The notes beneath the pieces were generated by a model. It was given only the letters and a program-made list of their open reading frames with translations, made no database searches and had not been told where the DNA came from. From Desulfobacterales bacterium (GTDB lineage Bacteria > Desulfobacterota > Desulfobulbia > Desulfobulbales > BM004), in assembly GCA_021647905.1 (NCBI GenBank), contig JAKITW010000001.1, positions 30,052-94,051 of the forward strand: a DNA stretch of 64,000 nt, in the 5' to 3' direction. Below are positions 1 through 64,000 of the stretch, piece after piece. Made by a program: the position numbers and the translations under genes. How positions within the stretch are numbered: position 1 is the first letter of the stretch; each line of letters begins with the position of its first letter.

Positions 1-869
1 TTGTTGGTGGCGGCAAGCTCGGTGATCGAACTGGTGACCTGGATCCCGGAGCGCTGGATCTGGGCAACCAGTTCGGCAAGGTAATCGGACATCTGGTTGA
101 AGCCCTTGATCAGCAGGCCGAATTCGTCGTGCCGGGCATGGGACAGGCGCTGGGTCAGGTCGCCCTGCATGACGTTGCGCATGGCCCCGGTAATCCTGCT
201 CAACGGGGTATCTATCCCCTTGATCAGAAGCAGGCTGGCCAGCAGTGAAACAGCAATGGCCATGATCATGATAACGATGAAGATTGTTTTGAAGGTGCTG
301 TAGCGCTGCTGGGATTCCTCATACTGCTGTTTGACCGCGGAGAGCCGGTTTTTGATCAGGGCGCCGATGACCTGGTCGTAGGTGTCGGCCAGTGGATAAA
401 GCTTTTCATCGGTATAGGCGTCCAGGCGGTTGACGTCCTGGTTCTTGATCAGGGCAAGAACGCGGGTGGTTACCTCCTCGGTTGCCGGAATCAGCGGCAT
501 GGCCGGGCTCAGCCACTCGATGTCGGCGGCGACTTCTCCCTGGGAGGGCGTTTCCATGAGCTTGGTCCATTTATGTTCCAGCCGGGCCTTGCTTTGTTCG
601 ATGATTTTCCGGCCCTCCTCCCAGGTGATCTGTTCGAACAGGATCTTGTCCACGGTGCTGGCAAACGAGTTCTGGAAAATATAGTCTATTTCCCGCAGTT
701 CCTTGAGCGGCAGGACTTCATTGAGGTAGACGGCCGATAGTGAGTTGTTGGCATTTTTCATCCCGTTCAGCCCGCCGATTCCGGCACTGATCATCAGCAG
801 TAATAGAAAGCTGACAAAGCCCACAAGACGCCACTTAACATCCAGATTCCTAGCGATTGTTGTCATCAT
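1..869 (-). CDS. Methyl-accepting chemotaxis protein, N-terminal part (cut by window edge)
   Basis: Transmembrane chemoreceptor that senses ligands in the periplasm and signals to CheA/CheW. My translation of the minus strand gives about 289 codons, open to the window edge. It starts MMTTIARNLDVKWRLVG, has a first membrane segment at about residues 13-31, a helical periplasmic four-helix-bundle-type domain to about 190, a second membrane segment at about 193-215, then a HAMP domain (about 216-270). The visible end, SSITELAATN, is typical of the start of the MCP signalling region. Start: ATG at 869 (or the adjacent ATG at 866), with AAGGGG just upstream. Ligand unknown. The methylation and hairpin-tip regions lie outside the window. 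Confidence 0.9.
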   Translation of the reverse strand, partial: MMTTIARNLDVKWRLVGFVSFLLLLMISAGIGGLNGMKNANNSLSAVYLNEVLPLKELREIDYIFQNSFASTVDKILFEQITWEEGRKIIEQSKARLEHKWTKLMETPSQGEVAADIEWLSPAMPLIPATEEVTTRVLALIKNQDVNRLDAYTDEKLYPLADTYDQVIGALIKNRLSAVKQQYEESQQRYSTFKTIFIVIMIMAIAVSLLASLLLIKGIDTPLSRITGAMRNVMQGDLTQRLSHARHDEFGLLIKGFNQMSDYLAELVAQIQRSGIQVTSSITELAATN

Positions 870-948
870 AACCCCTTAAGCATGCCTTTTTCGTTCAACA
901 CGAATGTTTTCCGGTGGCCGGCCGGTTTTTTTGTTGACCTGCCACGGT

Positions 949-1091
949 TGTCGGTCTCGCGGCAACCGCGTGTCTGTCTGCCCATCGTCTGACGTTTTGT
1001 TGAAGGACAATGGGCGGCTGTCACATTGTAGGTTGTTGATTTCGTTCAGTGGCATTTGAAGCATTTCGGGTTGTTACGGGTTCATCATATT
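949..1091 (+). repeat. Dispersed repeat R1, copy a
   Basis: Begins TGTCGGTCTCGC and ends GGGTTCATCATATTT. The same unit follows directly at 1092-1199 and recurs in reverse orientation at 10226-10355. Shared blocks include GTGTCACnTTGTAnGTTGTTG, CATTTGAAGC and GGTTGTTACGGGTT. No coding potential was recognised. Confidence 0.75.
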
Positions 1092-1199
1092 TGTCGGTCT
1101 CGCAACAACCCGCGAGACGGACGTGTGTCACGTTGTAAGTTGTTGGTTTCACTGGGTGGCATTTGAAGCATTTCGGGTTGTTACGGGTTCATCATATTT
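1092..1199 (+). repeat. Dispersed repeat R1, copy b (internally shortened)
   Basis: Direct tandem neighbour of copy a. Starts with the same TGTCGGTCTCGC and ends with the same block reaching CATCATATTT. Relative to copies a and c it lacks about 35 bp of the middle (the CATCGTCTGACGTTTTGTTG-like segment), consistent with an internal deletion. Confidence 0.75.
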
Positions 1200-1493
1200 G
1201 ACGGGGCAGCCCTTGTGAATAAGCGGAACAAGGATAGCCCGGACAGGGGAAGGGTGGAGTTCCCGCCCTGGATCGGCGCGCGGCCACCACTGGTCCGCCA
1301 CGTAACTCTTTCAAGCCATAACATAACCATGAAATATACTACATGCCGAAGCGAAGTCAATTGATTTGTGTGGTACTTTTGCGGGGTTACCGGTCCCGAC
1401 GATCGTTCATGCCCGCTGCTCGGTTACCGCCGGCAGGCAGTGGATCGGTGGTGCCGTTTTTCTTGGCTTTTCCCCGGGGGGCATGGTAAAAGT

Positions 1494-1647
1494 GTAACCG
1501 TTCACCAGGGGTTACAGATTTACGGAAACCACCGGCCGGTAAGCGTTTACCAGTGCCACGGATTCGTGCAAGCAGGCTGGCGAATCCATAGTATGCCTAT
1601 GTGAGCCGGCCTGATCGTGCGAAGATGGGGTGCTGGTGAACGCTGAC
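1494..1647 (+). mobile_element. IS66-like MITE, copy 1 (154 bp)
   Basis: Non-coding element with terminal inverted repeats GTAACCGTTCACCAG (left) and CTGGTGAACGCTGAC (right). It is flanked by a perfect 8-bp direct repeat, GTAAAAGT, at 1486-1493 and 1648-1655. An internal near-copy of the end (GTAAGCGTTTACCAG) lies about 44 bp in, and nested palindromes follow (CACG/CGTG, CAGGCnGGC/GCCGGCCTG, CATAG/CTATG). Copies of identical length lie at 22275-22428 and 35546-35699. Ends beginning GTAA with 8-bp target duplications are the hallmark of the IS66 family; no transposase is present, so it would be moved in trans. Confidence 0.9.
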
Positions 1648-1735
1648 GTAAAAGTATGCCGTTTCAAGGTGGGGTCCCGGTCCTGAATTTTCTTGCGGTG
1701 CATTTTTCTTTTGTTTCATAATGGAGGGTTGGCTG

Positions 1736-2593
1736 ATGCTGTTTCGGATTGTTCGTTTGTTGTGCATTATCTTTGTGTTTGCGGCGGCCGGGCCTGGCCT
1801 GGTCAAGGCCGGCTTCAGGGTCGAGCATCTCCAGACCCTGGCCACCGGGACGGTGCCGCTTGATATCGTCATCCCGGCCAATGGCAAATACATCTTTGTT
1901 CTTGCCAAGGGCGGCCGGGTGGATGTTCTAGGTCCCGACGGCCGGCTGCTGGGGAAGATCACCGTGGCGGCCGGTGTGGATGGAATCGAGGCCTCGCCGG
2001 ACGGCACTATCCTGTTCCTGCGGGATCGCCGGGCAAAGAATATCCAGGTGATGGCGGTGGGCTATGTGGCTGAGATCGATACTGCCAACGCCCCTTTTCT
2101 CGGTAGGCCCGGAGCCCCGGTGACGGTGACGGTTTTCAGCGATTTTCAATGTCCTTTCTGTGCCCGGCTGGCGCCGATCCTCAAGCAGGTGCAGGAACGT
2201 TATCCCGACCAGGTGAAGGTGGTGTTCAAGAATTTCCCCCTGACAAAGCACGAGTACGCTTTCAGTGCCGCGGCGTCGGCCATGGCGGCCCATAATCAGG
2301 GCAGGTTCTGGGAATTTCATGACGCCCTTTTTATTGAACCGGATGGCCTGGATGCTGAGAAGATCCTGGCCATTGCCCGGGATCTTCATCTGGACATGGA
2401 CCGGTTCCTCCGGGACCGGGCGAGTGATTCCATCCGCCGGCAGGTTCAACAGGACAAGGAAGAGGGTGAAAGGGACGGAGTGGGCGCCACTCCCAGCGTG
2501 TTCGTCAACGGTCAGCGGGTCCGGAGACTTACGCTCAAGGGGCTGGAACAGGCGGTTTCCCGGGAACTCGCGCGAATCGATAAGCAGGACTAG
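1736..2593 (+). CDS. DsbA-family thiol:disulfide interchange protein, exported
   Basis: Predicted periplasmic thioredoxin-fold oxidoreductase, related to the DsbA/BdbD group. I prefer the ATG at 1736 (285 aa) to the one at 1721, because GGAGG at 1723-1727 is correctly spaced for 1736 and the shorter protein opens with a clean signal peptide ([17 protein letters not shown]). An N-terminal segment of about 85 residues resembles one or two beta-propeller-like repeats ([21 protein letters not shown]). The thioredoxin-like domain follows with a CPFC active site (about residues 139-142) in [12 protein letters not shown] and the cis-proline loop [10 protein letters not shown]. Substrate unknown; it could assist disulfide formation in c-type cytochromes or pilins. 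Confidence 0.88.
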
Positions 2594-2640
2594 CTGTTGC
2601 CGAACCTCGGCTCCGGATTTTATTGCAGGAGATAATACTG

Positions 2641-3057
2641 ATGAAGAGTTATCGCAGGGAGTTGTGGTTTGAGGTGCCCTTGAGGCGGGCCTTTATCAAT
2701 ATCACCGCCGAGGTCGAGGAGTGTCTGCGGCAGTCCGGGATACGGGAGGGACTGGTCCTGGTCAATGCCATGCATATCACCGCCTCGGTGTTCATCAATG
2801 ACGACGAGTCCGGCCTGCACCATGACTACGAGGTCTGGCTGGAGAAGCTCGCCCCCCATGAGCCGGTGTCCCAATACCGGCATAACAGCTATGAAGATAA
2901 TGCCGACGCCCACCTGAAGAGACAGGTCATGGGACGGGAGGTGGTGGTGGCGGTTACCGATGGCCGGCTCGATTTCGGTACCTGGGAGCGGATCTTCTAC
3001 GGTGAGTTCGACGGTCGGAGAAGGAAGAGGGTGCTGGTAAAGATCATCGGCGAATAG
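2641..3057 (+). CDS. YjbQ-family protein (UPF0047, secondary thiamine-phosphate synthase type)
   Basis: Compact 138-aa protein of the YjbQ/UPF0047 family. Some members show weak thiamine-phosphate synthase activity; the physiological role is unsettled. Diagnostic blocks are the [15 protein letters not shown] segment, [16 protein letters not shown] and the C-terminal [13 protein letters not shown]. These carry the conserved His/Asn/Asp/Glu cluster thought to bind metal and substrate. Start at 2641 (MKSYRREL) follows AGGAGA at the right distance; the longer frame from 2623 overlaps that ribosome site and is unlikely. It lies 47 bp after the DsbA-like gene on the same strand. Confidence 0.9.
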
Positions 3058-3079
3058 AGAGAGGTTCCAGGTTCACCAG

Positions 3080-3201
3080 CCAGGTTCCAGGTTCACGGTT
3101 CAAGGGTTCAACGGTTTTGATTACTACCAAGTGCATGAAAAGGGTTTTACATTTGTTTCTTTTAACCTTGAACCTCTGAACCGTGAACCTGGAACCCCTG
3201 G
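3080..3201. repeat. Long inverted repeat made of GGTTC-type heptads
   Basis: Arms at about 3080-3116 and 3165-3201 are complementary over roughly 36 bp with few mismatches (left CCAGGTTCCAGGTTCACGG, right its complement). They are built from iterated GGTTCAA/GGTTCCA-like heptamers and enclose a loop of about 48 nt. It lies between two convergent genes, where it may end transcription from both sides. The motif CATTTGTTTCTTTTAACC before the right arm recurs at about 9594-9611. Confidence 0.7.
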
Positions 3202-3226
3202 CCCCCGTTAGTGGGCCAAGAGTCCT

Positions 3227-4177
3227 TTATTCCGGCAGCGCGTTGCGCACCCCGGGCCAGTATTTCAAAAAATCATCCTGGTTTTTGAAAGTCACCGTCA
3301 GGGTCAGGGTATCCTTTTCAAAATAGGGGCTGTGGCCCAGGGCCGTTCCCCTGGGCAGGCCGAGGCTGCCGACCAGCCGGCGGAATTCTTTTTCCGCCTC
3401 GCTGTAGCGGGGCAGCCGTTGAGCCTGCAGCCAGGCCATCAGATTGCCCCCTTTCTGGGGGGCGTTGGCCCCGGGGTGTTCGAGGATCTGCTTCGGCCCC
3501 GGGCCGGTCAGGATCTCGGCAATTGTTGTCCGTAGACGGCCGGCCAGTTCCCGGCAGGAGGCCACCAGTTTTCGCTGGTTGCCCGTGCTCAGTTTGAGAT
3601 CCCTGATGATCTCGAACAGAACCATCCGGTCGCGAAAGGAAAGTTCGAGCAGGTCCCGGGCCGCGGCCTCGTCAAGCAGTCCCCGGTCCAGGCTTGAAAG
3701 GAGCGGCTCTTCCAGGTCGAGCAGGGCGAGAAGTCGATGGATGCGGAATGGTTGCCGGGCAAGACCGAGCAACGGCAGAAAGATCCGGACGATATCGGCC
3801 TCGGCAAATACGGTTCCGGCCTTGGCCAGGAAGACTGCCTGCTCTACCGGGGAAAGGTCTCTGAAGGTGGTTGCATCTTCAAGCCGGATGGTGAACAGTT
3901 CCTCCGCCGGAAGGTCTCCGGGCAAAATCAGGCAGTTGCAGGCCTGGAGTTTTAATATCTCGCGGGCCGCCAGAAGCCGTTTACGGCCTGATACGATCTG
4001 GATTGCTGCTGCTTTTTTCCGGACAATGGGCGGATGCAGGATTCTCCCTACCCGGCTTATGGCGGCGGCCAGGGGCTCGGGAACTAATTCATCCTCAACC
4101 GGAGAAAGGCTGAACGTGGTGTCTTGCCAGTCGATCCGGCTGAAGGGGATGCGCTCAACAGCAAAGTGTTCGTGCAT
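3227..4177 (-). CDS. ParB-like N-terminal domain protein, orphan
   Basis: 316-aa protein with a ParB/sulfiredoxin-type N-terminal domain. The segment IVSGRKRLLAAREILKLQ (about residues 60-78) corresponds to the G-E-R-R-like nucleotide-binding motif of ParB folds, with Gly-Arg-Lys-Arg in its place. The middle (LSPVEQAVFLAKAG and following helices) is compatible with the ParB helix-turn-helix region. No ParA partner or parS-like sites are visible, so a role in chromosome partition is not supported. It may be one of the many orphan ParB-fold regulators or CTP switches. It sits between a convergent YjbQ gene and an upstream IHF/HU gene that has its own terminator. Confidence 0.7.
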   Translation of the reverse strand: MHEHFAVERIPFSRIDWQDTTFSLSPVEDELVPEPLAAAISRVGRILHPPIVRKKAAAIQIVSGRKRLLAAREILKLQACNCLILPGDLPAEELFTIRLEDATTFRDLSPVEQAVFLAKAGTVFAEADIVRIFLPLLGLARQPFRIHRLLALLDLEEPLLSSLDRGLLDEAAARDLLELSFRDRMVLFEIIRDLKLSTGNQRKLVASCRELAGRLRTTIAEILTGPGPKQILEHPGANAPQKGGNLMAWLQAQRLPRYSEAEKEFRRLVGSLGLPRGTALGHSPYFEKDTLTLTVTFKNQDDFLKYWPGVRNALPE

Positions 4178-4206
4178 GGGCTTGCCTGGCGTAACCCGGT
4201 GGCTGC

Positions 4207-4251
4207 AAAAGAAAAGAGGGAGATACCCCGGGCACGGGTCTTCTCCCTCTT
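4207..4251 (-). terminator. Rho-independent terminator downstream of the IHF/HU gene
   Basis: Read on the minus strand, the stem AAGAGGGAGA pairs with TCTCCCTCTT around a GC-rich inner part (ACCC/GGGG), followed by TTCTTTT. It falls between the IHF/HU gene stop and the ParB-like start, so the two genes are probably separate units. Confidence 0.8.
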
Positions 4252-4284
4252 GACAGCGGTTGTGTTGTTTTTAAAAATGGTTGG

Positions 4285-4572
4285 TTACTGCTTGTTGATC
4301 AATGACCGCAGGATTCCCGAAGGCTTGAAGGTGACCACTCTTCTCGGCGGCAGAATCAACTCCTCCCCGGTCTGGGGGTTCCTGCCCCGGCGCGCCTTTT
4401 TGTCCTTGACGTTGAATTTACCGAAGCCGCTGATCAGCAGATCATTGTCATGGGCCAGGCAGTCCTTCATGATTCGCAGGAGGGCCTCGACAGCTTCCGT
4501 GGCTTGCGCCTTGGTCATATTATCGTGGGTCTTGTAAATCTGCTGGACCAGATCCGCCTTTGTCAGTGTCAT
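4285..4572 (-). CDS. IHF/HU-family DNA-bending protein, IHF-alpha-like
   Basis: 95-aa nucleoid-associated protein that binds and bends DNA in the minor groove as a dimer. N-terminal MTLTKADLVQQIYK dimerisation helices are followed by GFGKFNVKDKKARRGRNPQTGEE. This contains the GRNPQTGE beta-arm tip with the intercalating Pro, then a basic VTFKPSGILRSLIN tail. The early acidic/threonine pattern and FGKF block are closer to IHF alpha than to HU, but HU cannot be excluded. Its start is 94 bp downstream of the enolase stop on the same strand, and a TTGACA box lies at 4652-4657 (minus strand) just upstream of the gene. Confidence 0.88.
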   Translation of the reverse strand: MTLTKADLVQQIYKTHDNMTKAQATEAVEALLRIMKDCLAHDNDLLISGFGKFNVKDKKARRGRNPQTGEELILPPRRVVTFKPSGILRSLINKQ

Positions 4573-4651
4573 CGCCTCGCTCCTCCATTATCAAGAAACA
4601 AAAAATCAGTTTTTGACAGCTAAAGTCCAACTAATCAGGATTATTACTTTT

Positions 4652-4657
4652 TGTCAA
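4652..4657 (-). promoter_or_regulatory. Possible -35 box for the IHF/HU gene
   Basis: Perfect TTGACA on the minus strand, about 80 bp before the start codon in the AT-rich gap after enolase. The -10 position shows only a weak match (TTAGTT), so this is tentative. Confidence 0.3.
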
Positions 4658-4666
4658 GATACTTCC

Positions 4667-5959
4667 TCAGGAAAGAAATTTGAAGGCGTTTTTCCCGGCA
4701 TAGCGGGCCGCAGCGCCCAGTTCTTCTTCAATGCGCAGGAGCTGGTTGTATTTGGCCACCCGGTCGGTCCGGGACGGAGCCCCGGTTTTGATCTGGCCGG
4801 TGTTCAGGGCCACGGCCAGGTCGGCGATGGTGGTGTCCTCGGTCTCGCCGGAGCGGTGGGAAATAATCGCGCTGTAACCGGCCCGCTGGGCCATCTCCAC
4901 CGCATCGATGGTCTCGCTGACCGAGCCGATCTGATTGAGCTTGATCAGGATCGAGTTGGCCACCCTGGTGGCGATTCCCTTGGCCAGGATGGCGGTATTG
5001 GTGACAAAGATGTCATCGCCGACCAACTGGATTTTGTCGCCCAGCCGCTGGGTCAGTTCTTGCCAGCCGGCCCAGTCGCTCTCGTCCAGCCCGTCTTCAA
5101 TGGATATCAACGGATACTTATCCACCCATTCCTGGTAAAAGGCGATCAACTCAGCTGTTTCTTTCTTTGGTTTTTTCTCCGCCGCGAGCAGGTAACATTT
5201 TCCCTTGGGGTCGTATAGTTCGTTGGCCGCGACGTCCACTGCGATAAATATATCCCGGCCAGGTTTGTATCCGGCCCGGACAATGCCCTCCAGCAGGAAC
5301 TCCATGGCCTCTTCGTTGGAACGGAGATTGGGGGCAAAGCCCCCTTCGTCGCCCACTGCGGTCTGATGACCTGCTTTTTTCAGCACCCCCTTGAGAGCGT
5401 GGAAGGTCTCCACCCCCATCCGCAGGGCCGTGGCAAAGCTGTCGGCGCCAACGGGCACGATCATGAACTCCTGGATATCGACGTTGTTGTCCGCATGGGC
5501 GCCGCCGTTCAGGACGTTCAGCATCGGTACTGGCAAGACCTTGGCGTTGACCCCGCCCAGATAGGAAAAAAGCGGCAGATCGAGTTCCATGGCCGATGCC
5601 TTGGCCACGGCCATGGACACCCCGAGGATGGCGTTGGCGCCCAGTTTTTTTTTATTGGCCGTATTGTCCATCCTGAGCATGGCCTGGTCGATCAGGACCT
5701 GCCGGGTGGACTCCAGGCCGATGATGTTCGGGCCGATGATCTCATTGACATTGGCGACCGCCTTGAGGACCCCCTTGCCGCCAAACCGTTTTCCGGCCTT
5801 GTCCCGCAGTTCCAGGGCCTCCAGTTTGCCGGTGGAGGCGCCGGAGGGAACCAGGGCCCGGCCGGTGGCCCCGGACTCCAGGTGCACGTCCACCTCCACG
5901 GTGGGGTTGCCGCGCGAGTCGATAACTTCTCTGCCGATAACACCTGTTATTTCACCCAT
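4667..5959 (-). CDS. eno: Enolase (phosphopyruvate hydratase)
   Basis: Interconverts 2-phosphoglycerate and phosphoenolpyruvate in glycolysis/gluconeogenesis; cytoplasmic, Mg-dependent dimer or octamer. Full length at 430 aa. Conserved segments are [30 protein letters not shown] (catalytic Glu), SIEDGLDE and GDDIFVTN (metal ligands), [12 protein letters not shown] (catalytic Lys) and the signature [18 protein letters not shown]. Start [17 protein letters not shown] is normal for the family. It lies downstream of pilC on the same strand with a 62-bp gap. Confidence 0.98.
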
Positions 5960-6021
5960 TATTTTTTTTGCGCTCCTTGACCTTGAACAAAAAAATTATT
6001 TCTGAATAGACAGACAGTTTA

Positions 6022-7227
6022 CTATACGGCCTCGCCCATTTTGAAGATGGGCAGATACATGGCCACGACCATGCCGCCGATCATGCCGCCGAGAAAGACC
6101 ATCATGAACGGTTCGATCATCGCGGTCAGGTTTTCAACGGCCTGGTCCACTTCCTCATCATAAAACGCGGCGATTTTTTCCAACATCGTATCCAGGGCGC
6201 CCACTGCCTCGCCCACGTTGATCATCTGGACGACCATGCCCGGGAAAATCCCGGTTTCTTCAAGGGGCTCGGCAATCGGCCGCCCTTCGCTGATCGCATC
6301 GGCCACCCGGAACACAGCGGTTTCAATGACCCGGTTGCCCGCGGTTTTGGCCACCACGTTCAGCCCCTCGAGGATCGGCACCCCGCTCTGCAGCATGGTG
6401 CTCAGGGTCCGGGTGAACTTGGCCACCGCCACCTTCATCAGCAACTCGCCGAAAACCGGCAGTTTGAGCATCAGGGCGTCGATCTGCCGTTCGCCTTTAT
6501 CGGTCTTATAATATTTTTTAAAGGCAAATACGATTACCACCACCCCGGCGAGCATGATGAGAAAATTGCTGGTCACGAAATTGCTTATATTGACCACCAC
6601 CTGGGTGGGGCCGGGCAGGGCCGAGCCAAAGTCCTTGAACATTTTCTCGAATACCGGCACCACAAAGATCAGGATGACACCGAGGATTACGACCGAGATG
6701 CAGAGACAGATTAGCGGATAGGTCAGGGCGCCCTTGACCTTTTTTTTCAGGATCATGCTTTTTTCCATGAACATTGCCAGGCGGGAGAGGATGGTGTCGA
6801 GGATTCCGCCGATCTCGCCCGCATCCACCATGTTGCAGTAGAGATTGTCAAACACATCCTGGTGTTTTTTCAGGGAGTCGGCAAAGGTGGTGCCGCTTTC
6901 CACGTCCGCCCTGACCTGGCGGAGGATATTTTTGAAGGTCGGATTATCCTGCTGGTCGCCGAGTATTTCCAGGGACTGGACCAGGGGCAGGCCGGCGTCG
7001 ATCATGGTGGACAACTGCCGGGTGAAGATCACCACGTCCTTGCCGGTGACCTTGGGCTGGAATATGGCAATGCCTTCCAACAGGTCCTTGGGCTTCTGCT
7101 TTATCGAACTGGGCGTAATGCGGATTTTTTTCAGGTAGGAGCGGACCGCGGCCTCGCTGGTCGCCTCGCGGGTGCCTTTTCGTTTCTCGCCGTAGGAATT
7201 CACTCCCTTCCAGATATAGACAGGCAT
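6022..7227 (-). CDS. pilC: Type IV pilus inner-membrane platform protein PilC
   Basis: 401-aa member of the PilC/GspF family, the inner-membrane platform on which the assembly ATPases act. N-terminal PVYIWKGVNSYGEKRKGTREA is typical. Two GspF domains follow: about residues 70-195 (FTRQLSTMIDAGLPLVQSLEIL) and 275-398 (FTRTLSTMLQSGVPILEGLNVV), with three membrane segments including LICLCISVVILGVILIFVV. It stands alone here, without pilB or pilT next to it. A second, divergent homologue (22740-23984) belongs to the MSHA-type operon, so the genome probably has two type IV pilus systems. Confidence 0.93.
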   Translation of the reverse strand: MPVYIWKGVNSYGEKRKGTREATSEAAVRSYLKKIRITPSSIKQKPKDLLEGIAIFQPKVTGKDVVIFTRQLSTMIDAGLPLVQSLEILGDQQDNPTFKNILRQVRADVESGTTFADSLKKHQDVFDNLYCNMVDAGEIGGILDTILSRLAMFMEKSMILKKKVKGALTYPLICLCISVVILGVILIFVVPVFEKMFKDFGSALPGPTQVVVNISNFVTSNFLIMLAGVVVIVFAFKKYYKTDKGERQIDALMLKLPVFGELLMKVAVAKFTRTLSTMLQSGVPILEGLNVVAKTAGNRVIETAVFRVADAISEGRPIAEPLEETGIFPGMVVQMINVGEAVGALDTMLEKIAAFYDEEVDQAVENLTAMIEPFMMVFLGGMIGGMVVAMYLPIFKMGEAV

Positions 7228-7536
7228 AGATAATACTCCCTTGTTGCTTGAGTGTAGGAATCCGCCTTGGTAATGGTAAAAAAATCTGTGTTATTCTATA
7301 GTAAGATGGTTGATAAAACAAGAGTGCTGTTACCCGGGGCCGGATTATTTTCTGGTTTGTTTCATTGACATCTTGCTTTTTTTCCTTTAGTATCGTCGCT
7401 CTTTTGAAGTAAACGATCCGGAGGAGCCGGATCACGGTCCGTATCAAGATATTCCGCAACCCCTGTTCTTAAGATGTGGTCCGGGTCTGCGGAGCATGAA
7501 TATAGAAAGAATTGTCCAGCCAAGGAGGTTGTTGTC

Positions 7537-7803
7537 ATGGCAAAACAGTCTGCAGCCCAGTCGGTCAGCACCGATCAGTTTGCAAGCGGTATGTTCCAGC
7601 CCGTTGTCGAGAAATGCGAGGGGTGTGAAAGGGTGGTCGAGGTCGATGCGGTCAAGTACTGCCGCACCTATGTCAGCCCCACGTCAAAATGGCGTTTGGG
7701 TATCTGTAACTTTGCCACCCATGAGAAGCCGGAGATCGTCACCGCCAAGATCCGGGTCAACCCGTTGAAGGCGGCAAAGCGGGCCTCCAAGAAAATGAGT
7801 TGA
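7537..7803 (+). CDS. PxxKW-family cysteine-rich protein
   Basis: 88-aa protein starting MAKQSAAQSVSTDQ, preceded by AAGGAGG at 7522-7528, which fixes the start at 7537 rather than at the upstream end of the open frame. It has four Cys residues in the pattern CEGC-x-CR-x-IC and the defining PTSKW segment (P-x-x-K-W), followed by RLGICNFATH and a basic tail. This family is found mainly in sulfate-reducing and related deltaproteobacteria; its function is unknown. The Cys arrangement suggests metal binding. It is a monocistronic unit closed by a strong terminator. Confidence 0.88.
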   Translation: MAKQSAAQSVSTDQFASGMFQPVVEKCEGCERVVEVDAVKYCRTYVSPTSKWRLGICNFATHEKPEIVTAKIRVNPLKAAKRASKKMS

Positions 7804-7828
7804 TCCATATAACGATTTTGTTGTTGGC

Positions 7829-7864
7829 AAGACCCCCGGTGACCTGTCCGGGGGTCTTTTTTTT
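7829..7864 (+). terminator. Rho-independent terminator after the PxxKW gene
   Basis: Stem AGACCCCCGG pairs with CCGGGGGTCT around the loop TGACCTGT and is followed by eight T. It starts 25 bp after the stop codon. Confidence 0.95.
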
Positions 7865-7920
7865 GGGGCTGTTTCCCGGGCAGACCTGAGCGGTCACGGG
7901 TGGTGCGGATTTGCCTGCAG

Positions 7921-8631
7921 TCAGGCAAGGCGCCGGGGGCCGAAGATGGCGGTGCCGATCCGGACAAGGGTTGCCCCCTCTTCGATCGCCACCTCGAAAT
8001 CATTGGACATGCCCATGGATAACTGCACCGGCCCGGCCCGGCCCAGCAGCCCCTCTTGCCGCAGCGCCTCGGCCAATTGCCGGAGTTGCCGGAAATAAGG
8101 CCTGCTGGTTTCCGGGTCGTCGGCATGGGGCGGAATGGCCATCAGACCGGTGACAATAAGGTTGCGGGCCCGGGATATCTCGCGGAGCAGGGCGCCGCAC
8201 CCCTCCGGCAAGACCCCTGATTTCCGGGATTCCCGGCCGATATTCACCTGGACCAGGACCCGGAGCTTCCGGTTGCGGGTCTGGAGTCGCTGGTCCAGGG
8301 CCCGGACCAGCTTGATCCGGTCCACGGTTTCGATTACCTGGAAGTGCTCTGCCGCGATACCGGCCTTGTTGCTCTGCAGGTGGCCGATGAAATGCCAGTT
8401 GACCTTACGGCGGAGCGCTTCCGGCAGTCGGGTAATCTTGTCCCGGGCCTCCTGGGGGTAATTTTCGCCAAAAAGAAATTGCCCGCAGCACACCGCCTCC
8501 TGGATTCGTTCCAGCGGTACCCGTTTTGACACTGCCACCAGGCCGATCCCGTCCGGGTGGCGGCCCACCCGGACGGCTGCCGCCGCCACCCGTTTTCGGA
8601 TCGATTCGAGATTTTTTCCTATGTCAACCAT
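7921..8631 (-). CDS. yggS: YggS-family pyridoxal-phosphate homeostasis protein
   Basis: 236-aa PLP-binding TIM-barrel protein that buffers free PLP. It has no known classical enzymatic reaction. PLP lysine at about residue 36 in VAVSKRVP; other conserved parts are GENYPQEARDKI, WHFIGHLQSNK, VLVQVNIGRESRKSG and the phosphate-binding end SMGMSNDFEVAIEEGATLVRIGTAIFG. In many bacteria it neighbours cell-division or pilus genes. Here it precedes (on the minus strand) nothing coupled; tatD lies about 135 bp upstream. Confidence 0.95.
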   Translation of the reverse strand: MVDIGKNLESIRKRVAAAAVRVGRHPDGIGLVAVSKRVPLERIQEAVCCGQFLFGENYPQEARDKITRLPEALRRKVNWHFIGHLQSNKAGIAAEHFQVIETVDRIKLVRALDQRLQTRNRKLRVLVQVNIGRESRKSGVLPEGCGALLREISRARNLIVTGLMAIPPHADDPETSRPYFRQLRQLAEALRQEGLLGRAGPVQLSMGMSNDFEVAIEEGATLVRIGTAIFGPRRLA

Positions 8632-8765
8632 GATGCATTCGCAACAACGAAAAAGTTAACCGCAGAGGATGCGGAGCACGCAAGAAAGTGATATTATTTT
8701 AAATAATTACCTCTGTGCCCTCTGCGCCCTCTGCGGTAAAACCGGACTATTTGCGATTCCGGCAA

Positions 8766-9596
8766 TCATCGGGGCGTCCGGGCTGGCAACCGGAAGAGCT
8801 TTTCCGCGTTTTCCGTGGTCTGCCGGGCCACCTCCTCCAGTGAGAGGTTGCGAAGACGGGCGATCTTGTCCGCGGTATAGAGAATGTAGGCCGGCATATT
8901 CCTTTTGCCGCGCCACGGTTCCGGGGCGAGAAATGGGCCGTCCGTTTCCAGCAGTAATGTTGATAGAGGAACCCGGGCGGCCACCTCGTGGAGTTCTTCG
9001 GCCTTGTTAAAGGTCACCACCCCGGGGATGGAGATATGGAAGCCTAACTCCATGACCTGTTCGGCCAGATGGATGTTGCCGGAGAAACAGTGCATCACTC
9101 CGCCGGCTGGAAACGGAGCCGCGGCCGTCAACGCGGCCATGGTTTCATCGTGGGCCCCCCGATCGTGGATGATCAGCGGCAGGTTCAGTTCCCTGCCCAG
9201 TTCGATCTGGCGCTGGAAATGTTCCCGCTGCTGTTCCTTGGGGGCATAGCACTTGACATAGTCGAGGCCGATTTCGCCGTAGGCCACCACCTTGGGATAG
9301 GCGGCCAGGGAACGAAGGCTTTCATAGTCCGCGCCGGAGATATCGGCCACGTTGTGGGGATGCACCCCCACCGTGGCAAAGACGTCACCATGCCGGTCGG
9401 CCAGCTCAAGGGCCTGACGGGATGTTTCCAGGTCAATGCCGATGGTGATCACCCGGGTGACCCCGGCCTTGGCTGACGCCTGGAGTACTTCCTCCCGGTC
9501 CGGCTGATAGGCGGCCATCTCCAGGTGGCAGTGGGTGTCCACCACCGTGACCCCGGCGGGAAGCAGGGGGAGGGGAGAACGTTTTTTCTTCTTCAT
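8766..9596 (-). CDS. tatD: TatD-family metal-dependent hydrolase (DNase)
   Basis: 276-aa TIM-barrel metallohydrolase of the TatD family, associated with 3'-5' exonuclease and DNA repair or quality-control roles. Metal motif VVDTHCHLEM (His22, His24), then ATVGVHPHN, YGEIGLDYVK, PLIIHDRGAHDE, MHCFSGN and LLLETDGPFLAPEPWRG with the catalytic Asp. The ATG at 9596 is followed by a run of lysines (MKKKKRSPL). Its upstream region shares a CATTTGTTTCTTTTAACC stretch with the spacer at 3150. Confidence 0.93.
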   Translation of the reverse strand: MKKKKRSPLPLLPAGVTVVDTHCHLEMAAYQPDREEVLQASAKAGVTRVITIGIDLETSRQALELADRHGDVFATVGVHPHNVADISGADYESLRSLAAYPKVVAYGEIGLDYVKCYAPKEQQREHFQRQIELGRELNLPLIIHDRGAHDETMAALTAAAPFPAGGVMHCFSGNIHLAEQVMELGFHISIPGVVTFNKAEELHEVAARVPLSTLLLETDGPFLAPEPWRGKRNMPAYILYTADKIARLRNLSLEEVARQTTENAEKLFRLPARTPR

Positions 9597-9716
9597 TTGT
9601 TTCTTTTAACCGTGAACCGTGAACCTCTCTTGTGTCGGACAGGGTAAATTGTTTGACAAGTTCTCAGCGGACCGACTATTCTTACCATCATTTCTGAAAA
9701 GGTAAAGAGGGCTTAT

Positions 9717-10226
9717 GTGATGTCACCGGTCTTGGAGGCCATATACGGGCGTCGGAGTATCCGTGAGTTCAGCGGGCAGCAGGTGGACCGGGAACAGCTT
9801 CTGGAGGTCATCCGGGCCGGATCCTGGGCCCCGTCCGGATTGAACAACCAGCCCTGGCGTTTTGTCCTGGTCCGCGATGACAGGATCCGTGAACAGCTGG
9901 CGGAACAGACCCGTTACGGTCATATCGTCCGGGCCGCCCGCGCCTTGATCGTCGTCTATCTGGATGAGAACATGATGTATGACCCGGTCAAGGACCACCA
10001 GGCCGCCGGGGCCTGTATCGAGAATATGCTGCTTGCCGTTGAGGCATTGGGTCTGGGCGCGGTCTGGCTGGGCCAGATTCTGAAAAACAAGCAGCAGGTC
10101 AACCGGATTCTGGACCTGGGTCCCGAGTATGATCTGATGGCGGTCCTGGCCATTGGTCATCCCCTGCACCGGAATCAGAGTTCCAAACGTAAGCCGGTGA
10201 GTGAACTGGTACTCAAGGAGTATTGA
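9717..10226 (+). CDS. Nitroreductase-family FMN oxidoreductase
   Basis: 169-aa flavin-dependent reductase, a short member of the nitroreductase fold. FMN-contacting segments are RRSIREFSGQQV near the N terminus (Arg-Arg-Ser-x-Arg), APSGLNNQPWRFVLV (Pro-Ser-x-x-Asn-x-Gln-Pro) and ALGLGAVWLGQI towards the C terminus. These proteins reduce nitro, quinone or related acceptors with NAD(P)H; the natural substrate is not predictable. Start ATG ATG at 9717/9720. It is followed by a reverse copy of repeat R1. Confidence 0.9.
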   Translation: MMSPVLEAIYGRRSIREFSGQQVDREQLLEVIRAGSWAPSGLNNQPWRFVLVRDDRIREQLAEQTRYGHIVRAARALIVVYLDENMMYDPVKDHQAAGACIENMLLAVEALGLGAVWLGQILKNKQQVNRILDLGPEYDLMAVLAIGHPLHRNQSSKRKPVSELVLKEY

Positions 10227-10355
10227 CGGGTTCGTAACAATCCCAAACGCTTCAAATGACACCCAACTAAGCCAACAACTTACAAGGTGACACACGTCCG
10301 TTGTCTTCTAACAATACATCAGACGATTGACACGCGGGTTGTTGCGAGACCGACA
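10226..10355 (-). repeat. Dispersed repeat R1, copy c (reverse orientation)
   Basis: The reverse complement opens TGTCGGTCTCGCAACAACC and matches copies a and b at 949-1199, including the CATCGTCTGA-like middle that copy b lacks and the CATTTGAAGC block. It occupies nearly the whole gap between the nitroreductase and lipoprotein genes. Confidence 0.75.
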
Positions 10356-10402
10356 ATATTGACGGGCCCGTTGGTTTCAACTGTGAGAAGAGGAGAGCAA
10401 TA

Positions 10403-10912
10403 ATGAGAGTATTACCGAAAAGCGGAAAGACCGGCGGCCGGATCTGGTTGTTGATTCTCGGCATGGCCCTGTTTCTGGCCGGTTGTGCCGAAATGAACTT
10501 CAGCGGCCAGGGTGACGAGACCCTTGCCCCGCCGGCCCCGGCGCCGGCCCCCTATGCGGCTGTTGATTTCCAGGATATCCAGGTGCCTGCCGAACTGACC
10601 TGGGACCGGGAAAACAGCATGTCGATCAAGACCGAATCCTTTGCCGGCGGCACCTTGAAATTCGACGGCCGGGTGGAGGTCAACTCGCTGGTCGACTTCT
10701 TTGTCAACTCCATGGCCAATAACCAGTGGAAACTGGTGGGTTCGGTGAAGTACGAAAATATCCTGCTGGCCTTTACCAAGCCGTACAAGACCTGTACCAT
10801 CAGTATTTTTGAAAACAAGTACAGCGGTAAGACCAGTGTCTACATCTATGTTACCGATGATATTGCCGCCCGGACCGGGATGAACCCGGGTGGTGGCAGC
10901 ACCTTCCGTTAA
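10403..10912 (+). CDS. Putative outer-membrane lipoprotein of unknown function
   Basis: 169 aa with a lipoprotein signal: basic start, hydrophobic IWLLILGMALFLAGC and lipobox L-A-G-C with the lipidated Cys at residue 28. A Pro/Ala-rich linker (about 40-48) follows. The folded part contains QVPAELTWDRENSMSIKTESF, VDFFVNSMANNQWKLVGSVKYE and ILLAFTKPYKTCTISIFE. Secondary structure looks mixed alpha/beta, reminiscent of small secreted domains whose family I cannot name. GAGGAG lies just before the ATG. It is 14 bp upstream of coaBC and may be co-transcribed. Confidence 0.8.
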   Translation: MRVLPKSGKTGGRIWLLILGMALFLAGCAEMNFSGQGDETLAPPAPAPAPYAAVDFQDIQVPAELTWDRENSMSIKTESFAGGTLKFDGRVEVNSLVDFFVNSMANNQWKLVGSVKYENILLAFTKPYKTCTISIFENKYSGKTSVYIYVTDDIAARTGMNPGGGSTFR

Positions 10913-10926
10913 CCAGCAGGTCCGTT

Positions 10927-12135
10927 GTGACTGATATCCTTTCCGGAAAACGTATCCTGCTGGGTGTCACCGGCAGCATTGCCGCATACAAGACCGTGGA
11001 CTGGCTCCGCGAACTGCGCCGGGCCGGGGCCGAGGTGACGGTGGTGATGACCGGGTCCGCTACCCGGTTCGTGGCCCCGCTCACCTTTGCCGCCCTGTCC
11101 GGGAATCCGGTCCATACCGATATGTTTGCCCGCCGGGCCGCGGAGACGATTCCCCATATTTCCCTGGCCCGGGACCATGACCTGATTCTGATCGCCCCGG
11201 CCACGGCCCGGACCGTGGCCCGGCTGGCCCACGGCCTGGCCGAAGATCTGCTTGCCACCGTGGCCCTGGCGGCCCGGGTACCGCTCCTGGTCTGTCCGGC
11301 CATGAACTGCCGGATGTATACCCACCCGGCCACCCAGGCCAACCTGGAGCGACTGCGGGGATACGGTTACACGGTGCTCGATCCTGGTGCCGGTGCCATG
11401 GCCTGCGGCGACGAGGGGCCCGGCCGGCTGCCGGAGTGGGATCTTGTGCAGGAGGCGATCCGGGCCGCTTTTTCTCCCCAGGATCTGGCCGGGCATACCG
11501 TCCTGGTCACTGCCGGCCCGACCCGGGAACACCTTGATCCGGTCCGTTTCCTCTCCAACCGTTCCACCGGCAAGATGGGATATGCCCTGGCCCGGACCGC
11601 CCGTTACCGCGGCGCCGGGGTCATCCTGGTCAGCGGGCCCACCGGATTGCCCCCTCCTCCGGGGATAGAGATGATCCGGGTGGATACCGCGCTGGAGATG
11701 CGGGATGCGGTGCTGGCCGCTGTTGACCGGGCCGCGGTGGTGGTGAAGAGCGCCGCGGTTTCGGATTTCCGGCCCGCGCACATGGCTGCGCATAAGATTA
11801 AAAAAGATGACGCCGGCAACACCCTGGAACTGGTGCGGAACCCTGATATCCTGGCGGAACTGGGGGAGAGGCGCGGGGATAAAAAAATGCCGCTGCTGGT
11901 GGGGTTTGCCGCTGAGAGCCGTGATCTGCTCGCTGAGGGGCGCCGTAAACTCAAGGCCAAGAAGCTCGATCTGATTGTTGTGAACGACATCACCGACCCT
12001 GACGCCGGGTTCGGCACTGAGACCAACCGGGTGCTGCTCATCGACCGGACCGGGGGAGAAGAAGAGTCGCCGCTGCTTTCCAAGGGAGAGATCGCCTCCC
12101 GGATCTGGGACCGGGTTGTCGATCTCCTCTCCTGA
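10927..12135 (+). CDS. coaBC: Bifunctional phosphopantothenoylcysteine decarboxylase / phosphopantothenate-cysteine ligase
   Basis: Catalyses two steps of coenzyme A synthesis: CTP-dependent ligation of 4'-phosphopantothenate to cysteine, then FMN-dependent decarboxylation. The 402-aa protein starts with GTG. The CoaC half (about 1-185) has GVTGSIAAYKTVDW, the catalytic-His region IPHISLARDHDL and PAMNCRMYTHPAT. The CoaB half has VLVTAGPTREHLDPVRFLSNRSTG and AAVSDFRPAHMAAHKIKK, then LVGFAAES. Close to the usual 400 aa. It lies directly after the lipoprotein gene. Confidence 0.96.
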   Translation: MTDILSGKRILLGVTGSIAAYKTVDWLRELRRAGAEVTVVMTGSATRFVAPLTFAALSGNPVHTDMFARRAAETIPHISLARDHDLILIAPATARTVARLAHGLAEDLLATVALAARVPLLVCPAMNCRMYTHPATQANLERLRGYGYTVLDPGAGAMACGDEGPGRLPEWDLVQEAIRAAFSPQDLAGHTVLVTAGPTREHLDPVRFLSNRSTGKMGYALARTARYRGAGVILVSGPTGLPPPPGIEMIRVDTALEMRDAVLAAVDRAAVVVKSAAVSDFRPAHMAAHKIKKDDAGNTLELVRNPDILAELGERRGDKKMPLLVGFAAESRDLLAEGRRKLKAKKLDLIVVNDITDPDAGFGTETNRVLLIDRTGGEEESPLLSKGEIASRIWDRVVDLLS

Positions 12136-12234
12136 ATTTCAACCAAGACAAGACTCCAGGGAAGGTGGAAAGCTACCTGTTAATGGTAACGGCGGATCGG
12201 GGTTTTTCAGCAGTAACCAGTCAGGCCGGTCTCT

Positions 12235-13410
12235 TTATTCTGAAAACCCCTGGAAAGCGGCCTCGTAGACGGCAATCACCTCCGCCAGGGTGGGCTTGCG
12301 CGGGTTGTTCTGCACCGGCCGGGTCACGGTGAGGGCGATTTCAGCCATCTCCGGGATTTTTTCCCTCGGGATGTTAAGCCCTGCCAGGGTCTCGGGAATA
12401 TTTACATCTCCGTTCAACCGGATTATCGCCTCAACGGCCAGTTCGCCGGCCTCCCGCTCGCTCAACCCCTCGGTGTCATAGCCCATTATCTCGGCCGCCA
12501 CCGCATACTTTTCCGGGCAGCCGATGATATTGTAGGCCACCACATAGGGGAGGAGTACGGCATTGGCCAGGCCGTGGGGAATGTTGAACATCCCGCCCAG
12601 GGGATAGGCCATGGCATGCACCAGCCCGACCCCGGCGGTGGCCAGGGCCTTGCCGCCCAGCAGACTGCCCATCAGCATGGCTGAACGGGCCTCGATGTTA
12701 TCGCCGTTGGCATAGGCGATGGGCAGGTTCCGGCTGATCAACTCCATGGCCTCCAGGGAGTACATCTCCGAGATCCGATGGGCCTGGGTGGAGGTGTAGG
12801 CCTCCAGGGCATGGACAAAGGCGTCAATGCCGGTGGTCGCGGTTACGGCCGGCGGCAGGCTTCTGGTCAGTTCCGGGTCGAGCAGGGCCGCCTCGGGATA
12901 GAGGGGGTCACCGTTCATCCCGCCCTTGGAGCGGGTTTTTTCATTGATAAATACCGCGGTAAAGGTGACCTCGGCGCCGGTGCCGGCCGTGGTGGGGACC
13001 ATGATCTTGGCAACCCCGGGTTTTTTGATCTTGCCCAGCCCCAGGTAGTCTTCGGCCTTGCCGTGGTTGGTGAGCAGAATGCTGATTGCCTTGGCAATAT
13101 CCAGGGCCGAGCCGCCGCCAACCCCGACCACGCAATCGGCCCCGGCCTTTTTTGCCAGATCCGTGCCAGCATCGGCCAGCCTGAGTCCGGGTTCCGGCTC
13201 CACCTGGTCGAAGATGGTAACCGGTACTCCGGCCCTGGTCAGGGGTGCGGTGACCCGGTCAAGCAGGCCGGCGGCCTTGAGCCCGGGGTCAATAACCAGA
13301 AAAACCTTGCTGCCGCCGGTCTCAGCCACCAGGTCGGCAAGATCGTTGATCACGCCGGCGCCGAAACGGATGCGGGTGGGTTGGGTGATGGTGAATGATT
13401 GGGTGTGCAT
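12235..13410 (-). CDS. Iron-containing (type III) alcohol dehydrogenase
   Basis: 391-aa NAD(P)-dependent alcohol/aldehyde oxidoreductase of the Fe-ADH family. Nucleotide-binding segment VGVGGGSALDIAKAIS (about residues 95-110). Metal ligands are in TGIDAFVHALEAYTS (Asp and His), GLVHAMAYPLGG (His) and FNIPHGLANAVLLPYV (His). Relatives oxidise or form ethanol, butanol or 1,3-propanediol; the substrate cannot be assigned here. Conserved start MHTQSFTITQPTRIRFGAGV. The gene is isolated, converging on coaBC. Confidence 0.94.
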   Translation of the reverse strand: MHTQSFTITQPTRIRFGAGVINDLADLVAETGGSKVFLVIDPGLKAAGLLDRVTAPLTRAGVPVTIFDQVEPEPGLRLADAGTDLAKKAGADCVVGVGGGSALDIAKAISILLTNHGKAEDYLGLGKIKKPGVAKIMVPTTAGTGAEVTFTAVFINEKTRSKGGMNGDPLYPEAALLDPELTRSLPPAVTATTGIDAFVHALEAYTSTQAHRISEMYSLEAMELISRNLPIAYANGDNIEARSAMLMGSLLGGKALATAGVGLVHAMAYPLGGMFNIPHGLANAVLLPYVVAYNIIGCPEKYAVAAEIMGYDTEGLSEREAGELAVEAIIRLNGDVNIPETLAGLNIPREKIPEMAEIALTVTRPVQNNPRKPTLAEVIAVYEAAFQGFSE

Positions 13411-13734
13411 GGCAGATCCTTCGCCGTGTGATCAAGTCACACCGCTGTATTTTTTAGCTGATGCGTGCTAAGTTGATTGGCCATCCGGAATGTGTGGATT
13501 CCCGGGTGGGGCGCATGGCGCGGGAAGCAATCCATAATACATCCCTTGAGCTTTGGACCGGTCGTCCGGTTTATGATTCCAGACGACACAGTCTAACCCC
13601 TATTCGGGGATAAGTGCCTTCACAAAATTATTTTCTTGCGAAAAAAACAAGAAAATAATTTCCAAGGCACTAATGCCGGGCCTGGATAAAAGACATTGAA
13701 AAACACCCCGAACGACAGGCGAAGAGGCCTGGGA
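13411..13734. other. Intergenic region with hairpins
   Basis: No gene seen. It contains a CCCC-TATTC-GGGG mini-hairpin (about 13597-13610) followed at once by the strong AT-rich hairpin 13612-13671 described separately, upstream of the darP-like gene. Confidence 0.6.
13612..13671. repeat. AT-rich perfect hairpin/cruciform
   Basis: Left arm AGTGCCTT then AAATTATTTTCTTG; right arm CAAGAAAATAATTT then AAGGCACT. About 22 paired bases enclose the short loop CGAAAAAAA. Its base composition differs sharply from the GC-rich surroundings. It is not followed by a T-run, so it is not a standard terminator; it may be an insertion-like palindromic element or a regulatory structure. Confidence 0.75.
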
Positions 13735-14298
13735 ATGATCATGGAACAGCGGCCCAGTAAATCCGAAATCAAGCGGCAGTACAAACAGATCGAACAGTTG
13801 GCCCAGGAACTGGCCGCCTTGTCCGGCAAGAATATCAGGGCATTACCTTGCGATGACGAACTGCGGGATGAGATTCTCCGGACGCACCCTTTGAAAGGGG
13901 GAGCCCGAAAGCGGCAGATAAAGTATCTTGCCAGGTTCCTCCGCCAGCAAGGACCGGTGCTGGAACTGCTCGGTTTTTTGAAGCAGCGCAAGGGCTCCCA
14001 TCTGCAGGAAACAAGGGAATTTCATGAGCTGGAGCGGTTCCGGGATGCGATTCTTTCCGCTGCCATTATCGAGGCCGGGGAGGCTGAGGAGCAGGGCGGG
14101 CCGGTTCCTGAAAAAAGGCAGGCCGAGTGGGATGCCCTGGCCACGGCGGTGCGCGGTTTTCCGGAACTTGATGTCCAGGCGGTAACCGGATCGGCCCGGG
14201 ATTTTGCCCGGACCCGGAATCCCCGATACCGGCGCGAGGTCTTCCGTCAGCTCAAGGCGGCCATGGAACGGCAAAAATTTGCCGGGAAAAGGGAATAA
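13735..14298 (+). CDS. DarP/YjgA-family ribosome-associated protein (DUF615)
   Basis: 187 aa from the ATG at 13735 (or 13741), preceded by GAAGAGG; the open frame upstream has no ATG. Family hallmarks are PSKSEIKRQYKQIEQLAQELAAL, LPCDDELRDEILRTH, GARKRQIKYLARFLR and the C-terminal ARDFARTRNPRYRREVFRQLK. Enterobacterial DarP binds late 50S precursors and promotes peptidyl-transferase-centre maturation. The first of three closely spaced plus-strand genes (gap of 3 bp to the next). Confidence 0.85.
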   Translation: MIMEQRPSKSEIKRQYKQIEQLAQELAALSGKNIRALPCDDELRDEILRTHPLKGGARKRQIKYLARFLRQQGPVLELLGFLKQRKGSHLQETREFHELERFRDAILSAAIIEAGEAEEQGGPVPEKRQAEWDALATAVRGFPELDVQAVTGSARDFARTRNPRYRREVFRQLKAAMERQKFAGKRE

Positions 14299-14301
14299 TT
14301 C

Positions 14302-14739
14302 ATGGAATACAGAAGCGGAAGTATCGGCCGGGTTTTTACGGTCCGGTTTGATGATGGCGACGATTTCCTGGGCGGGCTGCGGGAGCTGGCCCGCAAGGAG
14401 GAGATCAAGTGCGGCTGGTTTCAGGTGCTGGGCGGCCTGCGGCAGGCAGGGGTGGTGGTCGGGCCAAAGGAGCCGGTGATGCCGCCGGAGCCGATCTGGC
14501 GGGATATTGACACCGCCCGGGAGGTACTCGGCTTTGGCACCATCTTCTGGGATGACGAGGGGCCCAGAATCCATCTTCACGCGGCCCTGGGCGAGCAGGG
14601 CGAGGGGCTCATCGCCTGTGTCCGGAAAAAGACCAGGGTATATCTCATCCTTGAGGTCTTTATCGTCGAGGTGCAGGGAGTTGAGGCGGGCCGGCCCTGG
14701 TTCGAGGCCGGCGGATTCAACCGGCTGGCCTTTTATTGA
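14302..14739 (+). CDS. PPC/DUF296-domain DNA-binding-type protein
   Basis: 145-aa single-domain protein with the PPC (plant and prokaryote conserved, DUF296) fold. Conserved parts are GRVFTVRFDDGDDFLGGLRELA, GWFQVLGGLRQA, FWDDEGPRIHLHAALG with the HLH metal-site-like motif, and the C-terminal YLILEVFIVEV. Bacterial members are mostly uncharacterised trimers; plant members fuse the domain to AT-hooks, absent here. It lies 3 bp after the DarP-like gene and is likely translationally linked. Confidence 0.88.
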   Translation: MEYRSGSIGRVFTVRFDDGDDFLGGLRELARKEEIKCGWFQVLGGLRQAGVVVGPKEPVMPPEPIWRDIDTAREVLGFGTIFWDDEGPRIHLHAALGEQGEGLIACVRKKTRVYLILEVFIVEVQGVEAGRPWFEAGGFNRLAFY

Positions 14740-14778
14740 TACCTGGGTCCGGGGCGGGTGGAGAGGGAGGATTGATTG

Positions 14779-15090
14779 ATGGCGGCAGACAGAACAGACA
14801 GGGCCGGGAGCAGGTTGCGCCAGGGCGCCTCTGTTGTCCTGTTTCAGCTCCATGCCCCGGGAGCTGCTGCGGTTTTTCTGGCCGGTGATTTCAATGGCTG
14901 GGAACCTGACGCGGTCAGGTTCCGGCTGCGGAGGTACCGGGGTGATATCTGGAAGAAAAAGGTGGCCCTGGAGCCCGGTCGCCACCAGTACCGCTTTGTG
15001 GTGGACGGCTGCTGGTGGACCGATCCTGCCAATCCCCAACGGATTGTCAACCCCTACGGCACCGAGAACTCGCTGATCACGGTATTGTAA
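14779..15090 (+). CDS. Stand-alone glycogen-binding (CBM48-type) domain protein
   Basis: 103-aa protein consisting almost entirely of an isoamylase-N/AMPK-beta-like carbohydrate-binding module. Key segments are FQLHAPGAAAVFLAGDFNGWEP (Asp-Phe-Asn-x-Trp), WKKKVALEPGRHQYRFVVDG (Tyr-x-Phe) and WWTDPANPQRIVNPYGTENSL. No catalytic domain follows. Start ATG 14779 is favoured by GGGAGG eight bases upstream; the preceding TTG is less likely. It may target a partner to glycogen, or regulate energy metabolism in the manner of AMPK-beta; both are inference. Confidence 0.87.
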   Translation: MAADRTDRAGSRLRQGASVVLFQLHAPGAAAVFLAGDFNGWEPDAVRFRLRRYRGDIWKKKVALEPGRHQYRFVVDGCWWTDPANPQRIVNPYGTENSLITVL

Positions 15091-15121
15091 CAAAGGCCGT
15101 TTCCAGCGGGATTGCCGGGTT

Positions 15122-17035
15122 CTATTCCTCGTCGGCAACTATTTTTATCAGCTTGTCGCCGGGCTGAACCGCGTCGCCCAGCTTGGCAAAGATCTCCATC
15201 ACCGTGCCTTCGACAGTGCTGGTGATCGGGGTCTGCATCTTCATTGCTTCCAGGACCAGCAGCCGGTCGCCCACGGCCACCACCTGGTCTTCCTTGACCT
15301 GGATCTCGCACACATTGGCCCCGAACGGGGCGCGGATATCGCCGGACCTGGCCAGCTTTTCGATTTCTGCCTTGTTCAGCGCCGGTTCAGCGGCGGCAGC
15401 GCCCTCCCGGGCCTCTTCCTGGAAGACAAAGGAGCGCTGGTGGTGGTCCAGGTTGAGATAGATGTTGGACTCGGTGCCGTCCTCGCTCTTCTGCTTGGGT
15501 CCGATCTCAATGATATGCTCCTTGCCGTAATGGTCGGTGAACTTCAGGGTCTCGCCCAGCTTGAAGCCGCCCCGGCGCAGGAAGATGCTCGGCGGCAGCA
15601 CGTAACTGCGGCCGAACTTCTCCTCGAACTTGAAGAAGTTCACTGCATCGTTGGGATGCTGGAGATAGGTGACCAACTGCTGGTCAGTGGGCGCGCGGCC
15701 CAGCCTGACGGCAAGGTTCTCCCTTTCTTTTTCAATATCAATATCCTCGATATCGGCAACATTGTCTTGCTCGTCAAGGAGCTTGCGCCAGTCAGAGCCG
15801 AACACCTTTTCATAGATCCAGTCCGCCGGTTGATAGAAGGGAAAGGGGCCGTACTTGCCCAGCAGCAGGTTCTTCAGGTCGCCGGACGGGTTGCCGTAGC
15901 GTTCCCCGCCCAGCACGTTGCTCACCGCAGTGGTCCAGAGGATCTGCGAACCCGGGGTCACGCTCCACCAGTTGCCCAGCTCGATCTGCACCCTGGGCAG
16001 TTCCTTGTGGAGGATCTCCGGCATCTTGTCCAGGAACTTGCCCTTGACCGCCTGCTCGAAACTGGAGCCCATGGCGCCGCCCGGCAGCTTGTGAATCTGC
16101 ACGGTGGGTGAAAAGCCCTTGAACTGGGACTCAAAGTACTCGTAATGCTCCCGTTCGTTGCGCAGCACCTCCGAGGTTTCGATCACCGCCTTTTCGTCCA
16201 GACCTATTGCGGTCTTGCCATGGTCTTTCAGGGTATGGACCACTGACAGGATCGGCGGCGGACCGTAGTAACCGGTAAAGGCATGGTCGGTGGCATCGAC
16301 AATGGTGGCGCCGTTCAGGACCGCGGCGGTGATCCGGCCGATGTCGTTGCCGTCGGTGTTGTGGCCGTGGTAGTGGACAACCAGGTCCGGGTATTTCTGC
16401 TTGATCGCCGCGACCAGGTCGCCGATCCGTTTCGGGGTGCCCAGGCCGCCGTGGTTCTTGATACAGAGCAGGATCTCGTTGCCGGTGACCTCAAGGATCT
16501 CGCCCACCTTGCCGACATAATAGGCATCGGTGTGTTCCGGGCCGGTGGAGAAGCAGATCGAGGGCTCCAGGATCTTGCCTGCCTTCTGCACCTCCTCGAA
16601 TACCGCCTGCATGTTGGGGACGTGGTTCATGAAGTCAAAGACCCGCCACACATCCACGTACTTGGCAAACTCCCTGACCACCAGCCGGATAACGTTCTGG
16701 GGATAGGGACGGTAGCCGAACAGGTTCACCCCCCGGCACAGGGTCTGGAACATGGTGTCAGGCATCTTTTCCCGCAGCAGTTCCAGCTTGAGGAAGGGGT
16801 CGACCTGCTTGCGGAGGATGTCCACGTGGATGGAGGCCCCGCCGCTGATCTCCAGGGAAAAATATCTGGAACGTTCCCGGGCCGGGGCGGCCAGCAGGTC
16901 GGTATGCAGCAGGATCCGGTTCTTGAAATCGGACTGGGACATGTCACGGGTGGTATTGGTGACATAATATCCGTCGGCCCGGCGGAATATATCCAGGACC
17001 TCGGTAATACTCATGCCTTGAACTATCTGTTCCAT
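15122..17035 (-). CDS. Biotin-dependent carboxyltransferase subunit with C-terminal biotinyl domain (pyruvate/oxaloacetate carboxylase B-like)
   Basis: 637-aa carboxyltransferase TIM barrel plus a biotin carrier domain. Transfers CO2 from carboxybiotin to a 2-oxo acid, probably pyruvate, forming oxaloacetate. The CT domain carries IKNHGG (Lys193) and HYHGHNTDGN (His221/His223 metal ligands). The family motif RDAHQS is here RDMSQS (residues 30-35). The C-terminal biotinyl domain has LEAMKMQ with the biotinylated Lys at about 599. The partner biotin carboxylase gene lies 135 bp upstream on the same strand. Because of the altered motif, the acceptor substrate (pyruvate, oxaloacetate decarboxylation, 2-oxoglutarate) should be regarded as open. 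Confidence 0.88.
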   Translation of the reverse strand: MEQIVQGMSITEVLDIFRRADGYYVTNTTRDMSQSDFKNRILLHTDLLAAPARERSRYFSLEISGGASIHVDILRKQVDPFLKLELLREKMPDTMFQTLCRGVNLFGYRPYPQNVIRLVVREFAKYVDVWRVFDFMNHVPNMQAVFEEVQKAGKILEPSICFSTGPEHTDAYYVGKVGEILEVTGNEILLCIKNHGGLGTPKRIGDLVAAIKQKYPDLVVHYHGHNTDGNDIGRITAAVLNGATIVDATDHAFTGYYGPPPILSVVHTLKDHGKTAIGLDEKAVIETSEVLRNEREHYEYFESQFKGFSPTVQIHKLPGGAMGSSFEQAVKGKFLDKMPEILHKELPRVQIELGNWWSVTPGSQILWTTAVSNVLGGERYGNPSGDLKNLLLGKYGPFPFYQPADWIYEKVFGSDWRKLLDEQDNVADIEDIDIEKERENLAVRLGRAPTDQQLVTYLQHPNDAVNFFKFEEKFGRSYVLPPSIFLRRGGFKLGETLKFTDHYGKEHIIEIGPKQKSEDGTESNIYLNLDHHQRSFVFQEEAREGAAAAEPALNKAEIEKLARSGDIRAPFGANVCEIQVKEDQVVAVGDRLLVLEAMKMQTPITSTVEGTVMEIFAKLGDAVQPGDKLIKIVADEE

Positions 17036-17170
17036 GTTGATTCCTTCCTTCTATAGTTATCTGCAAGTCGCCACAAAGTGCCGGACTCGTCATGCCGGAG
17101 TGACGCCTTTCATTATTTCGTTGTGCCCGGCCGGTACGGTCCCGCCCTGCCGGTTATATTTCCCGTGCCC

Positions 17171-18613
17171 TTAGATGGCATAGGGGTTTTCCTGCTTAAA
17201 ATGGATCTCCGCGATCAGCCGGGCCAGTTTGTTGGCCTCGTTGTCATCGTCCTGATAGTTGACCAGGTCCGGATGGGTGTCGATAAAGGAGGTGTCAAAG
17301 TCCCCTTTTCTGAAATCCGGGTCGTCGATCAGATTCAGGTAGTAGGGGATGGTGGTCTTGGGCCCGGCGACAACGTAGTTGCGCAGGCAGCGGCGCAGCC
17401 GGTCCACGGTCTCGTTCCAGCTGAAGCCGTGTACCGTCAGTTTGACCAGCAGGGAGTCGTAAACCTCGGGGATGGTAAAACCCTGGTAGACGAAGCCGTC
17501 CAGCCGGACGCCGTAGCCGCCCGGCGAGCGGTAGACGGTCACCGTCTTGCCGCCTTCGGGCATGAAGTTGTTCTGGGGGTCCTCGGCATTGATCCGCATC
17601 TCAATGGCAAAGCCGCGGATCTGGACATCGTCCTGGGAAAAGGCCAGTTTTTTGCCCAGGGCCAGTTTGATCTGGGTGCGGACGATATCAATGCCAGTGA
17701 CCATCTCGGTGACCGTATGTTCCACCTGAACCCGGGTGTTGATCTCCATGAAGTAGAAGTTCATCTCCCGGTCCACCAGGAATTCCACGGTGCCGGCATT
17801 GGTGTAGTTGGCGGCCCGGGCCGCCTTGACCGCGGTTTCGCAGATCCGGTTAATGAGTTCCTGGTCCTGGATCAGCGATGGGGCGATTTCCACCAGCTTC
17901 TGGTTGCGACGCTGGATCGAACAGTCGCGGGTGCCGAGGTGGACCGTGGTGCCGTAGTTATCGGCAATGATCTGCACCTCCACATGCTTGGGATTAAGCA
18001 CTACCTTTTCAAGGAAAAGGGCGTCATTGTTAAAGGCGGCCCTGGCCTCGGCCCGGGCCATGGGTATTTCCTCGATCAGCTGCTTTTCGTCATCCACCCG
18101 GCGGATGCCGCGGCCGCCGCCGCCGGCCTTGGCCTTGAGCATCACCGGGTAGCCGTGCGTATCGGCAAAGGCCTTGGCCTCGGCAACGCCCTGGTCGCCA
18201 CCGGCCAGTTCCCGGGTACCGGGCACCATCGGGATATCGGCTTCGGCCATGATCCGCCGGGCCATGACCTTGTCGCCCAGGCTGCTGATTACCTCGGGGC
18301 TGGGGCCGATAAAGGTGATGCCGTTCTCCTCGCAGGCCCTGGCAAAGTCCGGGTTTTCGGCCAGAAAACCGTAGCCGGGATGGATGGCGTCGGCCCCGGC
18401 TTTCTTGGCCGCCTTGATTACCTTGTCAATGTTCAGGTAGTCGCTGCGGGGGCCGTCGCCCAGCCAGATCGCCTCGTCAGCCACCCGGATATGCAGGGCC
18501 TCGCTGTCCGGTGTTTCATAGATTGCTACGGCGTTATAACCAAGCTCCTGGATGGCCCTGATGATCCGCAGGGCGATCTCGCCTCGATTGGCAACCAAAA
18601 TTTTTTTCTTCAA
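17171..18613 (-). CDS. Biotin carboxylase subunit of a two-subunit acyl/pyruvate carboxylase
   Basis: 480-aa ATP-grasp enzyme that carboxylates biotin using ATP and bicarbonate. Segments: KILVANRGEIALRIIRA, HPGYGFLAENPDFA, the glycine-rich ATP loop KAKAGGGGRGIRRV, VEVQIIADNYG, RDCSIQRRNQKLVE and EINTRVQVEHTVTEMVTG. The start is TTG at 18613, supported by GAGGG seven bases upstream and by family alignment (KKKILVANRGEIA). The carboxyltransferase-biotinyl subunit follows downstream, so the pair resembles the two-subunit pyruvate carboxylases of archaea and several anaerobes rather than a fused enzyme. Confidence 0.94.
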   Translation of the reverse strand: MKKKILVANRGEIALRIIRAIQELGYNAVAIYETPDSEALHIRVADEAIWLGDGPRSDYLNIDKVIKAAKKAGADAIHPGYGFLAENPDFARACEENGITFIGPSPEVISSLGDKVMARRIMAEADIPMVPGTRELAGGDQGVAEAKAFADTHGYPVMLKAKAGGGGRGIRRVDDEKQLIEEIPMARAEARAAFNNDALFLEKVVLNPKHVEVQIIADNYGTTVHLGTRDCSIQRRNQKLVEIAPSLIQDQELINRICETAVKAARAANYTNAGTVEFLVDREMNFYFMEINTRVQVEHTVTEMVTGIDIVRTQIKLALGKKLAFSQDDVQIRGFAIEMRINAEDPQNNFMPEGGKTVTVYRSPGGYGVRLDGFVYQGFTIPEVYDSLLVKLTVHGFSWNETVDRLRRCLRNYVVAGPKTTIPYYLNLIDDPDFRKGDFDTSFIDTHPDLVNYQDDDNEANKLARLIAEIHFKQENPYAI

Positions 18614-19053
18614 AACAATCCCTCAAGCCATGGATATTGATATTGCAGAGTTGCGGTTTCTTTTTGATTGTTACAGTTGTGCCTTGACGTTCGAGATGGT
18701 GTGGAAAGGATATCGCCACCACCCGAGCGCCTGGATAAACCCCTTTTAAAAACGATCCGTGGAACTGCGGAATCTAAAAGAAGGAGACACGGGATATGCT
18801 CATGGAGTCGCCCTGTATGACGGTATTCATGTCGGGACAACTCTTTAACTCTAGCATAGAGTCGGCCGCCGGGCAAGAAAAAGGTGGCAGCGATTCGTTT
18901 GAAGCGGTTATCGTTGATAATATTAATGCAAAAAAAAACTGTACAGCCCTGGAAAGTATGGTAAGAAAGACACACTAGTTTTCACCTTAAGACCGATCTT
19001 AATGTAGCCATATCAGGAAACTATCCTAAAAAAAGAAGCAGTGGAGGCGCAAA
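18614..19053. other. Intergenic region between divergent carboxylase and pilin genes
   Basis: 440 bp that should hold the promoters of the carboxylase operon (leftward) and the pilin gene (rightward). A 60-codon open frame at 18796-18978 has a plausible AAGGAG, but its sequence has no domain-like features and I do not call it a gene. No repeat family or hairpin-terminator was seen. Confidence 0.5.
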
Positions 19054-19449
19054 ATGGTCAAGAACGCGAGAGGTTTTACCCTGATTGAGCTGATCATGGT
19101 TATTGTAATCCTGGGTCTTCTGGCCGTGGTGGCCATCCCCAAGTATCAGAACCTGCGCACCGAAGCAGCCCGGGCCTCGGCCGACGGGGTCTATGGCGCG
19201 GCCCAGGCCGCGGCGGCGATCAACTTCGCCACCCGGCTGGTGAGCGCCAGCCAGGCCACTGCGATCACCAATGCCACCACCCTGTTTTCCGCCATGGATG
19301 GGACCCCGGAAGGATGGACCTACGGCTCCAGCACCCGGATCACCGCCAGCCTGGCCGGCACCACCTATACCATCAATATTGCCACCACCGAGGATCCCGG
19401 CGGCAGCACCCCACCGACCCGCAAGGCGGTTCTTCACAAGGACTGGTAA
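19054..19449 (+). CDS. Type IV pilin-like (prepilin) protein
   Basis: 131-aa prepilin. The leader MVKNARG is cut by prepilin peptidase before Phe8; FTLIE puts the invariant Glu at mature position +5, followed by the hydrophobic helix LIMVIVILGLLAVVAIPKY. The rest is a small, Ala/Thr-rich globular region with no disulfide-forming cysteine pair. GGAGG lies just before the ATG. It converges with a TMTC-like membrane protein (gap 29 bp) and is near the MSHA-type operon, so it is a candidate major or minor pilin of that system, possibly glycosylated on its many Ser/Thr residues (inference). Confidence 0.93.
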   Translation: MVKNARGFTLIELIMVIVILGLLAVVAIPKYQNLRTEAARASADGVYGAAQAAAAINFATRLVSASQATAITNATTLFSAMDGTPEGWTYGSSTRITASLAGTTYTINIATTEDPGGSTPPTRKAVLHKDW

Positions 19450-19478
19450 CCGCCAGCTGATTTTTTTATTCTTGCCGG

Positions 19479-21470
19479 CTAGTTGGCCGGGATCAAGGAA
19501 GACAGGGGAGACGGCTCTTGCCTGAGCCGGACTCCCCTTTGTTTCAGGAATCTCCGGATGGCCTCGGCCCCTTCATTGTCACCGCCCGCTTTCAGCATCC
19601 GCTGGAGCTGGGTCCAGGCAAAGTAGTTCTGCGGAAACAGCCTGGTGATCTCCAGGTAGGTCTGGTAGGCCTGTTCGATTTCATTGGCCAGGATAAATAC
19701 CCGGGCCAGTTCCAGCCGCAGTTTCAACTGCCGGTCGAGCAGTCCGGCCGACTCTTGTTGGATTGCCTCCTGCAATACAGCCGCCGCCTCGGGGAATTTT
19801 TTTTCAACGGTCAGGATATCGGCCTCCAGGATCTCCGCCTCAAAGGCGTGTCCGTCCAGGGTCTTGAGCTGGTTGATCAGGTCGCGCAGTTCTTCTTCCC
19901 GCCCCTGGCGCAACAGAATCTGGCCGATGAAGAGATAGCTGTGGCGGAAGGCGCCATGGTCGGCGAGCAATTTCCTGAACACGTCCAGCGCCTCATTGAA
20001 CCGCTTTTCCAGAAACAGGGCCGTGCCCAGGTTGTAGAGTACGATTTTCCGGTCCGTATCCGTTTCAGCCGCAACAAGGGCCTGGTTGAATATCTCGATT
20101 GCCGCGGCCGGGTCACCGCCGTCGGTGAGCGCGGCGCCCTTGTTGTTCAAGGCCCGGGCCGGCGCGGCGCCGCGTTCCAGGTCAACGGCCCAGAACTGTT
20201 CCGCCCGGTTCCATTCGTCATTCCTGGTAATGGTCCAGAATGACCAGAGCGCCAGGAGGAGCAGGAGCGCCACCCCTGACCTGCGCAGGGATCTGGGGGA
20301 GACCATTGAGAGCCCGGCCGGGACCAGGAAGGCGGAGGGCAGGTAGAGCCGGTGGATAAAGGCCAGTTCCAGGTTGGCAAAGGTCGATTCCACGGCCAGG
20401 GCAAGAAAGAAGAAGAGGATTCCAAATCCCGGGAGCGGCCGGCAAAGGCGAACACGCCAGGCCAGGCCACAGGCCCCGAGCATGGCAAGCAGTCCGGGCA
20501 GGGTGGTCCAGGGGCTGAACAGGCTGCGGGAGACCAGCGGATCATAGGCAAGGTGCAGCCGGGAGGGCAGCGGCAGAAGATAGAGGCCCAGGTAATGCCA
20601 GACGATTCGCCACTGGGTCATGACCCGCTCCCAGGGGCTGAAGTTCCGGCCGGGATAGGTGGCGAACCAGTCCGGCAGCCTTTCCAGGAAGATGAGTCCC
20701 GGGATCAGTGCGGCCAGCAGTCCGATGATTACGATAAACCGATATTGTTTGGCCCTGGGAGACGGCCCGATGATCGCATCGAGCAGGAGCAGGGCCAGGG
20801 GCAGGGTGAGCACGATCTCCTTGCTGGCCAGGCCGAGCAGGAAACAGGCCCCGATCAGGAACCAGGCAGTGACCAGGGACAATGATTTCCGGCGCCAGCA
20901 GAGAAAGATCAGGATAGCCGCCAGGTAGAACAGGGTGGCCAGGCCGGTCATCCGCTGGACAATATAGGTCACGGCCTGGGTCTGCACCGGGTTCAGGGCC
21001 CAGAGCGCCGCTGACCAGAAAGCAAGGGCGGAGCGGAAGGCGTGGTCAATGGTTTTGTCTGACAACGGCGAGGTGGTTGCCAGGGGAAAGATCAGGATAA
21101 TCCGGTAGAGGAGCAGGCAGTTGATCAGGTGCAGGCCGATATTGAACAGGTGATAGCCAAGCACGTTGAGGCCGTCCAGCCAGTAGTTGACCGCAAAGGA
21201 GAGCATGGCCACCACCCGGCTCGACGAGACCGGCGAGTGCAGGGCCTTGATGATCTCGGTGAAGTTCTGCGGATGGACCGCCTGGTTTTCAATGATATTG
21301 GGGAAATCGTCAAAAACAAAGGGCGCCCCCAGGGAGGGATAGTAGGCCAGGCAGATAAAGGCGGCCAGAACCAGGCCATGGAGGATCTCAACCCGGCCCG
21401 GGGTTGCCGGGAACAGAGGCGCCCTGGCAAGGGCGGGCATGCTGGCGGCATTTTTTTCGGAGTGAGTCAT
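19479..21470 (-). CDS. TMTC-like multi-pass membrane protein with C-terminal TPRs (candidate O-glycosyltransferase)
   Basis: 663 aa from ATG 21470 (MTHSEKNAASM). A longer frame to 21578 reads through heptad-repeat-like spacer and is rejected. About ten membrane segments (for example GLVLAAFICLAYYPSL, FILFFFLALAV-like stretches) include the luminal-loop motif FVFDDFPNIIEN and the segment ALNPVQTQAVTYIVQRMTGLATLFY, typical of the TMTC/DUF1736 lineage of GT-C-fold O-mannosyltransferase-like proteins. The last 250 residues form tetratricopeptide repeats (ALNNKGAALTDGGDPAAAIEIFNQAL and following). Position tail-to-tail with a Ser/Thr-rich pilin suggests pilin glycosylation, which is inference. Confidence 0.8.
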   Translation of the reverse strand: MTHSEKNAASMPALARAPLFPATPGRVEILHGLVLAAFICLAYYPSLGAPFVFDDFPNIIENQAVHPQNFTEIIKALHSPVSSSRVVAMLSFAVNYWLDGLNVLGYHLFNIGLHLINCLLLYRIILIFPLATTSPLSDKTIDHAFRSALAFWSAALWALNPVQTQAVTYIVQRMTGLATLFYLAAILIFLCWRRKSLSLVTAWFLIGACFLLGLASKEIVLTLPLALLLLDAIIGPSPRAKQYRFIVIIGLLAALIPGLIFLERLPDWFATYPGRNFSPWERVMTQWRIVWHYLGLYLLPLPSRLHLAYDPLVSRSLFSPWTTLPGLLAMLGACGLAWRVRLCRPLPGFGILFFFLALAVESTFANLELAFIHRLYLPSAFLVPAGLSMVSPRSLRRSGVALLLLLALWSFWTITRNDEWNRAEQFWAVDLERGAAPARALNNKGAALTDGGDPAAAIEIFNQALVAAETDTDRKIVLYNLGTALFLEKRFNEALDVFRKLLADHGAFRHSYLFIGQILLRQGREEELRDLINQLKTLDGHAFEAEILEADILTVEKKFPEAAAVLQEAIQQESAGLLDRQLKLRLELARVFILANEIEQAYQTYLEITRLFPQNYFAWTQLQRMLKAGGDNEGAEAIRRFLKQRGVRLRQEPSPLSSLIPAN

Positions 21471-21585
21471 AGGTTCAGAAATCAGAAGCCGGAATACAGA
21501 GGATGGAGGACAGAGGACCTGCCTTCGCATAAAGCTTCGGTGGGCAGGCAGAGGACGGAAAGTCTCTATTCGTATCATCTATACT

Positions 21586-21709
21586 GTAACTATTCAGCAG
21601 TGCCTCAGATGTGCGCAAGCAGGGTGGAGAACTATAGTTTGCTATGTGAGCCGGCCTGATCGCGCGCAGGTAAGCGTAGACTCCGGGTGGGGTGCTGCTG
21701 AATAGTTAC
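21586..21709 (+). mobile_element. 124-bp relative of the IS66-like MITE with perfect terminal inverted repeats
   Basis: Ends GTAACTATTCAGCAG and CTGCTGAATAGTTAC are perfect 15-bp inverted repeats and differ from the 154-bp elements at matching positions on both sides. Interior shares GTGCGCAAGCAGG and CTATGTGAGCCGGCCTGATCG with them, plus an extra block of about 15 bp near the right end. It corresponds to the inner part of the 154-bp element, starting at that element's internal end-like sequence. No 8-bp target duplication is seen (flanks TCTATACT and GTTTAATA). Confidence 0.75.
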
Positions 21710-21711
21710 GT

Positions 21712-22182
21712 TTAATATATCTGGTCGCTGGACAGGCCGAGCACGGCCTTGTCCAGCTTTTTCCGGCTGATGATCCCGTAGCCGCGCACAATCCGCATCT
21801 CAAAGCTGTTGCTGGCCTTCAACTCCTCGCGGACATGGGAGGAGAGCACCTTTTTCATCATCGCGGTCTCGTGATCGAGCACATACCGGTTCATGGCCAG
21901 GGAAAACCCGTTGATATCGTCATACACGGTTATCACGATCCGGTTAAGCCTGGTCACCTTGCCGTAATGGGCCATCAGTTCACGGCGGGAGTCGAACTCC
22001 TCCTCGTTCATCCACAGGCCCAGGTAGGTCTCCGTGATCTTGAAACCGTGTTTGTGGGTGATCATATAAGACCAGAGCTTGTAGTTCTCCAGCTCAATGA
22101 AGCGGATGGAGGTCCGGTTGTCCCTGGTCTGCAGCAGACATTTCACCAGCTTCTGGGACTTGATATGGCTTGGGTCAATCAT
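21712..22182 (-). CDS. Conserved-looking hypothetical protein
   Basis: 156-aa soluble protein that I do not recognise. It has a balanced charged composition and no signal peptide or membrane segment. Noteworthy parts are LVKCLLQTRDNRTSIRFIELENYKLW, GFKITETYLGLWMNEEEFDSRREL and MRIVRGYGIISRKKLDKAVLGL. AGAGG precedes the ATG. It is sandwiched between the 124-bp element, which abuts its stop codon, and MITE copy 2, about 90 bp upstream of its start, so its expression context may have been rearranged. Confidence 0.65.
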   Translation of the reverse strand: MIDPSHIKSQKLVKCLLQTRDNRTSIRFIELENYKLWSYMITHKHGFKITETYLGLWMNEEEFDSRRELMAHYGKVTRLNRIVITVYDDINGFSLAMNRYVLDHETAMMKKVLSSHVREELKASNSFEMRIVRGYGIISRKKLDKAVLGLSSDQIY

Positions 22183-22274
22183 GACAACCTCTAAAACTAA
22201 ATTTTTTACCGCGGTGAATCCAGGCTTTTCGGAGTCTCATTTAATTCGCTTACCTGCGAGTTTATCTTTCTCTT

Positions 22275-22428
22275 GTAACCGTTCACCAGGGGTTACAAAT
22301 TTACGGAAACCACCGGCCTGTAAGCGTTTACCAGGGCCACGGATTCGTGCAAGCAGGCCGGCGAATCTATAGTATGCCTATGTGAGCCGGCCTGATCGTG
22401 CGAAGATGGGGTGCTGGTGAACGCTTAC
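22275..22428 (+). mobile_element. IS66-like MITE, copy 2 (154 bp)
   Basis: Ends GTAACCGTTCACCAG and CTGGTGAACGCTTAC. The perfect 8-bp target duplication TTTCTCTT lies at 22267-22274 and 22429-22436. Same length and orientation as copies 1 and 3, with only scattered substitutions. Confidence 0.92.
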
Positions 22429-22579
22429 TTTCTCTTTATATCCGTCATTCGTAAACATTCAGTAAACCCCTCCTATCGGGAAAGGGGTCTTCTTCTACCG
22501 ACGGCCGCTCCATTGAGAAGGGCTGACCTGTTCATAAACAGGCTATCAAGCAGGAACTCGCTTCGCCGCGGCGGCGATT

Positions 22580-22725
22580 CGGAAGCCATAAGCATATCCT
22601 GCCGAAGTTGTTTCAATTTCCGCTTTTGCCGTCACGGCCGCGGCTCAGGGTCCGCTACACCGTTCGGTATAAGAAAACCCCTTTCCCGGTCCAACCTCAA
22701 ACGTACGGGGTTTATCGAAACCTTA
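22580..22725 (+). repeat. Dispersed repeat R3, copy A
   Basis: 146-bp unit running from CGGAAGCCATAAGCATATC to GGGGTTTATCGAAACCTTA. The inverted partner at 32424-32567 differs at about seven positions. Both copies face the pilus operon with the same end. No open frame or terminal inverted repeat recognised. Confidence 0.85.
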
Positions 22726-22739
22726 GCGTCATTCGGTCT

Positions 22740-23984
22740 TCAGCCCCGCATCACGTTCATCATGTCCCACATCGGCATGAAGATGGCCAGGGCAATCAGC
22801 CCGACCACACAGCCCATGACCAGCAGCAGGAGCGGCTCGATCAGGGTAGCCAGGTTCTTGATGGTGTAGTTGGTCTCGGTATCGTAATAATCAGCCACCT
22901 TGTCGAGCAGTGCATCCAGTTCCCCTGTTTCCTCGCCCACCGCCACCATCTGCACCACCATGGCCGGGAAATGGGGATGCTTGGCCATGGCGATGTTAAG
23001 CGGCACCCCATCTTCAACGTCGTCCAGCATCCGGCCGGCCATGCGGAAAAGAAGCAGGTTGTCCAGGGCGCTGGCAGCCAGCCGGAGTCCGTTGACGATA
23101 TCAATGCCGCTTTTTCCCAGTACCGCCAGGACCCGGCAGAAGCGGGAGAGGTAGATCTTTTTCGAGAGTTCGCCGATGATCGGCAGCCGCAGGAGTAACC
23201 GGTCGCGGGCCAGGACAACGGTTTCGTACTGCAGGGCATAATGCCAGGCCATTGCCGCCAGGGCCGCGGCCACGCAGATCCCCAGGAAGTTATGGGACAT
23301 GAAGTTGCTGGCTGCGATCATGACCTGGGTGGGCAGGGGCAGCGCGGTCCTGGAGCTGGCAAAGAGGGTGACGAATTTCGGCACCACAAAGGTCATCAGA
23401 AAGGCCACCGCGCCGACAATGGCCATCACCACCAGCTTGGGATAGCGGGTCGCGGTCCTGATCCGCTCGCGGATGTCTTTTTCGTTTTCATAGAGATCAG
23501 CCAGGTACTCGAAGGAGTTGTTCAGGTTGCCGGTCTCTTCGCCGATCCGGACAATATTGATGAACAGCCGGTTAAAGGTCCGGGGAAAGAGGCTGAAGGC
23601 CTCACTCATGCTGGAGCCGGCTTCCAGTTCCGCGCCAATGGTTGTCAGCAGCTTGCCCAGTTTGGGGTTGAGGGTCTGCCTGGTCATGATCTCCAGGGCC
23701 TGCAGGACCGCAACCCCGGCCGAGAGCATGGTGCCGAGCTGGCGGCAGAAGAGGATCAGGTCATCGATGGTCACCCCGCCGAACCGGTCGGCAAGGGAGA
23801 GTTTGAGTCTGGTGAAAATGTCTGCATCGCCGCCAGCCTCCTGTTCCGCGACAATGTCGATCCGGATCGGGGTCATGTTGTTTTCAACCAGCCAGGTCTC
23901 CACCTGATGGACGATTTCAGCGGACCGTTTTCCGCTGATCTGTTTTCCCGAGGCGTTGATCGCCTGGTAACGGAAAGTCGGCAT
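22740..23984 (-). CDS. mshG: MSHA-type pilus inner-membrane platform protein (GspF/PilC family)
   Basis: 414 aa, two GspF domains: about 70-195 (FCRQLGTMLSAGVAVLQALEIM) and 275-400 (FCRVLAVLGKSGIDIVNGLRLA), with membrane segments such as LVVMAIVGAVAFLMTFVVPKF and LLLLVMGCVVGLIALAIFM. N-terminal PTFRYQAINASGKQISGKRSAE is typical. It acts with the MshE-like ATPase encoded 3 bp upstream to assemble pilin subunits. It is distinct from the solitary PilC at 6022-7227. Last gene of the operon; its stop is followed by repeat R3. Confidence 0.9.
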   Translation of the reverse strand: MPTFRYQAINASGKQISGKRSAEIVHQVETWLVENNMTPIRIDIVAEQEAGGDADIFTRLKLSLADRFGGVTIDDLILFCRQLGTMLSAGVAVLQALEIMTRQTLNPKLGKLLTTIGAELEAGSSMSEAFSLFPRTFNRLFINIVRIGEETGNLNNSFEYLADLYENEKDIRERIRTATRYPKLVVMAIVGAVAFLMTFVVPKFVTLFASSRTALPLPTQVMIAASNFMSHNFLGICVAAALAAMAWHYALQYETVVLARDRLLLRLPIIGELSKKIYLSRFCRVLAVLGKSGIDIVNGLRLAASALDNLLLFRMAGRMLDDVEDGVPLNIAMAKHPHFPAMVVQMVAVGEETGELDALLDKVADYYDTETNYTIKNLATLIEPLLLLVMGCVVGLIALAIFMPMWDMMNVMRG

Positions 23985-23987
23985 GAC

Positions 23988-25646
23988 CTACTCCTGGGCC
24001 TCAAGGGTGACCCGGAGTACCTCGTCCAAAGAGGTGAGTCCGGCAAAAACCTTCTTGAGTCCGGCCCGGCGGAGGGGAACAACGCCCTCGGCCGCGGCCA
24101 TCATGGCGATCTCGTGGCTGGCCGATTTGGTCACGATCAGATCCTTGATGGCGTTGCCGATCGGCATGATCTCGTAGATAGCCATCCGGCCGCGGTAGCC
24201 GGACTCGTCACACTCCTTGCAGCTGCCGGGCTGGTAGAAAACCCGATCCTCCTGGACCGGGATGTTCAGTTCCTCCTGCAGGGCGGCAGGGGGGCTGAAG
24301 GAGTGCCTGCAGAGCGGGCAGAGGAGCCGTACCAGCCGTTGGGCCACCACCAGGCCCAGGGAGGAGGAGATGAGAAAGGGCGGGATCTCCATGTCGATGA
24401 GCCGGGCCACGGCGCCAACCGCGTCGTTGGTATGCAGGGTAGACAGGACCAGGTGACCGGTGAGGGCCGCCTGGATGGCGATCTCCGCTGTTTCCAGGTC
24501 GCGGACCTCGCCGATCATGATCACGTCGGGGTCCTGGCGCAGGATGGACCGCAGGGCCGAGGCAAAGGTGAGGTCGGCCTTGGGATTGACCTGGATCTGG
24601 TTGATGCCCGGCAGCTCGTATTCCAGGGGGTCCTCAACAGTGACGATATTCTTCTCCGGCGAGTTGATGTAGTTCAGGGCCCCGTAGAGGGTGGTGGTCT
24701 TGCCGCTGCCGGTGGGGCCGGTTACCAGGAGTATCTCGTGGGGATGGAGCAGATGTTTTTCAAAAATATCCTGCTGCTCCGGCTCAAAGCCGAGATCCTG
24801 GAGGCTGATCCTGACCTTGGCCTTGTCCAGCAACCGCATGACCACCTTTTCCCCGGCCTGCAGGGGCAGGGTCGAGACCCGGATGTCAAAGGAGCGGCCG
24901 GAGACCGGGATCTCGAAACGGCCGTCCAGGGGTTTCCGTTTTTCACCGATATCCATCCGGGCGAGGATCTTGATCCGGGAGACAATGCTGGGGTGGGACT
25001 CCAGCGGGAAACTCAACGATTCCCGCAGAATGCCGTCCACCCGGATCCGGGTCCGCACCTTTTTGGGGGTGGGCTCGATATGGATGTCGCTGGCCCGGCT
25101 GCGCACCGCCTGGAGGATGATCCGGTCCACTGCCTGGACCGCGTCGAACTCCTTGGCCGCGGCCCGGGTTGCCTTGCTCGCCTGGGGGGGCATGGGCTGG
25201 GCCGTGTTTCCGTGGTAGCGGTCAATGGCGGCGATTATTTTTGATTCTTCGGCAACACAGGTGACGATGTGGTCCTTGATGTAGCGGGAAGCATCGTCCA
25301 GGGCAAAGATATTCAGCGGGTCGGCAAAGGCCACCAGGGTCTCCCCGGGCCGTTTGCCCACGGCGAGCATTTTATGCTTCCGGGCGATCATCTCCGGCAC
25401 GAGCCTGATCACCTCGGGGTCAAGGATGATCCGGTTGAAATCGATGAAAGGGATGTGGAGCTGTTTGGCCACGGTTTTGGCCACGGTCTCTTCAGTGGCA
25501 AAGCCCAGTTCCCGCAGCGCCTCACCCAGCTTGATCTGCCGTTCCCTGCCAAAGGCCAGGGCCTGCTGGAGCTGATCAACGGTGATCAGCCCGCCTTCCA
25601 CCAGGATGTCGCCAAAACGTTTTTTTTTGGCTGGTTGTATTTGCAT
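23988..25646 (-). CDS. mshE: MSHA-type pilus assembly ATPase (GspE/PilB family)
   Basis: 552-aa cytoplasmic hexameric ATPase that powers pilus extension. An N-terminal MshEN-type domain (RFGDILVEGGLITVDQLQQAL) is followed by the GspE core: Walker A GPTGSGKTTTLYGAL, Asp box EDPLEYELPGINQIQVN, Walker B IGEVRDLETAEIAIQ and His box GHLVLSTLHTND. A zinc tetracysteine module (CPLC and CKEC) is present near the C terminus. MshEN domains in relatives bind cyclic di-GMP, so its activity may be tuned by that messenger. Confidence 0.93.
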   Translation of the reverse strand: MQIQPAKKKRFGDILVEGGLITVDQLQQALAFGRERQIKLGEALRELGFATEETVAKTVAKQLHIPFIDFNRIILDPEVIRLVPEMIARKHKMLAVGKRPGETLVAFADPLNIFALDDASRYIKDHIVTCVAEESKIIAAIDRYHGNTAQPMPPQASKATRAAAKEFDAVQAVDRIILQAVRSRASDIHIEPTPKKVRTRIRVDGILRESLSFPLESHPSIVSRIKILARMDIGEKRKPLDGRFEIPVSGRSFDIRVSTLPLQAGEKVVMRLLDKAKVRISLQDLGFEPEQQDIFEKHLLHPHEILLVTGPTGSGKTTTLYGALNYINSPEKNIVTVEDPLEYELPGINQIQVNPKADLTFASALRSILRQDPDVIMIGEVRDLETAEIAIQAALTGHLVLSTLHTNDAVGAVARLIDMEIPPFLISSSLGLVVAQRLVRLLCPLCRHSFSPPAALQEELNIPVQEDRVFYQPGSCKECDESGYRGRMAIYEIMPIGNAIKDLIVTKSASHEIAMMAAAEGVVPLRRAGLKKVFAGLTSLDEVLRVTLEAQE

Positions 25647-25806
25647 GACCGGTTTGCCCTGGGGATCCGCTTGAGTATTGTTCGTAATTCGATATGGTCG
25701 GTCAATACCGTGACCCGACGATTCATTTCATGGGGACAGAAAACATTATATTCCTGGCCGCGATCATTGCTCCATGTTTTTTCACCCCTGGCCCACTGTC
25801 ATCCGT

Positions 25807-26853
25807 CTAAGGCCGGATGGCAACCAGGTTGGCCAGATCCCGGATGACACGTTCGGCAAAGTCGGGTCGCAGGGACAGGATGCATGCTATCAGCGCCAGC
25901 GAAACGGCCCCGGCCAGGAGCAGGCCCCGCCGGGACCGGTTGAACCGGGGAGTACCTTTTTGATCCAGGGCCAGGGATGCGTCCGCCTGGCTGAAGATGG
26001 AGGCGGTCAGACGCGGAGAATGCCTGGAAAAGGCCACCAGCAGAGCCCGGGCCGCCAAGCGGTTGATCCGGCGCGGCACCCCGTTGGTCAGTCGCCAGAG
26101 GCGCTGCCGGGCTCGCCGGCCCATGACCAGGTTGTCCCGCCCGGCCCGGGCCAGCCGGAAGTTCACATAGGATACCGTCTCCTCGGGGGTGAGCGCTGGC
26201 AGGGTCTCGATGATCGTTATCCGCTGGAGGAGCTGGCGCAGGTTCGGTTGCCGCAGTTTGTGGCGCAACTCCGGCTGGCCGACCAGGATGATCTGCAGCC
26301 ACTTCTGCCGGTCTGATTCAAAGTTGGAGAGCAGCCGCAGCTGTTCGATGGTTTCATCGGGGAGATTCTGGGCCTCGTCGATGATCACAGCCAGCCGCCG
26401 GTTGTCACTGGCCAGGGCAAAGAGATAACCGTTCAATTCCCGGAGCAGGGATTCCATGTTGTCGGAGGCGGCCGCGGTTTCCCGGCCCACGTCCACCAGG
26501 ATGGCCTGGAGCAGTTCGGCCGGGGAAAGCAGGGGCGAGAGGATGAGCGCGGTTTCATACTCATCCTTGAATTCGGCCCGGAATTCGGCGAGCAGCATTC
26601 GCAGGAGCAGGGTCTTGCCGGTTCCCACCTCACCGGTGATGATGATAAACCCCTCGCCCTGGCGGATTCCGTAACGGACCACCCGCAGGATCGCGTTGTG
26701 GCCGGCGGACCGAAAAAAGAAACGGCGGTTGGGGGTGAGCAGGAACGGCTCCTCGCTGAGACCGAAAAAGGCCAGGTGGGGCGCGTGGTTCCAGGGGGGC
26801 TGATCCGCCCGGGAAGGGGATGGCGAGATTGCTGTTGTCAGGTCTGTTTTCAT
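25807..26853 (-). CDS. mshM: ExeA/MshM-like AAA ATPase of the pilus operon
   Basis: 348 aa. Opens its fold with FFGLSEEPFLLTPNRRFFF, typical of the GspA/ExeA/MshM group. Walker A GEVGTGKTLLLRMLL, Walker B LAVIIDEAQNLPDE, sensor region and RINRLAARALLVAF follow. A single membrane segment near the C terminus (GLLLAGAVSLALIACILSL, about 310-330) would anchor it. Homologues help to place the secretin or remodel peptidoglycan. It starts 6 bp after the secretin stop. The 160-bp gap downstream, before mshE, may hold an internal promoter. Confidence 0.88.
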   Translation of the reverse strand: MKTDLTTAISPSPSRADQPPWNHAPHLAFFGLSEEPFLLTPNRRFFFRSAGHNAILRVVRYGIRQGEGFIIITGEVGTGKTLLLRMLLAEFRAEFKDEYETALILSPLLSPAELLQAILVDVGRETAAASDNMESLLRELNGYLFALASDNRRLAVIIDEAQNLPDETIEQLRLLSNFESDRQKWLQIILVGQPELRHKLRQPNLRQLLQRITIIETLPALTPEETVSYVNFRLARAGRDNLVMGRRARQRLWRLTNGVPRRINRLAARALLVAFSRHSPRLTASIFSQADASLALDQKGTPRFNRSRRGLLLAGAVSLALIACILSLRPDFAERVIRDLANLVAIRP

Positions 26854-26859
26854 GTCCGG

Positions 26860-28596
26860 TTATCTGTTTACCGGCAGTACCACGGCGGCCCGGCTCTGGG
26901 GGCCGTTGAATTCCCCGGCATGTTTGACCGCCAGGCTCCAGCCCTGGTAATCGCCCAACCGGACCGCGTACCAGATCTGTCCGTTTCCAGAGGTGAGTTC
27001 GGCAAGATAGGGGGTATATCCCTTGTCCCGGATCCTGTTCAGCATCTTTTCGGCATTGGCCTTTTTCCGGAAGGAGCCGACCTGCACGGTGTACAGGGGA
27101 GGTCCTTCCGGATCAGATGATACCATTTCCACCTGGTCCGGAAGGGCGCTGTCAGCCGCTGGTCGAGGAGCGGCAAGATTGTCGGCCCCGGCCTCGGCCG
27201 CGCCGGGCGGCCCGGCGGTGGAAACGGGTTCCCGGGCGGATGCCTCCGGCCCGGTCGTGATCGCGGTCCCGGCTTTTGGGGTCACGGCCGGTTTTTTCAA
27301 CTGCCGGGCGTCCGGTGGGGCACTGGCCGGCGATCCGGCCGGATCCGGGCGGTTGCCGTCTTCCATGGAGAGAATGGTCGGAGTGATGAACACCTGGAGT
27401 TCGTAGCGTTTTTTGCTGTCATCCTTGCTTTTGAAGAGATTACCCAGTATCGGGATGGTGCCCAGCAGCGGGACCCGTTGTTTGATATTGTCTTTGTTTT
27501 CCAGGAGGATCCCGCCGATGACCACGGTCTGGTTGTTTTCCAGAAAGAGGGTGGAGGAGATCTCCTGGGTGTCGATGGTGGGTTGTCCCCCGGAGGAGGC
27601 GGTGGAGACACTGTCGTTGGTCACTGAGACATCAAGGACGATGTAGTGGTTCTTCAAGATGCGCGGCGTTACCTTGAGACTCAGGCTGGCCTCGCGGAAC
27701 GAGGTGTTGATCGAGCTGTCGGTCTGGGTCACATAGGCCACTTCCTTGCCCTGCTTGATCTCGGCCTCCTTGCCGTCCAGGACCAGGATGCGCGGCGAGG
27801 AGAGAACCCGGGCCAGATTGTCTTGTTCCAATGCCTGCAGTTCCAGGTTCAGGTTCAGATTGTTGCGCAGATAGCCCACCATCAGGTCGGCGGTGTGGCT
27901 TACCTGCTGGTCCACCGCACCGGTTACCGACAGGTCGCCGTACCGGTCGCTGAATCCCCATTTGATGCCCAGCCGCCGCTTGGCCTCGTCGCTGATGATC
28001 ACGATCCTGGCCTCGATATATACCTGGGGGATGGGGCGGTCCAGTTCGGTGAACATGGCCGATACCTTATCCAGCTGTTCCCGGAGGTCAACGATCAGGA
28101 GGCAGTTGCCGCGTTCGGTGGGGGTGATGGTGCCGGATTTGCTCAAAAGTTTGCCCAGTTGTTCCAGATAATCCTCGGCCCGGCCGTACTGGGAACAGAT
28201 CCGCCTGGTGGCCAGGTTGACCGGGGCGGACTGAAAATCCTCTTCTTTCTGGATAAAGAGAACCCCTTCCTTTTCGTAATAGCGCAGATGTTTGGCAGTC
28301 ACCACCAGGTTGAAGATGTCGTACAGGGTACGGCTTTCCATCTCAATGGTGATCGTGTCATCGATATTATCGGCAACATAGACGGTAATCCCCGCCTGCC
28401 GGGCAATGGCCCGGAAGAGAAGCGGCACCTTAAGATTATCGCCCCGGATTGAAGCGGGATGATCCTTCAGCGCATCGATCAATGTCCCGGCCCGTACTCC
28501 CGGCGTCATTAACAACAGGCCGGCAAGGACAAGGTGGATGAGGAGTATGATCCTGACTTTTGGCGACAGAACCTTAATTTTCAATTGGTTACCCAT
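26860..28596 (-). CDS. mshL: MshL-like secretin fused to a C-terminal SPOR domain
   Basis: 578 aa, outer-membrane secretin pore for pilus exit. A signal sequence near residues 12-36 (ILLIHLVLAGLLLMTPGVRA) is followed by a secretin short N-terminal domain (VYVADNIDDTITIEMESRTL), an N1-like region (GNCLLIVDLREQLDKV) and the secretin core (RVLSSPRILVLDGKEAEIKQG to RVPLLGTIPILGNLFKSK). A Pro/Ala-rich linker of about 90 residues leads to a SPOR domain (YTVQVGSFRKKANAEKML, about 505-578), which binds denuded septal peptidoglycan glycan. The fusion may anchor the pilus port to the cell wall (inference). Confidence 0.9.
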   Translation of the reverse strand: MGNQLKIKVLSPKVRIILLIHLVLAGLLLMTPGVRAGTLIDALKDHPASIRGDNLKVPLLFRAIARQAGITVYVADNIDDTITIEMESRTLYDIFNLVVTAKHLRYYEKEGVLFIQKEEDFQSAPVNLATRRICSQYGRAEDYLEQLGKLLSKSGTITPTERGNCLLIVDLREQLDKVSAMFTELDRPIPQVYIEARIVIISDEAKRRLGIKWGFSDRYGDLSVTGAVDQQVSHTADLMVGYLRNNLNLNLELQALEQDNLARVLSSPRILVLDGKEAEIKQGKEVAYVTQTDSSINTSFREASLSLKVTPRILKNHYIVLDVSVTNDSVSTASSGGQPTIDTQEISSTLFLENNQTVVIGGILLENKDNIKQRVPLLGTIPILGNLFKSKDDSKKRYELQVFITPTILSMEDGNRPDPAGSPASAPPDARQLKKPAVTPKAGTAITTGPEASAREPVSTAGPPGAAEAGADNLAAPRPAADSALPDQVEMVSSDPEGPPLYTVQVGSFRKKANAEKMLNRIRDKGYTPYLAELTSGNGQIWYAVRLGDYQGWSLAVKHAGEFNGPQSRAAVVLPVNR

Positions 28597-28659
28597 GCAG
28601 ATCCTTTTGCCCCTGGAAGAGGCTGCTCAGGATAGAGTGTTTCCGGTTCTTCGGCCGGG

Positions 28660-29109
28660 TTACGGCTCACTACCGGTCCCCAGGTTGATCTCCGTGGTTT
28701 CGAATCCGATCACATGGCGGGTCGGCCCTTTTGCCAGGGTAATGGAATCCCGGTGGATAGCCAGCACCCGTATCCCTGAAAATTCATCGCCAACCCCGAT
28801 CAGCCTGCCGTTGATGATCGCCAGGGGTTTGCTCCGGTTCCAGAGAATGGCCTCTGCCCGCAGCTTCTTCATCGCCGCCAATGCTGATTCGTCGGCCTGG
28901 CGTTGCCGGGAGTCGGCTGGCATGGATTTTTCCGCTGGCCAGGCAAAGATATTCCTGCTGGGAACCGGCGCCCGGGTGGACCGTTCGGTCCTGTCCAGCA
29001 GTTCCGGTCGAACGACCAGGGTCAGCATCTCCTCGGATTGAACCGGTCCGGCGGTCGCCGCGACCGTGCAAAATGCCAACAGAGCAATGATCAGTATATT
29101 TTTCGCCAT
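28660..29109 (-). CDS. MshK/PilP-like periplasmic protein
   Basis: 149 aa from ATG 29109, chosen because it yields a good signal peptide (MAKNILIIALLAFCTVAATA). Upstream in-frame starts (TTG 29190, ATG 29157) would bury that signal. The C-terminal half (PLAIINGRLIGVGDEFSGIRVLAIHRDSITL) resembles the beta-rich HR-type domain of GspC/PilP/MshK that contacts the secretin. The N-terminal half is charged and low-complexity. Position between the PilO-like gene and the secretin fits MshK. Confidence 0.7.
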   Translation of the reverse strand: MAKNILIIALLAFCTVAATAGPVQSEEMLTLVVRPELLDRTERSTRAPVPSRNIFAWPAEKSMPADSRQRQADESALAAMKKLRAEAILWNRSKPLAIINGRLIGVGDEFSGIRVLAIHRDSITLAKGPTRHVIGFETTEINLGTGSEP

Positions 29110-29196
29110 GTTTTCATATTTCAGCGGATTAACAACCATGAATAACACTGTAAACATCGTAGTTCTAACAAGGTCACCATACAAGCTCAAACATTT

Positions 29197-29862
29197 TCAT
29201 CCGGCCGGGCCGGTTTTCAGGCCGATTCTGCCCACCTTGAGAATGAAGTGGAGCGGCCGGTCCCCCTTGTCCTTGCCGGCTGTCCTGTTCTCTATGACAA
29301 GGTCGTCGATCATGCTCACCGGCGGACTCTCTTCCAGGTGGAGCAGGTAGTTGTACAGGGTTGTAAAGTCGGTGTTCCCTTCAATGCGGACCGGGTAGAT
29401 GGTAAAGGCGTCCCTGGTTTCCGGTTCAAGGTGGCGGACCTTTTGCAGGTTATCGTTGATCTTCACCGGCGTTGAGGGCTGAAGGGTGAAAACCGAGTTG
29501 TTGAACTCCTGCTCATCGCCCAATATCCGCCACTGGCGGGTGAGGATTCGTTCCTTTAACAGGTTGACGGCGAGCCCATCCTTTAAGGAGCGGATCTGTT
29601 CTTCCATGGTGTGGATGCCCGTGGTCATGATCCGCCCGGCCCGGCCCGGACTGGACTGGAGCAGTTGATTCTTGAGCGCGGTTTCCTGCTTTATTTTTTT
29701 TTGCTTTGGTTCAAGGATAAAGGCGTGGCCGACATAGTAGGCGCACAGGCAGAGGGCCAGGGCCAGGACCAGGGTTCGCAACACCGGAATCCCCTCGGGG
29801 TCGTTGCGCAGGGCAAGAAGCTTTCCCTGGCTGATGTGGATTATTTCCTGGACGCGCAGCAT
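29197..29862 (-). CDS. PilO/MshJ-like inner-membrane alignment protein
   Basis: 221-aa bitopic protein: short cytoplasmic part, one membrane segment (TLVLALALCLCAYYVGHAFI, about residues 30-50), a coiled-coil stretch (EPKQKKIKQETALKNQLL and EEQIRSLKDGLAVNLLKER) and a periplasmic ferredoxin-like domain (YPVRIEGNTDFTTLYNYLLHLEE). This is the architecture of PilO/GspM, which pairs with PilN below the secretin. Identity rests on architecture and operon order rather than strong sequence motifs. Confidence 0.72.
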   Translation of the reverse strand: MLRVQEIIHISQGKLLALRNDPEGIPVLRTLVLALALCLCAYYVGHAFILEPKQKKIKQETALKNQLLQSSPGRAGRIMTTGIHTMEEQIRSLKDGLAVNLLKERILTRQWRILGDEQEFNNSVFTLQPSTPVKINDNLQKVRHLEPETRDAFTIYPVRIEGNTDFTTLYNYLLHLEESPPVSMIDDLVIENRTAGKDKGDRPLHFILKVGRIGLKTGPAG

Positions 29863-29879
29863 GTTAACCGGTCCCGTGT

Positions 29880-30449
29880 TTATTCGTCGGCATTGTTGAG
29901 CCTGCCGGAGATATTGAATTCAAAGAGCATTTCGTTGTCCTGGTTTTTCCGGTTGATGGCCTTGAGGGTGATCTCTCCGAATTTGCCGGAGTTCCTTAAT
30001 CTTTCCACAAGGCCGGGCAGGTCCTCGTAACCACGCGCCTCGCCCGAGAGTTCCCCGTTATTGCCGTTGAACCTGATGGAACGGAAGACGATCGAGGGAG
30101 GGGTTGCCGCGGCGATCACGGCAAGCAGCTCGGAGAAGATCTTTTTTTGATGCCGGAGCCCGGTCAGCCGGCGGACCCGGGCCGCAACCAGGGAGTTCTG
30201 TTGGTTCAGCCGGGCCAGTTCGGCCTTTTTGGCCTGGAACCGGTTGAGGGACCGGGAGTAATTATCAGTGGACTGCTGGAGGAGGGCTCGGTCTTTTCCC
30301 GCCTGATTGATCCTGTTGGTAAGGGAGCGGTCCTGGACATAGAGGTTGAGGGCGATAATAGCCAGCACAAGAACCAGGACCGGTGGTATCTTGTCCTTGA
30401 TCTTGCTGGAAAGCGGTTTTTTGGGGACGAGATTTATGCGGTCAATCAT
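29880..30449 (-). CDS. PilN-like pilus alignment subcomplex protein
   Basis: 189 aa from ATG 30449 (MIDRINLVPKKP), matching the usual MIxINLLP start through which PilN binds PilM. A GTG at 30458, overlapping the previous stop (GTGA), is an alternative. One membrane segment (IPPVLVLVLAIIALNLYV), a coiled coil with RFQAKKAELARLNQQ, then a small periplasmic domain (PSIVFRSIRFNGNNGELSGEA). It lies between the PilM-like and PilO-like genes. Confidence 0.8.
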   Translation of the reverse strand: MIDRINLVPKKPLSSKIKDKIPPVLVLVLAIIALNLYVQDRSLTNRINQAGKDRALLQQSTDNYSRSLNRFQAKKAELARLNQQNSLVAARVRRLTGLRHQKKIFSELLAVIAAATPPSIVFRSIRFNGNNGELSGEARGYEDLPGLVERLRNSGKFGEITLKAINRKNQDNEMLFEFNISGRLNNADE

Positions 30450-30454
30450 CGGGC

Positions 30455-31582
30455 TCACCAGCGGGCTCCGGTGCCGATGCAGATGGCGCCGTAGGACGGC
30501 GGGCAGCCGGCCGGCAGTTGTTCCTCCCCGAGCAGGGGCTCGACTGCCAGGTCCATGGATGTCCGGACGATATCCTGCAACTCCTTGAAAAAGTCATCGG
30601 CCCCGCCGGCAAAGAGCTGACTGACCGGGCTTCCCTTTACCACTGATCCGTAGTAGTCGCGGGTGCGGATCAGCTCCAGGCTGATCTGTTGCAGATAGTC
30701 ATACCAGGTTCCCTTGGCAACCGGATCGGATGTTGCCGTGCCGGGACCGTTATCTCCGGGAGCAGCACCTGCCTTTTTGTCTGCCGGTGCCGGGTCGGTT
30801 GAACCATGTTTCAAGATATCGAAATTGAGCAGGATGGCGTCCATGGCGCTGTCATCGATGAATTCCTTGCCCGGTGCGGGCAAGGGCGGGGGCGTTATCG
30901 TCTGTGCTGGTCCGGCCGTTGCCGATTGCCGGACCGCGGCCGCGGAATAGGGAGTCGCCGGCCGGGCCAGGGGCACGGATCGGACAACGGTGAGGACATT
31001 TTTTTCATGGATTGCGATGGAGATACTCCGGTTCCAGATCAGGAGGCAGAGGCTCGACTTCCCGGTCCGGAGGCGACCCTGGCGGTCAAGGAGCCCGAAG
31101 GCGGCAAAGACGTCGCTTTCAAAAAAGGTGAGTTCCAGCTTTTTTTCGCCCAGTTCCCGGCGGAACATCTCAAAGGACTTGCGTTGGAAAAGATAAACAG
31201 TGACCACCAGCTGGCCCTTCAATCGCTGGCTGATCTGCCAGTCATAAAGCAGGTCCTTGAGCGGTTGATCAACGACCTTGGCCAGGTGGTAGGGCAGGGC
31301 CTGGTTAATCGCCTCCCTGGGCATTGCCGGCAGGGTAATGTTCTTGGTGGTGAAAAAACTCAATGGCAGGGCCATTGACAGCTCGCCCTGGGAGGTCTCC
31401 GGCACCCGGGAAAGGAGCCGGTGCATACTGGTCTTGTTGGTCACGGCCACCCCGTTGGTGTTGCCCAGCATCGTCAGGATCGGTTCCTTTTGCGCGGACC
31501 TGGTGATTTCCGCGAGTATGGCGCCGCCGGTGTCGCCGGCCAGGGCGAACATTTTTTTATTCTTCAGAAAGCGGTGGATCAT
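30455..31582 (-). CDS. PilM/MshI-like actin-fold assembly protein
   Basis: 375-aa cytoplasmic protein with an actin-like (PilM/GspL) fold, inferred from MFALAGDTGGAILAEI near the start, LPLSFFTTKNITLPAMPREAINQALPYHLAKVV and LCLLIWNRSISIAIHEKNVLTVVRSV. It would bind the PilN cytoplasmic tail and link it to the ATPase. ATG 31582 overlaps the preceding stop (TGATG). A Pro/Ala-rich insert lies around 215-285. Sequence is divergent, so confidence rests partly on order. Confidence 0.75.
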   Translation of the reverse strand: MIHRFLKNKKMFALAGDTGGAILAEITRSAQKEPILTMLGNTNGVAVTNKTSMHRLLSRVPETSQGELSMALPLSFFTTKNITLPAMPREAINQALPYHLAKVVDQPLKDLLYDWQISQRLKGQLVVTVYLFQRKSFEMFRRELGEKKLELTFFESDVFAAFGLLDRQGRLRTGKSSLCLLIWNRSISIAIHEKNVLTVVRSVPLARPATPYSAAAVRQSATAGPAQTITPPPLPAPGKEFIDDSAMDAILLNFDILKHGSTDPAPADKKAGAAPGDNGPGTATSDPVAKGTWYDYLQQISLELIRTRDYYGSVVKGSPVSQLFAGGADDFFKELQDIVRTSMDLAVEPLLGEEQLPAGCPPSYGAICIGTGARW

Positions 31583-32346
31583 CAATACGCCCCGGGTTGA
31601 GATTTGCCTGAAGCACCACTGTTTTTCTGTCCGTACAGGGAGAGCAGCCTGGTTCCCATGATTTTGTTTCTGGCGAGCAAGGCGATGTTCTTGACCAGCA
31701 TCGGCTGGTCCGGGTTAATCCGGCCGGCCCTTTCAAAATAATCGATCGCCACCCCGTAAAGGCCGAGTTCAGTGAGGGCCACGCCGTAATTGATCAACGG
31801 TTCCGCTGCACCCGGGGCAAGGCGGATGGCCTGTTCGAGGTAGGACAACCCCTGCCAGTATTGCCGGTCCAGAATATAATAGGCCGCGATATTGTTGAGC
31901 AGGGTTGCCCGCTGTTCAGGGGTGAGATCGCTGTCCGCCAGTTTGTCCCGCCACTGGTCGCGTGTTTCCCGGGTCACTGGATTGACGGCCCTGGTTGTCC
32001 CGGATTGCCCGGTCGCGACCTGCCGCGGACCGGCCGGGGCGGCGGCGGGTTCCACCGGCGCGGCCGGAGTCGGATGTCTGCCCGGTTTCAGCAGTGAGGA
32101 AAAATCAGTGATCAAGACGAACAGAACCAGGCCGGCAACAGCGCTGCAAAGGATGGCCCACAGAACCAGCCGCCGCCGGCCCGGGCCTCTCCGGCCGGGG
32201 GCCGGCGCGGCCGGCTCTCGATGCTGCGACTCTTCATTTTCCCGGATTCGCTCCAGCGTGTCAAACAGTTTGCTCAAATTAATTTCCGTTGTTGGAAGGT
32301 TAGCGGCTCGCGAGGCCGAACTCTGCTGGATGCTGTCCGCACCCAT
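31582..32346 (-). CDS. Bitopic TPR protein at the head of the pilus operon (MshN-like)
   Basis: 254 aa from ATG 32346; the open frame reaches 32403 only from a TTG next to repeat R3. It has a cytoplasmic N terminus, one membrane segment (LVLWAILCSAVAGLVLFVLI), a Pro/Ala-rich periplasmic linker and C-terminal tetratricopeptide repeats (TLLNNIAAYYILDRQYWQGLSYLEQAI, EPLINYGVALTELGLYGVAIDYFERA). MshN of Vibrio has this plan. Its stop overlaps the PilM-like start by one base. Confidence 0.72.
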   Translation of the reverse strand: MGADSIQQSSASRAANLPTTEINLSKLFDTLERIRENEESQHREPAAPAPGRRGPGRRRLVLWAILCSAVAGLVLFVLITDFSSLLKPGRHPTPAAPVEPAAAPAGPRQVATGQSGTTRAVNPVTRETRDQWRDKLADSDLTPEQRATLLNNIAAYYILDRQYWQGLSYLEQAIRLAPGAAEPLINYGVALTELGLYGVAIDYFERAGRINPDQPMLVKNIALLARNKIMGTRLLSLYGQKNSGASGKSQPGAY

Positions 32347-32423
32347 TTGAAAAAGTGTGCCGCCAAAAAAACTTTTTTCAAGGGGATCAGGGAGTTGAAA
32401 CAATAACCGTCATGCCAATAAAG

Positions 32424-32567
32424 TAAGATTTCGGTAAACCCCGTACGTTTGAGGTTGGACCGGGAAAGGGGTTTTCTTATAGCGAACGGTGTAGCGGACC
32501 CTGAGCCGCAGCCGTGACGGCAAAAGCGGAATTTGAAACAACTTCGGCATGATATGCTTATGGATTC
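32424..32567 (-). repeat. Dispersed repeat R3, copy B (inverted relative to copy A)
   Basis: Reverse complement matches 22580-22725 at about 95% (differences at roughly seven sites). It fills the gap between the histidine kinase stop and the start of the pilus operon. With copy A it forms an inverted pair enclosing the entire operon. Confidence 0.85.
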
Positions 32568-32573
32568 CGACCC

Positions 32574-34502
32574 TTATTTATTTTTCTTAAGGATCTGGGC
32601 GATCTTGCCGGACAGGTCCCGCAGGTTGAACGGTTTCTGGATATGCCCGTCCGCGCCCTGGTCCAGTATTTCCCTGACCGTGTTGTTGATTGCATCGTAT
32701 CCCGATGCAATAAGGACCAGGAGGTCGGGCTTGATCTCCTTTAATCTGGAATAGGTCTCTTTTCCGTCCATCACCGGCATGTTGAGATCAAGGATCACCA
32801 GATCAACGCTGTCACGGTTTTCAGACAGTATCTGCACGGCCTCCTCGCCGTTTGTCGCAATCAGCGTGGTGCAGCCGAGAAACTGGAGATGCTCCGACAG
32901 CATGGTGGTGATAAAGGGTTCGTCATCCACTATCATGATCGTGGCTTTTCCGGCAAAGCGCTCCGGCGCCGGCCGGCCGTCTTCTCCCGAAATAACCTTG
33001 GAAACCGGCAGAAATACGCTGAAACGGGTCCCCTTGCCGGGCGTACTGTCAACAAGGCAGAACCCCTTGTGGCTTTTGACAACCCCGTAGACCATGGCCA
33101 GTCCCAGGCCGGTGCCCTTGCCGACCTCCTTGGTGGTAAAGAAGGGCTCGAAAATTCTTGGCAGCACATCTTCCGCGATTCCCGTGCCTTGATCCATCAC
33201 CGTAAGCTTGACATAATCGCCGGGTTTTGCCTCGGTGTGTGTCTTGCAGAAGGCCGCGTCCAGGACCACTTTTTCGGTTTTTATGGCGAGTTCGCCGCCC
33301 TCGGGCATGGCATCCCTGGCGTTCATGCAGAGGTTCATCACGACCTGTTCCAACTGGGCCGGGTCGCTCAGAACAGGGGGAAGTGATTTGCTGAGATCGA
33401 GTTTGATGGTGATCCGTTTGTTGATGGTGTTTTTGAGCAGTACGACAACATTGTTCACGTTGTCGTTTATATTAACCGGCCGGTGCGCCAATATTTCCCG
33501 GCGGGCAAAGGCCAGCAGTTGCTTGGTCAGGTCGGCGGCCCGGAAGCCGGCCTTTTCAATGGTTTCAAAGGTCTTGTATTCCTTGTCTTCCGGGTTGCGT
33601 TTTCTTTTGAGCAGGGCGATGTGGCCGAGGATGCCGCAGAGGATGTTGTTGAAGTCATGGGCGATACCCCCGGCCAGGGTGCCCAGGGCGGTGAGTTTTT
33701 CCGCCTCAAAGAGCTGGCGCTGGGTCTTTTCCATCTCCTCTATCTGGAGCTGGATCATCTTTTCCTTCCTGGCCAGCGAGAGACTCATATCATTGAAGGT
33801 CTGGATCAGCTTGCCGAATTCCGCCGGGGCGTGATACCGGGCCTGGTAGCCAAGCTCTCCCCGGGCGATCTTGTTGGTTGCGGTCAGGAGTTCCTGGATC
33901 GGTTTGGTGATGTGCCCGGTCAGGTAGATGGCAATGGCAAAGGCGACCATAAAGGTAAGCAGGAGGGTGAGGGCCAGGGTGTTGTATGACCGAGAGATAT
34001 GCTGCATGGCATACTCGGACTTTTTCTGGATGTTTGCCGCGGAGGCGATGATCATCCCCTGGACCTTCTTGAGGATGGTTTCGCTCAGATCGAAAACCTT
34101 TTTCTGGAGTTCGGCCCGGTAATTTGTTTCCACCGCAGTGGTGATCAGGTGGCTGAGCTGTTCCTCATAATCCTGGATAAGGGCCTCCGTGTGGTCGAGT
34201 TCTTCCTGCACCGAAGGGTTGTGGTGGCAGCTGTGACACCTTTTGACCGTGGCGTCGATTTCATTGGCATTGGTCAGGATGTCGTCGAGATTGTCTGAAA
34301 AGATCTCAGGGGAGGAAAAGGTATATGTCTGGATCCGCTGAAACCTGAAACTAAGTTCCTGGCGGATATCCTCGATCTCGTGCAGACTCAGGAGATCGCG
34401 GAGATTTGAGATGGTGGTGATGAAATTGTACAGGCTGACGCTCGCACCCAGGGAAAAAAGGGTGAAGATCAAGGCGAATGATATGATGACGCGTTTTTTC
34501 AC
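32574..34502 (-). CDS. Hybrid sensor histidine kinase with CxxCH-containing periplasmic domain
   Basis: 642 aa, GTG start overlapping the upstream gene's stop (GTGA). First membrane segment about 5-28, periplasmic helical domain about 29-170 carrying C-H-S-C-H-H (Cys89, Cys92, His93), second membrane segment about 174-196, HAMP about 197-250, coiled coil, HisKA with phospho-His282 in [17 protein letters not shown], HATPase with [16 protein letters not shown], and a C-terminal receiver ([19 protein letters not shown]). CxxCH is the covalent haem c attachment motif, so the domain may sense redox state, O2 or NO. It lacks a separate output domain, so it probably signals by phosphorelay. Confidence 0.92.
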
Positions 34503-35410
34503 TGATTCTTGTAGTGGTATTCTTTGAGTTGCAGCCCGGCCTCTTCGGCCAGATCAAAAACAGGCTGATAATCATCTTTGCCGGTTTTCACGAAACGGAC
34601 CGCGCCGAGAGACTTGAGCACAGAGACGCCGGCCGGGTCTTGATCCAGGTTCAGCAGGGCCGCCTTGAGCCGCTCTTTCAGATCCTGCTTCATGTCGGCC
34701 CGGACACAGAGGCCGTTGGAAGGGACCCTGATCGAGGTTGCCAGGATAACCAGATCCTTTGCCACCCGCGGATCAGACTGCTTGGTACGCTCATATATGG
34801 TGTTCTTGGCAGCCCCGACATCCGCCTCGCCGGCAAGCACCGCCTTGATCGAGGCATCATGGCTGCCGGTGAAGAAATAATCCTTGAAGTAGGAGGTGAA
34901 ATCATTGATTCCATCCCGTTTAAGATAGGCGATGGGAAAGACGAAACCGGCGGTGGTGGCCCTTTCAACCAGGGCCAGGGTCTTGTTTTTCATGTCGGCA
35001 ACATTTTTAATGCCGCTGTCCTTCCTGACAAAAATATATCCGCAGTAGGTGGAGGTCCCGTCCAGGTTCACCGGTCTGGCAAGGGGCTCCACCTTGAGTT
35101 GCGAAATGGCAAGGGCCCCGGTGAATGAACCCAGGAAGGCGCCGTCCACCCGGTGGTCGATAAACCTTTGAATAATGTTGCCATAGCGGCTGAGGATGGT
35201 CAATTGCACCTTGACCCCGATTTTTTTGGTGAGATAGGCGGCCAGCGGTTCAAAACGCCGCTTCTGTTTAAAGACGTTCATCTCCGGGAGGAGGCCGATA
35301 ACGATCTTTTCCCCGGCCCGGGGTTGGGCCGGAAACGAGAGGAACAGGAGCAGGGCGCCCAGTACCAGAGATATCCAGCGCAGCTGTTTTGAAAGTATAT
35401 TGAGAGACAT
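34499..35410 (-). CDS. PhnD-like periplasmic substrate-binding protein coupled to the sensor kinase
   Basis: 303-aa exported protein of the phosphate/phosphite/phosphonate-binding PhnD superfamily. Signal peptide (WISLVLGALLLFLSFPAQPRA), then IVIGLLPEMNVFKQKRRFEPLAAYL, DGAFLGSFTGALAIS, TYCGYIFVRKDSGI, DMKNKTLALVERATTAGFVFP and FTGSHDASIKAVLAGEADVGA. No permease or ATPase gene follows. Instead its stop overlaps the start of the hybrid kinase, so it most likely acts as a periplasmic ligand-binding co-sensor, as in several PBP-kinase pairs. Ligand not predictable. Confidence 0.88.
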   Translation of the reverse strand: MSLNILSKQLRWISLVLGALLLFLSFPAQPRAGEKIVIGLLPEMNVFKQKRRFEPLAAYLTKKIGVKVQLTILSRYGNIIQRFIDHRVDGAFLGSFTGALAISQLKVEPLARPVNLDGTSTYCGYIFVRKDSGIKNVADMKNKTLALVERATTAGFVFPIAYLKRDGINDFTSYFKDYFFTGSHDASIKAVLAGEADVGAAKNTIYERTKQSDPRVAKDLVILATSIRVPSNGLCVRADMKQDLKERLKAALLNLDQDPAGVSVLKSLGAVRFVKTGKDDYQPVFDLAEEAGLQLKEYHYKNQ

Positions 35411-35799
35411 AATTTTCTCCTCTGGATGAAGTGACCGGAAAACGCCTCTTGGCGGCGGTCCGAGTCGGATTCTATTCGCTTACCCTGCTGATAACCGCCT
35501 GTCAAGTAAATCCGCCCGGCCCTGCCCAGGGGGGGGAAATCTTTAGTAACCGTTCACCAGAGGCTACAAATTTACGGAATCCACCGGCCGGTAAGCGTTT
35601 ACCAGTGCCACGGATTCGTGCAAGCAGGCCGGCGAATCCATAGTATGCCTATGTGAGCCGGCCTGATCGTGCGAAGATGGGGTGCTGGTGAACGCTTACA
35701 ATCTTTAATCTTGACGCCTGGCGGTCGAGCTTGTAGAAAACCAACTGGCCGGGTACGCACCGCATTCACTATATATTGGAAAGGGAGGCAGTACAAGCC
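35411..35799. other. Intergenic region carrying MITE copy 3
   Basis: 389 bp between divergent phnD-like and membrane-protein genes. Apart from the MITE (35546-35699) I see no gene or hairpin-terminator. The insertion splits the shared promoter region. Confidence 0.6.
35546..35699 (+). mobile_element. IS66-like MITE, copy 3 (154 bp)
   Basis: Ends GTAACCGTTCACCAG and CTGGTGAACGCTTAC. The perfect 8-bp target duplication AATCTTTA lies at 35538-35545 and 35700-35707. Length identical to copies 1 and 2. Confidence 0.92.
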
Positions 35800-36210
35800 A
35801 TGTTGCCGCAGAACCACTTGTTCATATCCACCCTGACCATTGCCCCGGTGGCCGTTGTCTATGCCGGCAGGGCCGAGGATATTCTGCTCTGGGTCCTGGT
35901 CGGCGGCATGGTCTCCATGGCCATGGATCTGGATGTCATTATTCTGGTCTTTCTCCGTTCCCGCGGAGAAAAGCGTTTGCAGCCCTACCGTAATCCGGTG
36001 CTCATCTTCAGGGAGTTCGACCAATTCATGACCGTGCTCAAGGAAACCGGGGTCCGGGATACCGTGCTCAAGACGCACTTCATGACCGCGGCGGTGGTCC
36101 CGCCGATCTTCTATTTCCTCTGGCCCTCCGTTGTTGTTCCCGTGGCCCTCGGGGTTATCTCCCACCTGTTGGGCGACCTTGCCGACATCAACCGGTCGGC
36201 AAAGGACTGA
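35800..36210 (+). CDS. Small multi-pass membrane protein of unknown function
   Basis: 136 aa from ATG 35800, preceded by GGGAGG; a TTG at 35776 is less likely. About three to four membrane segments (FISTLTIAPVAVVYAG, ILLWVLVGGMVSMAM, AAVVPPIFYFLWPSVVVPVALGVI) are interrupted by a charged loop (RSRGEKRLQPYRN). Conserved-looking polar residues in membrane context (MDLDVI, KTHFMT, SHLLGDLAD) faintly recall membrane metal-dependent hydrolases of the YdjM type, but I would not assign this. It converges with ureG. Confidence 0.6.
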   Translation: MLPQNHLFISTLTIAPVAVVYAGRAEDILLWVLVGGMVSMAMDLDVIILVFLRSRGEKRLQPYRNPVLIFREFDQFMTVLKETGVRDTVLKTHFMTAAVVPPIFYFLWPSVVVPVALGVISHLLGDLADINRSAKD

Positions 36211-36288
36211 GGACCTTTTTTTCAGGCACAAGGCGGCAGGCGCATCTCATCGCTCTGTTGTGGTAGATCGCCGGCCGGAAATGCGGGT

Positions 36289-36915
36289 TCAGGGCATCGC
36301 CAGCATGCCTTGCCGCTCGATAAAGGCAAGGATTTCGTCCACGCCCTGGCCGGTTTTCATGTTGGCAAAGACAAAGGGTTTGGCGTTGCGCATCTTTCTG
36401 GCGTCATTGTCCATCACGGTCAACGATGCGCCCACCATCGGGGCCAGGTCAATCTTGTTGATCACCAGCAGGTCGGAGCGGGTGATGCCCGGGCCGCCCT
36501 TGCGCGGTATTTTGTCACCAGCGGCCACATCAATGACATAGATCGCCAGATCGGCCAGTTCCGGGCTGAAGGTGGCGCTCAGGTTGTCGCCGCCGCTCTC
36601 GATGAAGATAATGTCCAGGCCGGGGAAACGGTGGATAAAGTCGTCCACCGCGGCAAGGTTCATCGACGCGTCCTCCCTGATGGCCGTATGCGGACAGCCG
36701 CCGGTTTCAACGCCCATGATCCGCTCGGCGGGCAGGGCCTCGCTCCGGGTGAGAAACTCGGCATCCTCGCGGGTGTAGATATCGTTGGTGACCACGGCTA
36801 TCTGGTAGCGGTCGCGCATCTTGCGGCACAGGACATCTATAAGAGCGGTTTTACCGGAGCCCACCGGGCCGCCGATGCCGAGGCGCAGCGGCGACGGTTT
36901 TTTTTCTGCTGTCAT
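36289..36915 (-). CDS. ureG: Urease accessory GTPase UreG
   Basis: 208 aa from ATG 36915, with AAGGA properly spaced; the open frame's TTG at 36930 lies on that ribosome site. SIMIBI-class GTPase that delivers nickel to apo-urease with UreF, UreD and UreE. P-loop [12 protein letters not shown], the nickel-binding C-P-H in [17 protein letters not shown], the switch [19 protein letters not shown], and the guanine specificity NKIDLAP are all present. Last gene of the urea operon. Confidence 0.97.
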
Positions 36916-36948
36916 CACTTTTCCTTGCAAGAGTTCAGGGGTAAGAGT

Positions 36949-37623
36949 TCAGGATCGATACAAGCGGGTGTACTGGTTTTCGTGCAGGCTGCAGGCCAGG
37001 GCCAGGGCCGGGTTTGCCGAGCCGATCTCCGCATCCTCGATGTTCAGGCCCTGGTCAACGGTTTCCGCAATATCCGCGCTGAGTCGCAGGAGAAGACCCT
37101 GGCCCTCTGTCTGGCCCAGGGGGATGATTTTGATTCCGGCCAGAATCTGGTTCTCCAGCCAGGCCCAGGCATAGCCCAGGGCGGCATCCCGCAGGGTGAT
37201 ATCCCAACGTACCGCGGCAAGGGCAAACCCGGCCAGTTGGCTGCGGCGCAAGGACTGTCCGAAGCGTCTGGCCCCGGCAACCCCGAGACCTTGCAGTAAG
37301 GTGGCCAGGGCCCGGCCCCGGGTATGTTCTTCCCGGCGTAATTCAGCTGTCTCGCGGCAGGCAAGGAGCATGGCGCACCATTGTTCCAGTTCCTGCTGCT
37401 GCTCGTTTTCTATCGCCCTATACATCCGGCCTAAAATCGCAATATCGACAAAGGCCAGTGACTGCCCGGCCAGGTCGGCGAGCCAGGCGCCCAGGGAAGG
37501 GCCGTCATCTATCCAGCCCGCCTCCACCGCCCATTCCAATCCTTGTGAATAGCTGAACGCGCCGGTGGGCAGGGTCGGGCTGACAAGGTGCAGCAACCGC
37601 AGCAAGGAATTGTCCCTATTCAT
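36949..37623 (-). CDS. ureF: Urease accessory protein UreF
   Basis: 224 aa from ATG 37623, overlapping the end of ureE by 8 bp (an ATG at 37647 is also possible). All-helical scaffold that binds UreD and UreG in the activation complex. Typical parts are LLHLVSPTLPTGAFSYSQGLEWAVEAGW near the start and AALGYAWAWLENQILAGIKIIPLGQTEGQ towards the end. Confidence 0.95.
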   Translation of the reverse strand: MNRDNSLLRLLHLVSPTLPTGAFSYSQGLEWAVEAGWIDDGPSLGAWLADLAGQSLAFVDIAILGRMYRAIENEQQQELEQWCAMLLACRETAELRREEHTRGRALATLLQGLGVAGARRFGQSLRRSQLAGFALAAVRWDITLRDAALGYAWAWLENQILAGIKIIPLGQTEGQGLLLRLSADIAETVDQGLNIEDAEIGSANPALALACSLHENQYTRLYRS

Positions 37624-38059
37624 GGCGGTGTCCGTGCCCCTTGCCATAGGCCCCGGTTTCCGGTTCCAGGGGGGCCTGTTCCTTTTCCGGCCGCAGGCCC
37701 ATGCCCCGGATCATCTCATCGAGTACATGGTCATGCAGGTAGCGGACCCGGCGTTGGCCGATTTCCAGATCCACATGGCGGTTGCCGAGATGATAGCAGA
37801 TACGCGCCAGCAGCAGGGGGTCGTTGGAGCGGACCGTGGATACCGTTTCCACTGCCGCCCTGATCCGGACCACATGGCCGTTGTCCGTGGCCAGGCAGTC
37901 GCCGTCGCGCAGGATAACCCCGCGTTCGAGAAAGAGTCCGGCCTCCTCGCCATTGTCAAGCTGGACCCGCAACCGGCTTCGGGTGCGCTGCGACCAGGGC
38001 AGGGTGAGGGTGGTCGCGGGCTCATGGCAACCAATAATTTTTCGGGTTAGACAGAGCAT
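37616..38059 (-). CDS. ureE: Urease accessory nickel chaperone UreE
   Basis: 147 aa. An N-terminal peptide-binding domain (RTRSRLRVQLDNGEEAGLFLERGVILRDGD) and a metal-binding domain (YHLGNRHVDLEIGQRRVRYLHDHVLDEMIRGMG) with the key His of RYLHDHV. Ends in a short His-rich tail, GHGHRHE, that can bind extra nickel. Start is one base after the ureC stop. Confidence 0.96.
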   Translation of the reverse strand: MLCLTRKIIGCHEPATTLTLPWSQRTRSRLRVQLDNGEEAGLFLERGVILRDGDCLATDNGHVVRIRAAVETVSTVRSNDPLLLARICYHLGNRHVDLEIGQRRVRYLHDHVLDEMIRGMGLRPEKEQAPLEPETGAYGKGHGHRHE

Positions 38060-38060
38060 C

Positions 38061-39760
<1,700 letters not shown>

Positions 39761-39764
<4 letters not shown>

Positions 39765-40078
39765 CGCGTCTCCTCCAGTTGACCCATGATCGCGCCGTTA
39801 AAGCCGTATACCTTGCGGTCGCCCGCATAGGCGACAAGCTCCACCTCGCGGCTCTGGCCGGGCTCGAAGCGAACCGCGGTCCCGGCGGCGATGTTGAGGC
39901 GGAAGCCACGGGTCTTGTCCCGGTCGAAAAGCAGGGCCGGGTTGGTCTCGAAGAAGTGGTAATGGGAGCCGACCTGGATGGGACGGTCGCCGCTGTTGGC
40001 GATGTCGATCCTGATGCAGGTGCGACCTTGATTGATTTCAATTTCTCCTGCCGGGGTGATGATTTCACCTGGTATCAT
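39761..40078 (-). CDS. ureB: Urease beta subunit UreB
   Basis: 105-aa structural subunit. Characteristic [16 protein letters not shown] start, [20 protein letters not shown] and [23 protein letters not shown]. Separate gamma, beta and alpha genes, as in most bacteria. Starts 11 bp after ureA. Confidence 0.98.
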
Positions 40079-40089
40079 GGTAAGCCTCG

Positions 40090-40392
40090 CTATAGGATAG
40101 GATTATGGACAGTAACCAACTTGGTGCCGTCGGGGAAGGTGGCCTCCACCTGCACCTCATCCACCATTTCGGCGACCCCCGCCATGACATCTTCACGGCC
40201 AAGCAGGGTGCGTCCGTAATCCATGAGTTCGGCCACTGACCTGCCGTCCCGCGCCCCTTCCAGGATGGCGGCGCTGATAAAGGCCACTGCTTCGGGATAG
40301 TTGAGCTTCAGGCCGCGCTCTTTACGCCGCTCGGCAACAAGCCCGGCCGTGAACAGCAGCAGTTTATCCTTTTCTCTTGGTGTCAGTTCCAT
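40090..40392 (-). CDS. ureA: Urease gamma subunit UreA
   Basis: 100 aa from ATG 40392 ([17 protein letters not shown]), preceded by AGGGGG; an upstream extension to 40431 lacks family similarity. Contains [21 protein letters not shown] and [31 protein letters not shown]. Full length. Confidence 0.98.
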
Positions 40393-40464
40393 GGGTATTC
40401 CCCCTGTAATGCGTGCGAAGGATGGCCGCACTTTTTTTGTAAATGCTCATCTCAGGTACCTGGT

Positions 40465-41307
40465 TCAAGTTGCCCAGATGCGCGGCGCACAGGCGTTTCT
40501 TCCGGCGAGTTCCGGCCGCAGCAAGGTCCAGATTTCCGTGAACAGGGTCTGGGCCGCAAAGGTTGACCGGCCAAGGTATCTGGCCACCAGCAAGTCGTCA
40601 ACCAGGGTCACCCCGTACAGGCCCTCTTTTCCCCGGGGCGCAAGACTGCGCACGGGCGCCAGCATATCCTCCTTGCCATTGGTGGCGACAAAGGTAGCGG
40701 TTACCGGAAAACCACGCAGCCCGGCGCATCGATCCAGGTCTTTTTCGCCTTCCACTCGAAGCCGGTCTATCAGCAGGGGACTCCTGTCGCGACGGATGAC
40801 CAGGCTTGTCAACAGCCTGCCGCCGGTAAAACGCCGGCCGTTAACCGGCAGGCCCAGACAGAGAATCTCCCAGCCGATGAATTTTGCCGTGGGCTCAAGA
40901 TCGATTCGGGTGCTGATCATTGCCTCGGCGCCGGGAAAGAGAATGTTGCCCTGGGGAAACCATTCGACCATTGCCCCGTTGTGCACGGTAATACATTGTT
41001 CCTGCACCGCCTTCCTGCCGGCGGAGCGGTAAAACCTGGTCGCTCCGGGCGTGGTGAGCAGGGCCGCGGTGCCCTGGCCGGCAAGGACATCGATTTCCAG
41101 CCGGTCGCCGCCGACCACCCCGCCGGGCGGATGGAGGATGCAGGTGTGGCAGACCCGGCCCTCGGGATAGAGGGGACGCTGGACAACAAGCGGGCCGCTG
41201 TGGCGGTTGCGGGCAAGAACGGTGCGCTCTTGCCTTGCGGTATATTCCAGTTCCAGGCGGGCGGTCCAGCCTTGGGGTTGTTCGCTGTCTGTTCCGGTCG
41301 CGGTCAT
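40465..41307 (-). CDS. ureD: Urease accessory protein UreD
   Basis: 280 aa, scaffold that binds apo-urease and recruits UreF-UreG for nickel insertion. Recognisable by ARLELEYTARQERTVLARNRHSGPLVVQRPLYPEG, CHTCILHPPGGVVGGDRLEID and LLTTPGATRFYRSAG. The stretch VEWFPQGNILFPGAEAMI is also conserved. It begins 2 bp after the urtE stop, linking the transport and enzyme halves into one transcription unit. Confidence 0.96.
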   Translation of the reverse strand: MTATGTDSEQPQGWTARLELEYTARQERTVLARNRHSGPLVVQRPLYPEGRVCHTCILHPPGGVVGGDRLEIDVLAGQGTAALLTTPGATRFYRSAGRKAVQEQCITVHNGAMVEWFPQGNILFPGAEAMISTRIDLEPTAKFIGWEILCLGLPVNGRRFTGGRLLTSLVIRRDRSPLLIDRLRVEGEKDLDRCAGLRGFPVTATFVATNGKEDMLAPVRSLAPRGKEGLYGVTLVDDLLVARYLGRSTFAAQTLFTEIWTLLRPELAGRNACAPRIWAT

Positions 41308-41309
41308 CT

Positions 41310-42005
41310 TTAGACGGTGAGATACTTGCGGATTAACTGGTCGTCAAGCACATCCATGGCTCCGGTCGCCATTGACCGGCCACGGTCCAGAATGGCAAAG
41401 CCGTCGGCCACGGCCCGGGCAAAGGGTAGTTTCTGTTCCACCAGCAGGACGGTTATGCCCATCTCGTTTTTCAGTTTGTTGATGATTTCACCGATCTCCT
41501 GCACGATATTGGGCTGGATGCCCTCGGTGGGTTCATCCAGGATCAGCAACGAGGGGTCCAGCACCAGGGCGCGACCGATGGCCAGCTGCTGCTGCTGGCC
41601 GCCGGACAGGTCACCGCCCCGCCGGCCCAGCATCTCTTTTAATACGGGAAAGAGATCAAAGACAAGGTCCGGCACTTTTTTTCTTTTGGTGCGTCCGGCG
41701 GCCAGGCCGATTTCCAGGTTTTCCCGCACGGTGAGCAGGGGGAAAATCTGACGCCCCTGGGGGACATAGCCGACGCCCAGACCGGCCCGCCGTTCCGCCG
41801 GCAGTCTGGTTATATCCTTGCCGGCAAGGGTGATCCGGCCGGAACGCACGGGCAGCAGTCCCATGATGGAATCGAGCAGGGTGGTCTTGCCCACGCCGTT
41901 TCTCCCCATCAGGCAGGTGCATTGCCCTTTAGGCGCGGCCAGGTCGATATCCCAGAGGGTGTGGCTCTCGCCGTAGTACTGGTTGAGTCGTTCGATCCGC
42001 AGCAT
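41310..42005 (-). CDS. urtE: Urea ABC transporter ATP-binding protein UrtE
   Basis: 231-aa ATPase of the LivF type. Walker A GRNGVGKTTLLDSIMG, Q-loop region YVPQGRQIFP, signature LSGGQQQQLAIGRAL, Walker B LLILDEPTEGIQPNIV. The LNQYYGESHTLWDIDL start and TEGIQP are typical of UrtE. Works with UrtD to drive the UrtBC channel. Confidence 0.97.
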   Translation of the reverse strand: MLRIERLNQYYGESHTLWDIDLAAPKGQCTCLMGRNGVGKTTLLDSIMGLLPVRSGRITLAGKDITRLPAERRAGLGVGYVPQGRQIFPLLTVRENLEIGLAAGRTKRKKVPDLVFDLFPVLKEMLGRRGGDLSGGQQQQLAIGRALVLDPSLLILDEPTEGIQPNIVQEIGEIINKLKNEMGITVLLVEQKLPFARAVADGFAILDRGRSMATGAMDVLDDQLIRKYLTV

Positions 42006-42008
42006 CTG

Positions 42009-42835
<827 letters not shown>

Positions 42836-42839
<4 letters not shown>

Positions 42840-43924
42840 CGGCTCACCTCTTTTTTTCGCAACAGCCCGGTCACTCCCCTGGGCAGGAGCAGGGTCACCA
42901 GGACAAACAGGGCGCCGAGAGCAAACAGCCAGGCATCCGGCATGGCGGCGGTAAGATAGCTTTTGGCGTAGTTGACCATCAGGGCCCCGGCCACTGCGCC
43001 GTACAGGGTTGCCCGGCCGCCCACCGCCACCCAGACCACGATCTCAATCGAGGCCAGCGGCGCAAATTCCCCGGGATTGATGATACCGACCTGGGGAACA
43101 TACAGGGCCCCGGCAATCCCGGCCAGCATGGCGGAAAAGGTGAAGATCCACAACTTGATATGTTCCACCCGAAAGCCGATGAACCGGGTCCGGTCCTCCT
43201 GGTCCCGGATTGCGGTGCACAGCTTGCCGAGCCGGGAGCGGGTGATGTACAGGCAGCTCAGGTATCCCGTGCCAAGGGCGATGGCCGAGGCAATGAACAG
43301 ACCGGCCCGGGTGGTATCGGCCTGCAGGGAAAACCCCAGGATATCCTTGAAGTCGGTCAGGCCGTTGTTGCCGCCGAACCCCATTTCATTACGGAAAAAG
43401 GCCAGGAGCAGGGCATAGGTCAGGGCCTGGGTTATGATCGACAGATAAACCCCGGTGACCCGGGAGCGGAAGGCCAGCCAGCCAAAGGCCAGGGCCAGCA
43501 GTCCCGGTACCAGCACCACCATGAGCATGGCGAACCAGAACCACTGCGAGCCCTGCCAGAACCAGGGCAGCTGCTGCCAGTTGAGAAAGACCATGAAGTC
43601 GGGCAGCACGGGATTGCCGTATACGCCGCGGCTGCCGATCTGTCGCATCAGGTACATGCCCATGGCATAGCCGCCCAGGGCAAAGAAGGCGCCGTGGCCG
43701 AGAGTGAGAATGCCGAGGTAGCCCCAGACCAGGTCCACGGCAATGGCCAGCAGCGCGTAGCAGAGGTACTTGCCGATCAGGGTCATGGTGTAGGTGGGGA
43801 TATGCAGCGCACTGGTCTCGGGTACCAGCAGATTGCATATTGGCACCACAATGGTTGCCAGGACCAGCAGGCCGAGCATCAATGCTCCGCCGCGGTCATC
43901 TCTGAGAAGTCTGAGAACGATCAT
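42836..43924 (-). CDS. urtC: Urea ABC transporter permease UrtC
   Basis: 362-aa LivM-type permease with about ten membrane segments. Typical stretches are LCYALLAIAVDLVWGYLGILTLGHGAFFALGGYAMGMYLM and KSYLTAAMPDAWLFALGALFVLVTLLLPRG. The long loop after the fourth segment (QIGSRGVYGNPVLPDFM) is usual for UrtC. Starts 3 bp from the urtB stop. Confidence 0.97.
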
Positions 43925-43927
43925 GAG

Positions 43928-45559
43928 TTACCCCGCGGCGCGACCCTTTTGCGGGAACAAGCCCTGGGGACGTTTCTGGATAAAGAGGATGATGAAGACC
44001 AGGATCAGGATCTTGGCCAGGACGGCCCCGGCCCAGGGTTCGAGAAACTTGTTGGCCACCCCCAGCGACAGGCCGCCGATCAGCGTGCCCCACAGGTTGC
44101 CGACCCCGCCGAACACCACGACCATGAAGGAGTCGATAATGTATGCCTGGCCGAGATTGGGCCCCACGTTGGTGAGCTGGGAAAGGGCGACGCCGGCGAT
44201 CCCGGCGATGCCGGAACCAAGGCCGAAGGTCAGGGCGTCCACCCTGGCGGCCCGGACTCCCATGGCCCTGGCCATGGCCCGGTTCTGTGACACTGCCCGG
44301 ACCTGCAGGCCGATGGCGCTTTTTTTAAGGAGGAGATAGAGCCCGGCAAAGACCAGTACGGAAAAGATGAGAATAGTTAGGCGGTTGGTGGTCAGTGACA
44401 GGATCGGGTTGATCTGTAGCGAGCCGCTCATCCAGGCCGGGGTGGCAACACTGCGGTTAAGCGGCGAAAAGATGGTGCGCACCGCCTGCTGCAGGATCAG
44501 GCTGATGCCGAATGTGGCCAGCAGGGTCTCCAGGGGCCGGCCGTAGAGAAAACGGATGACCGTGCGTTCAATGACAATGCCGGCCAGGCCGGAGACGATA
44601 AAGGCCGCCGGAATGGCGAGAAAAAGCGCAGTACTGATGGAGCCGGGAAGCATCTGCTGGATCACGTAGGTAGTATAGGCCCCCAGCATGATCAACTCGC
44701 CGTGGGCCATGTTGATCACCCCGATCACCCCAAAGGTGATGGCCAGTCCGATCGCGGCAAGTACCAGCACCGAGCCGAGGCTGAGGCCGAAGAAGATTTT
44801 TTCCACCAGGCCGTAAAAGGCGATCTTCGATTCAATGGAGGACAGCACCGATTTCGCCTTTTTGGCAACAGCCGGATCCTGTTCCTCGGAAATCAGGCGG
44901 TTGAGTTCATTGCGGACCGCCGGGCTGAGACTTCCCTGAAGCCTGGTTAAGGCCAGCAGTTTCTGTTCGTTGTCGCGGCTGCGCAGACCGACGATGGCCA
45001 TGGCGGTTGTCAACGCCTCGCGAACCTCGCTGTTGGTTTCCGTTTTCAGAAGTTCCCTAAGAATGGAGGAGGACTCAATGGTCAGGGTTACGGTCAGCTT
45101 GTTGACCGCCTCGGCCCGCACCCTTGGGTCCGGATCGCCCAGATTGATTCTGGCCTGGACCCCTTTAAGCCGGGCGCGCAAGCTGTTGTTGATGGTTATT
45201 TTTTTAAGTTTTCTTTTTTTTACGGATCCCAGGGGTTCTCCGGTCAGGGCCGAGGTAATGGTTGCCCGTGAATTTTCAATATCAGCATAGACCAGGGTGT
45301 TATCCTTTTTTATCCGGTACAGTTTTCCGTCAAGCAGGGCCCGGAGAATCGATTCCGCCCGCTGGTCGCCGCTTGTTGCGATTTTTTCGATGCCGCTTTC
45401 CTTCTGCTTGAAATTTTTCTGGAGCAGAAGCTGTATCCCCTCGTCAAAAGAGGTCTCGCCCTGGTCGGCATGGCAGATCCCGGCCATCAGGAAAAGAGCG
45501 AGCAGGAGAAGGAAGTAGACCTTCATGCCGGGGTATTGATTATGCCGTGGCAGGTTCAT
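43928..45559 (-). CDS. urtB: Urea ABC transporter permease UrtB with HEAT-like N-terminal domain
   Basis: 543 aa as given, or 532 aa from the alternative ATG at 45526, which gives a cleaner signal peptide (MKVYFLLLLALFLMAGICHA); neither start has a good ribosome site. An exported N-terminal helical domain (about 30-245: SILRALLDGKLYR, RVRAEAVNKLTVTL, REALTTAMAIVGL) is characteristic of UrtB. The LivH-type permease follows (AIGLAITFGVIGVINMAHGELIMLGAYTTYV and about eight segments). Confidence 0.96.
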   Translation of the reverse strand: MNLPRHNQYPGMKVYFLLLLALFLMAGICHADQGETSFDEGIQLLLQKNFKQKESGIEKIATSGDQRAESILRALLDGKLYRIKKDNTLVYADIENSRATITSALTGEPLGSVKKRKLKKITINNSLRARLKGVQARINLGDPDPRVRAEAVNKLTVTLTIESSSILRELLKTETNSEVREALTTAMAIVGLRSRDNEQKLLALTRLQGSLSPAVRNELNRLISEEQDPAVAKKAKSVLSSIESKIAFYGLVEKIFFGLSLGSVLVLAAIGLAITFGVIGVINMAHGELIMLGAYTTYVIQQMLPGSISTALFLAIPAAFIVSGLAGIVIERTVIRFLYGRPLETLLATFGISLILQQAVRTIFSPLNRSVATPAWMSGSLQINPILSLTTNRLTILIFSVLVFAGLYLLLKKSAIGLQVRAVSQNRAMARAMGVRAARVDALTFGLGSGIAGIAGVALSQLTNVGPNLGQAYIIDSFMVVVFGGVGNLWGTLIGGLSLGVANKFLEPWAGAVLAKILILVFIILFIQKRPQGLFPQKGRAAG

Positions 45560-45646
45560 GGAAATGTTCTCTGTTGATCTTCCGGATTGAATTCAGGGCT
45601 TCCGGAAACCGCTCAAGGAACGCGGTTTCCGGAAACAGAGGGAGGG

Positions 45647-46933
45647 TTAGTTCTGACTGGAGCACTTCCCGGTCTTGACGTTATAGTTGCCGCAGGAAAG
45701 CGGGTTCCGCCAATCGGAAATCAGATCCTTGGAACCTGGGAGATAGTCGGACCAGGCGTCGCCGGCCACCATGCCGGCGGTCTGCCAGACAATCTCGAAC
45801 TGGCCGTCATCCTGGATCTCACCGATCAGGACGGGCTTGGTGATGTGGTGGTTGGGCATCATGGCGGAGTAACCGCCGGACAGGTTGGGTACTGTCACGC
45901 CGATAATGGCGTCCTGGACCGCGGCCGGGTCGGTGGTCCCTGCCTTTTCAACGGCCTTGATCCACATGTTGAAGCCGATGTAATGGGCCTCCATGGGATC
46001 ATTGGTTACCCGTTGCTCGCTTTTAATGAACTTCTGCCAGTTTTCAATGAAGGTGTCGTTGATCTCGCTGTCCACGCTCATGAAGTAGTTCCAGGCGGCA
46101 AGATGACCGACCAGGGGTCTGGTGTCGATACCGGAAAGCTCTTCTTCGCCCACGGAAAAGGCAATGACCGGGATGTTGTCGGCGGTGATGCCCTGGTTGC
46201 CCAGTTCCTTGTAAAAGGGCACGTTGGCGTCGCCGTTAATGGTGGATACCACGGCCGTCTTTTTGCCGGTGGCGCCGAATTTTTTGATGTCAGCGACAAT
46301 GGACTGCCAGTCGGAGTGGCCAAAGGGGGTGTAGTTGATCATGATATCCTCGGCAGCCACGCCCTTGGCCTTGAGATAGGCCTCAAGGATCTTGTTGGTG
46401 GTACGGGGATAGACATAATCAGTACCGGCCAGAACCCAGCGCTTGACTCCCATGTCATTCATCAGATAGTCAACCGCGGGAATTGCCTGCTGGTTCGGCG
46501 CGGCGCCGGTGTAGAAAACATTTTTTGACGATTCCTCACCCTCATACTGTACCGGATAAAAAAGCAGGCTGTTAAGCTCTTCAAAGACCGGGAGCACGGA
46601 TTTGCGGGAGACCGAGGTCCAGCAGCCAAACACCGCTGCCACCTTTTCCTTTTCAATGAGTTCACGGGCCTTTTCGGCAAAGAGAGGCCAGTCGGAAGCC
46701 GGATCGACGACCACGGCCTCGAGTTTCTTGCCCAGCAGTCCACCCTTTTTATTCTGCTCGTCAATGAGCATCAGCATGGTGTCTTTCAAGGTGGTTTCAC
46801 TGATGGCCATGGTGCCGGACAGGGAGTGCAAGACCCCGACCTTGATGGTGTCACCGGCCAGGGCCTGGCCGCCAAAAAGGGATCCGACCGTTAGGGCGCA
46901 ACCCAGTGACAGTGTGAGCAGTCTTGATTTCAT
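45647..46933 (-). CDS. urtA: Urea ABC transporter substrate-binding protein UrtA
   Basis: 428-aa periplasmic urea-binding protein. Signal peptide MKSRLLTLSLGCALTVGSLF with cleavage after GGQALA. Type I fold opens with IKVGVLHSLSGTMAISETTL; family markers are AVFGCWTSVSRKSVLPVFE, LLFYPVQYEGEESSKNVFYTGAAPNQQ and LAGTDYVYPRTTNK. First gene of the 12-gene urt-ure unit. A ribosome site, AGAAAGGAGAAG, precedes the ATG. Confidence 0.98.
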   Translation of the reverse strand: MKSRLLTLSLGCALTVGSLFGGQALAGDTIKVGVLHSLSGTMAISETTLKDTMLMLIDEQNKKGGLLGKKLEAVVVDPASDWPLFAEKARELIEKEKVAAVFGCWTSVSRKSVLPVFEELNSLLFYPVQYEGEESSKNVFYTGAAPNQQAIPAVDYLMNDMGVKRWVLAGTDYVYPRTTNKILEAYLKAKGVAAEDIMINYTPFGHSDWQSIVADIKKFGATGKKTAVVSTINGDANVPFYKELGNQGITADNIPVIAFSVGEEELSGIDTRPLVGHLAAWNYFMSVDSEINDTFIENWQKFIKSEQRVTNDPMEAHYIGFNMWIKAVEKAGTTDPAAVQDAIIGVTVPNLSGGYSAMMPNHHITKPVLIGEIQDDGQFEIVWQTAGMVAGDAWSDYLPGSKDLISDWRNPLSCGNYNVKTGKCSSQN

Positions 46934-47346
46934 TTCTTCTCCTTTCTGTAGTGTTGTTCAAGTTACATTGTGAATTTCTTGCCTGAAGCCGCTTTTGGCT
47001 CAATCGACTGCACACGGTATGCCATCAGGGATGTATCGCGGCGCCGGGTTATGTAACCTCTGTATTTCATAAGAAAAAAATTTTAGCGCCAGGTTACGCT
47101 GTCCCTGTCCGGTCAAAACAAAACAATACATTTGTGTATCGTTTTGTTTTGCTTTATTACATTTATGTGTTTTGCGTGCCACGAAACCGAGTTGGTTTGC
47201 GCAGTTTTGTAAGAAAATGATCACAATGGTGGTTTTGTGTTGCGCCGCGCTGTCCGCCCGGATGAATAGGGGTGGGGATGCAGGACCGCCTGGGGCGGCT
47301 TAATCAGTGTCCGAGATTGGGCGAAAGGGCCATTTCCGGATGGGCA
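46934..47346. other. Upstream region of the urt-ure operon
   Basis: 413 bp with AT-rich character, bounded by two minus-strand genes. Contains a near-perfect 17-bp inverted repeat (47114-47151). I looked for a sigma-54 promoter (GG-N10-GC) and found none convincing. A 74-codon frame at 47000-47224 has no gene-like features. Confidence 0.5.
47114..47151 (-). promoter_or_regulatory. Inverted repeat upstream of urtA (possible operator or leader hairpin)
   Basis: Arms CAAAACAAAACAATACA and TGTATCGTTTTGTTTTG are complementary at 16 of 17 positions around a 4-nt spacer. It lies about 180-218 bp upstream of the urtA ATG in the otherwise featureless spacer. It may bind a dimeric regulator of nitrogen or urea use, or end the transcript of an upstream unit; neither is shown. 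Confidence 0.5.
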
Positions 47347-48807
47347 CTAATCAGCCTGTTTTATGCCGTCCGGCCCTGAACCGGCTGGACAGCTGATCAA
47401 CTGCCTTTTTTCCCCGTAATTGAAATCAGCGTCATGTTCCGGGGTGTGGCAGCGGCGGCAGATCATTTCCAGTGGTTGCCGGGAAAGGGACACCGCGGCC
47501 GGGTTGTTGCCGTGGCCGCGGTCCGGTCCGTGGCAGGTCTCGCAGCCCACGGACCGGAGCGACAGGGGCAGGGTGAGCAGGGACTGCCCCTGGTCTGGCG
47601 GCGCCGGGGTGACGTGACAGGTCAGGCAGGTCAGGTTGAACTGCTGCTGTTTGGCAACCAGGGCCTGGTAGGCGGCGCCATGGCGGGTGGTCTGCCAGAA
47701 GGCGGCCTGGTCGGGATGACATTCGGCGCAGGCCTGCCAGCCGGTATATCGATCGAGCCGGCTGCCGGGTTTTCTTCCGTTCCGGCCTGTCCGGGCCGCG
47801 GACTTTGCCTCCCGGGCCGTTCGTTGACCGGCCCGGGAAATATCTTCTTTGATCCGTTTCACCAGGGCCAGTATTTCCGGCTGGTCCGGCAGACTGGTGG
47901 TCATGGAGATGTAGCTGTTGCTGAAAGTGGACGGCGTTGCGTCTTCTTCTTGCCTGTTTCCCGGTTGCCAGGATTTCTGCCGGTTGATCCGCAGCCAGCC
48001 CAGGTATTTCCCCTGTTTGCCGGTCTGGCAGATCAGGGTGTTTTTCACCACCAGCGGGGGCAGGTTGGCCGGGGAGGGGGAGGACTGGATGATCAACCGG
48101 ATGCCGTCCACTGAATCGGCAATGGCCCGGTTCTCGGCCAGGGAATAGTTGGACAACAGAATCACCAGATCGCACTTGTCCTTAAGACCGGCGACCGTGT
48201 CCGGCAGCACCCGGCGCCAGGGGAGGATAACCACATCATCGGGCAGGACCGGCCGCGGCTGGGCATTGTCATTGGTGATGCCGATGACGCCGATGGTGAG
48301 ATCATCCCGGGTGATGACGGTGTACGGTGTAAATAAAGGGCTGGAGTCCCCGCGGCGGACCAGGTTGGCGGAGAGCCAGGGAAACGCGGCCCGCCGGTTC
48401 AGGTCGAGAAGAAAGTCCAGCCCTCCGGCCAGATCGCTGTTGCCCACTGCCACCGCATCAAAGCGCATCAGATCATAGGCCCGCGCGATGCCGGCCGCGG
48501 CGATTTTTGCCTGGTCGAGCCTGGCGCCGGTGAGATGCCCGGGCTTGAACAGCAGGTTGCCGCTGTCCAGGGTCAGGGCCGGGGGGCCGGGGTTTTCCCG
48601 TAATCGGTTCAGTTGAAACGCCTTTTTGGACAGACCGCCCAATTGAGCGCTTTTTCAGCCGCAGGGTTCCAGCTCGCCCAGAACGTCGTTGCCGTACAGG
48701 ATGGTGAGATCGGTTCCCGCGGTTGCGGATACACCGGCCGGCGGGAGAAGCAGGAGTCCCGTGAGCAGGAGGAATCCGGCAATAATGGATGCAATGACAC
48801 TTCTCAT
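47347..48807 (-). CDS. Tetraheme metallophosphatase-like cytochrome, predicted selenoprotein (in-frame UGA)
   Basis: Predicted 486-aa exported protein read through UGA at 48655-48657 (residue 51). ATG 48807 has GAGGA six bases upstream, 9 bp after rarA. Signal peptide MRSVIASIIAGFLLLTGLLL. Then a UshA/5'-nucleotidase-like domain (LTILYGNDVLGELEPCG-U-KSAQLGGL). From memory, relatives have PCGC, with Cys at the UGA. Metal-site motifs look degenerate (DSGN, VGNSD, SNY in place of GD, GNHD, SH), suggesting a non-catalytic fold. The C terminus has four CxxCH haem sites: 360-364, 394-398, 422-426, 450-454. A SECIS-like hairpin follows the UGA. Without recoding, a caller would report a truncated 431-aa protein from a TTG at 48642 lacking signal peptide. 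Confidence 0.87.
48618..48657 (-). promoter_or_regulatory. Bacterial SECIS-like hairpin directing selenocysteine at UGA 48655-48657
   Basis: Reading the transcript from UGA: 12 nt, then a stem TTGGGC, apical loop GGTCT, stem GTCCAA (six pairs, one G-T). A lower stem GCGC/GCGT forms across an internal loop. The UGA-to-loop distance is 18 nt. As I recall it, the E. coli fdhF SECIS has the same GGUCU loop at the same 18-nt spacing, and that loop is what SelB contacts. Confidence 0.85.
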
Positions 48808-48816
48808 GATCTTTCC

Positions 48817-50178
48817 TCAGGTCTGTTTTGGGGAGTCAGGGTTACGTTGGCGCAGAATCCGGCGCCACTTGATCAGCCGCTCCTTGATCACCGCCTCGTA
48901 GCCCCGGTTGGTGGGGTGATAAAAGGTCTGTCCGTTCAGTTCCCCGGGCAGGTGTTCCTGCAGGACCAGGCCGTCGGCATGGTCGTGGGCATATTGATAT
49001 CCCTTGCCGTAGTCCAGTTTCTTCATCAAGCCGGTGGGGGCGTTGCGCAGATGGAGCGGCACCGGCAGGCTGCCGCTTTGGTTGATCTCCTGGCGCACCT
49101 TTTTATAGGCCATGTAGAGGGCATTGCTTTTAGGGGCGGTTGCCAGGTAGACCACGCACTGGACCAGGGCCAGTTCCCCTTCCGGCGAACCCAGGGTGTG
49201 ATAGGCGTCCCGGCAGTTGATCGCCAGGTTGAGTGCCCGGGGATCGGCATTGCCGATATCCTCCGAGGCAAAACGGATCATCCGCCGGGCGATGTAGAGC
49301 GGTTCCTCGCCCGCGGCCAGCATCCGCGCCAGCCAGTAGAGGGCTCCGTCCGGGTCGCTGTCCCGCAGGCTCTTGTGCAGGGCCGAGATCAGGTTGTAAT
49401 GCTCCTCGCCGTCCATGTCGTAGCGCAGGGTGGTGCGCTGACTGGCCTCCAGGACCGTGTCCAGGGTGATGATCGGTTTTTCTCCATCGGTCCGGGGCCG
49501 GGCCAGGCTGGCGGCGATCTCCAGGTTGTTCAGGGCCCGGCGGGCATCGCCGTCGGCCATGGCCGCCAGGTGGTCCAGGGCCTGGTCGTTGGCAATGATA
49601 TCGAGTTTGCCCAGCCCGTTTTCCCGGTCGATCAGCGCCCGGGAGAGGATTTTTTTTAAGTTTTCCGGGGCAAGGGGGTTCAGTACCAGGACCCGGCAGC
49701 GGGAGAGCAGCGGGGCGATTACCTGGAAGGAGGGGTTCTCGGTGGTGGCGCCGATCAGGGTCAGGAGCCCGCTTTCCACGTGGGGCAGAAAGCCGTCCTG
49801 CTGCGCCTTGTTGAACCGGTGGATTTCGTCGACAAAAAGGATGGTGTTTTTTTTATTTTTTTCCAGCTGCTCTTGGGCCTGGGCAACGATCGCCCGCACC
49901 TCCTTGACCCCGGACATCACGGCCGAGAAAAAGACAAAGTCCGCCCCGGTGCTTCTGGCCAGGATCCGGGCCAGGGTGGTCTTGCCCGAGCCCGGCGGCC
50001 CCCAGAGGAGCAGCGACGGGATCTGCTGCTGGTCAATGAGCCGGCTCAGCATCCGGTCCCGGCCCAGCAGCTCCTCCTGACCCACGAAATCGGTCAACGA
50101 GGTGGGCCGCATCCGCTCGGCCAGGGGGATATTGGTTTTTCGGGAGGGGCCGGTCAAGACTGCTGCCTCGCCGGGCAA
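48817..50178 (-). CDS. rarA: Replication-associated recombination AAA ATPase RarA (MgsA)
   Basis: 453 aa as given. The first codon is TTG; a second TTG at 50157 with GGCGAGG upstream is an alternative. Clamp-loader-related ATPase acting at stalled replication forks. PLAERMRPTSLTDFVGQEELLG, Walker A GPPGSGKTTLARILA, Walker B LFVDEIHRFNKAQQDGFLP, sensor GATTENPSFQV, and the tetramerisation domain with IRFASEDIGNADPRALNLA and YLATAPKSNALYMAYKKV. Nine bp upstream of the selenoprotein gene, so the two are probably co-transcribed. Confidence 0.96.
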   Translation of the reverse strand: MPGEAAVLTGPSRKTNIPLAERMRPTSLTDFVGQEELLGRDRMLSRLIDQQQIPSLLLWGPPGSGKTTLARILARSTGADFVFFSAVMSGVKEVRAIVAQAQEQLEKNKKNTILFVDEIHRFNKAQQDGFLPHVESGLLTLIGATTENPSFQVIAPLLSRCRVLVLNPLAPENLKKILSRALIDRENGLGKLDIIANDQALDHLAAMADGDARRALNNLEIAASLARPRTDGEKPIITLDTVLEASQRTTLRYDMDGEEHYNLISALHKSLRDSDPDGALYWLARMLAAGEEPLYIARRMIRFASEDIGNADPRALNLAINCRDAYHTLGSPEGELALVQCVVYLATAPKSNALYMAYKKVRQEINQSGSLPVPLHLRNAPTGLMKKLDYGKGYQYAHDHADGLVLQEHLPGELNGQTFYHPTNRGYEAVIKERLIKWRRILRQRNPDSPKQT

Positions 50179-50205
50179 TAATCAACGGATCGTTGCATCT
50201 TGGGT

Positions 50206-50580
50206 TCACTCCTTGGGGATGAAAATCACGTTGGGTAACTGCCTGAGATCCGCGTCAGAGGTGATGATCTCGCAGGCAAAGGATCGCGCCACGGCAACAA
50301 TAATCGCATCCGCCATGGCAAGACCGTGCCGCAGGGCCAGGTCCGCGGCCGCCAGGGCAAGGGTTTCGTCAAAAGGTATCAGTTGCGAGTTTTTCATATG
50401 CCCGGCTGCAAACAGGGCCTTTTCCTCTCCGACTTCCCGTTTCAGAATCTTGTATACCTCGTAGAGGATTATGGCGGGAACCAGAATTTCCTCCGGATCT
50501 TCCAGATACTGTTGGTAGTGGTCGGCAAGGCTCCCATCGGAAAACCACTCCAGCCAGCCGCAGGAATCAACGATAACCAT
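50206..50580 (-). CDS. vapC: PIN-domain ribonuclease toxin, VapC family
   Basis: 124 aa. PIN-domain acidic residues are visible: Asp5 in MVIVDSCGWLEW, the Glu of LYEVYKIL, Asp in HGLAMADAIIVAVA and Asp in IITSDADLRQLP. VapC toxins cleave tRNA or rRNA and are neutralised by the VapB encoded just upstream. ATG overlaps the vapB stop by one base. Inserted between hrpA and rarA, all on one strand. Confidence 0.92.
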   Translation of the reverse strand: MVIVDSCGWLEWFSDGSLADHYQQYLEDPEEILVPAIILYEVYKILKREVGEEKALFAAGHMKNSQLIPFDETLALAAADLALRHGLAMADAIIVAVARSFACEIITSDADLRQLPNVIFIPKE

Positions 50581-50786
50581 TAAAAACGGTCCTTTTTCTC
50601 GCGGTAGTCAGCCAGCCCGGCGCCGGTCGCTATTCCCCGCAGCTCTTGGAGTGAGCGTTGGGGGATGAGGATAAGCATGCCGTCTTTTTCTATCACCGTC
50701 AGCTTCTGTTGGGGCCGCAACCGGAGACGTTCCCTGACCTGTTTTGGAATAACCACCTGATACTTGCTTGAAATCGTGGTCTGCAT
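50580..50786 (-). CDS. vapB: AbrB-type antitoxin, VapB family
   Basis: 68 aa from ATG 50786, with GGGAGA upstream; the frame extends further but without a better start. A swapped-hairpin AbrB/MazE DNA-binding fold: MQTTISSKYQVVIPKQVRERLRLRPQQKL (Ser-Lys-Tyr-Gln-x-x-x-Pro-Lys). The C-terminal tail (RGIATGAGLADYREKKDRF) would cover the toxin. It should autoregulate the pair. Confidence 0.92.
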   Translation of the reverse strand: MQTTISSKYQVVIPKQVRERLRLRPQQKLTVIEKDGMLILIPQRSLQELRGIATGAGLADYREKKDRF

Positions 50787-50874
50787 ACCATTCTCCCTTT
50801 GCTTGATCGATACGATAAGTGTATGAAAAATGTCGCAGGGTGTCAAGCTAATGCCCAGGTGGTTTCAGGGATGA

Positions 50875-53800
50875 TCAGCGGCAGGCCCGGTCCAGTTCCT
50901 GCCATTTTTTTTCCAGCCGTTTGGCTGACACCGGATAGGCGGTCTTGAGTTCCGGGGCAAACAGGGAGATCCGGAATTCCTCAATCATTTCCTCGAATTC
51001 AGCCAGCCGGGCCGCGCACTCGGGCGATGAATCCCGCCGGCCGGACTCAATCTCCCGCAACCGGGCAACAAACAGGGTCAGTCGGGATGCCTTGGCCGCG
51101 TCTTTTCTCGGGTCCAGCCGGGCCCGTTCCACCCGGATCTGCAATCCCTTGCAATAGCGGATTGCATTAATGATCCGCGCCTCGCTCCGGGTGCGGAGAA
51201 AGTCCGAAGGCAGAATCCGGGCCAGGTGGGCGTGGAAGTCCAAGTCATGACCGGCAACCGGCCCGGGCAGGGCCGGCTGGTATTTTTTGATCAGATCCAG
51301 GGTGGTCCGCCGCTCGGTCAAGACCTGGCGGACCCGGTCAAGCAGCCGGTTGGCAAGCAGATACATCCCGTTTTCCTTGACCTTTTCGATCTGTTGTATA
51401 AATTTTTTTTCATTGGGGATCAGGCCATTGCGGCAGGAGAATATCTCAACCAGCACGAATCGGAACAACTCCTCCAGGAATTGTTTGCGGTCGGCCAGCC
51501 CCTCCAGCAGTCTCCAGCCGGTTTTCTGGTCCAAAAAGGCCCGGCATTCCTTTTTAAGCGCAGTGAACTGTTTGGGAAACCAGCGCCGGTACAGGGCAAG
51601 TGTTCCCTGCCGGGTGAGCCGGCAAGACTGCTCCCGGTCGCCTGCCAGCCGGATGGCCACGGTCCGGTTTTCCTCCTCGACCAGGGCCGGATAGGCAAAG
51701 CCCAGGAGTTTTTCTTGCTGGTCGCTGATCGGAATTTCAGCCGGCAGTTCGGCAAAATCCCATTCAGTGATATTGTCGCGTTCCCATTGGCGTCGGAGCG
51801 CTGCCGGGATCAGGTCCACGGCCCGGGTGGCGGTTGATAGCCGGTCCCGGTCGCTCAGGTCCCTCAGGCTGCGGCTGCTTTTAAGAACCTTGCCCCTCTG
51901 GTCCACCAGTTCGAACCGGGTCCGCAGATGCGGGGGCAGGGTGTCCGGGCCGGGCCAGTCGCGACGGTCGATCCGGAGCCGGTACTCTTTACCAATGGCC
52001 TTTTCCAGGGCCGGGAGCAGGGGGCCCTGGGAGGCCGATATCCCGGCCGCCAGGCCGGCGGCGGTTTCAGGAATAGGGATCAGCTGGCGGCGGATGGCCT
52101 TGGGCAGCCCCTTGAGCAGGCAGGTAATCTTTTCAACCAGCAGCCCGGGCACCGGCCGGTCAAAGAGGGCCGGGTCGATCCGGCCCACCAGGTCAACGGG
52201 CAGGCTGACAGTGACCCCGTCCTCGGCAGTGCCGGGTTCGAAACGGTATTTGAGCGCAAGCTTCAGGTCGCCCAACACCATGCTTTTGGGGAATTGTTCC
52301 AGCCGGTCCCGGTCCGGCAGCTCTTTAACCAGGTCGTCCCGGTTCATTCTGAGAAAGTCGTCTCCCTTTTCCTTGATCACCCGGTTGAGACCCTGCCGGT
52401 CGCAGATATCGGGCAGCCGCTGGTGGTAAAACTCAAATACCGTCTGGTCATCGACCATCACCCCGCGCAGCCGGAGCCGGTTCTCCATTTCCTCCAGTTC
52501 GGCCATTAACTTTCCGTTGTGCTCGAAAAAGGGGAAACGGCCGCCCAGTTCGCCTTTGACCAGTGCGTCGTGGATAAAGATCGCATGGGCCTCGGCCCGG
52601 GCCGTTGGCCCGACTTTTTTGTAATTGACCTTGCGGCCGGCCACCAGCACCAGGCCGAACAGGGTGACCTTTTCATCGGCCACCACCTGGCCGCTTTTCT
52701 TTTCCCAGCGCGGGCGCGAGTAGCTCGACCGGCAGAGATCGCCGGCAATGGGCTCAAGCCAGTCCGGATTGATATTGGCCACGGTCCGGGCAAAGAGCCG
52801 GCTGGTCTCCACCAGTTCGGCGGCCACGATCCAGCTTCCGGCGGAGTTGAACTGGCTCGAACCGGGAAATATCATCAACTCCTTGTCCTGGGCGCCCAGG
52901 TAGATGTTTTTTGCTTTTTTCAGGCCGATGTTGCGGAGGTAGCCGCTCAGTATGGCCTGGTGTACCGCATCAAAGGGGGCTGGCCGGCGGTTGTATTCAA
53001 AGCCTTCATCAATCAGAATGGCGCTGGGCTGGTCGTGGATATCCTGCCATTCCCGCATCCGTTGATAGGAGAGAAAATGGGTCTTGCAGAACTTGCGGGC
53101 CTGGTTGCGGCTCTTTTTTCGGGCCACGGCGTGAAAGGCCTCCCAGATGGAGAGATAGGAGAGAAAATCCGAGCCCTCCACGCGGAATCGTTGATGGGCC
53201 TGGTCCGCCTCGGTCTCATGGTCGGCCGGCCGCATCCGCGGGTCCTGGCCGGCCAGGGCCGCGACGATGATCTGTACCTCGCGCAGGGCATTGCGCTCTT
53301 GGGCCTCGATCAACTGCCGGGCCAGGCGGGGACCGATGGGCAGCCTGGCCATCAGCCGGCCCCTGGCGGTGAGGTAATGCCTGCACCCCTCTGTTCTGAT
53401 CGCGCCCAACTCGGCGAGCAGGGTGTAGCCGTCGCGGATCGCCCGCCGGGCCGGGGGGTCGATAAAGGGAAATTCGCCCGGGTCGCCGAGCTGATGGAAG
53501 AGCATCCGCAGAATGACCTCGGCCAGGTTGGAACGTTTGATCTCCGGCAGGGTGAACTCCGGCCGGCCCTTATACTCATCCTCGCCATAGAGGCGGATAC
53601 ATATTCCCGGACCCACCCGGCCGCATCTTCCCTTGCGCTGATCGCAGCCGGCCCGGGAGATCGGGGCCACCGGCATGCGCATGGTGCGGGCCCGGGGGCT
53701 GTACATCGGGATCCGGGCCAGGCCGGTATCGATCACATAACGGATTCCCGGGACCGTGATCGAGGTTTCAGCCACATTGGTGGCGATGACGATCTTTTCG

Positions 53801-54660
53801 ACCCTGGCCGGCCGGAAGATCCTCTGCTGGTCCCTTGGATGCAGCCGGCCGAACAGGGGGAGGATAAGCGGCTGGTTCGACCAGGGGCCGGACCCGGTCC
53901 GGCCGGAAGGGTCTTTCAGTTTTCCGGCCAGGGTGTCCATTGTCTCGCGGATATCCCGCTCAGTGGGCATGAACACCAGGATGTCGCCGGGCCGGTCCTG
54001 GCAACGGAGTTTAGCGATCGCCGCCACTGCCAGGTCCACCGGGGTCAGCTCTTCGCCGTCCTTTTCCCGGGGCTGGTAGCGGACCTCCACCGGATGGGCG
54101 CGGCCGGAGACCTGGATCACCGGCGCATTGTTGAAGTGGCGGGAGAATTTTTCCGTGTCAATGGTGGCCGAGGTGATGATCAGCTTGAGATCTTTTCTGT
54201 GGGCCAGCAGTTGCTTGAGGTAGCCCAGGAGAAAGTCGATGTTCAGGCTGCGCTCGTGGGCCTCATCGATGATCAGGGTATCGTAGGCACCGAGTTTTTT
54301 GTGCTGCCGGGTCTCGGCCAGGAGGATCCCGTCGGTCATGAACTTGATCCGGGTCCGGGATGAGGTCCGGTCCTGGAAGCGGATTTTGTAGCCGACCAGG
54401 CCGGAACAGCCGGCCGGTTCCAGTTCCTCGGCCAGCCGGGCCGCCATGGCCGTGGCCGCCAAACGGCGGGGCTGGGTGCAGCCGATTGTTTTTTTTATGC
54501 CGCGGCCGGCCTCCAGGCACATCTTGGGCAGCTGGGTGGTCTTGCCCGACCCGGTGTCGCCGGAGACGATGATCACCTGGTGCTCATCGACGGCCTTGAT
54601 AATTTTCTCTTTTTGGGCGACAATGGGCAGGTCGTCGGGATAGGGGATAGGGACTGGCAT
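50875..54660 (-). CDS. hrpA: ATP-dependent RNA helicase HrpA (DEAH family)
   Basis: 1261 aa, the usual long bacterial HrpA. Motif I SGDTGSGKTTQLPK, motif Ia TQPRRLAA, DEAH in IIDEAHERSLNIDFLLGYL, SAT in TSATIDTEKFSRHF, and motif VI QRKGRCGRVGPG. OB-fold and the long C-terminal DUF3418 region (SYSRPRWEKKSGQVVADEKVTLFGLVLV onward) follow. HrpA resolves stalled or collided ribosomes in E. coli. Well separated (88 bp) from the VapBC pair; a copy of repeat R4 lies upstream. Confidence 0.97.
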   Translation of the reverse strand: MPVPIPYPDDLPIVAQKEKIIKAVDEHQVIIVSGDTGSGKTTQLPKMCLEAGRGIKKTIGCTQPRRLAATAMAARLAEELEPAGCSGLVGYKIRFQDRTSSRTRIKFMTDGILLAETRQHKKLGAYDTLIIDEAHERSLNIDFLLGYLKQLLAHRKDLKLIITSATIDTEKFSRHFNNAPVIQVSGRAHPVEVRYQPREKDGEELTPVDLAVAAIAKLRCQDRPGDILVFMPTERDIRETMDTLAGKLKDPSGRTGSGPWSNQPLILPLFGRLHPRDQQRIFRPARVEKIVIATNVAETSITVPGIRYVIDTGLARIPMYSPRARTMRMPVAPISRAGCDQRKGRCGRVGPGICIRLYGEDEYKGRPEFTLPEIKRSNLAEVILRMLFHQLGDPGEFPFIDPPARRAIRDGYTLLAELGAIRTEGCRHYLTARGRLMARLPIGPRLARQLIEAQERNALREVQIIVAALAGQDPRMRPADHETEADQAHQRFRVEGSDFLSYLSIWEAFHAVARKKSRNQARKFCKTHFLSYQRMREWQDIHDQPSAILIDEGFEYNRRPAPFDAVHQAILSGYLRNIGLKKAKNIYLGAQDKELMIFPGSSQFNSAGSWIVAAELVETSRLFARTVANINPDWLEPIAGDLCRSSYSRPRWEKKSGQVVADEKVTLFGLVLVAGRKVNYKKVGPTARAEAHAIFIHDALVKGELGGRFPFFEHNGKLMAELEEMENRLRLRGVMVDDQTVFEFYHQRLPDICDRQGLNRVIKEKGDDFLRMNRDDLVKELPDRDRLEQFPKSMVLGDLKLALKYRFEPGTAEDGVTVSLPVDLVGRIDPALFDRPVPGLLVEKITCLLKGLPKAIRRQLIPIPETAAGLAAGISASQGPLLPALEKAIGKEYRLRIDRRDWPGPDTLPPHLRTRFELVDQRGKVLKSSRSLRDLSDRDRLSTATRAVDLIPAALRRQWERDNITEWDFAELPAEIPISDQQEKLLGFAYPALVEEENRTVAIRLAGDREQSCRLTRQGTLALYRRWFPKQFTALKKECRAFLDQKTGWRLLEGLADRKQFLEELFRFVLVEIFSCRNGLIPNEKKFIQQIEKVKENGMYLLANRLLDRVRQVLTERRTTLDLIKKYQPALPGPVAGHDLDFHAHLARILPSDFLRTRSEARIINAIRYCKGLQIRVERARLDPRKDAAKASRLTLFVARLREIESGRRDSSPECAARLAEFEEMIEEFRISLFAPELKTAYPVSAKRLEKKWQELDRACR

Positions 54661-54740
54661 GGTGCGGATCTGTCGGAGTTATGCGGTGTACCGGTTGAAT
54701 ATTTTTGTATTCTGACGAGCCGCCATCCTACCACGGTTTT

Positions 54741-54840
54741 CATAAACCAGCATGGCTGGACCAGATTTTCAGGCCGCGGCCACAACCAACAATGAAAACC
54801 TCCCCGGGCAGCGAGCTTTGTCCGGCACGACTTTCATATA
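54741..54840 (-). repeat. Dispersed repeat R4, copy 1
   Basis: Reverse complement runs from ATGAAAGTCG through CATTGTTGGTTGTGGCCGCGG to CCAGCCATGCTGGTTTAT. It matches 62873-62974. Contains two palindromes, GGCCGCGGCC and CCAGCCATGCTGG (imperfect). Lies between the divergent hrpA and galU genes. Confidence 0.8.
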
Positions 54841-54904
54841 AAACATCTGTGTTGTCACGGGTCGCAACCCTGCCGGCCATATCTGAAAAAGGAGATATAC
54901 GACC

Positions 54905-55777
54905 ATGAAGGTACGTAAAGCCGTTATCCCGGTTGCCGGTCTCGGCACCCGGTTTCTGCCGGCCACCAAGGCCATCCCCAAGGAGATGCTGACCATTGTT
55001 GACCGGCCCACCATCCAGTACATTGTCGAAGAGGCGGTGGCCTCGGGAATCGAGCAGGTTATCCTGATTACCAGCGCGGGCAAGTCGGCGATAGAGAACC
55101 ATTTTGACTATGATTTTGTGCTGGATACCGTGCTCCAGGAAAAAAACAAGCACCGTCTACGCGAGGAGCTGGCCCATATCTCCAATCTGATCGACATCGT
55201 TTCGGTGCGGCAGAAAAAGCCCCTGGGGCTGGGGCATGCCATCTGGACCACCCGCAACGTGGTGGGCAATGAACCCTTTTGCGTGCTCCTGGGCGACGAC
55301 CTGGTATTGAGTGAACGGCCATGCTGCCGGCAGATGCTTGATATATTCGACGAGGTGGAGGAGTCCATAGTCGCCATCCAGCGGGTCCCCCTGGACCAGA
55401 CCTGTAATTACGGGATCGTCGAAGGGCTGCCCAATGACCGGGAACGGACCTTTAAGGTGAAACGGATGGTGGAAAAACCCGCGCCCGGCACCACCAACTC
55501 CGACATGGCGATCATCGGCCGCTACATCCTGCAGCCGGAGATATTCGAGATCCTGGAAAAGACCACCCCGGGCCACGGCGGCGAGATCCAGCTCACCGAC
55601 GCCCTGCAGGCCCTGGCCCGGCAGCGGGGGATGTATGCCTACGAGTTCGAGGGCACCCGTTACGATGCCGGCGACAAACTCGGCTATCTCAAGGCCGTGG
55701 TCGCCTTTGCCCTGCGTCATCCTGATCTGGGCGCCGACTTTGGCGAGCATATCAAGAAAGTGGCCGCTGGCCTGTGA
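54905..55777 (+). CDS. galU: UTP-glucose-1-phosphate uridylyltransferase
   Basis: 290 aa; makes UDP-glucose for surface polysaccharides and glycogen-related metabolism. Nucleotidyl-transferase motif VIPVAGLGTRFLPATKAIPKEMLTIVD, substrate segments FDEVEESIVAIQRV and YGIVEG, VKRMVEKPAPGTTNSDMAIIGRYIL, HGGEIQLTDAL and YDAGDKLGYLKA. AAAAAGGAGA precedes the ATG. priA follows with only 6 bp to its ATG. Confidence 0.98.
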   Translation: MKVRKAVIPVAGLGTRFLPATKAIPKEMLTIVDRPTIQYIVEEAVASGIEQVILITSAGKSAIENHFDYDFVLDTVLQEKNKHRLREELAHISNLIDIVSVRQKKPLGLGHAIWTTRNVVGNEPFCVLLGDDLVLSERPCCRQMLDIFDEVEESIVAIQRVPLDQTCNYGIVEGLPNDRERTFKVKRMVEKPAPGTTNSDMAIIGRYILQPEIFEILEKTTPGHGGEIQLTDALQALARQRGMYAYEFEGTRYDAGDKLGYLKAVVAFALRHPDLGADFGEHIKKVAAGL

Positions 55778-55783
55778 TTGTCC

Positions 55784-58216
55784 ATGACCTACCTGGAAGT
55801 GGCGGTGGCCGCGCCCCTTGACCATACCCTGACCTATGGGCCGCCGGAGCGGGGCAGCGGACTGCTCCGGCCGGGGATGCGGCTGCTGGTGCCCCTGGCC
55901 GGCCGGCAGGTTACCGGCTATCTGTTGGGTGAGGTCAAGGAGACGCCCCCGGGGCACTGGAAAATAAAACCAATAACCGAGGTGCTTGACGAGGAACCGC
56001 TCTTTTCCGCGCGCCAGGTCACGTTCTACCGCTGGATCGCCAGCTACTATCATTATCCCCTGGGCGAGGTGATCCGGACCGGACTGCCCGGCGGCCTGGT
56101 GACCGCCAGCAGCCGCCGGGTCCTGCTCACCGAATCCGGTCAAAGGAACCTGCCCGGGCATGCTTCATATCCCTGGGTCGAGGAACTGGTGCGCAAGGGA
56201 CAGTTGACCCCGGCGGTTACCAGGAAAATCTGGCGCACCAAAGGGAGACGGCTTGTCAAACAATGGGAGCAGGAAGGGTGGGTGGAGATCAGGGAGGAGA
56301 TCCGCCGCTCCACCACCCGGATCCGGACCGAGTCCTGCATAACTCTCATACCCGGGAGCGAATTGCCGGCGCTCAAACCTTCCGAGCAGAAGACCCTGGC
56401 GCTCTTGGAAGAGTTGACTGCCGCAGCCGGGCAGGAGGAGCCCATCCTGCGCCGGCAGCTCAGCTCGCTTTATTCCGGCGCCGGACAAGCCCTGAAGGGA
56501 CTGGCGGCCAAGGGGGTGGTGCGGCTCCATGAGAAACCGGTATATCGTGATCCCCTGGGCGAGACCCTGGCGGTGGCCGACCCGCCCGAACATCTGACCC
56601 CGGAACAGAGCGCGGCCCTGGAACAGTTATTGCCCGCGGTCCGGCAACAGCGGTTCGCCCCTTTTCTGCTCCACGGGGTTACCGGCAGCGGCAAGACCGA
56701 GATCTACCTCCGGGCCGCGGCCGCAACGCTCAACCAGTCCAGGGGCGTGCTGGTGCTGGTGCCGGAAATAGCCCTGGCCGCCTACCTGGAGGCCCAGTTC
56801 ATCGCCCGGTTCGGTGAGCGGGTGGCCCTGCTCCACAGCGGTCTCTCCGCAGGGGAACGGTTTGACCAGTGGCTGCGGATCGCCCGGGGCGAGGCGACCG
56901 TGGTGGTCGGGGCCCGCTCGGCGATATTCGCGCCATTGTCCGACCCGGGGTTGATCGTGGTGGACGAGGAACATGATAACGGCTACAAGCAGGAGGACGG
57001 GCTGCGCTATCAGGCCCGGGACCTGGCCGTGCTCCGGGCCCGCCAGGCCGGGGCCGTGGTGCTGCTCGGCTCGGCCACCCCGTCGATCACCAGCTATCAT
57101 CATGCCCGGACCGGCAAATACCAACTCCTGACCCTTGCCAAGCGGATCGAGGACCGGCCCCTGCCCGCGGTACAGGTGGTCGACCTCAGGCGGATCAAAA
57201 CCGTGTCCGGGTATCCGCCCCTGTTTTCACCGGACCTGGTAAAGGCCCTGAAAGAGAACCTCGGCCGGGGTGAACAGAGCCTGCTTTTCCTGAACCGTCG
57301 CGGCTATGCCAATCTGATGCTCTGCCGCTCCTGCGGCCGGAGCGTTACCTGCGGTCAGTGCCAGGTGGCCATGACCATGCATAAGGGTCGCAACGAGCTG
57401 CTCTGTCATTACTGCGGCCATGTCCGGGCGGTGTCGGCCCCTTGTCCATCCTGCAATGGCAGCGAGTTGATCGGGGTGGGGTTCGGCACCGAACGGCTGC
57501 AGGCCGAACTGGGCCGGATACTGCCCGCGGCCCGGGTGGCCCGCCTTGACCGGGATACCTGCAGCAAGCGCCGCGATTACCTGGCCGTGCTCAGGGCCAT
57601 GCACAACCTTGAGATCGATATCCTGGTCGGCACCCAGATGATTGCCAAGGGGCATCATTTCCCCCGGGTGACCCTGGTGGGGATCGTCTGGGCCGATGCC
57701 GGTCTGGGGCTGCCGGATTTCCGGGCCGGGGAGCGGGTCTACCAGCTGATCGGCCAGGTCGGCGGCCGGGCCGGCCGGGGCGAGTGGCCGGGCCGGGTGA
57801 TCATCCAGACCCATCAGCCGGATCACGCCAGTATCCATCTGGCCCGCAGCAACGATTATCCGGCCCTGTATGAGCAAGAGATCTCCCTGCGCCGGGGTCT
57901 TGGTTTTCCACCCTTCAGCCGGTTGATCAATATCCGGATCAAGGGGAGGGATGAGCAGGCAGTGGCCGGTGCGGCCCGGGCCCTGGCCGGATACGGCAAG
58001 GGATTGATCCGCTCGGGGATCAGGGGGGTGCAGCTCCTGGGCCCGGCCCCGGCGCCCCTGTCACGGCTCCGGGGAAACTATCGCTGGCAGCTGCTGGTCA
58101 AGGGTATTGAGGTGGAGTCGCTCCATCTCTTTTGTCAACGCCTTGTCAGGGAGGGACCGGGTCTGGACAGAAGGGTCATGGTCAGTCTGGACGTGGACCC
58201 GGAGAATATGTTGTAA
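55784..58216 (+). CDS. priA: Primosomal replication-restart helicase PriA
   Basis: 810 aa from ATG 55784; a TTG at 55778 directly after the galU stop is possible. 3'-5' DNA helicase that reloads the replisome at stalled forks. N-terminal 3'-DNA-binding domain (LEVAVAAPLDHTLTYGPP), Walker A GVTGSGKTEIYLRA, DEEH in VVDEEHDNGYKQEDG, the zinc-binding insert CRSCGRSVTCGQC with CHYCGH and CPSC, and motif VI region GQVGGRAGRG. Complete. Confidence 0.97.
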   Translation: MTYLEVAVAAPLDHTLTYGPPERGSGLLRPGMRLLVPLAGRQVTGYLLGEVKETPPGHWKIKPITEVLDEEPLFSARQVTFYRWIASYYHYPLGEVIRTGLPGGLVTASSRRVLLTESGQRNLPGHASYPWVEELVRKGQLTPAVTRKIWRTKGRRLVKQWEQEGWVEIREEIRRSTTRIRTESCITLIPGSELPALKPSEQKTLALLEELTAAAGQEEPILRRQLSSLYSGAGQALKGLAAKGVVRLHEKPVYRDPLGETLAVADPPEHLTPEQSAALEQLLPAVRQQRFAPFLLHGVTGSGKTEIYLRAAAATLNQSRGVLVLVPEIALAAYLEAQFIARFGERVALLHSGLSAGERFDQWLRIARGEATVVVGARSAIFAPLSDPGLIVVDEEHDNGYKQEDGLRYQARDLAVLRARQAGAVVLLGSATPSITSYHHARTGKYQLLTLAKRIEDRPLPAVQVVDLRRIKTVSGYPPLFSPDLVKALKENLGRGEQSLLFLNRRGYANLMLCRSCGRSVTCGQCQVAMTMHKGRNELLCHYCGHVRAVSAPCPSCNGSELIGVGFGTERLQAELGRILPAARVARLDRDTCSKRRDYLAVLRAMHNLEIDILVGTQMIAKGHHFPRVTLVGIVWADAGLGLPDFRAGERVYQLIGQVGGRAGRGEWPGRVIIQTHQPDHASIHLARSNDYPALYEQEISLRRGLGFPPFSRLINIRIKGRDEQAVAGAARALAGYGKGLIRSGIRGVQLLGPAPAPLSRLRGNYRWQLLVKGIEVESLHLFCQRLVREGPGLDRRVMVSLDVDPENML

Positions 58217-58340
58217 CAGAGAGGTGTCGGGTTTCAGGTTTCAGATGTCAGGTGAGATCAGAGGACAGGAGACAGAAAAAAACAGGGGTTTAGGTCGATG
58301 CCGGAATTATAATCTTCCCCTGAAACCTGGGACCCGCAGC

Positions 58341-59744
58341 TCACCTCTTACCTCTCACCTGTCTTTTTAATGTGATCAGGCTGATCTCACCCGGGCAGTT
58401 GAAGCGTAAGGGGATTCCCGAGGTGCCGACTCCGCGGCTGGTATAGCCGCTCATTTCCAGGTATACCCACGGGCCGGCCGCGGTAAAGCGCGGGGCTCGG
58501 CTGTGGGTGAAGATCGGTTTGCCGTTGGGCAGGCAGATCTGGCCGCCATGGGTATGGCCGCAGAGATAGAGGCGGGGGCTGAACTTGATCGCCTCGGCGT
58601 AGGCCTCCGGCGAGTGGGCCAGGAAAATTTTGAACCCGTCGCCCGGCACCTTTTTAAAGGCCAGTCCCAGGTCGTGGACCTTGTAGTAATGGGGGTCATC
58701 GATTCCAATGATCCAGATCTTTTCTCCCTGCCGCTCAATGGCCGCCGAGTCGTTGACCAGCATCAGTATCCCCGCCTCTTCAAGGTCCGGCACCATTTCG
58801 ATACAGTCGTGGTTGCCCAGCACTCCAAGAATCCCGTGCCGGGAGTGGACATGGCCGAGGAGGGCGCGCAGCCGGCGCAGGCTGGGGCCGCTGCTTCCGA
58901 ACATCTCCGGCCGGATGTCGCCGCCGATCAGGCAGAGGTCCACCTCCAGCCCCTTGATTTTGTCGATCAGCAGTTCGTTGAGATCCTTTGTCCCGTCCAG
59001 GTGGAGATCAGTGAGGAGCATGATCCGAAAACTGTCGAATGGGCCCGGCAGGTCGGCAAACCGGTATTCCTGTTCCTGGATCCGGATATCATGGCAGTTG
59101 CGGGCTCCCCGGTCGTAGAGATTCAACAGCTTGAACAGGCTGCCGATCAGCAGCCGGAAGTAGATATAATTTTCAAAGTTGAGCAGCCGCTGCCACCGGG
59201 CCAGGGGCTGATGGCAGGCCCGCCATTCCCGCAGCCGGACCGTGGAGCGGACAATCCGCGGCAGGTTCTTGGCGAGTGGCCGGTAGCGCATATAGCTCCA
59301 GAGCCGTGATCCCAGGCCGGCGATGATAATGAACAGCAGCAGGACGGCCGGCAATGCCGGCAGGGGCAGATCCAGGACCGGGACCAGGTAGAGCAGGGGA
59401 AAGAGCCCCTCGAATATCTGGTCCAGCAGGAACACCGGCTTGCCGCTGGGGTAACGGAGCCGACGCTTGATGTAACTGGAGAGAAGATCGCCACTGACCA
59501 CCAGCAGGCCGCCGAGGCCGCCGGCCCGCCAGTCCAGGCCGAGGAGCAGGGGCCCCAGCAGGGCCCCGCCGCCGATACAGAGAAGCGCGCCACGGACGGT
59601 CTTATGGGGGCCGAAAAGAGGCTGGCCGTCCGCACAGACCATGCCGAGGTCCAGGGGACGACGGTACCTCTTCCTCCAGAGGATCGCGGCCAGGGGCGGG
59701 AGGAAATTAATCAGCAGGAGAAAGAGCAGAAGTTTGGTCGTCAT
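58341..59744 (-). CDS. Fusion of a CarS-like (CDP-archaeol synthase type) membrane domain with a metallophosphoesterase
   Basis: 467 aa from ATG 59744 (MTTKLLLFLLLINF). N-terminal half (about 1-165): several membrane segments with CarS/DUF46 hallmarks PLFGPHKTVRGALL, SGDLLSSYIKRRL and PSGKPVFLLDQIFEGLFPL. This resembles enzymes that form CDP-activated lipid alcohols. C-terminal half (from about 245): calcineurin-like phosphoesterase of the YaeI/LpxH-like type with LLTDLHLDG (Asp, His), IGGDIRPEM, GVLGNHDCIE, LAHSPEA and LCGHTHGGQI. The final gene of an rng-M23-fusion series. Suggests linked synthesis and cleavage of a lipid pyrophosphate; substrate unknown. Confidence 0.88.
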   Translation of the reverse strand: MTTKLLLFLLLINFLPPLAAILWRKRYRRPLDLGMVCADGQPLFGPHKTVRGALLCIGGGALLGPLLLGLDWRAGGLGGLLVVSGDLLSSYIKRRLRYPSGKPVFLLDQIFEGLFPLLYLVPVLDLPLPALPAVLLLFIIIAGLGSRLWSYMRYRPLAKNLPRIVRSTVRLREWRACHQPLARWQRLLNFENYIYFRLLIGSLFKLLNLYDRGARNCHDIRIQEQEYRFADLPGPFDSFRIMLLTDLHLDGTKDLNELLIDKIKGLEVDLCLIGGDIRPEMFGSSGPSLRRLRALLGHVHSRHGILGVLGNHDCIEMVPDLEEAGILMLVNDSAAIERQGEKIWIIGIDDPHYYKVHDLGLAFKKVPGDGFKIFLAHSPEAYAEAIKFSPRLYLCGHTHGGQICLPNGKPIFTHSRAPRFTAAGPWVYLEMSGYTSRGVGTSGIPLRFNCPGEISLITLKRQVRGKR

Positions 59745-59794
59745 CCGCCTGGCTTCCCGGTGAAATGGTCGGGCCGGTCCGGCCCGGGTCGGTG

Positions 59795-61193
59795 TCAGTT
59801 TGCGGCCAGAGGGTCGAGGATATGGAGCTTGAGCCAGTGGCGGTCCCACCATTCCAGGGGATTGACAAAAACCCCGTTGACCAGGATGGAAAAATGGAGA
59901 TGGTCGCCGCCGGCCATGCCGGTGGTGCCGCTTAGGCCCAGCACCGTGTCCTGGTCGACCAGGGTGCCGGGCTCCACCCTGATCCGGCTCAGATGGGCAT
60001 AGAGACTGGCCAGTCCCTGGCCGTGATCAAGGATTACCGTATTGCCGTAGATGCCCAGATAACCGGCAAATACCACCCGGCCGCGGTTGGCGGCCTTGAC
60101 CTGATCATGTCTGGTCGAGGCCAGGTCAATGCCCAGATGGACCTGGTGGTCGATCTTCTTGCCCTTGTAAAAATAGTCGCGGCTGTCGGCAAAGCCTGCT
60201 GTTTTCTTGCTGCGGGCCATCTGCTTGAAGGGGCCCTGCCAGAGACGTTGCTCGGCTGACCGTGAACAGATCTCCCTGATCCGTTTGCCGTTTTCCTGCC
60301 GGACCTGGTTGTTTACAAAGATAAACCGCTGGGCCGGAGTGCCGGTCATTTGCGGGTAGGCCTCGGCGAACTCGGGGAGTTTCCGCTTCAGGAAACCATC
60401 GCTGATCTCGATCCGGGAGAATCGCCAACGCGGTTTTCTCAGGTTCATGCCAAAGGATGCCCGGCCCTGGTTGCCCACCTGGTCGGTGGCGATTACCACT
60501 GCCCTGGAGATGGCGGTGGTGTCATGGGGCAGACCGATCAGCACCGCGAACAGCCCCTTGTTCCGGGTTCAACGGGTAGCCGGGCAGGAAACGGCCGTTG
60601 ATGGAGACCCCGTGGGTCGCGGGCGGTTCATTGATCCGGTAGATCACCACCCCGCTGCCGCCGGGCCTGATATCCCGGGGGGCATCGACAACCACCACCC
60701 GGGGCGGGGTGGTGTCGATCTCCACCGGTACCTCGAGGGTCGTCCGGTTGCCCGCGCCCCAGCCCCAGAGGGAGAAGTCCCGGGCCGTGAAACGGAGCAT
60801 GGCCTTGCCTTGCTTGAAGCCCAGGTCAGGGATGTTGATGGAGATTGTTTCCTCGACCTGTTTCGGTCCGACATTCAGCAGATAGCCCTGGCCGGGGAAC
60901 TCCTTCCGCATTATCCGGACCTGCCGGGTCCGGGGAGCCTTGCCCTTTACCTTGACCTGCTGGATAAACTGGAGGCTGAGCTGTCTTACCCCCCTTTGTT
61001 GGTCATCAACGGTGAACCGGACCGTAAGCTCGGGGCCGCTGCGGGAGACGTCGTTCAGCACCGTTATCCGCGGTTTATCCTGCTCAAAGAGGATAACCAT
61101 TGCCGCGGCCAGCAGGACGATGATAACGACAAGGATCAGGCCAAGGCCGAGGAAACGATTTTTCTTGAGCAGGTCGCTGCTGTTTTTGCGCAT
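59795..61193 (-). pseudogene. M23-family (lysostaphin-type) peptidoglycan endopeptidase, interrupted by a frameshift
   Basis: Two overlapping reading frames together make one family-like protein. The first (61193 to 60522) gives a membrane anchor (FLGLGLILVVIIVLLAAAMVIL) and Ig-like/beta-sandwich segments ending SINGRFLPGYPL. The second (in phase from about 60562, to 59795) resumes GLFAVLIGLPHDTTAISRAVV. It carries the M23 domain with HLGIDLAS, NTVILDHGQGLASLYAHL and DHLHFSI (zinc His/Asp and catalytic His). The switch falls near 60560-60575, beside CCC and GGGG runs, and needs a one-base change. Either a real inactivating indel or a sequencing error; the rest looks intact. Confidence 0.85.
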
Positions 61194-61225
61194 TACACGG
61201 CCCCGGGTAGTGATGAAGGGGATTT

Positions 61226-62761
61226 TCAGCCCCAGGCGATCTGATATTTCTTGATCTGCGCCCCATGGTCGGGCTTGATGATGAAACGCTTGCCAGTCTC
61301 CCGTTCCAGGGTCTCCACCACCAGGGACTCTTCCTTGAGCATCATCTCCGCCACCCCTGGGTGCACGGTCAGGGTGACGCTGGTGCCTTCCATCCTGGGG
61401 GCATGGCGGACCACCTTGCGGAAGATTTCATGGCAGATGGCGCGGCGCGATTTGTCGAACCCCCGGCCGTCGCAGAAGGGGCAGGGCTCACAGAGCAGCC
61501 GGGTAAGGTTGTCCCGGTTCCTTTTGCGGGTCATCTGCACCAGACCGAACTCTGAAAGTTTGAGGATGTTGATCCGGCTCTTGTCCTTTTTCGCTGCGTC
61601 CTGCATGGCCTGGAACACCTTGTCCCGGTGTTCCTCGTTTTCCATGTCAATGAAATCGATGATAATGATCCCGCCGATATTTCTGAGCCGCAGTTGGTAG
61701 GCGATCTCCTTGACCGCCTCCATATTGGTCTTGAACAGGGTCTCTTCCAGATCGTTCTTGCCCACGTAGCGGCCGGTGTTCACGTCAACCGCGGTAAGGG
61801 CCTCGGTGGTCTCGATGACTATGTAGCCGCCGGAGCGGAGCCAGACCTTCTTCTCCAGGGCCCGGCAGATCTCCACCTCGACCCCGTAGGCATCGAACAG
61901 GGGCACTTCGCCCTCGTAATAATTAACCTTGTCACGGAGCTGCGGCACAAAGGTGTCGACAAAGCGCAACACCCGTTCATGGGTGCGGCGGTCATCGACC
62001 AGCACCTGTTTGGTATCAGGGGTGAACAGGTCCCGCACCGCCCGCAGGGTGATGTCCAGGTCCTCGTACACCAGGGCCGGGGCCGGGGTTTTGTCGGCCA
62101 TGGTCTGGATATCGCTCCAGAGCAGGAGGAGGAACTCCATGTCCGCCTCCAGATCGCCGCGGGTGGCGTTCTCCGCGGCCACGGTGCGGACGATGAAGCC
62201 CTTGCCCTCCGGCCGCAGGATCTCGATCTCCTGGCGGAGCCGCTGCCGGACCTCTTCGTTTTCGATCTTGCGGGAGATGCCGATATGGTCGGTCATCGGC
62301 ATGAAGACCAGGTTGCGGCAGGGCAGGGTGATATGGCAGGTGAGCCGGGCCCCCTTGGTGCCGATGGGCTCCTTGCATATCTGGACCAGAATGTCCTGGC
62401 CCTCGGTCAACAGGTTCTCGATCGTTGTTTCGTCCCGGGAGGGCCGCGGGTCCTGCTGCCGGCTGTTGCTCGAATCCGAACAGCAGCTCCGCTCGCGGTC
62501 GTTGGTCAGCAGCCGTTGTTCCAGTTCGTCGGTGGTGATATGGATATCATCAACATAGAGGAACCCGGTCCGTTCCAGGCCGATATCCACAAAGGCGGCC
62601 TGCATCCCGGGCAGGACCCGGACCACCCGGCCCCGGTAGATATTGCCGACCAGCCCTTTTTCCCGCGGCTGTTCCTGGTGAAACTCGACCAGGTTGCTGT
62701 TTTCCAACAGGGCAATGCGGATCTCATAGGAGGTGGCGTTGATGAGCAGATAATTATCCAT
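61226..62761 (-). CDS. rng: Ribonuclease E/G family endoribonuclease
   Basis: 511 aa, RNase G-like in length. Processes rRNA and mRNA from 5'-monophosphate ends. S1 domain (YRGRVVRVLPGMQAAFVDIGLERTGFLYVDDI) with a polar insert at about 85-120, 5'-sensor region (GGYIVIETTEALTAVDVNTGRYVG), catalytic Asp pair in TAVDVNTG and IIIIDFIDME, and zinc-link CEPCPFCDGRG. The long C-terminal scaffold of RNase E is absent. Divergent from the glycosyltransferase gene and followed at 32 bp by the M23 gene. Confidence 0.94.
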   Translation of the reverse strand: MDNYLLINATSYEIRIALLENSNLVEFHQEQPREKGLVGNIYRGRVVRVLPGMQAAFVDIGLERTGFLYVDDIHITTDELEQRLLTNDRERSCCSDSSNSRQQDPRPSRDETTIENLLTEGQDILVQICKEPIGTKGARLTCHITLPCRNLVFMPMTDHIGISRKIENEEVRQRLRQEIEILRPEGKGFIVRTVAAENATRGDLEADMEFLLLLWSDIQTMADKTPAPALVYEDLDITLRAVRDLFTPDTKQVLVDDRRTHERVLRFVDTFVPQLRDKVNYYEGEVPLFDAYGVEVEICRALEKKVWLRSGGYIVIETTEALTAVDVNTGRYVGKNDLEETLFKTNMEAVKEIAYQLRLRNIGGIIIIDFIDMENEEHRDKVFQAMQDAAKKDKSRINILKLSEFGLVQMTRKRNRDNLTRLLCEPCPFCDGRGFDKSRRAICHEIFRKVVRHAPRMEGTSVTLTVHPGVAEMMLKEESLVVETLERETGKRFIIKPDHGAQIKKYQIAWG

Positions 62762-62872
62762 AATTAAGTACTTTCAGGGCTGATTGGCAAGGGGGCCGAG
62801 GAACGGTTGTCAGGCTCTTGGCTTGCAAAAAGAACGGGCCTTGCTATGGTGACTCGTGCGTAGTCAATAGTA

Positions 62873-62974
62873 TTTATCATGAAAGTCGCCCCGGACGGAA
62901 CCTCGGTGTCCGGGGAGATTCTCATTGTTGGTTGTGGCCGCGGCCTGAAACTTGGTCCAGCCATGCTGGTTTAT
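62873..62974 (+). repeat. Dispersed repeat R4, copy 2
   Basis: Matches the reverse complement of 54741-54840, with GTTGGTTGTGGCCGCGGCCT and CCAGCCATGCTGG conserved and the middle (about 62892-62912) divergent. Lies between divergent rng and the glycosyltransferase gene, ending 23 bp before the latter's ATG. Confidence 0.8.
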
Positions 62975-62997
62975 ACAAAACTATTGGCAAACTTAAA

Positions 62998-63891
62998 ATG
63001 GAAAATTATGTAAGCGTTATTATCCCCGTGTATAACCGGGAAAAATTTATCATGCAATCCGTGGAGTCGGTGCTTGCCCAGACCTGGTCCTGTTTCGAGG
63101 TGATCGTGGTGGATGACGGCTCCACCGACCGCACCGCGGAACTGGTGGCCCGGCTCCGGCAAAAGAGCGATCCCGGGCGGATTATTTATATCTCCCAGGA
63201 GAACCAGGGACCGGCCGCGGCCCGCAACACCGGCATCCGGGCGGCCCGGTACGATCTGCTCGCCTTTCTCGATTCCGACGACCGCCTTGTCAAGGACAAG
63301 CTTGCGGCCCAGGTGGCATTGATGGCGGCCAATCCCGAGGCGCTCATCTCCCATACCGATGAGATCTGGTTTCGGCGGGGGGTGCGTTTGAATCCCAAGA
63401 ACAGACATCGTAAGGGCGGCGGCGATCTTTTTGCCCGCTGTCTTGAACTGTGCGTGGTGGGGATGTCCACGGTAATGGCGCGCCGGGATTTTTTTGCGCG
63501 GGCCGGCTTTTTTAACGAGGATTTTTTCTGCTGCGAGGACTATGATCTCTGGCTGCGGGCCAGCGTTGATCTGCCCTTTCTCTACCTGGACCGGGCCCTG
63601 ACCATCAAGGACGGCGGCCGGGGTGATCAGCTTTCCGTGATCCACCGGATGGGCATGGATAAGCTCAGGATTAAATCCATAACCATGCTCCTTGATTCCG
63701 GCCGGCTTGACCCGCAACAGGAAGAGATGGCAATCAGCGAGTTGACCCGGAAATGCACGATCTACGGCCAGGGCTGCCTGAAACACGGCCGCAGTGAAGA
63801 GGGGCGATATTATCTTGAGCTGCCCGGCCGGGGACAGATGACAGAGGACAGAAGACAGAGGACAGAAAAAACAGTGGGCAGTGGACGGTGA
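62998..63891 (+). CDS. Family 2 glycosyltransferase
   Basis: 297 aa from ATG 62998 (MENYVSVIIPVYN); the open frame reaches further upstream only through repeat R4. GT-A fold: VIIPVYNREKFIMQSVESVL, nucleotide motif VIVVDDGSTDRTAELV, NQGPAAARNTGIRAA, the metal-binding DSD in LAFLDSDDRLV and the acceptor-side FNEDFFCCEDYDLWLRA. Probably makes a surface glycan. The last 20 residues (TEDRRQRTEKTVG) are encoded by spacer-type ACAGAGG heptads, so an ancestral stop was probably lost and the tail is recent. Confidence 0.9.
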   Translation: MENYVSVIIPVYNREKFIMQSVESVLAQTWSCFEVIVVDDGSTDRTAELVARLRQKSDPGRIIYISQENQGPAAARNTGIRAARYDLLAFLDSDDRLVKDKLAAQVALMAANPEALISHTDEIWFRRGVRLNPKNRHRKGGGDLFARCLELCVVGMSTVMARRDFFARAGFFNEDFFCCEDYDLWLRASVDLPFLYLDRALTIKDGGRGDQLSVIHRMGMDKLRIKSITMLLDSGRLDPQQEEMAISELTRKCTIYGQGCLKHGRSEEGRYYLELPGRGQMTEDRRQRTEKTVGSGR

Positions 63892-63931
63892 AAAAATATG
63901 GAGCAGTAAATATGGGCCGGGATATAATATT

Positions 63932-63987
63932 CTCTGACCTCTGACCTCTGACCTCTGACCTCTGACCTCTGACCTCTGACCTCTGAC
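63932..63987. repeat. Tandem heptamer array, eight CTCTGAC units
   Basis: Eight perfect copies of the 7-mer CTCTGAC, then a degenerate CCCTGTC. The complementary-type motif ACAGAGG/AGACAGAGGACAG occurs just upstream at about 63838-63870 and in the spacers at about 21500-21530 and 58258-58280. Slippage-prone; may vary between strains. Confidence 0.9.
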
Positions 63988-64000
63988 CCCTGTCTTTACA

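Follow-up and report, generated by a model that had tools for sequence, protein, structure and literature searches.

Does the UGA lying within a gene for a predicted four-haem protein in a Desulfobacterales genome terminate translation or specify selenocysteine (Sec), and what kind of protein would be made by reading through it? The gene lies on the minus strand of the 64,000-nucleotide stretch of DNA analysed here (the window), between an ATG at 48807, which has the purine-rich GAGGAAAG on its 5′ side, and a TAG at 47349-47347 (Table 1). The UGA occupies codon 51 (context EPCG*KSAQLGGLSK), past which the frame stays open for 435 more codons, to the TAG. In translation, a signal-peptide-like N-terminus leads into TILYGNDVLGELEPCG-U-KSAQLGGLSKK; the UshA-like domain carrying this PCGU motif extends to approximately residue 300 and is followed by a linker and four CxxCH motifs. 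Most of these features had been noted in an earlier, sequence-only reading of the same DNA. The open frame past the UGA and the four haem sites were confirmed on the minus strand; the signal-like start and the PCG motif ahead of the UGA are likewise present, the signal peptide being a prediction read by eye.

Table 1. Features of the UshA-like gene and its upstream neighbour (window positions)
Feature	Position	Strand	Basis or remark
UshA-like PCGU (seleno)protein gene	47347..48807	-	NF041198 match; 486 residues, counting the UGA as Sec
In-frame TGA, predicted Sec of PCGU motif, residue 51	48655..48657	-	sequence
Predicted N-terminal signal peptide, about residues 1-27	48727..48807	-	end judged by eye; AF2 helix 2-18
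CxxCH haem site 1, residues 360-364	47716..47730	-	sequence
CxxCH haem site 2, residues 394-398	47614..47628	-	sequence
CxxCH haem site 3, residues 422-426	47530..47544	-	sequence
CxxCH haem site 4, residues 450-454	47446..47460	-	sequence
SECIS-like hairpin TTGGGC-GGTCT-GTCCAA, loop 48636-48632	48626..48642	-	fold and conservation
Extended hairpin with lower 5-pair stem GCGCU/GGCGU	48618..48650	-	predicted fold of window sequence
rarA-like AAA ATPase gene, 3′ end 9 nt from ATG of UshA-like gene	48817..50178	-	clustering of neighbours

The hairpin after the UGA and the Sec machinery

The UGA could be a true stop codon or a sequencing error, the real product being a TTG-started open reading frame of 431 residues further downstream. 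This frame is listed mechanically and figures in the protein database (P0002, 431 aa); the part preceding the UGA is missing in 108 of the best 120 of 294 database hits. However, the TTG falls inside the hairpin described below, and the protein started there would be a c-type cytochrome lacking any signal peptide. The comparison of relatives also bears on this alternative. Of 171 loci examined (L018-L047, L052-L191 and the window gene), 135 were kept, 80 with TGA and 55 with a Cys codon. Duplicates showing identity over 600 nt were left out, as were loci in which the pattern or an in-frame haem site was missing (L189 among them); near-copies remain. A smaller set used 91 loci and kept 88, its pattern missing L095, L096 and L098.

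The hairpin has six pairs, one of them G-U. It begins 12 nt past the UGA and its loop 18 nt past it. In E. coli fdhF, GGTCT also begins 18 nt past the TGA (as read in a 41-nt stretch that matches fdhF at 100%), whereas the stem sequence differs. The hairpin proposed from the sequence, and its likeness to the fdhF SECIS in loop and distance, thus proved correct. Folding of the 40 nt from the UGA yields a structure of -12.9 kcal/mol (z -2.69) that comprises the hairpin and the lower stem; 3 of 200 shuffled sequences do equally well. The minimum-energy fold of a shorter, 28-nt piece is different; there the hairpin appears only as the centroid.

A hairpin with at least five of the six pairs and a GGNCT loop, at fixed distance from the codon, is found in 78 of the 80 Sec forms (window counted) versus 5 of the 55 Cys forms, a distant control with 43 of its 55 rows from other groups. 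The two Sec-form exceptions, L106 and L130, have all six pairs around a 6-nt loop. Loop sequences in the TGA forms are GGTCT (68), GGGCT (8) and GGACT (4). Among the Desulfobulbales-like Cys forms, 4 of 12 keep the hairpin, perhaps reflecting recent Sec-to-Cys switches. The outer stem pair of the 80 Sec forms is T-A in 40, C-G in 20, T-G in 2, C-A in 17 and A-G in 1; the association between the two positions gives a Fisher p of 7.5e-7 over the 79 T/C rows, uncorrected for relatedness.

Codon usage shows a further constraint. In the 80 Sec forms, Gly57 is GGC throughout, Leu59 is CTG in 79 and Gly58 is never GGC. For comparison, GGC is used in 45/80 at Gly83 and 30/80 at Gly129, and all four Gly codons occur at the other seven conserved Gly sites examined downstream of the hairpin. 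In the Cys forms, the codons for Gly57 and Gly58 vary. Third bases under the hairpin are frozen in the Sec forms beyond what the protein needs. The recurrence of TGA at the same codon in 80 Sec-form genes, with the hairpin and the frozen third bases, led us to reject stop codon, pseudogene and sequencing error, and makes the TTG-started product a very improbable alternative.

The host genome (98.37% complete) is equipped for Sec incorporation. Profile searches identified selA (620.3 bits), selB (354.5 bits) and selD (349.9 bits), the latter with a single internal TGA that reads CGUAAK, as in Sec-type selD. Two tRNA-Sec genes are present (C12:41830 and C61:757; 74.8 and 56 bits), both called tRNA-SeC (tca) by ARAGORN, so that the check for selA, selB, selC and selD suggested by the sequence-only reading found all four. 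The weaker tRNA-Sec gene ends about 95 nt ahead of the selD match on contig C61. The UGA of the window gene is very likely decoded as Sec. Given the in-frame UGA, the SECIS-like hairpin and the four haem motifs, Sec is therefore probably inserted into a predicted periplasmic redox protein.

Family membership and Sec/Cys history

Against the NCBIfam models, the window protein scores 518.8 bits with NF041198, "UshA-like (seleno)protein", whose cut-off is 275. It shares with this family a whole-protein match above the cut-off, the haem C-terminus and the PCGU/PCGC motif, present here as PCG-TGA at residues 48-51. The sequence-only reading had known of no description of the family as a selenoprotein. 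This does not hold: in the passages concerned, UshA-like proteins with a CxU motif, under COG0737, are listed as a selenoprotein in PMC2398784 (2008; 76 selenoproteins, ocean samples) and as a selenoprotein family in PMC9312934 (2022), and the UshA-like CxU selenoprotein is given the accession NF041198 in PMC13188914 (2026). By name and motif, we equate the COG0737 entries of the first two papers with NF041198. Since model and papers already list the family, the sequence-only reading picked out a gene that very probably does encode a selenoprotein, though no novel family; the window gene belongs to the UshA-like PCGU family already described and differs from it in nothing essential. The relevant passage of PMC2398784 separates UshA-like from families whose redox motifs are built on conserved Cys, a point against the redox mechanism proposed below, and the passages on UshA-like in the three papers contain no description of a haem domain or of a lost metal site. 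"UshA-like selenoprotein family 2" (NF049981) is weakly akin to the window protein (38.8 bits, below the cut-off of 140); it has CxxU rather than CxU, according to the passage in PMC13188914, and a shorter model, of 262 positions.

The 135 rows are uninformative on conservation of CG[C/U], found in 135/135, because the pattern used to select them already demands CG[C/U]...GG. A profile built from these rows, with the columns of interest masked, was applied to the 171 loci and read 170 of them, L186 having no covering match. In this reading, in which a gene fetched twice counts twice, CG[C/U] is found in 170/170, Pro48 in 167/170 and Gly57-Gly58 in 168/170; residues 48-51 are PCGU in 103, PCGC in 64, ACGU in 2 and GCGU in 1. 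With a Cys codon or TGA in every relative read, the UGA does fall at the second Cys of PCGC, as had been proposed. A protein with Ser replacing Cys/Sec (PCGS, P0100) occurs among the best 120 of the 294 protein hits.

Across the class, NF041198 finds some match in 251 of 257 genomes and exceeds its cut-off in 190 of 257. Among the matches listed, most full-length ones have one TGA, 12 have none and one (G169) has a TGA and a TAG. Judged from the tree and from the best 80 of 231 relatives, the family also extends to Planctomycetota, Verrucomicrobiota and Myxococcota. A tree built without column 51, by a quick method, with long branches flagged and an outgroup not confined to one side of a branch, needs five changes to account for the Sec/Cys distribution. 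One branch, with support 98, joins 79 Sec rows and 12 Cys rows, the latter in three groups: genus g20 and paralogues in families f13 and f15. The simplest reading is that Sec would be ancestral in this Desulfobulbales-like branch and was followed by three switches to Cys.

The Cys groups differ in their machinery. For g20, which we infer to be the cable bacteria (Candidatus Electronema; L118, L122), the copies listed from five genomes are all Cys. A selA match was found in none of the five, two of which are only 69 and 78% complete; among the matches listed for four genomes tested, selB exceeds its cut-off in none, and tRNA-Sec is found in two at 47.1 bits, just above the gathering score of 47. 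By contrast with g20, selA is present in every one of the seven genomes from f13 and f15 that carry Cys copies; among the matches listed, five of the seven (G238, G241, G242, G253 and G256) have a Sec copy beside the Cys copy.

Machinery appears incomplete in some Sec-form genomes too. Two of them, G113 (L092; 2 contigs, 100% complete) and G126 (L093; 1 contig, 97% complete), gave no selA match with two models and have, among the matches listed, selB and tRNA-Sec; the drafts G141 and G170 gave no selA match with PF03841. Also among the matches listed, selB in G115 and tRNA-Sec in G107 are not found above cut-off. Archaeal-type Sec synthesis was rejected as an explanation for G113 and G126, SepSecS exceeding its cut-off in 0 of 14 genomes, with one weak match below it (G097). 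The selA, selB and tRNA-Sec genes missing from these Sec-form genomes may represent an assembly gap, masking or real loss.

Gene neighbourhood

Neighbours were clustered for 48 Sec-form loci, including the window, with approximately 8 to 12 kb of sequence per locus. In 40 of the 48, as opposed to 0 of 10 Cys-form loci, the gene immediately upstream belongs to the rarA-like cluster and has the same orientation; a cluster typified by Mn-dependent pyrophosphatase is found nearby, on the opposite strand among the matches listed, in 36 of the 48 versus 0 of 10. We attribute both associations to inherited synteny and not to function. Downstream, the window gene is followed by urtA, for urea transport (579.5 bits). 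An Rfam scan of the window at the gathering score returned 5_ureB_sRNA as sole match (39329-39615, plus strand, 120.1 bits), which may merely reflect the conserved ureB coding sequence. On the minus strand, 50206-50846 encodes an AbrB-type regulator and a protein with weak resemblance to VapC (23.7 bits against a cut-off of 80); the two may form a toxin-antitoxin system.

No yedF gene adjoins any of the 48 Sec-form loci, and a selenium-operon link as a general rule was rejected on this count. Four of the 10 Cys loci (L054, L057, L059 and L060, all f15) stand directly after a yedF-type gene, an assignment for which one representative was tested (202.8 bits, cut-off 110). The yedF-type gene of L059 and of L060 is itself preceded by one of selD type, as judged by cluster for L059 and by profile for L060 (377.1 bits, cut-off 125). 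This hints at a selenium link of the UshA-like gene in one lineage only, f15. Clustering and sequence inspection of the neighbours of 49 loci, mostly from other phyla, gave no clear functional clue.

A predicted redox protein in a phosphatase fold

The window protein has the metallophosphoesterase fold in common with UshA and CD73 5′-nucleotidases, and UshA-domain matches take up its Foldseek and VIA lists. It differs from these enzymes in having lost most metal-binding and catalytic residues, in carrying PCG[C/U] after strand 1 and in ending with a haem domain in place of the nucleotidase C-domain. Five positions, D41, H43, D84, N123 and H124, were taken from a MAFFT alignment; we take their columns to be the di-metal ligands and catalytic His of UshA-type enzymes. 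None of the 135 rows keeps all five or more than three, and 128 keep two or fewer; the window protein retains D41 and N123. The description of the protein as metallophosphatase-like thus applies to the fold but does not extend to the active site. In the AF2 model, the PCGU loop itself (residues 43-54) is poorly predicted, as is some of the haem domain.

The haem region matches the cytochrome c554 domain PF13435 (53.9 bits, gathering score 20.8) and cytochrome c554 itself (1bvb; E 1.8e-5 over residues 354-433), with the difference that the haem domain is here fused to an UshA-like domain. Only two further His residues, H376 and H432, are more than 93% conserved, and these are possible distal ligands. 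A PCGU form from Marinimicrobia, L189, has a hairpin-like stretch after the UGA and no in-frame haem motifs; haem wiring is therefore not universal in the family.

A rival reading is a working metallophosphatase or nucleotidase in which the selenol serves redox regulation. The NCBIfam UshA model scores 44.5 bits, far from its cut-off of 600, and the ligand columns are scrambled across the 135 relatives. We consider such an enzyme improbable and, with the ligands mostly lost, rejected an active phosphatase; the protein is more likely a haem-wired selenol/thiol redox enzyme.

In the mechanism we propose, SelB and the downstream hairpin would direct Sec insertion at the UGA. The product would likely be exported to the periplasm and loaded with haem, uniting a Cys-Gly-Sec motif with a domain that has four haem-binding motifs. 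Cys49-Gly-Sec51 would occupy the emptied active-site region of the metallophosphatase fold, where Cys49 and Sec51 would form a redox-active thiol/selenol (selenenylsulfide) pair exchanging electrons with the haems. The substrate, a small sulfur or selenium compound or a disulfide, would be reduced or, less likely, oxidised. Cys forms would perform the same chemistry less well. Judged from sequence, this account of the window gene is probable; its redox part is favoured by the CG[C/U] kept in all 170 relatives read, by the loss of phosphatase ligands and by the PF13435 match.

Alternatively, CGU/CGC might be a ligand or carrier site, for a metal, a metalloid, a persulfide or a selenopersulfide, with the haems oxidising or reducing the bound ligand in a SoxB- or sulfur-cycle-like manner. 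The window protein lies far below the cut-off of the SoxB thiosulfohydrolase model TIGR04486 (42.7 bits, cut-off 550). Against a carrier site speak the absence of yedF beside the Sec-form loci and the lack of a visible sulfur link, on clustering and inspection of neighbours, in the members from Planctomycetota, Verrucomicrobiota and Myxococcota. We hold this alternative to be rather unlikely and prefer the haem-coupled redox pair. Extension of the latter to the whole UshA-like PCG[C/U] family, across at least six phyla, is more tentative: with metals lost and CG[C/U] as active site, these proteins could possibly be haem-wired thiol/selenol oxidoreductases rather than phosphatases, conceivably handling selenium or sulfur in the periplasm.

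The window gene is ordinary in kind and well supported, and is useful mainly for what it says about truncation in annotation and a likely misleading name. Gene prediction tends to stop the protein at the UGA, and annotation thereby hides the family, as seen from the 108 database hits mentioned above, in which motif and signal-like start are both missing. The family name implies a nucleotidase, though most metal ligands are gone, and is probably misleading. To what was known, the present analysis adds the occurrence of CG[C/U] in all 170 relatives read with masked columns and the loss of most phosphatase metal ligands. The three inferred Sec-to-Cys switches, one of them in genomes without a selA match, provide natural pairs for probing the benefit of selenium in a haem protein.
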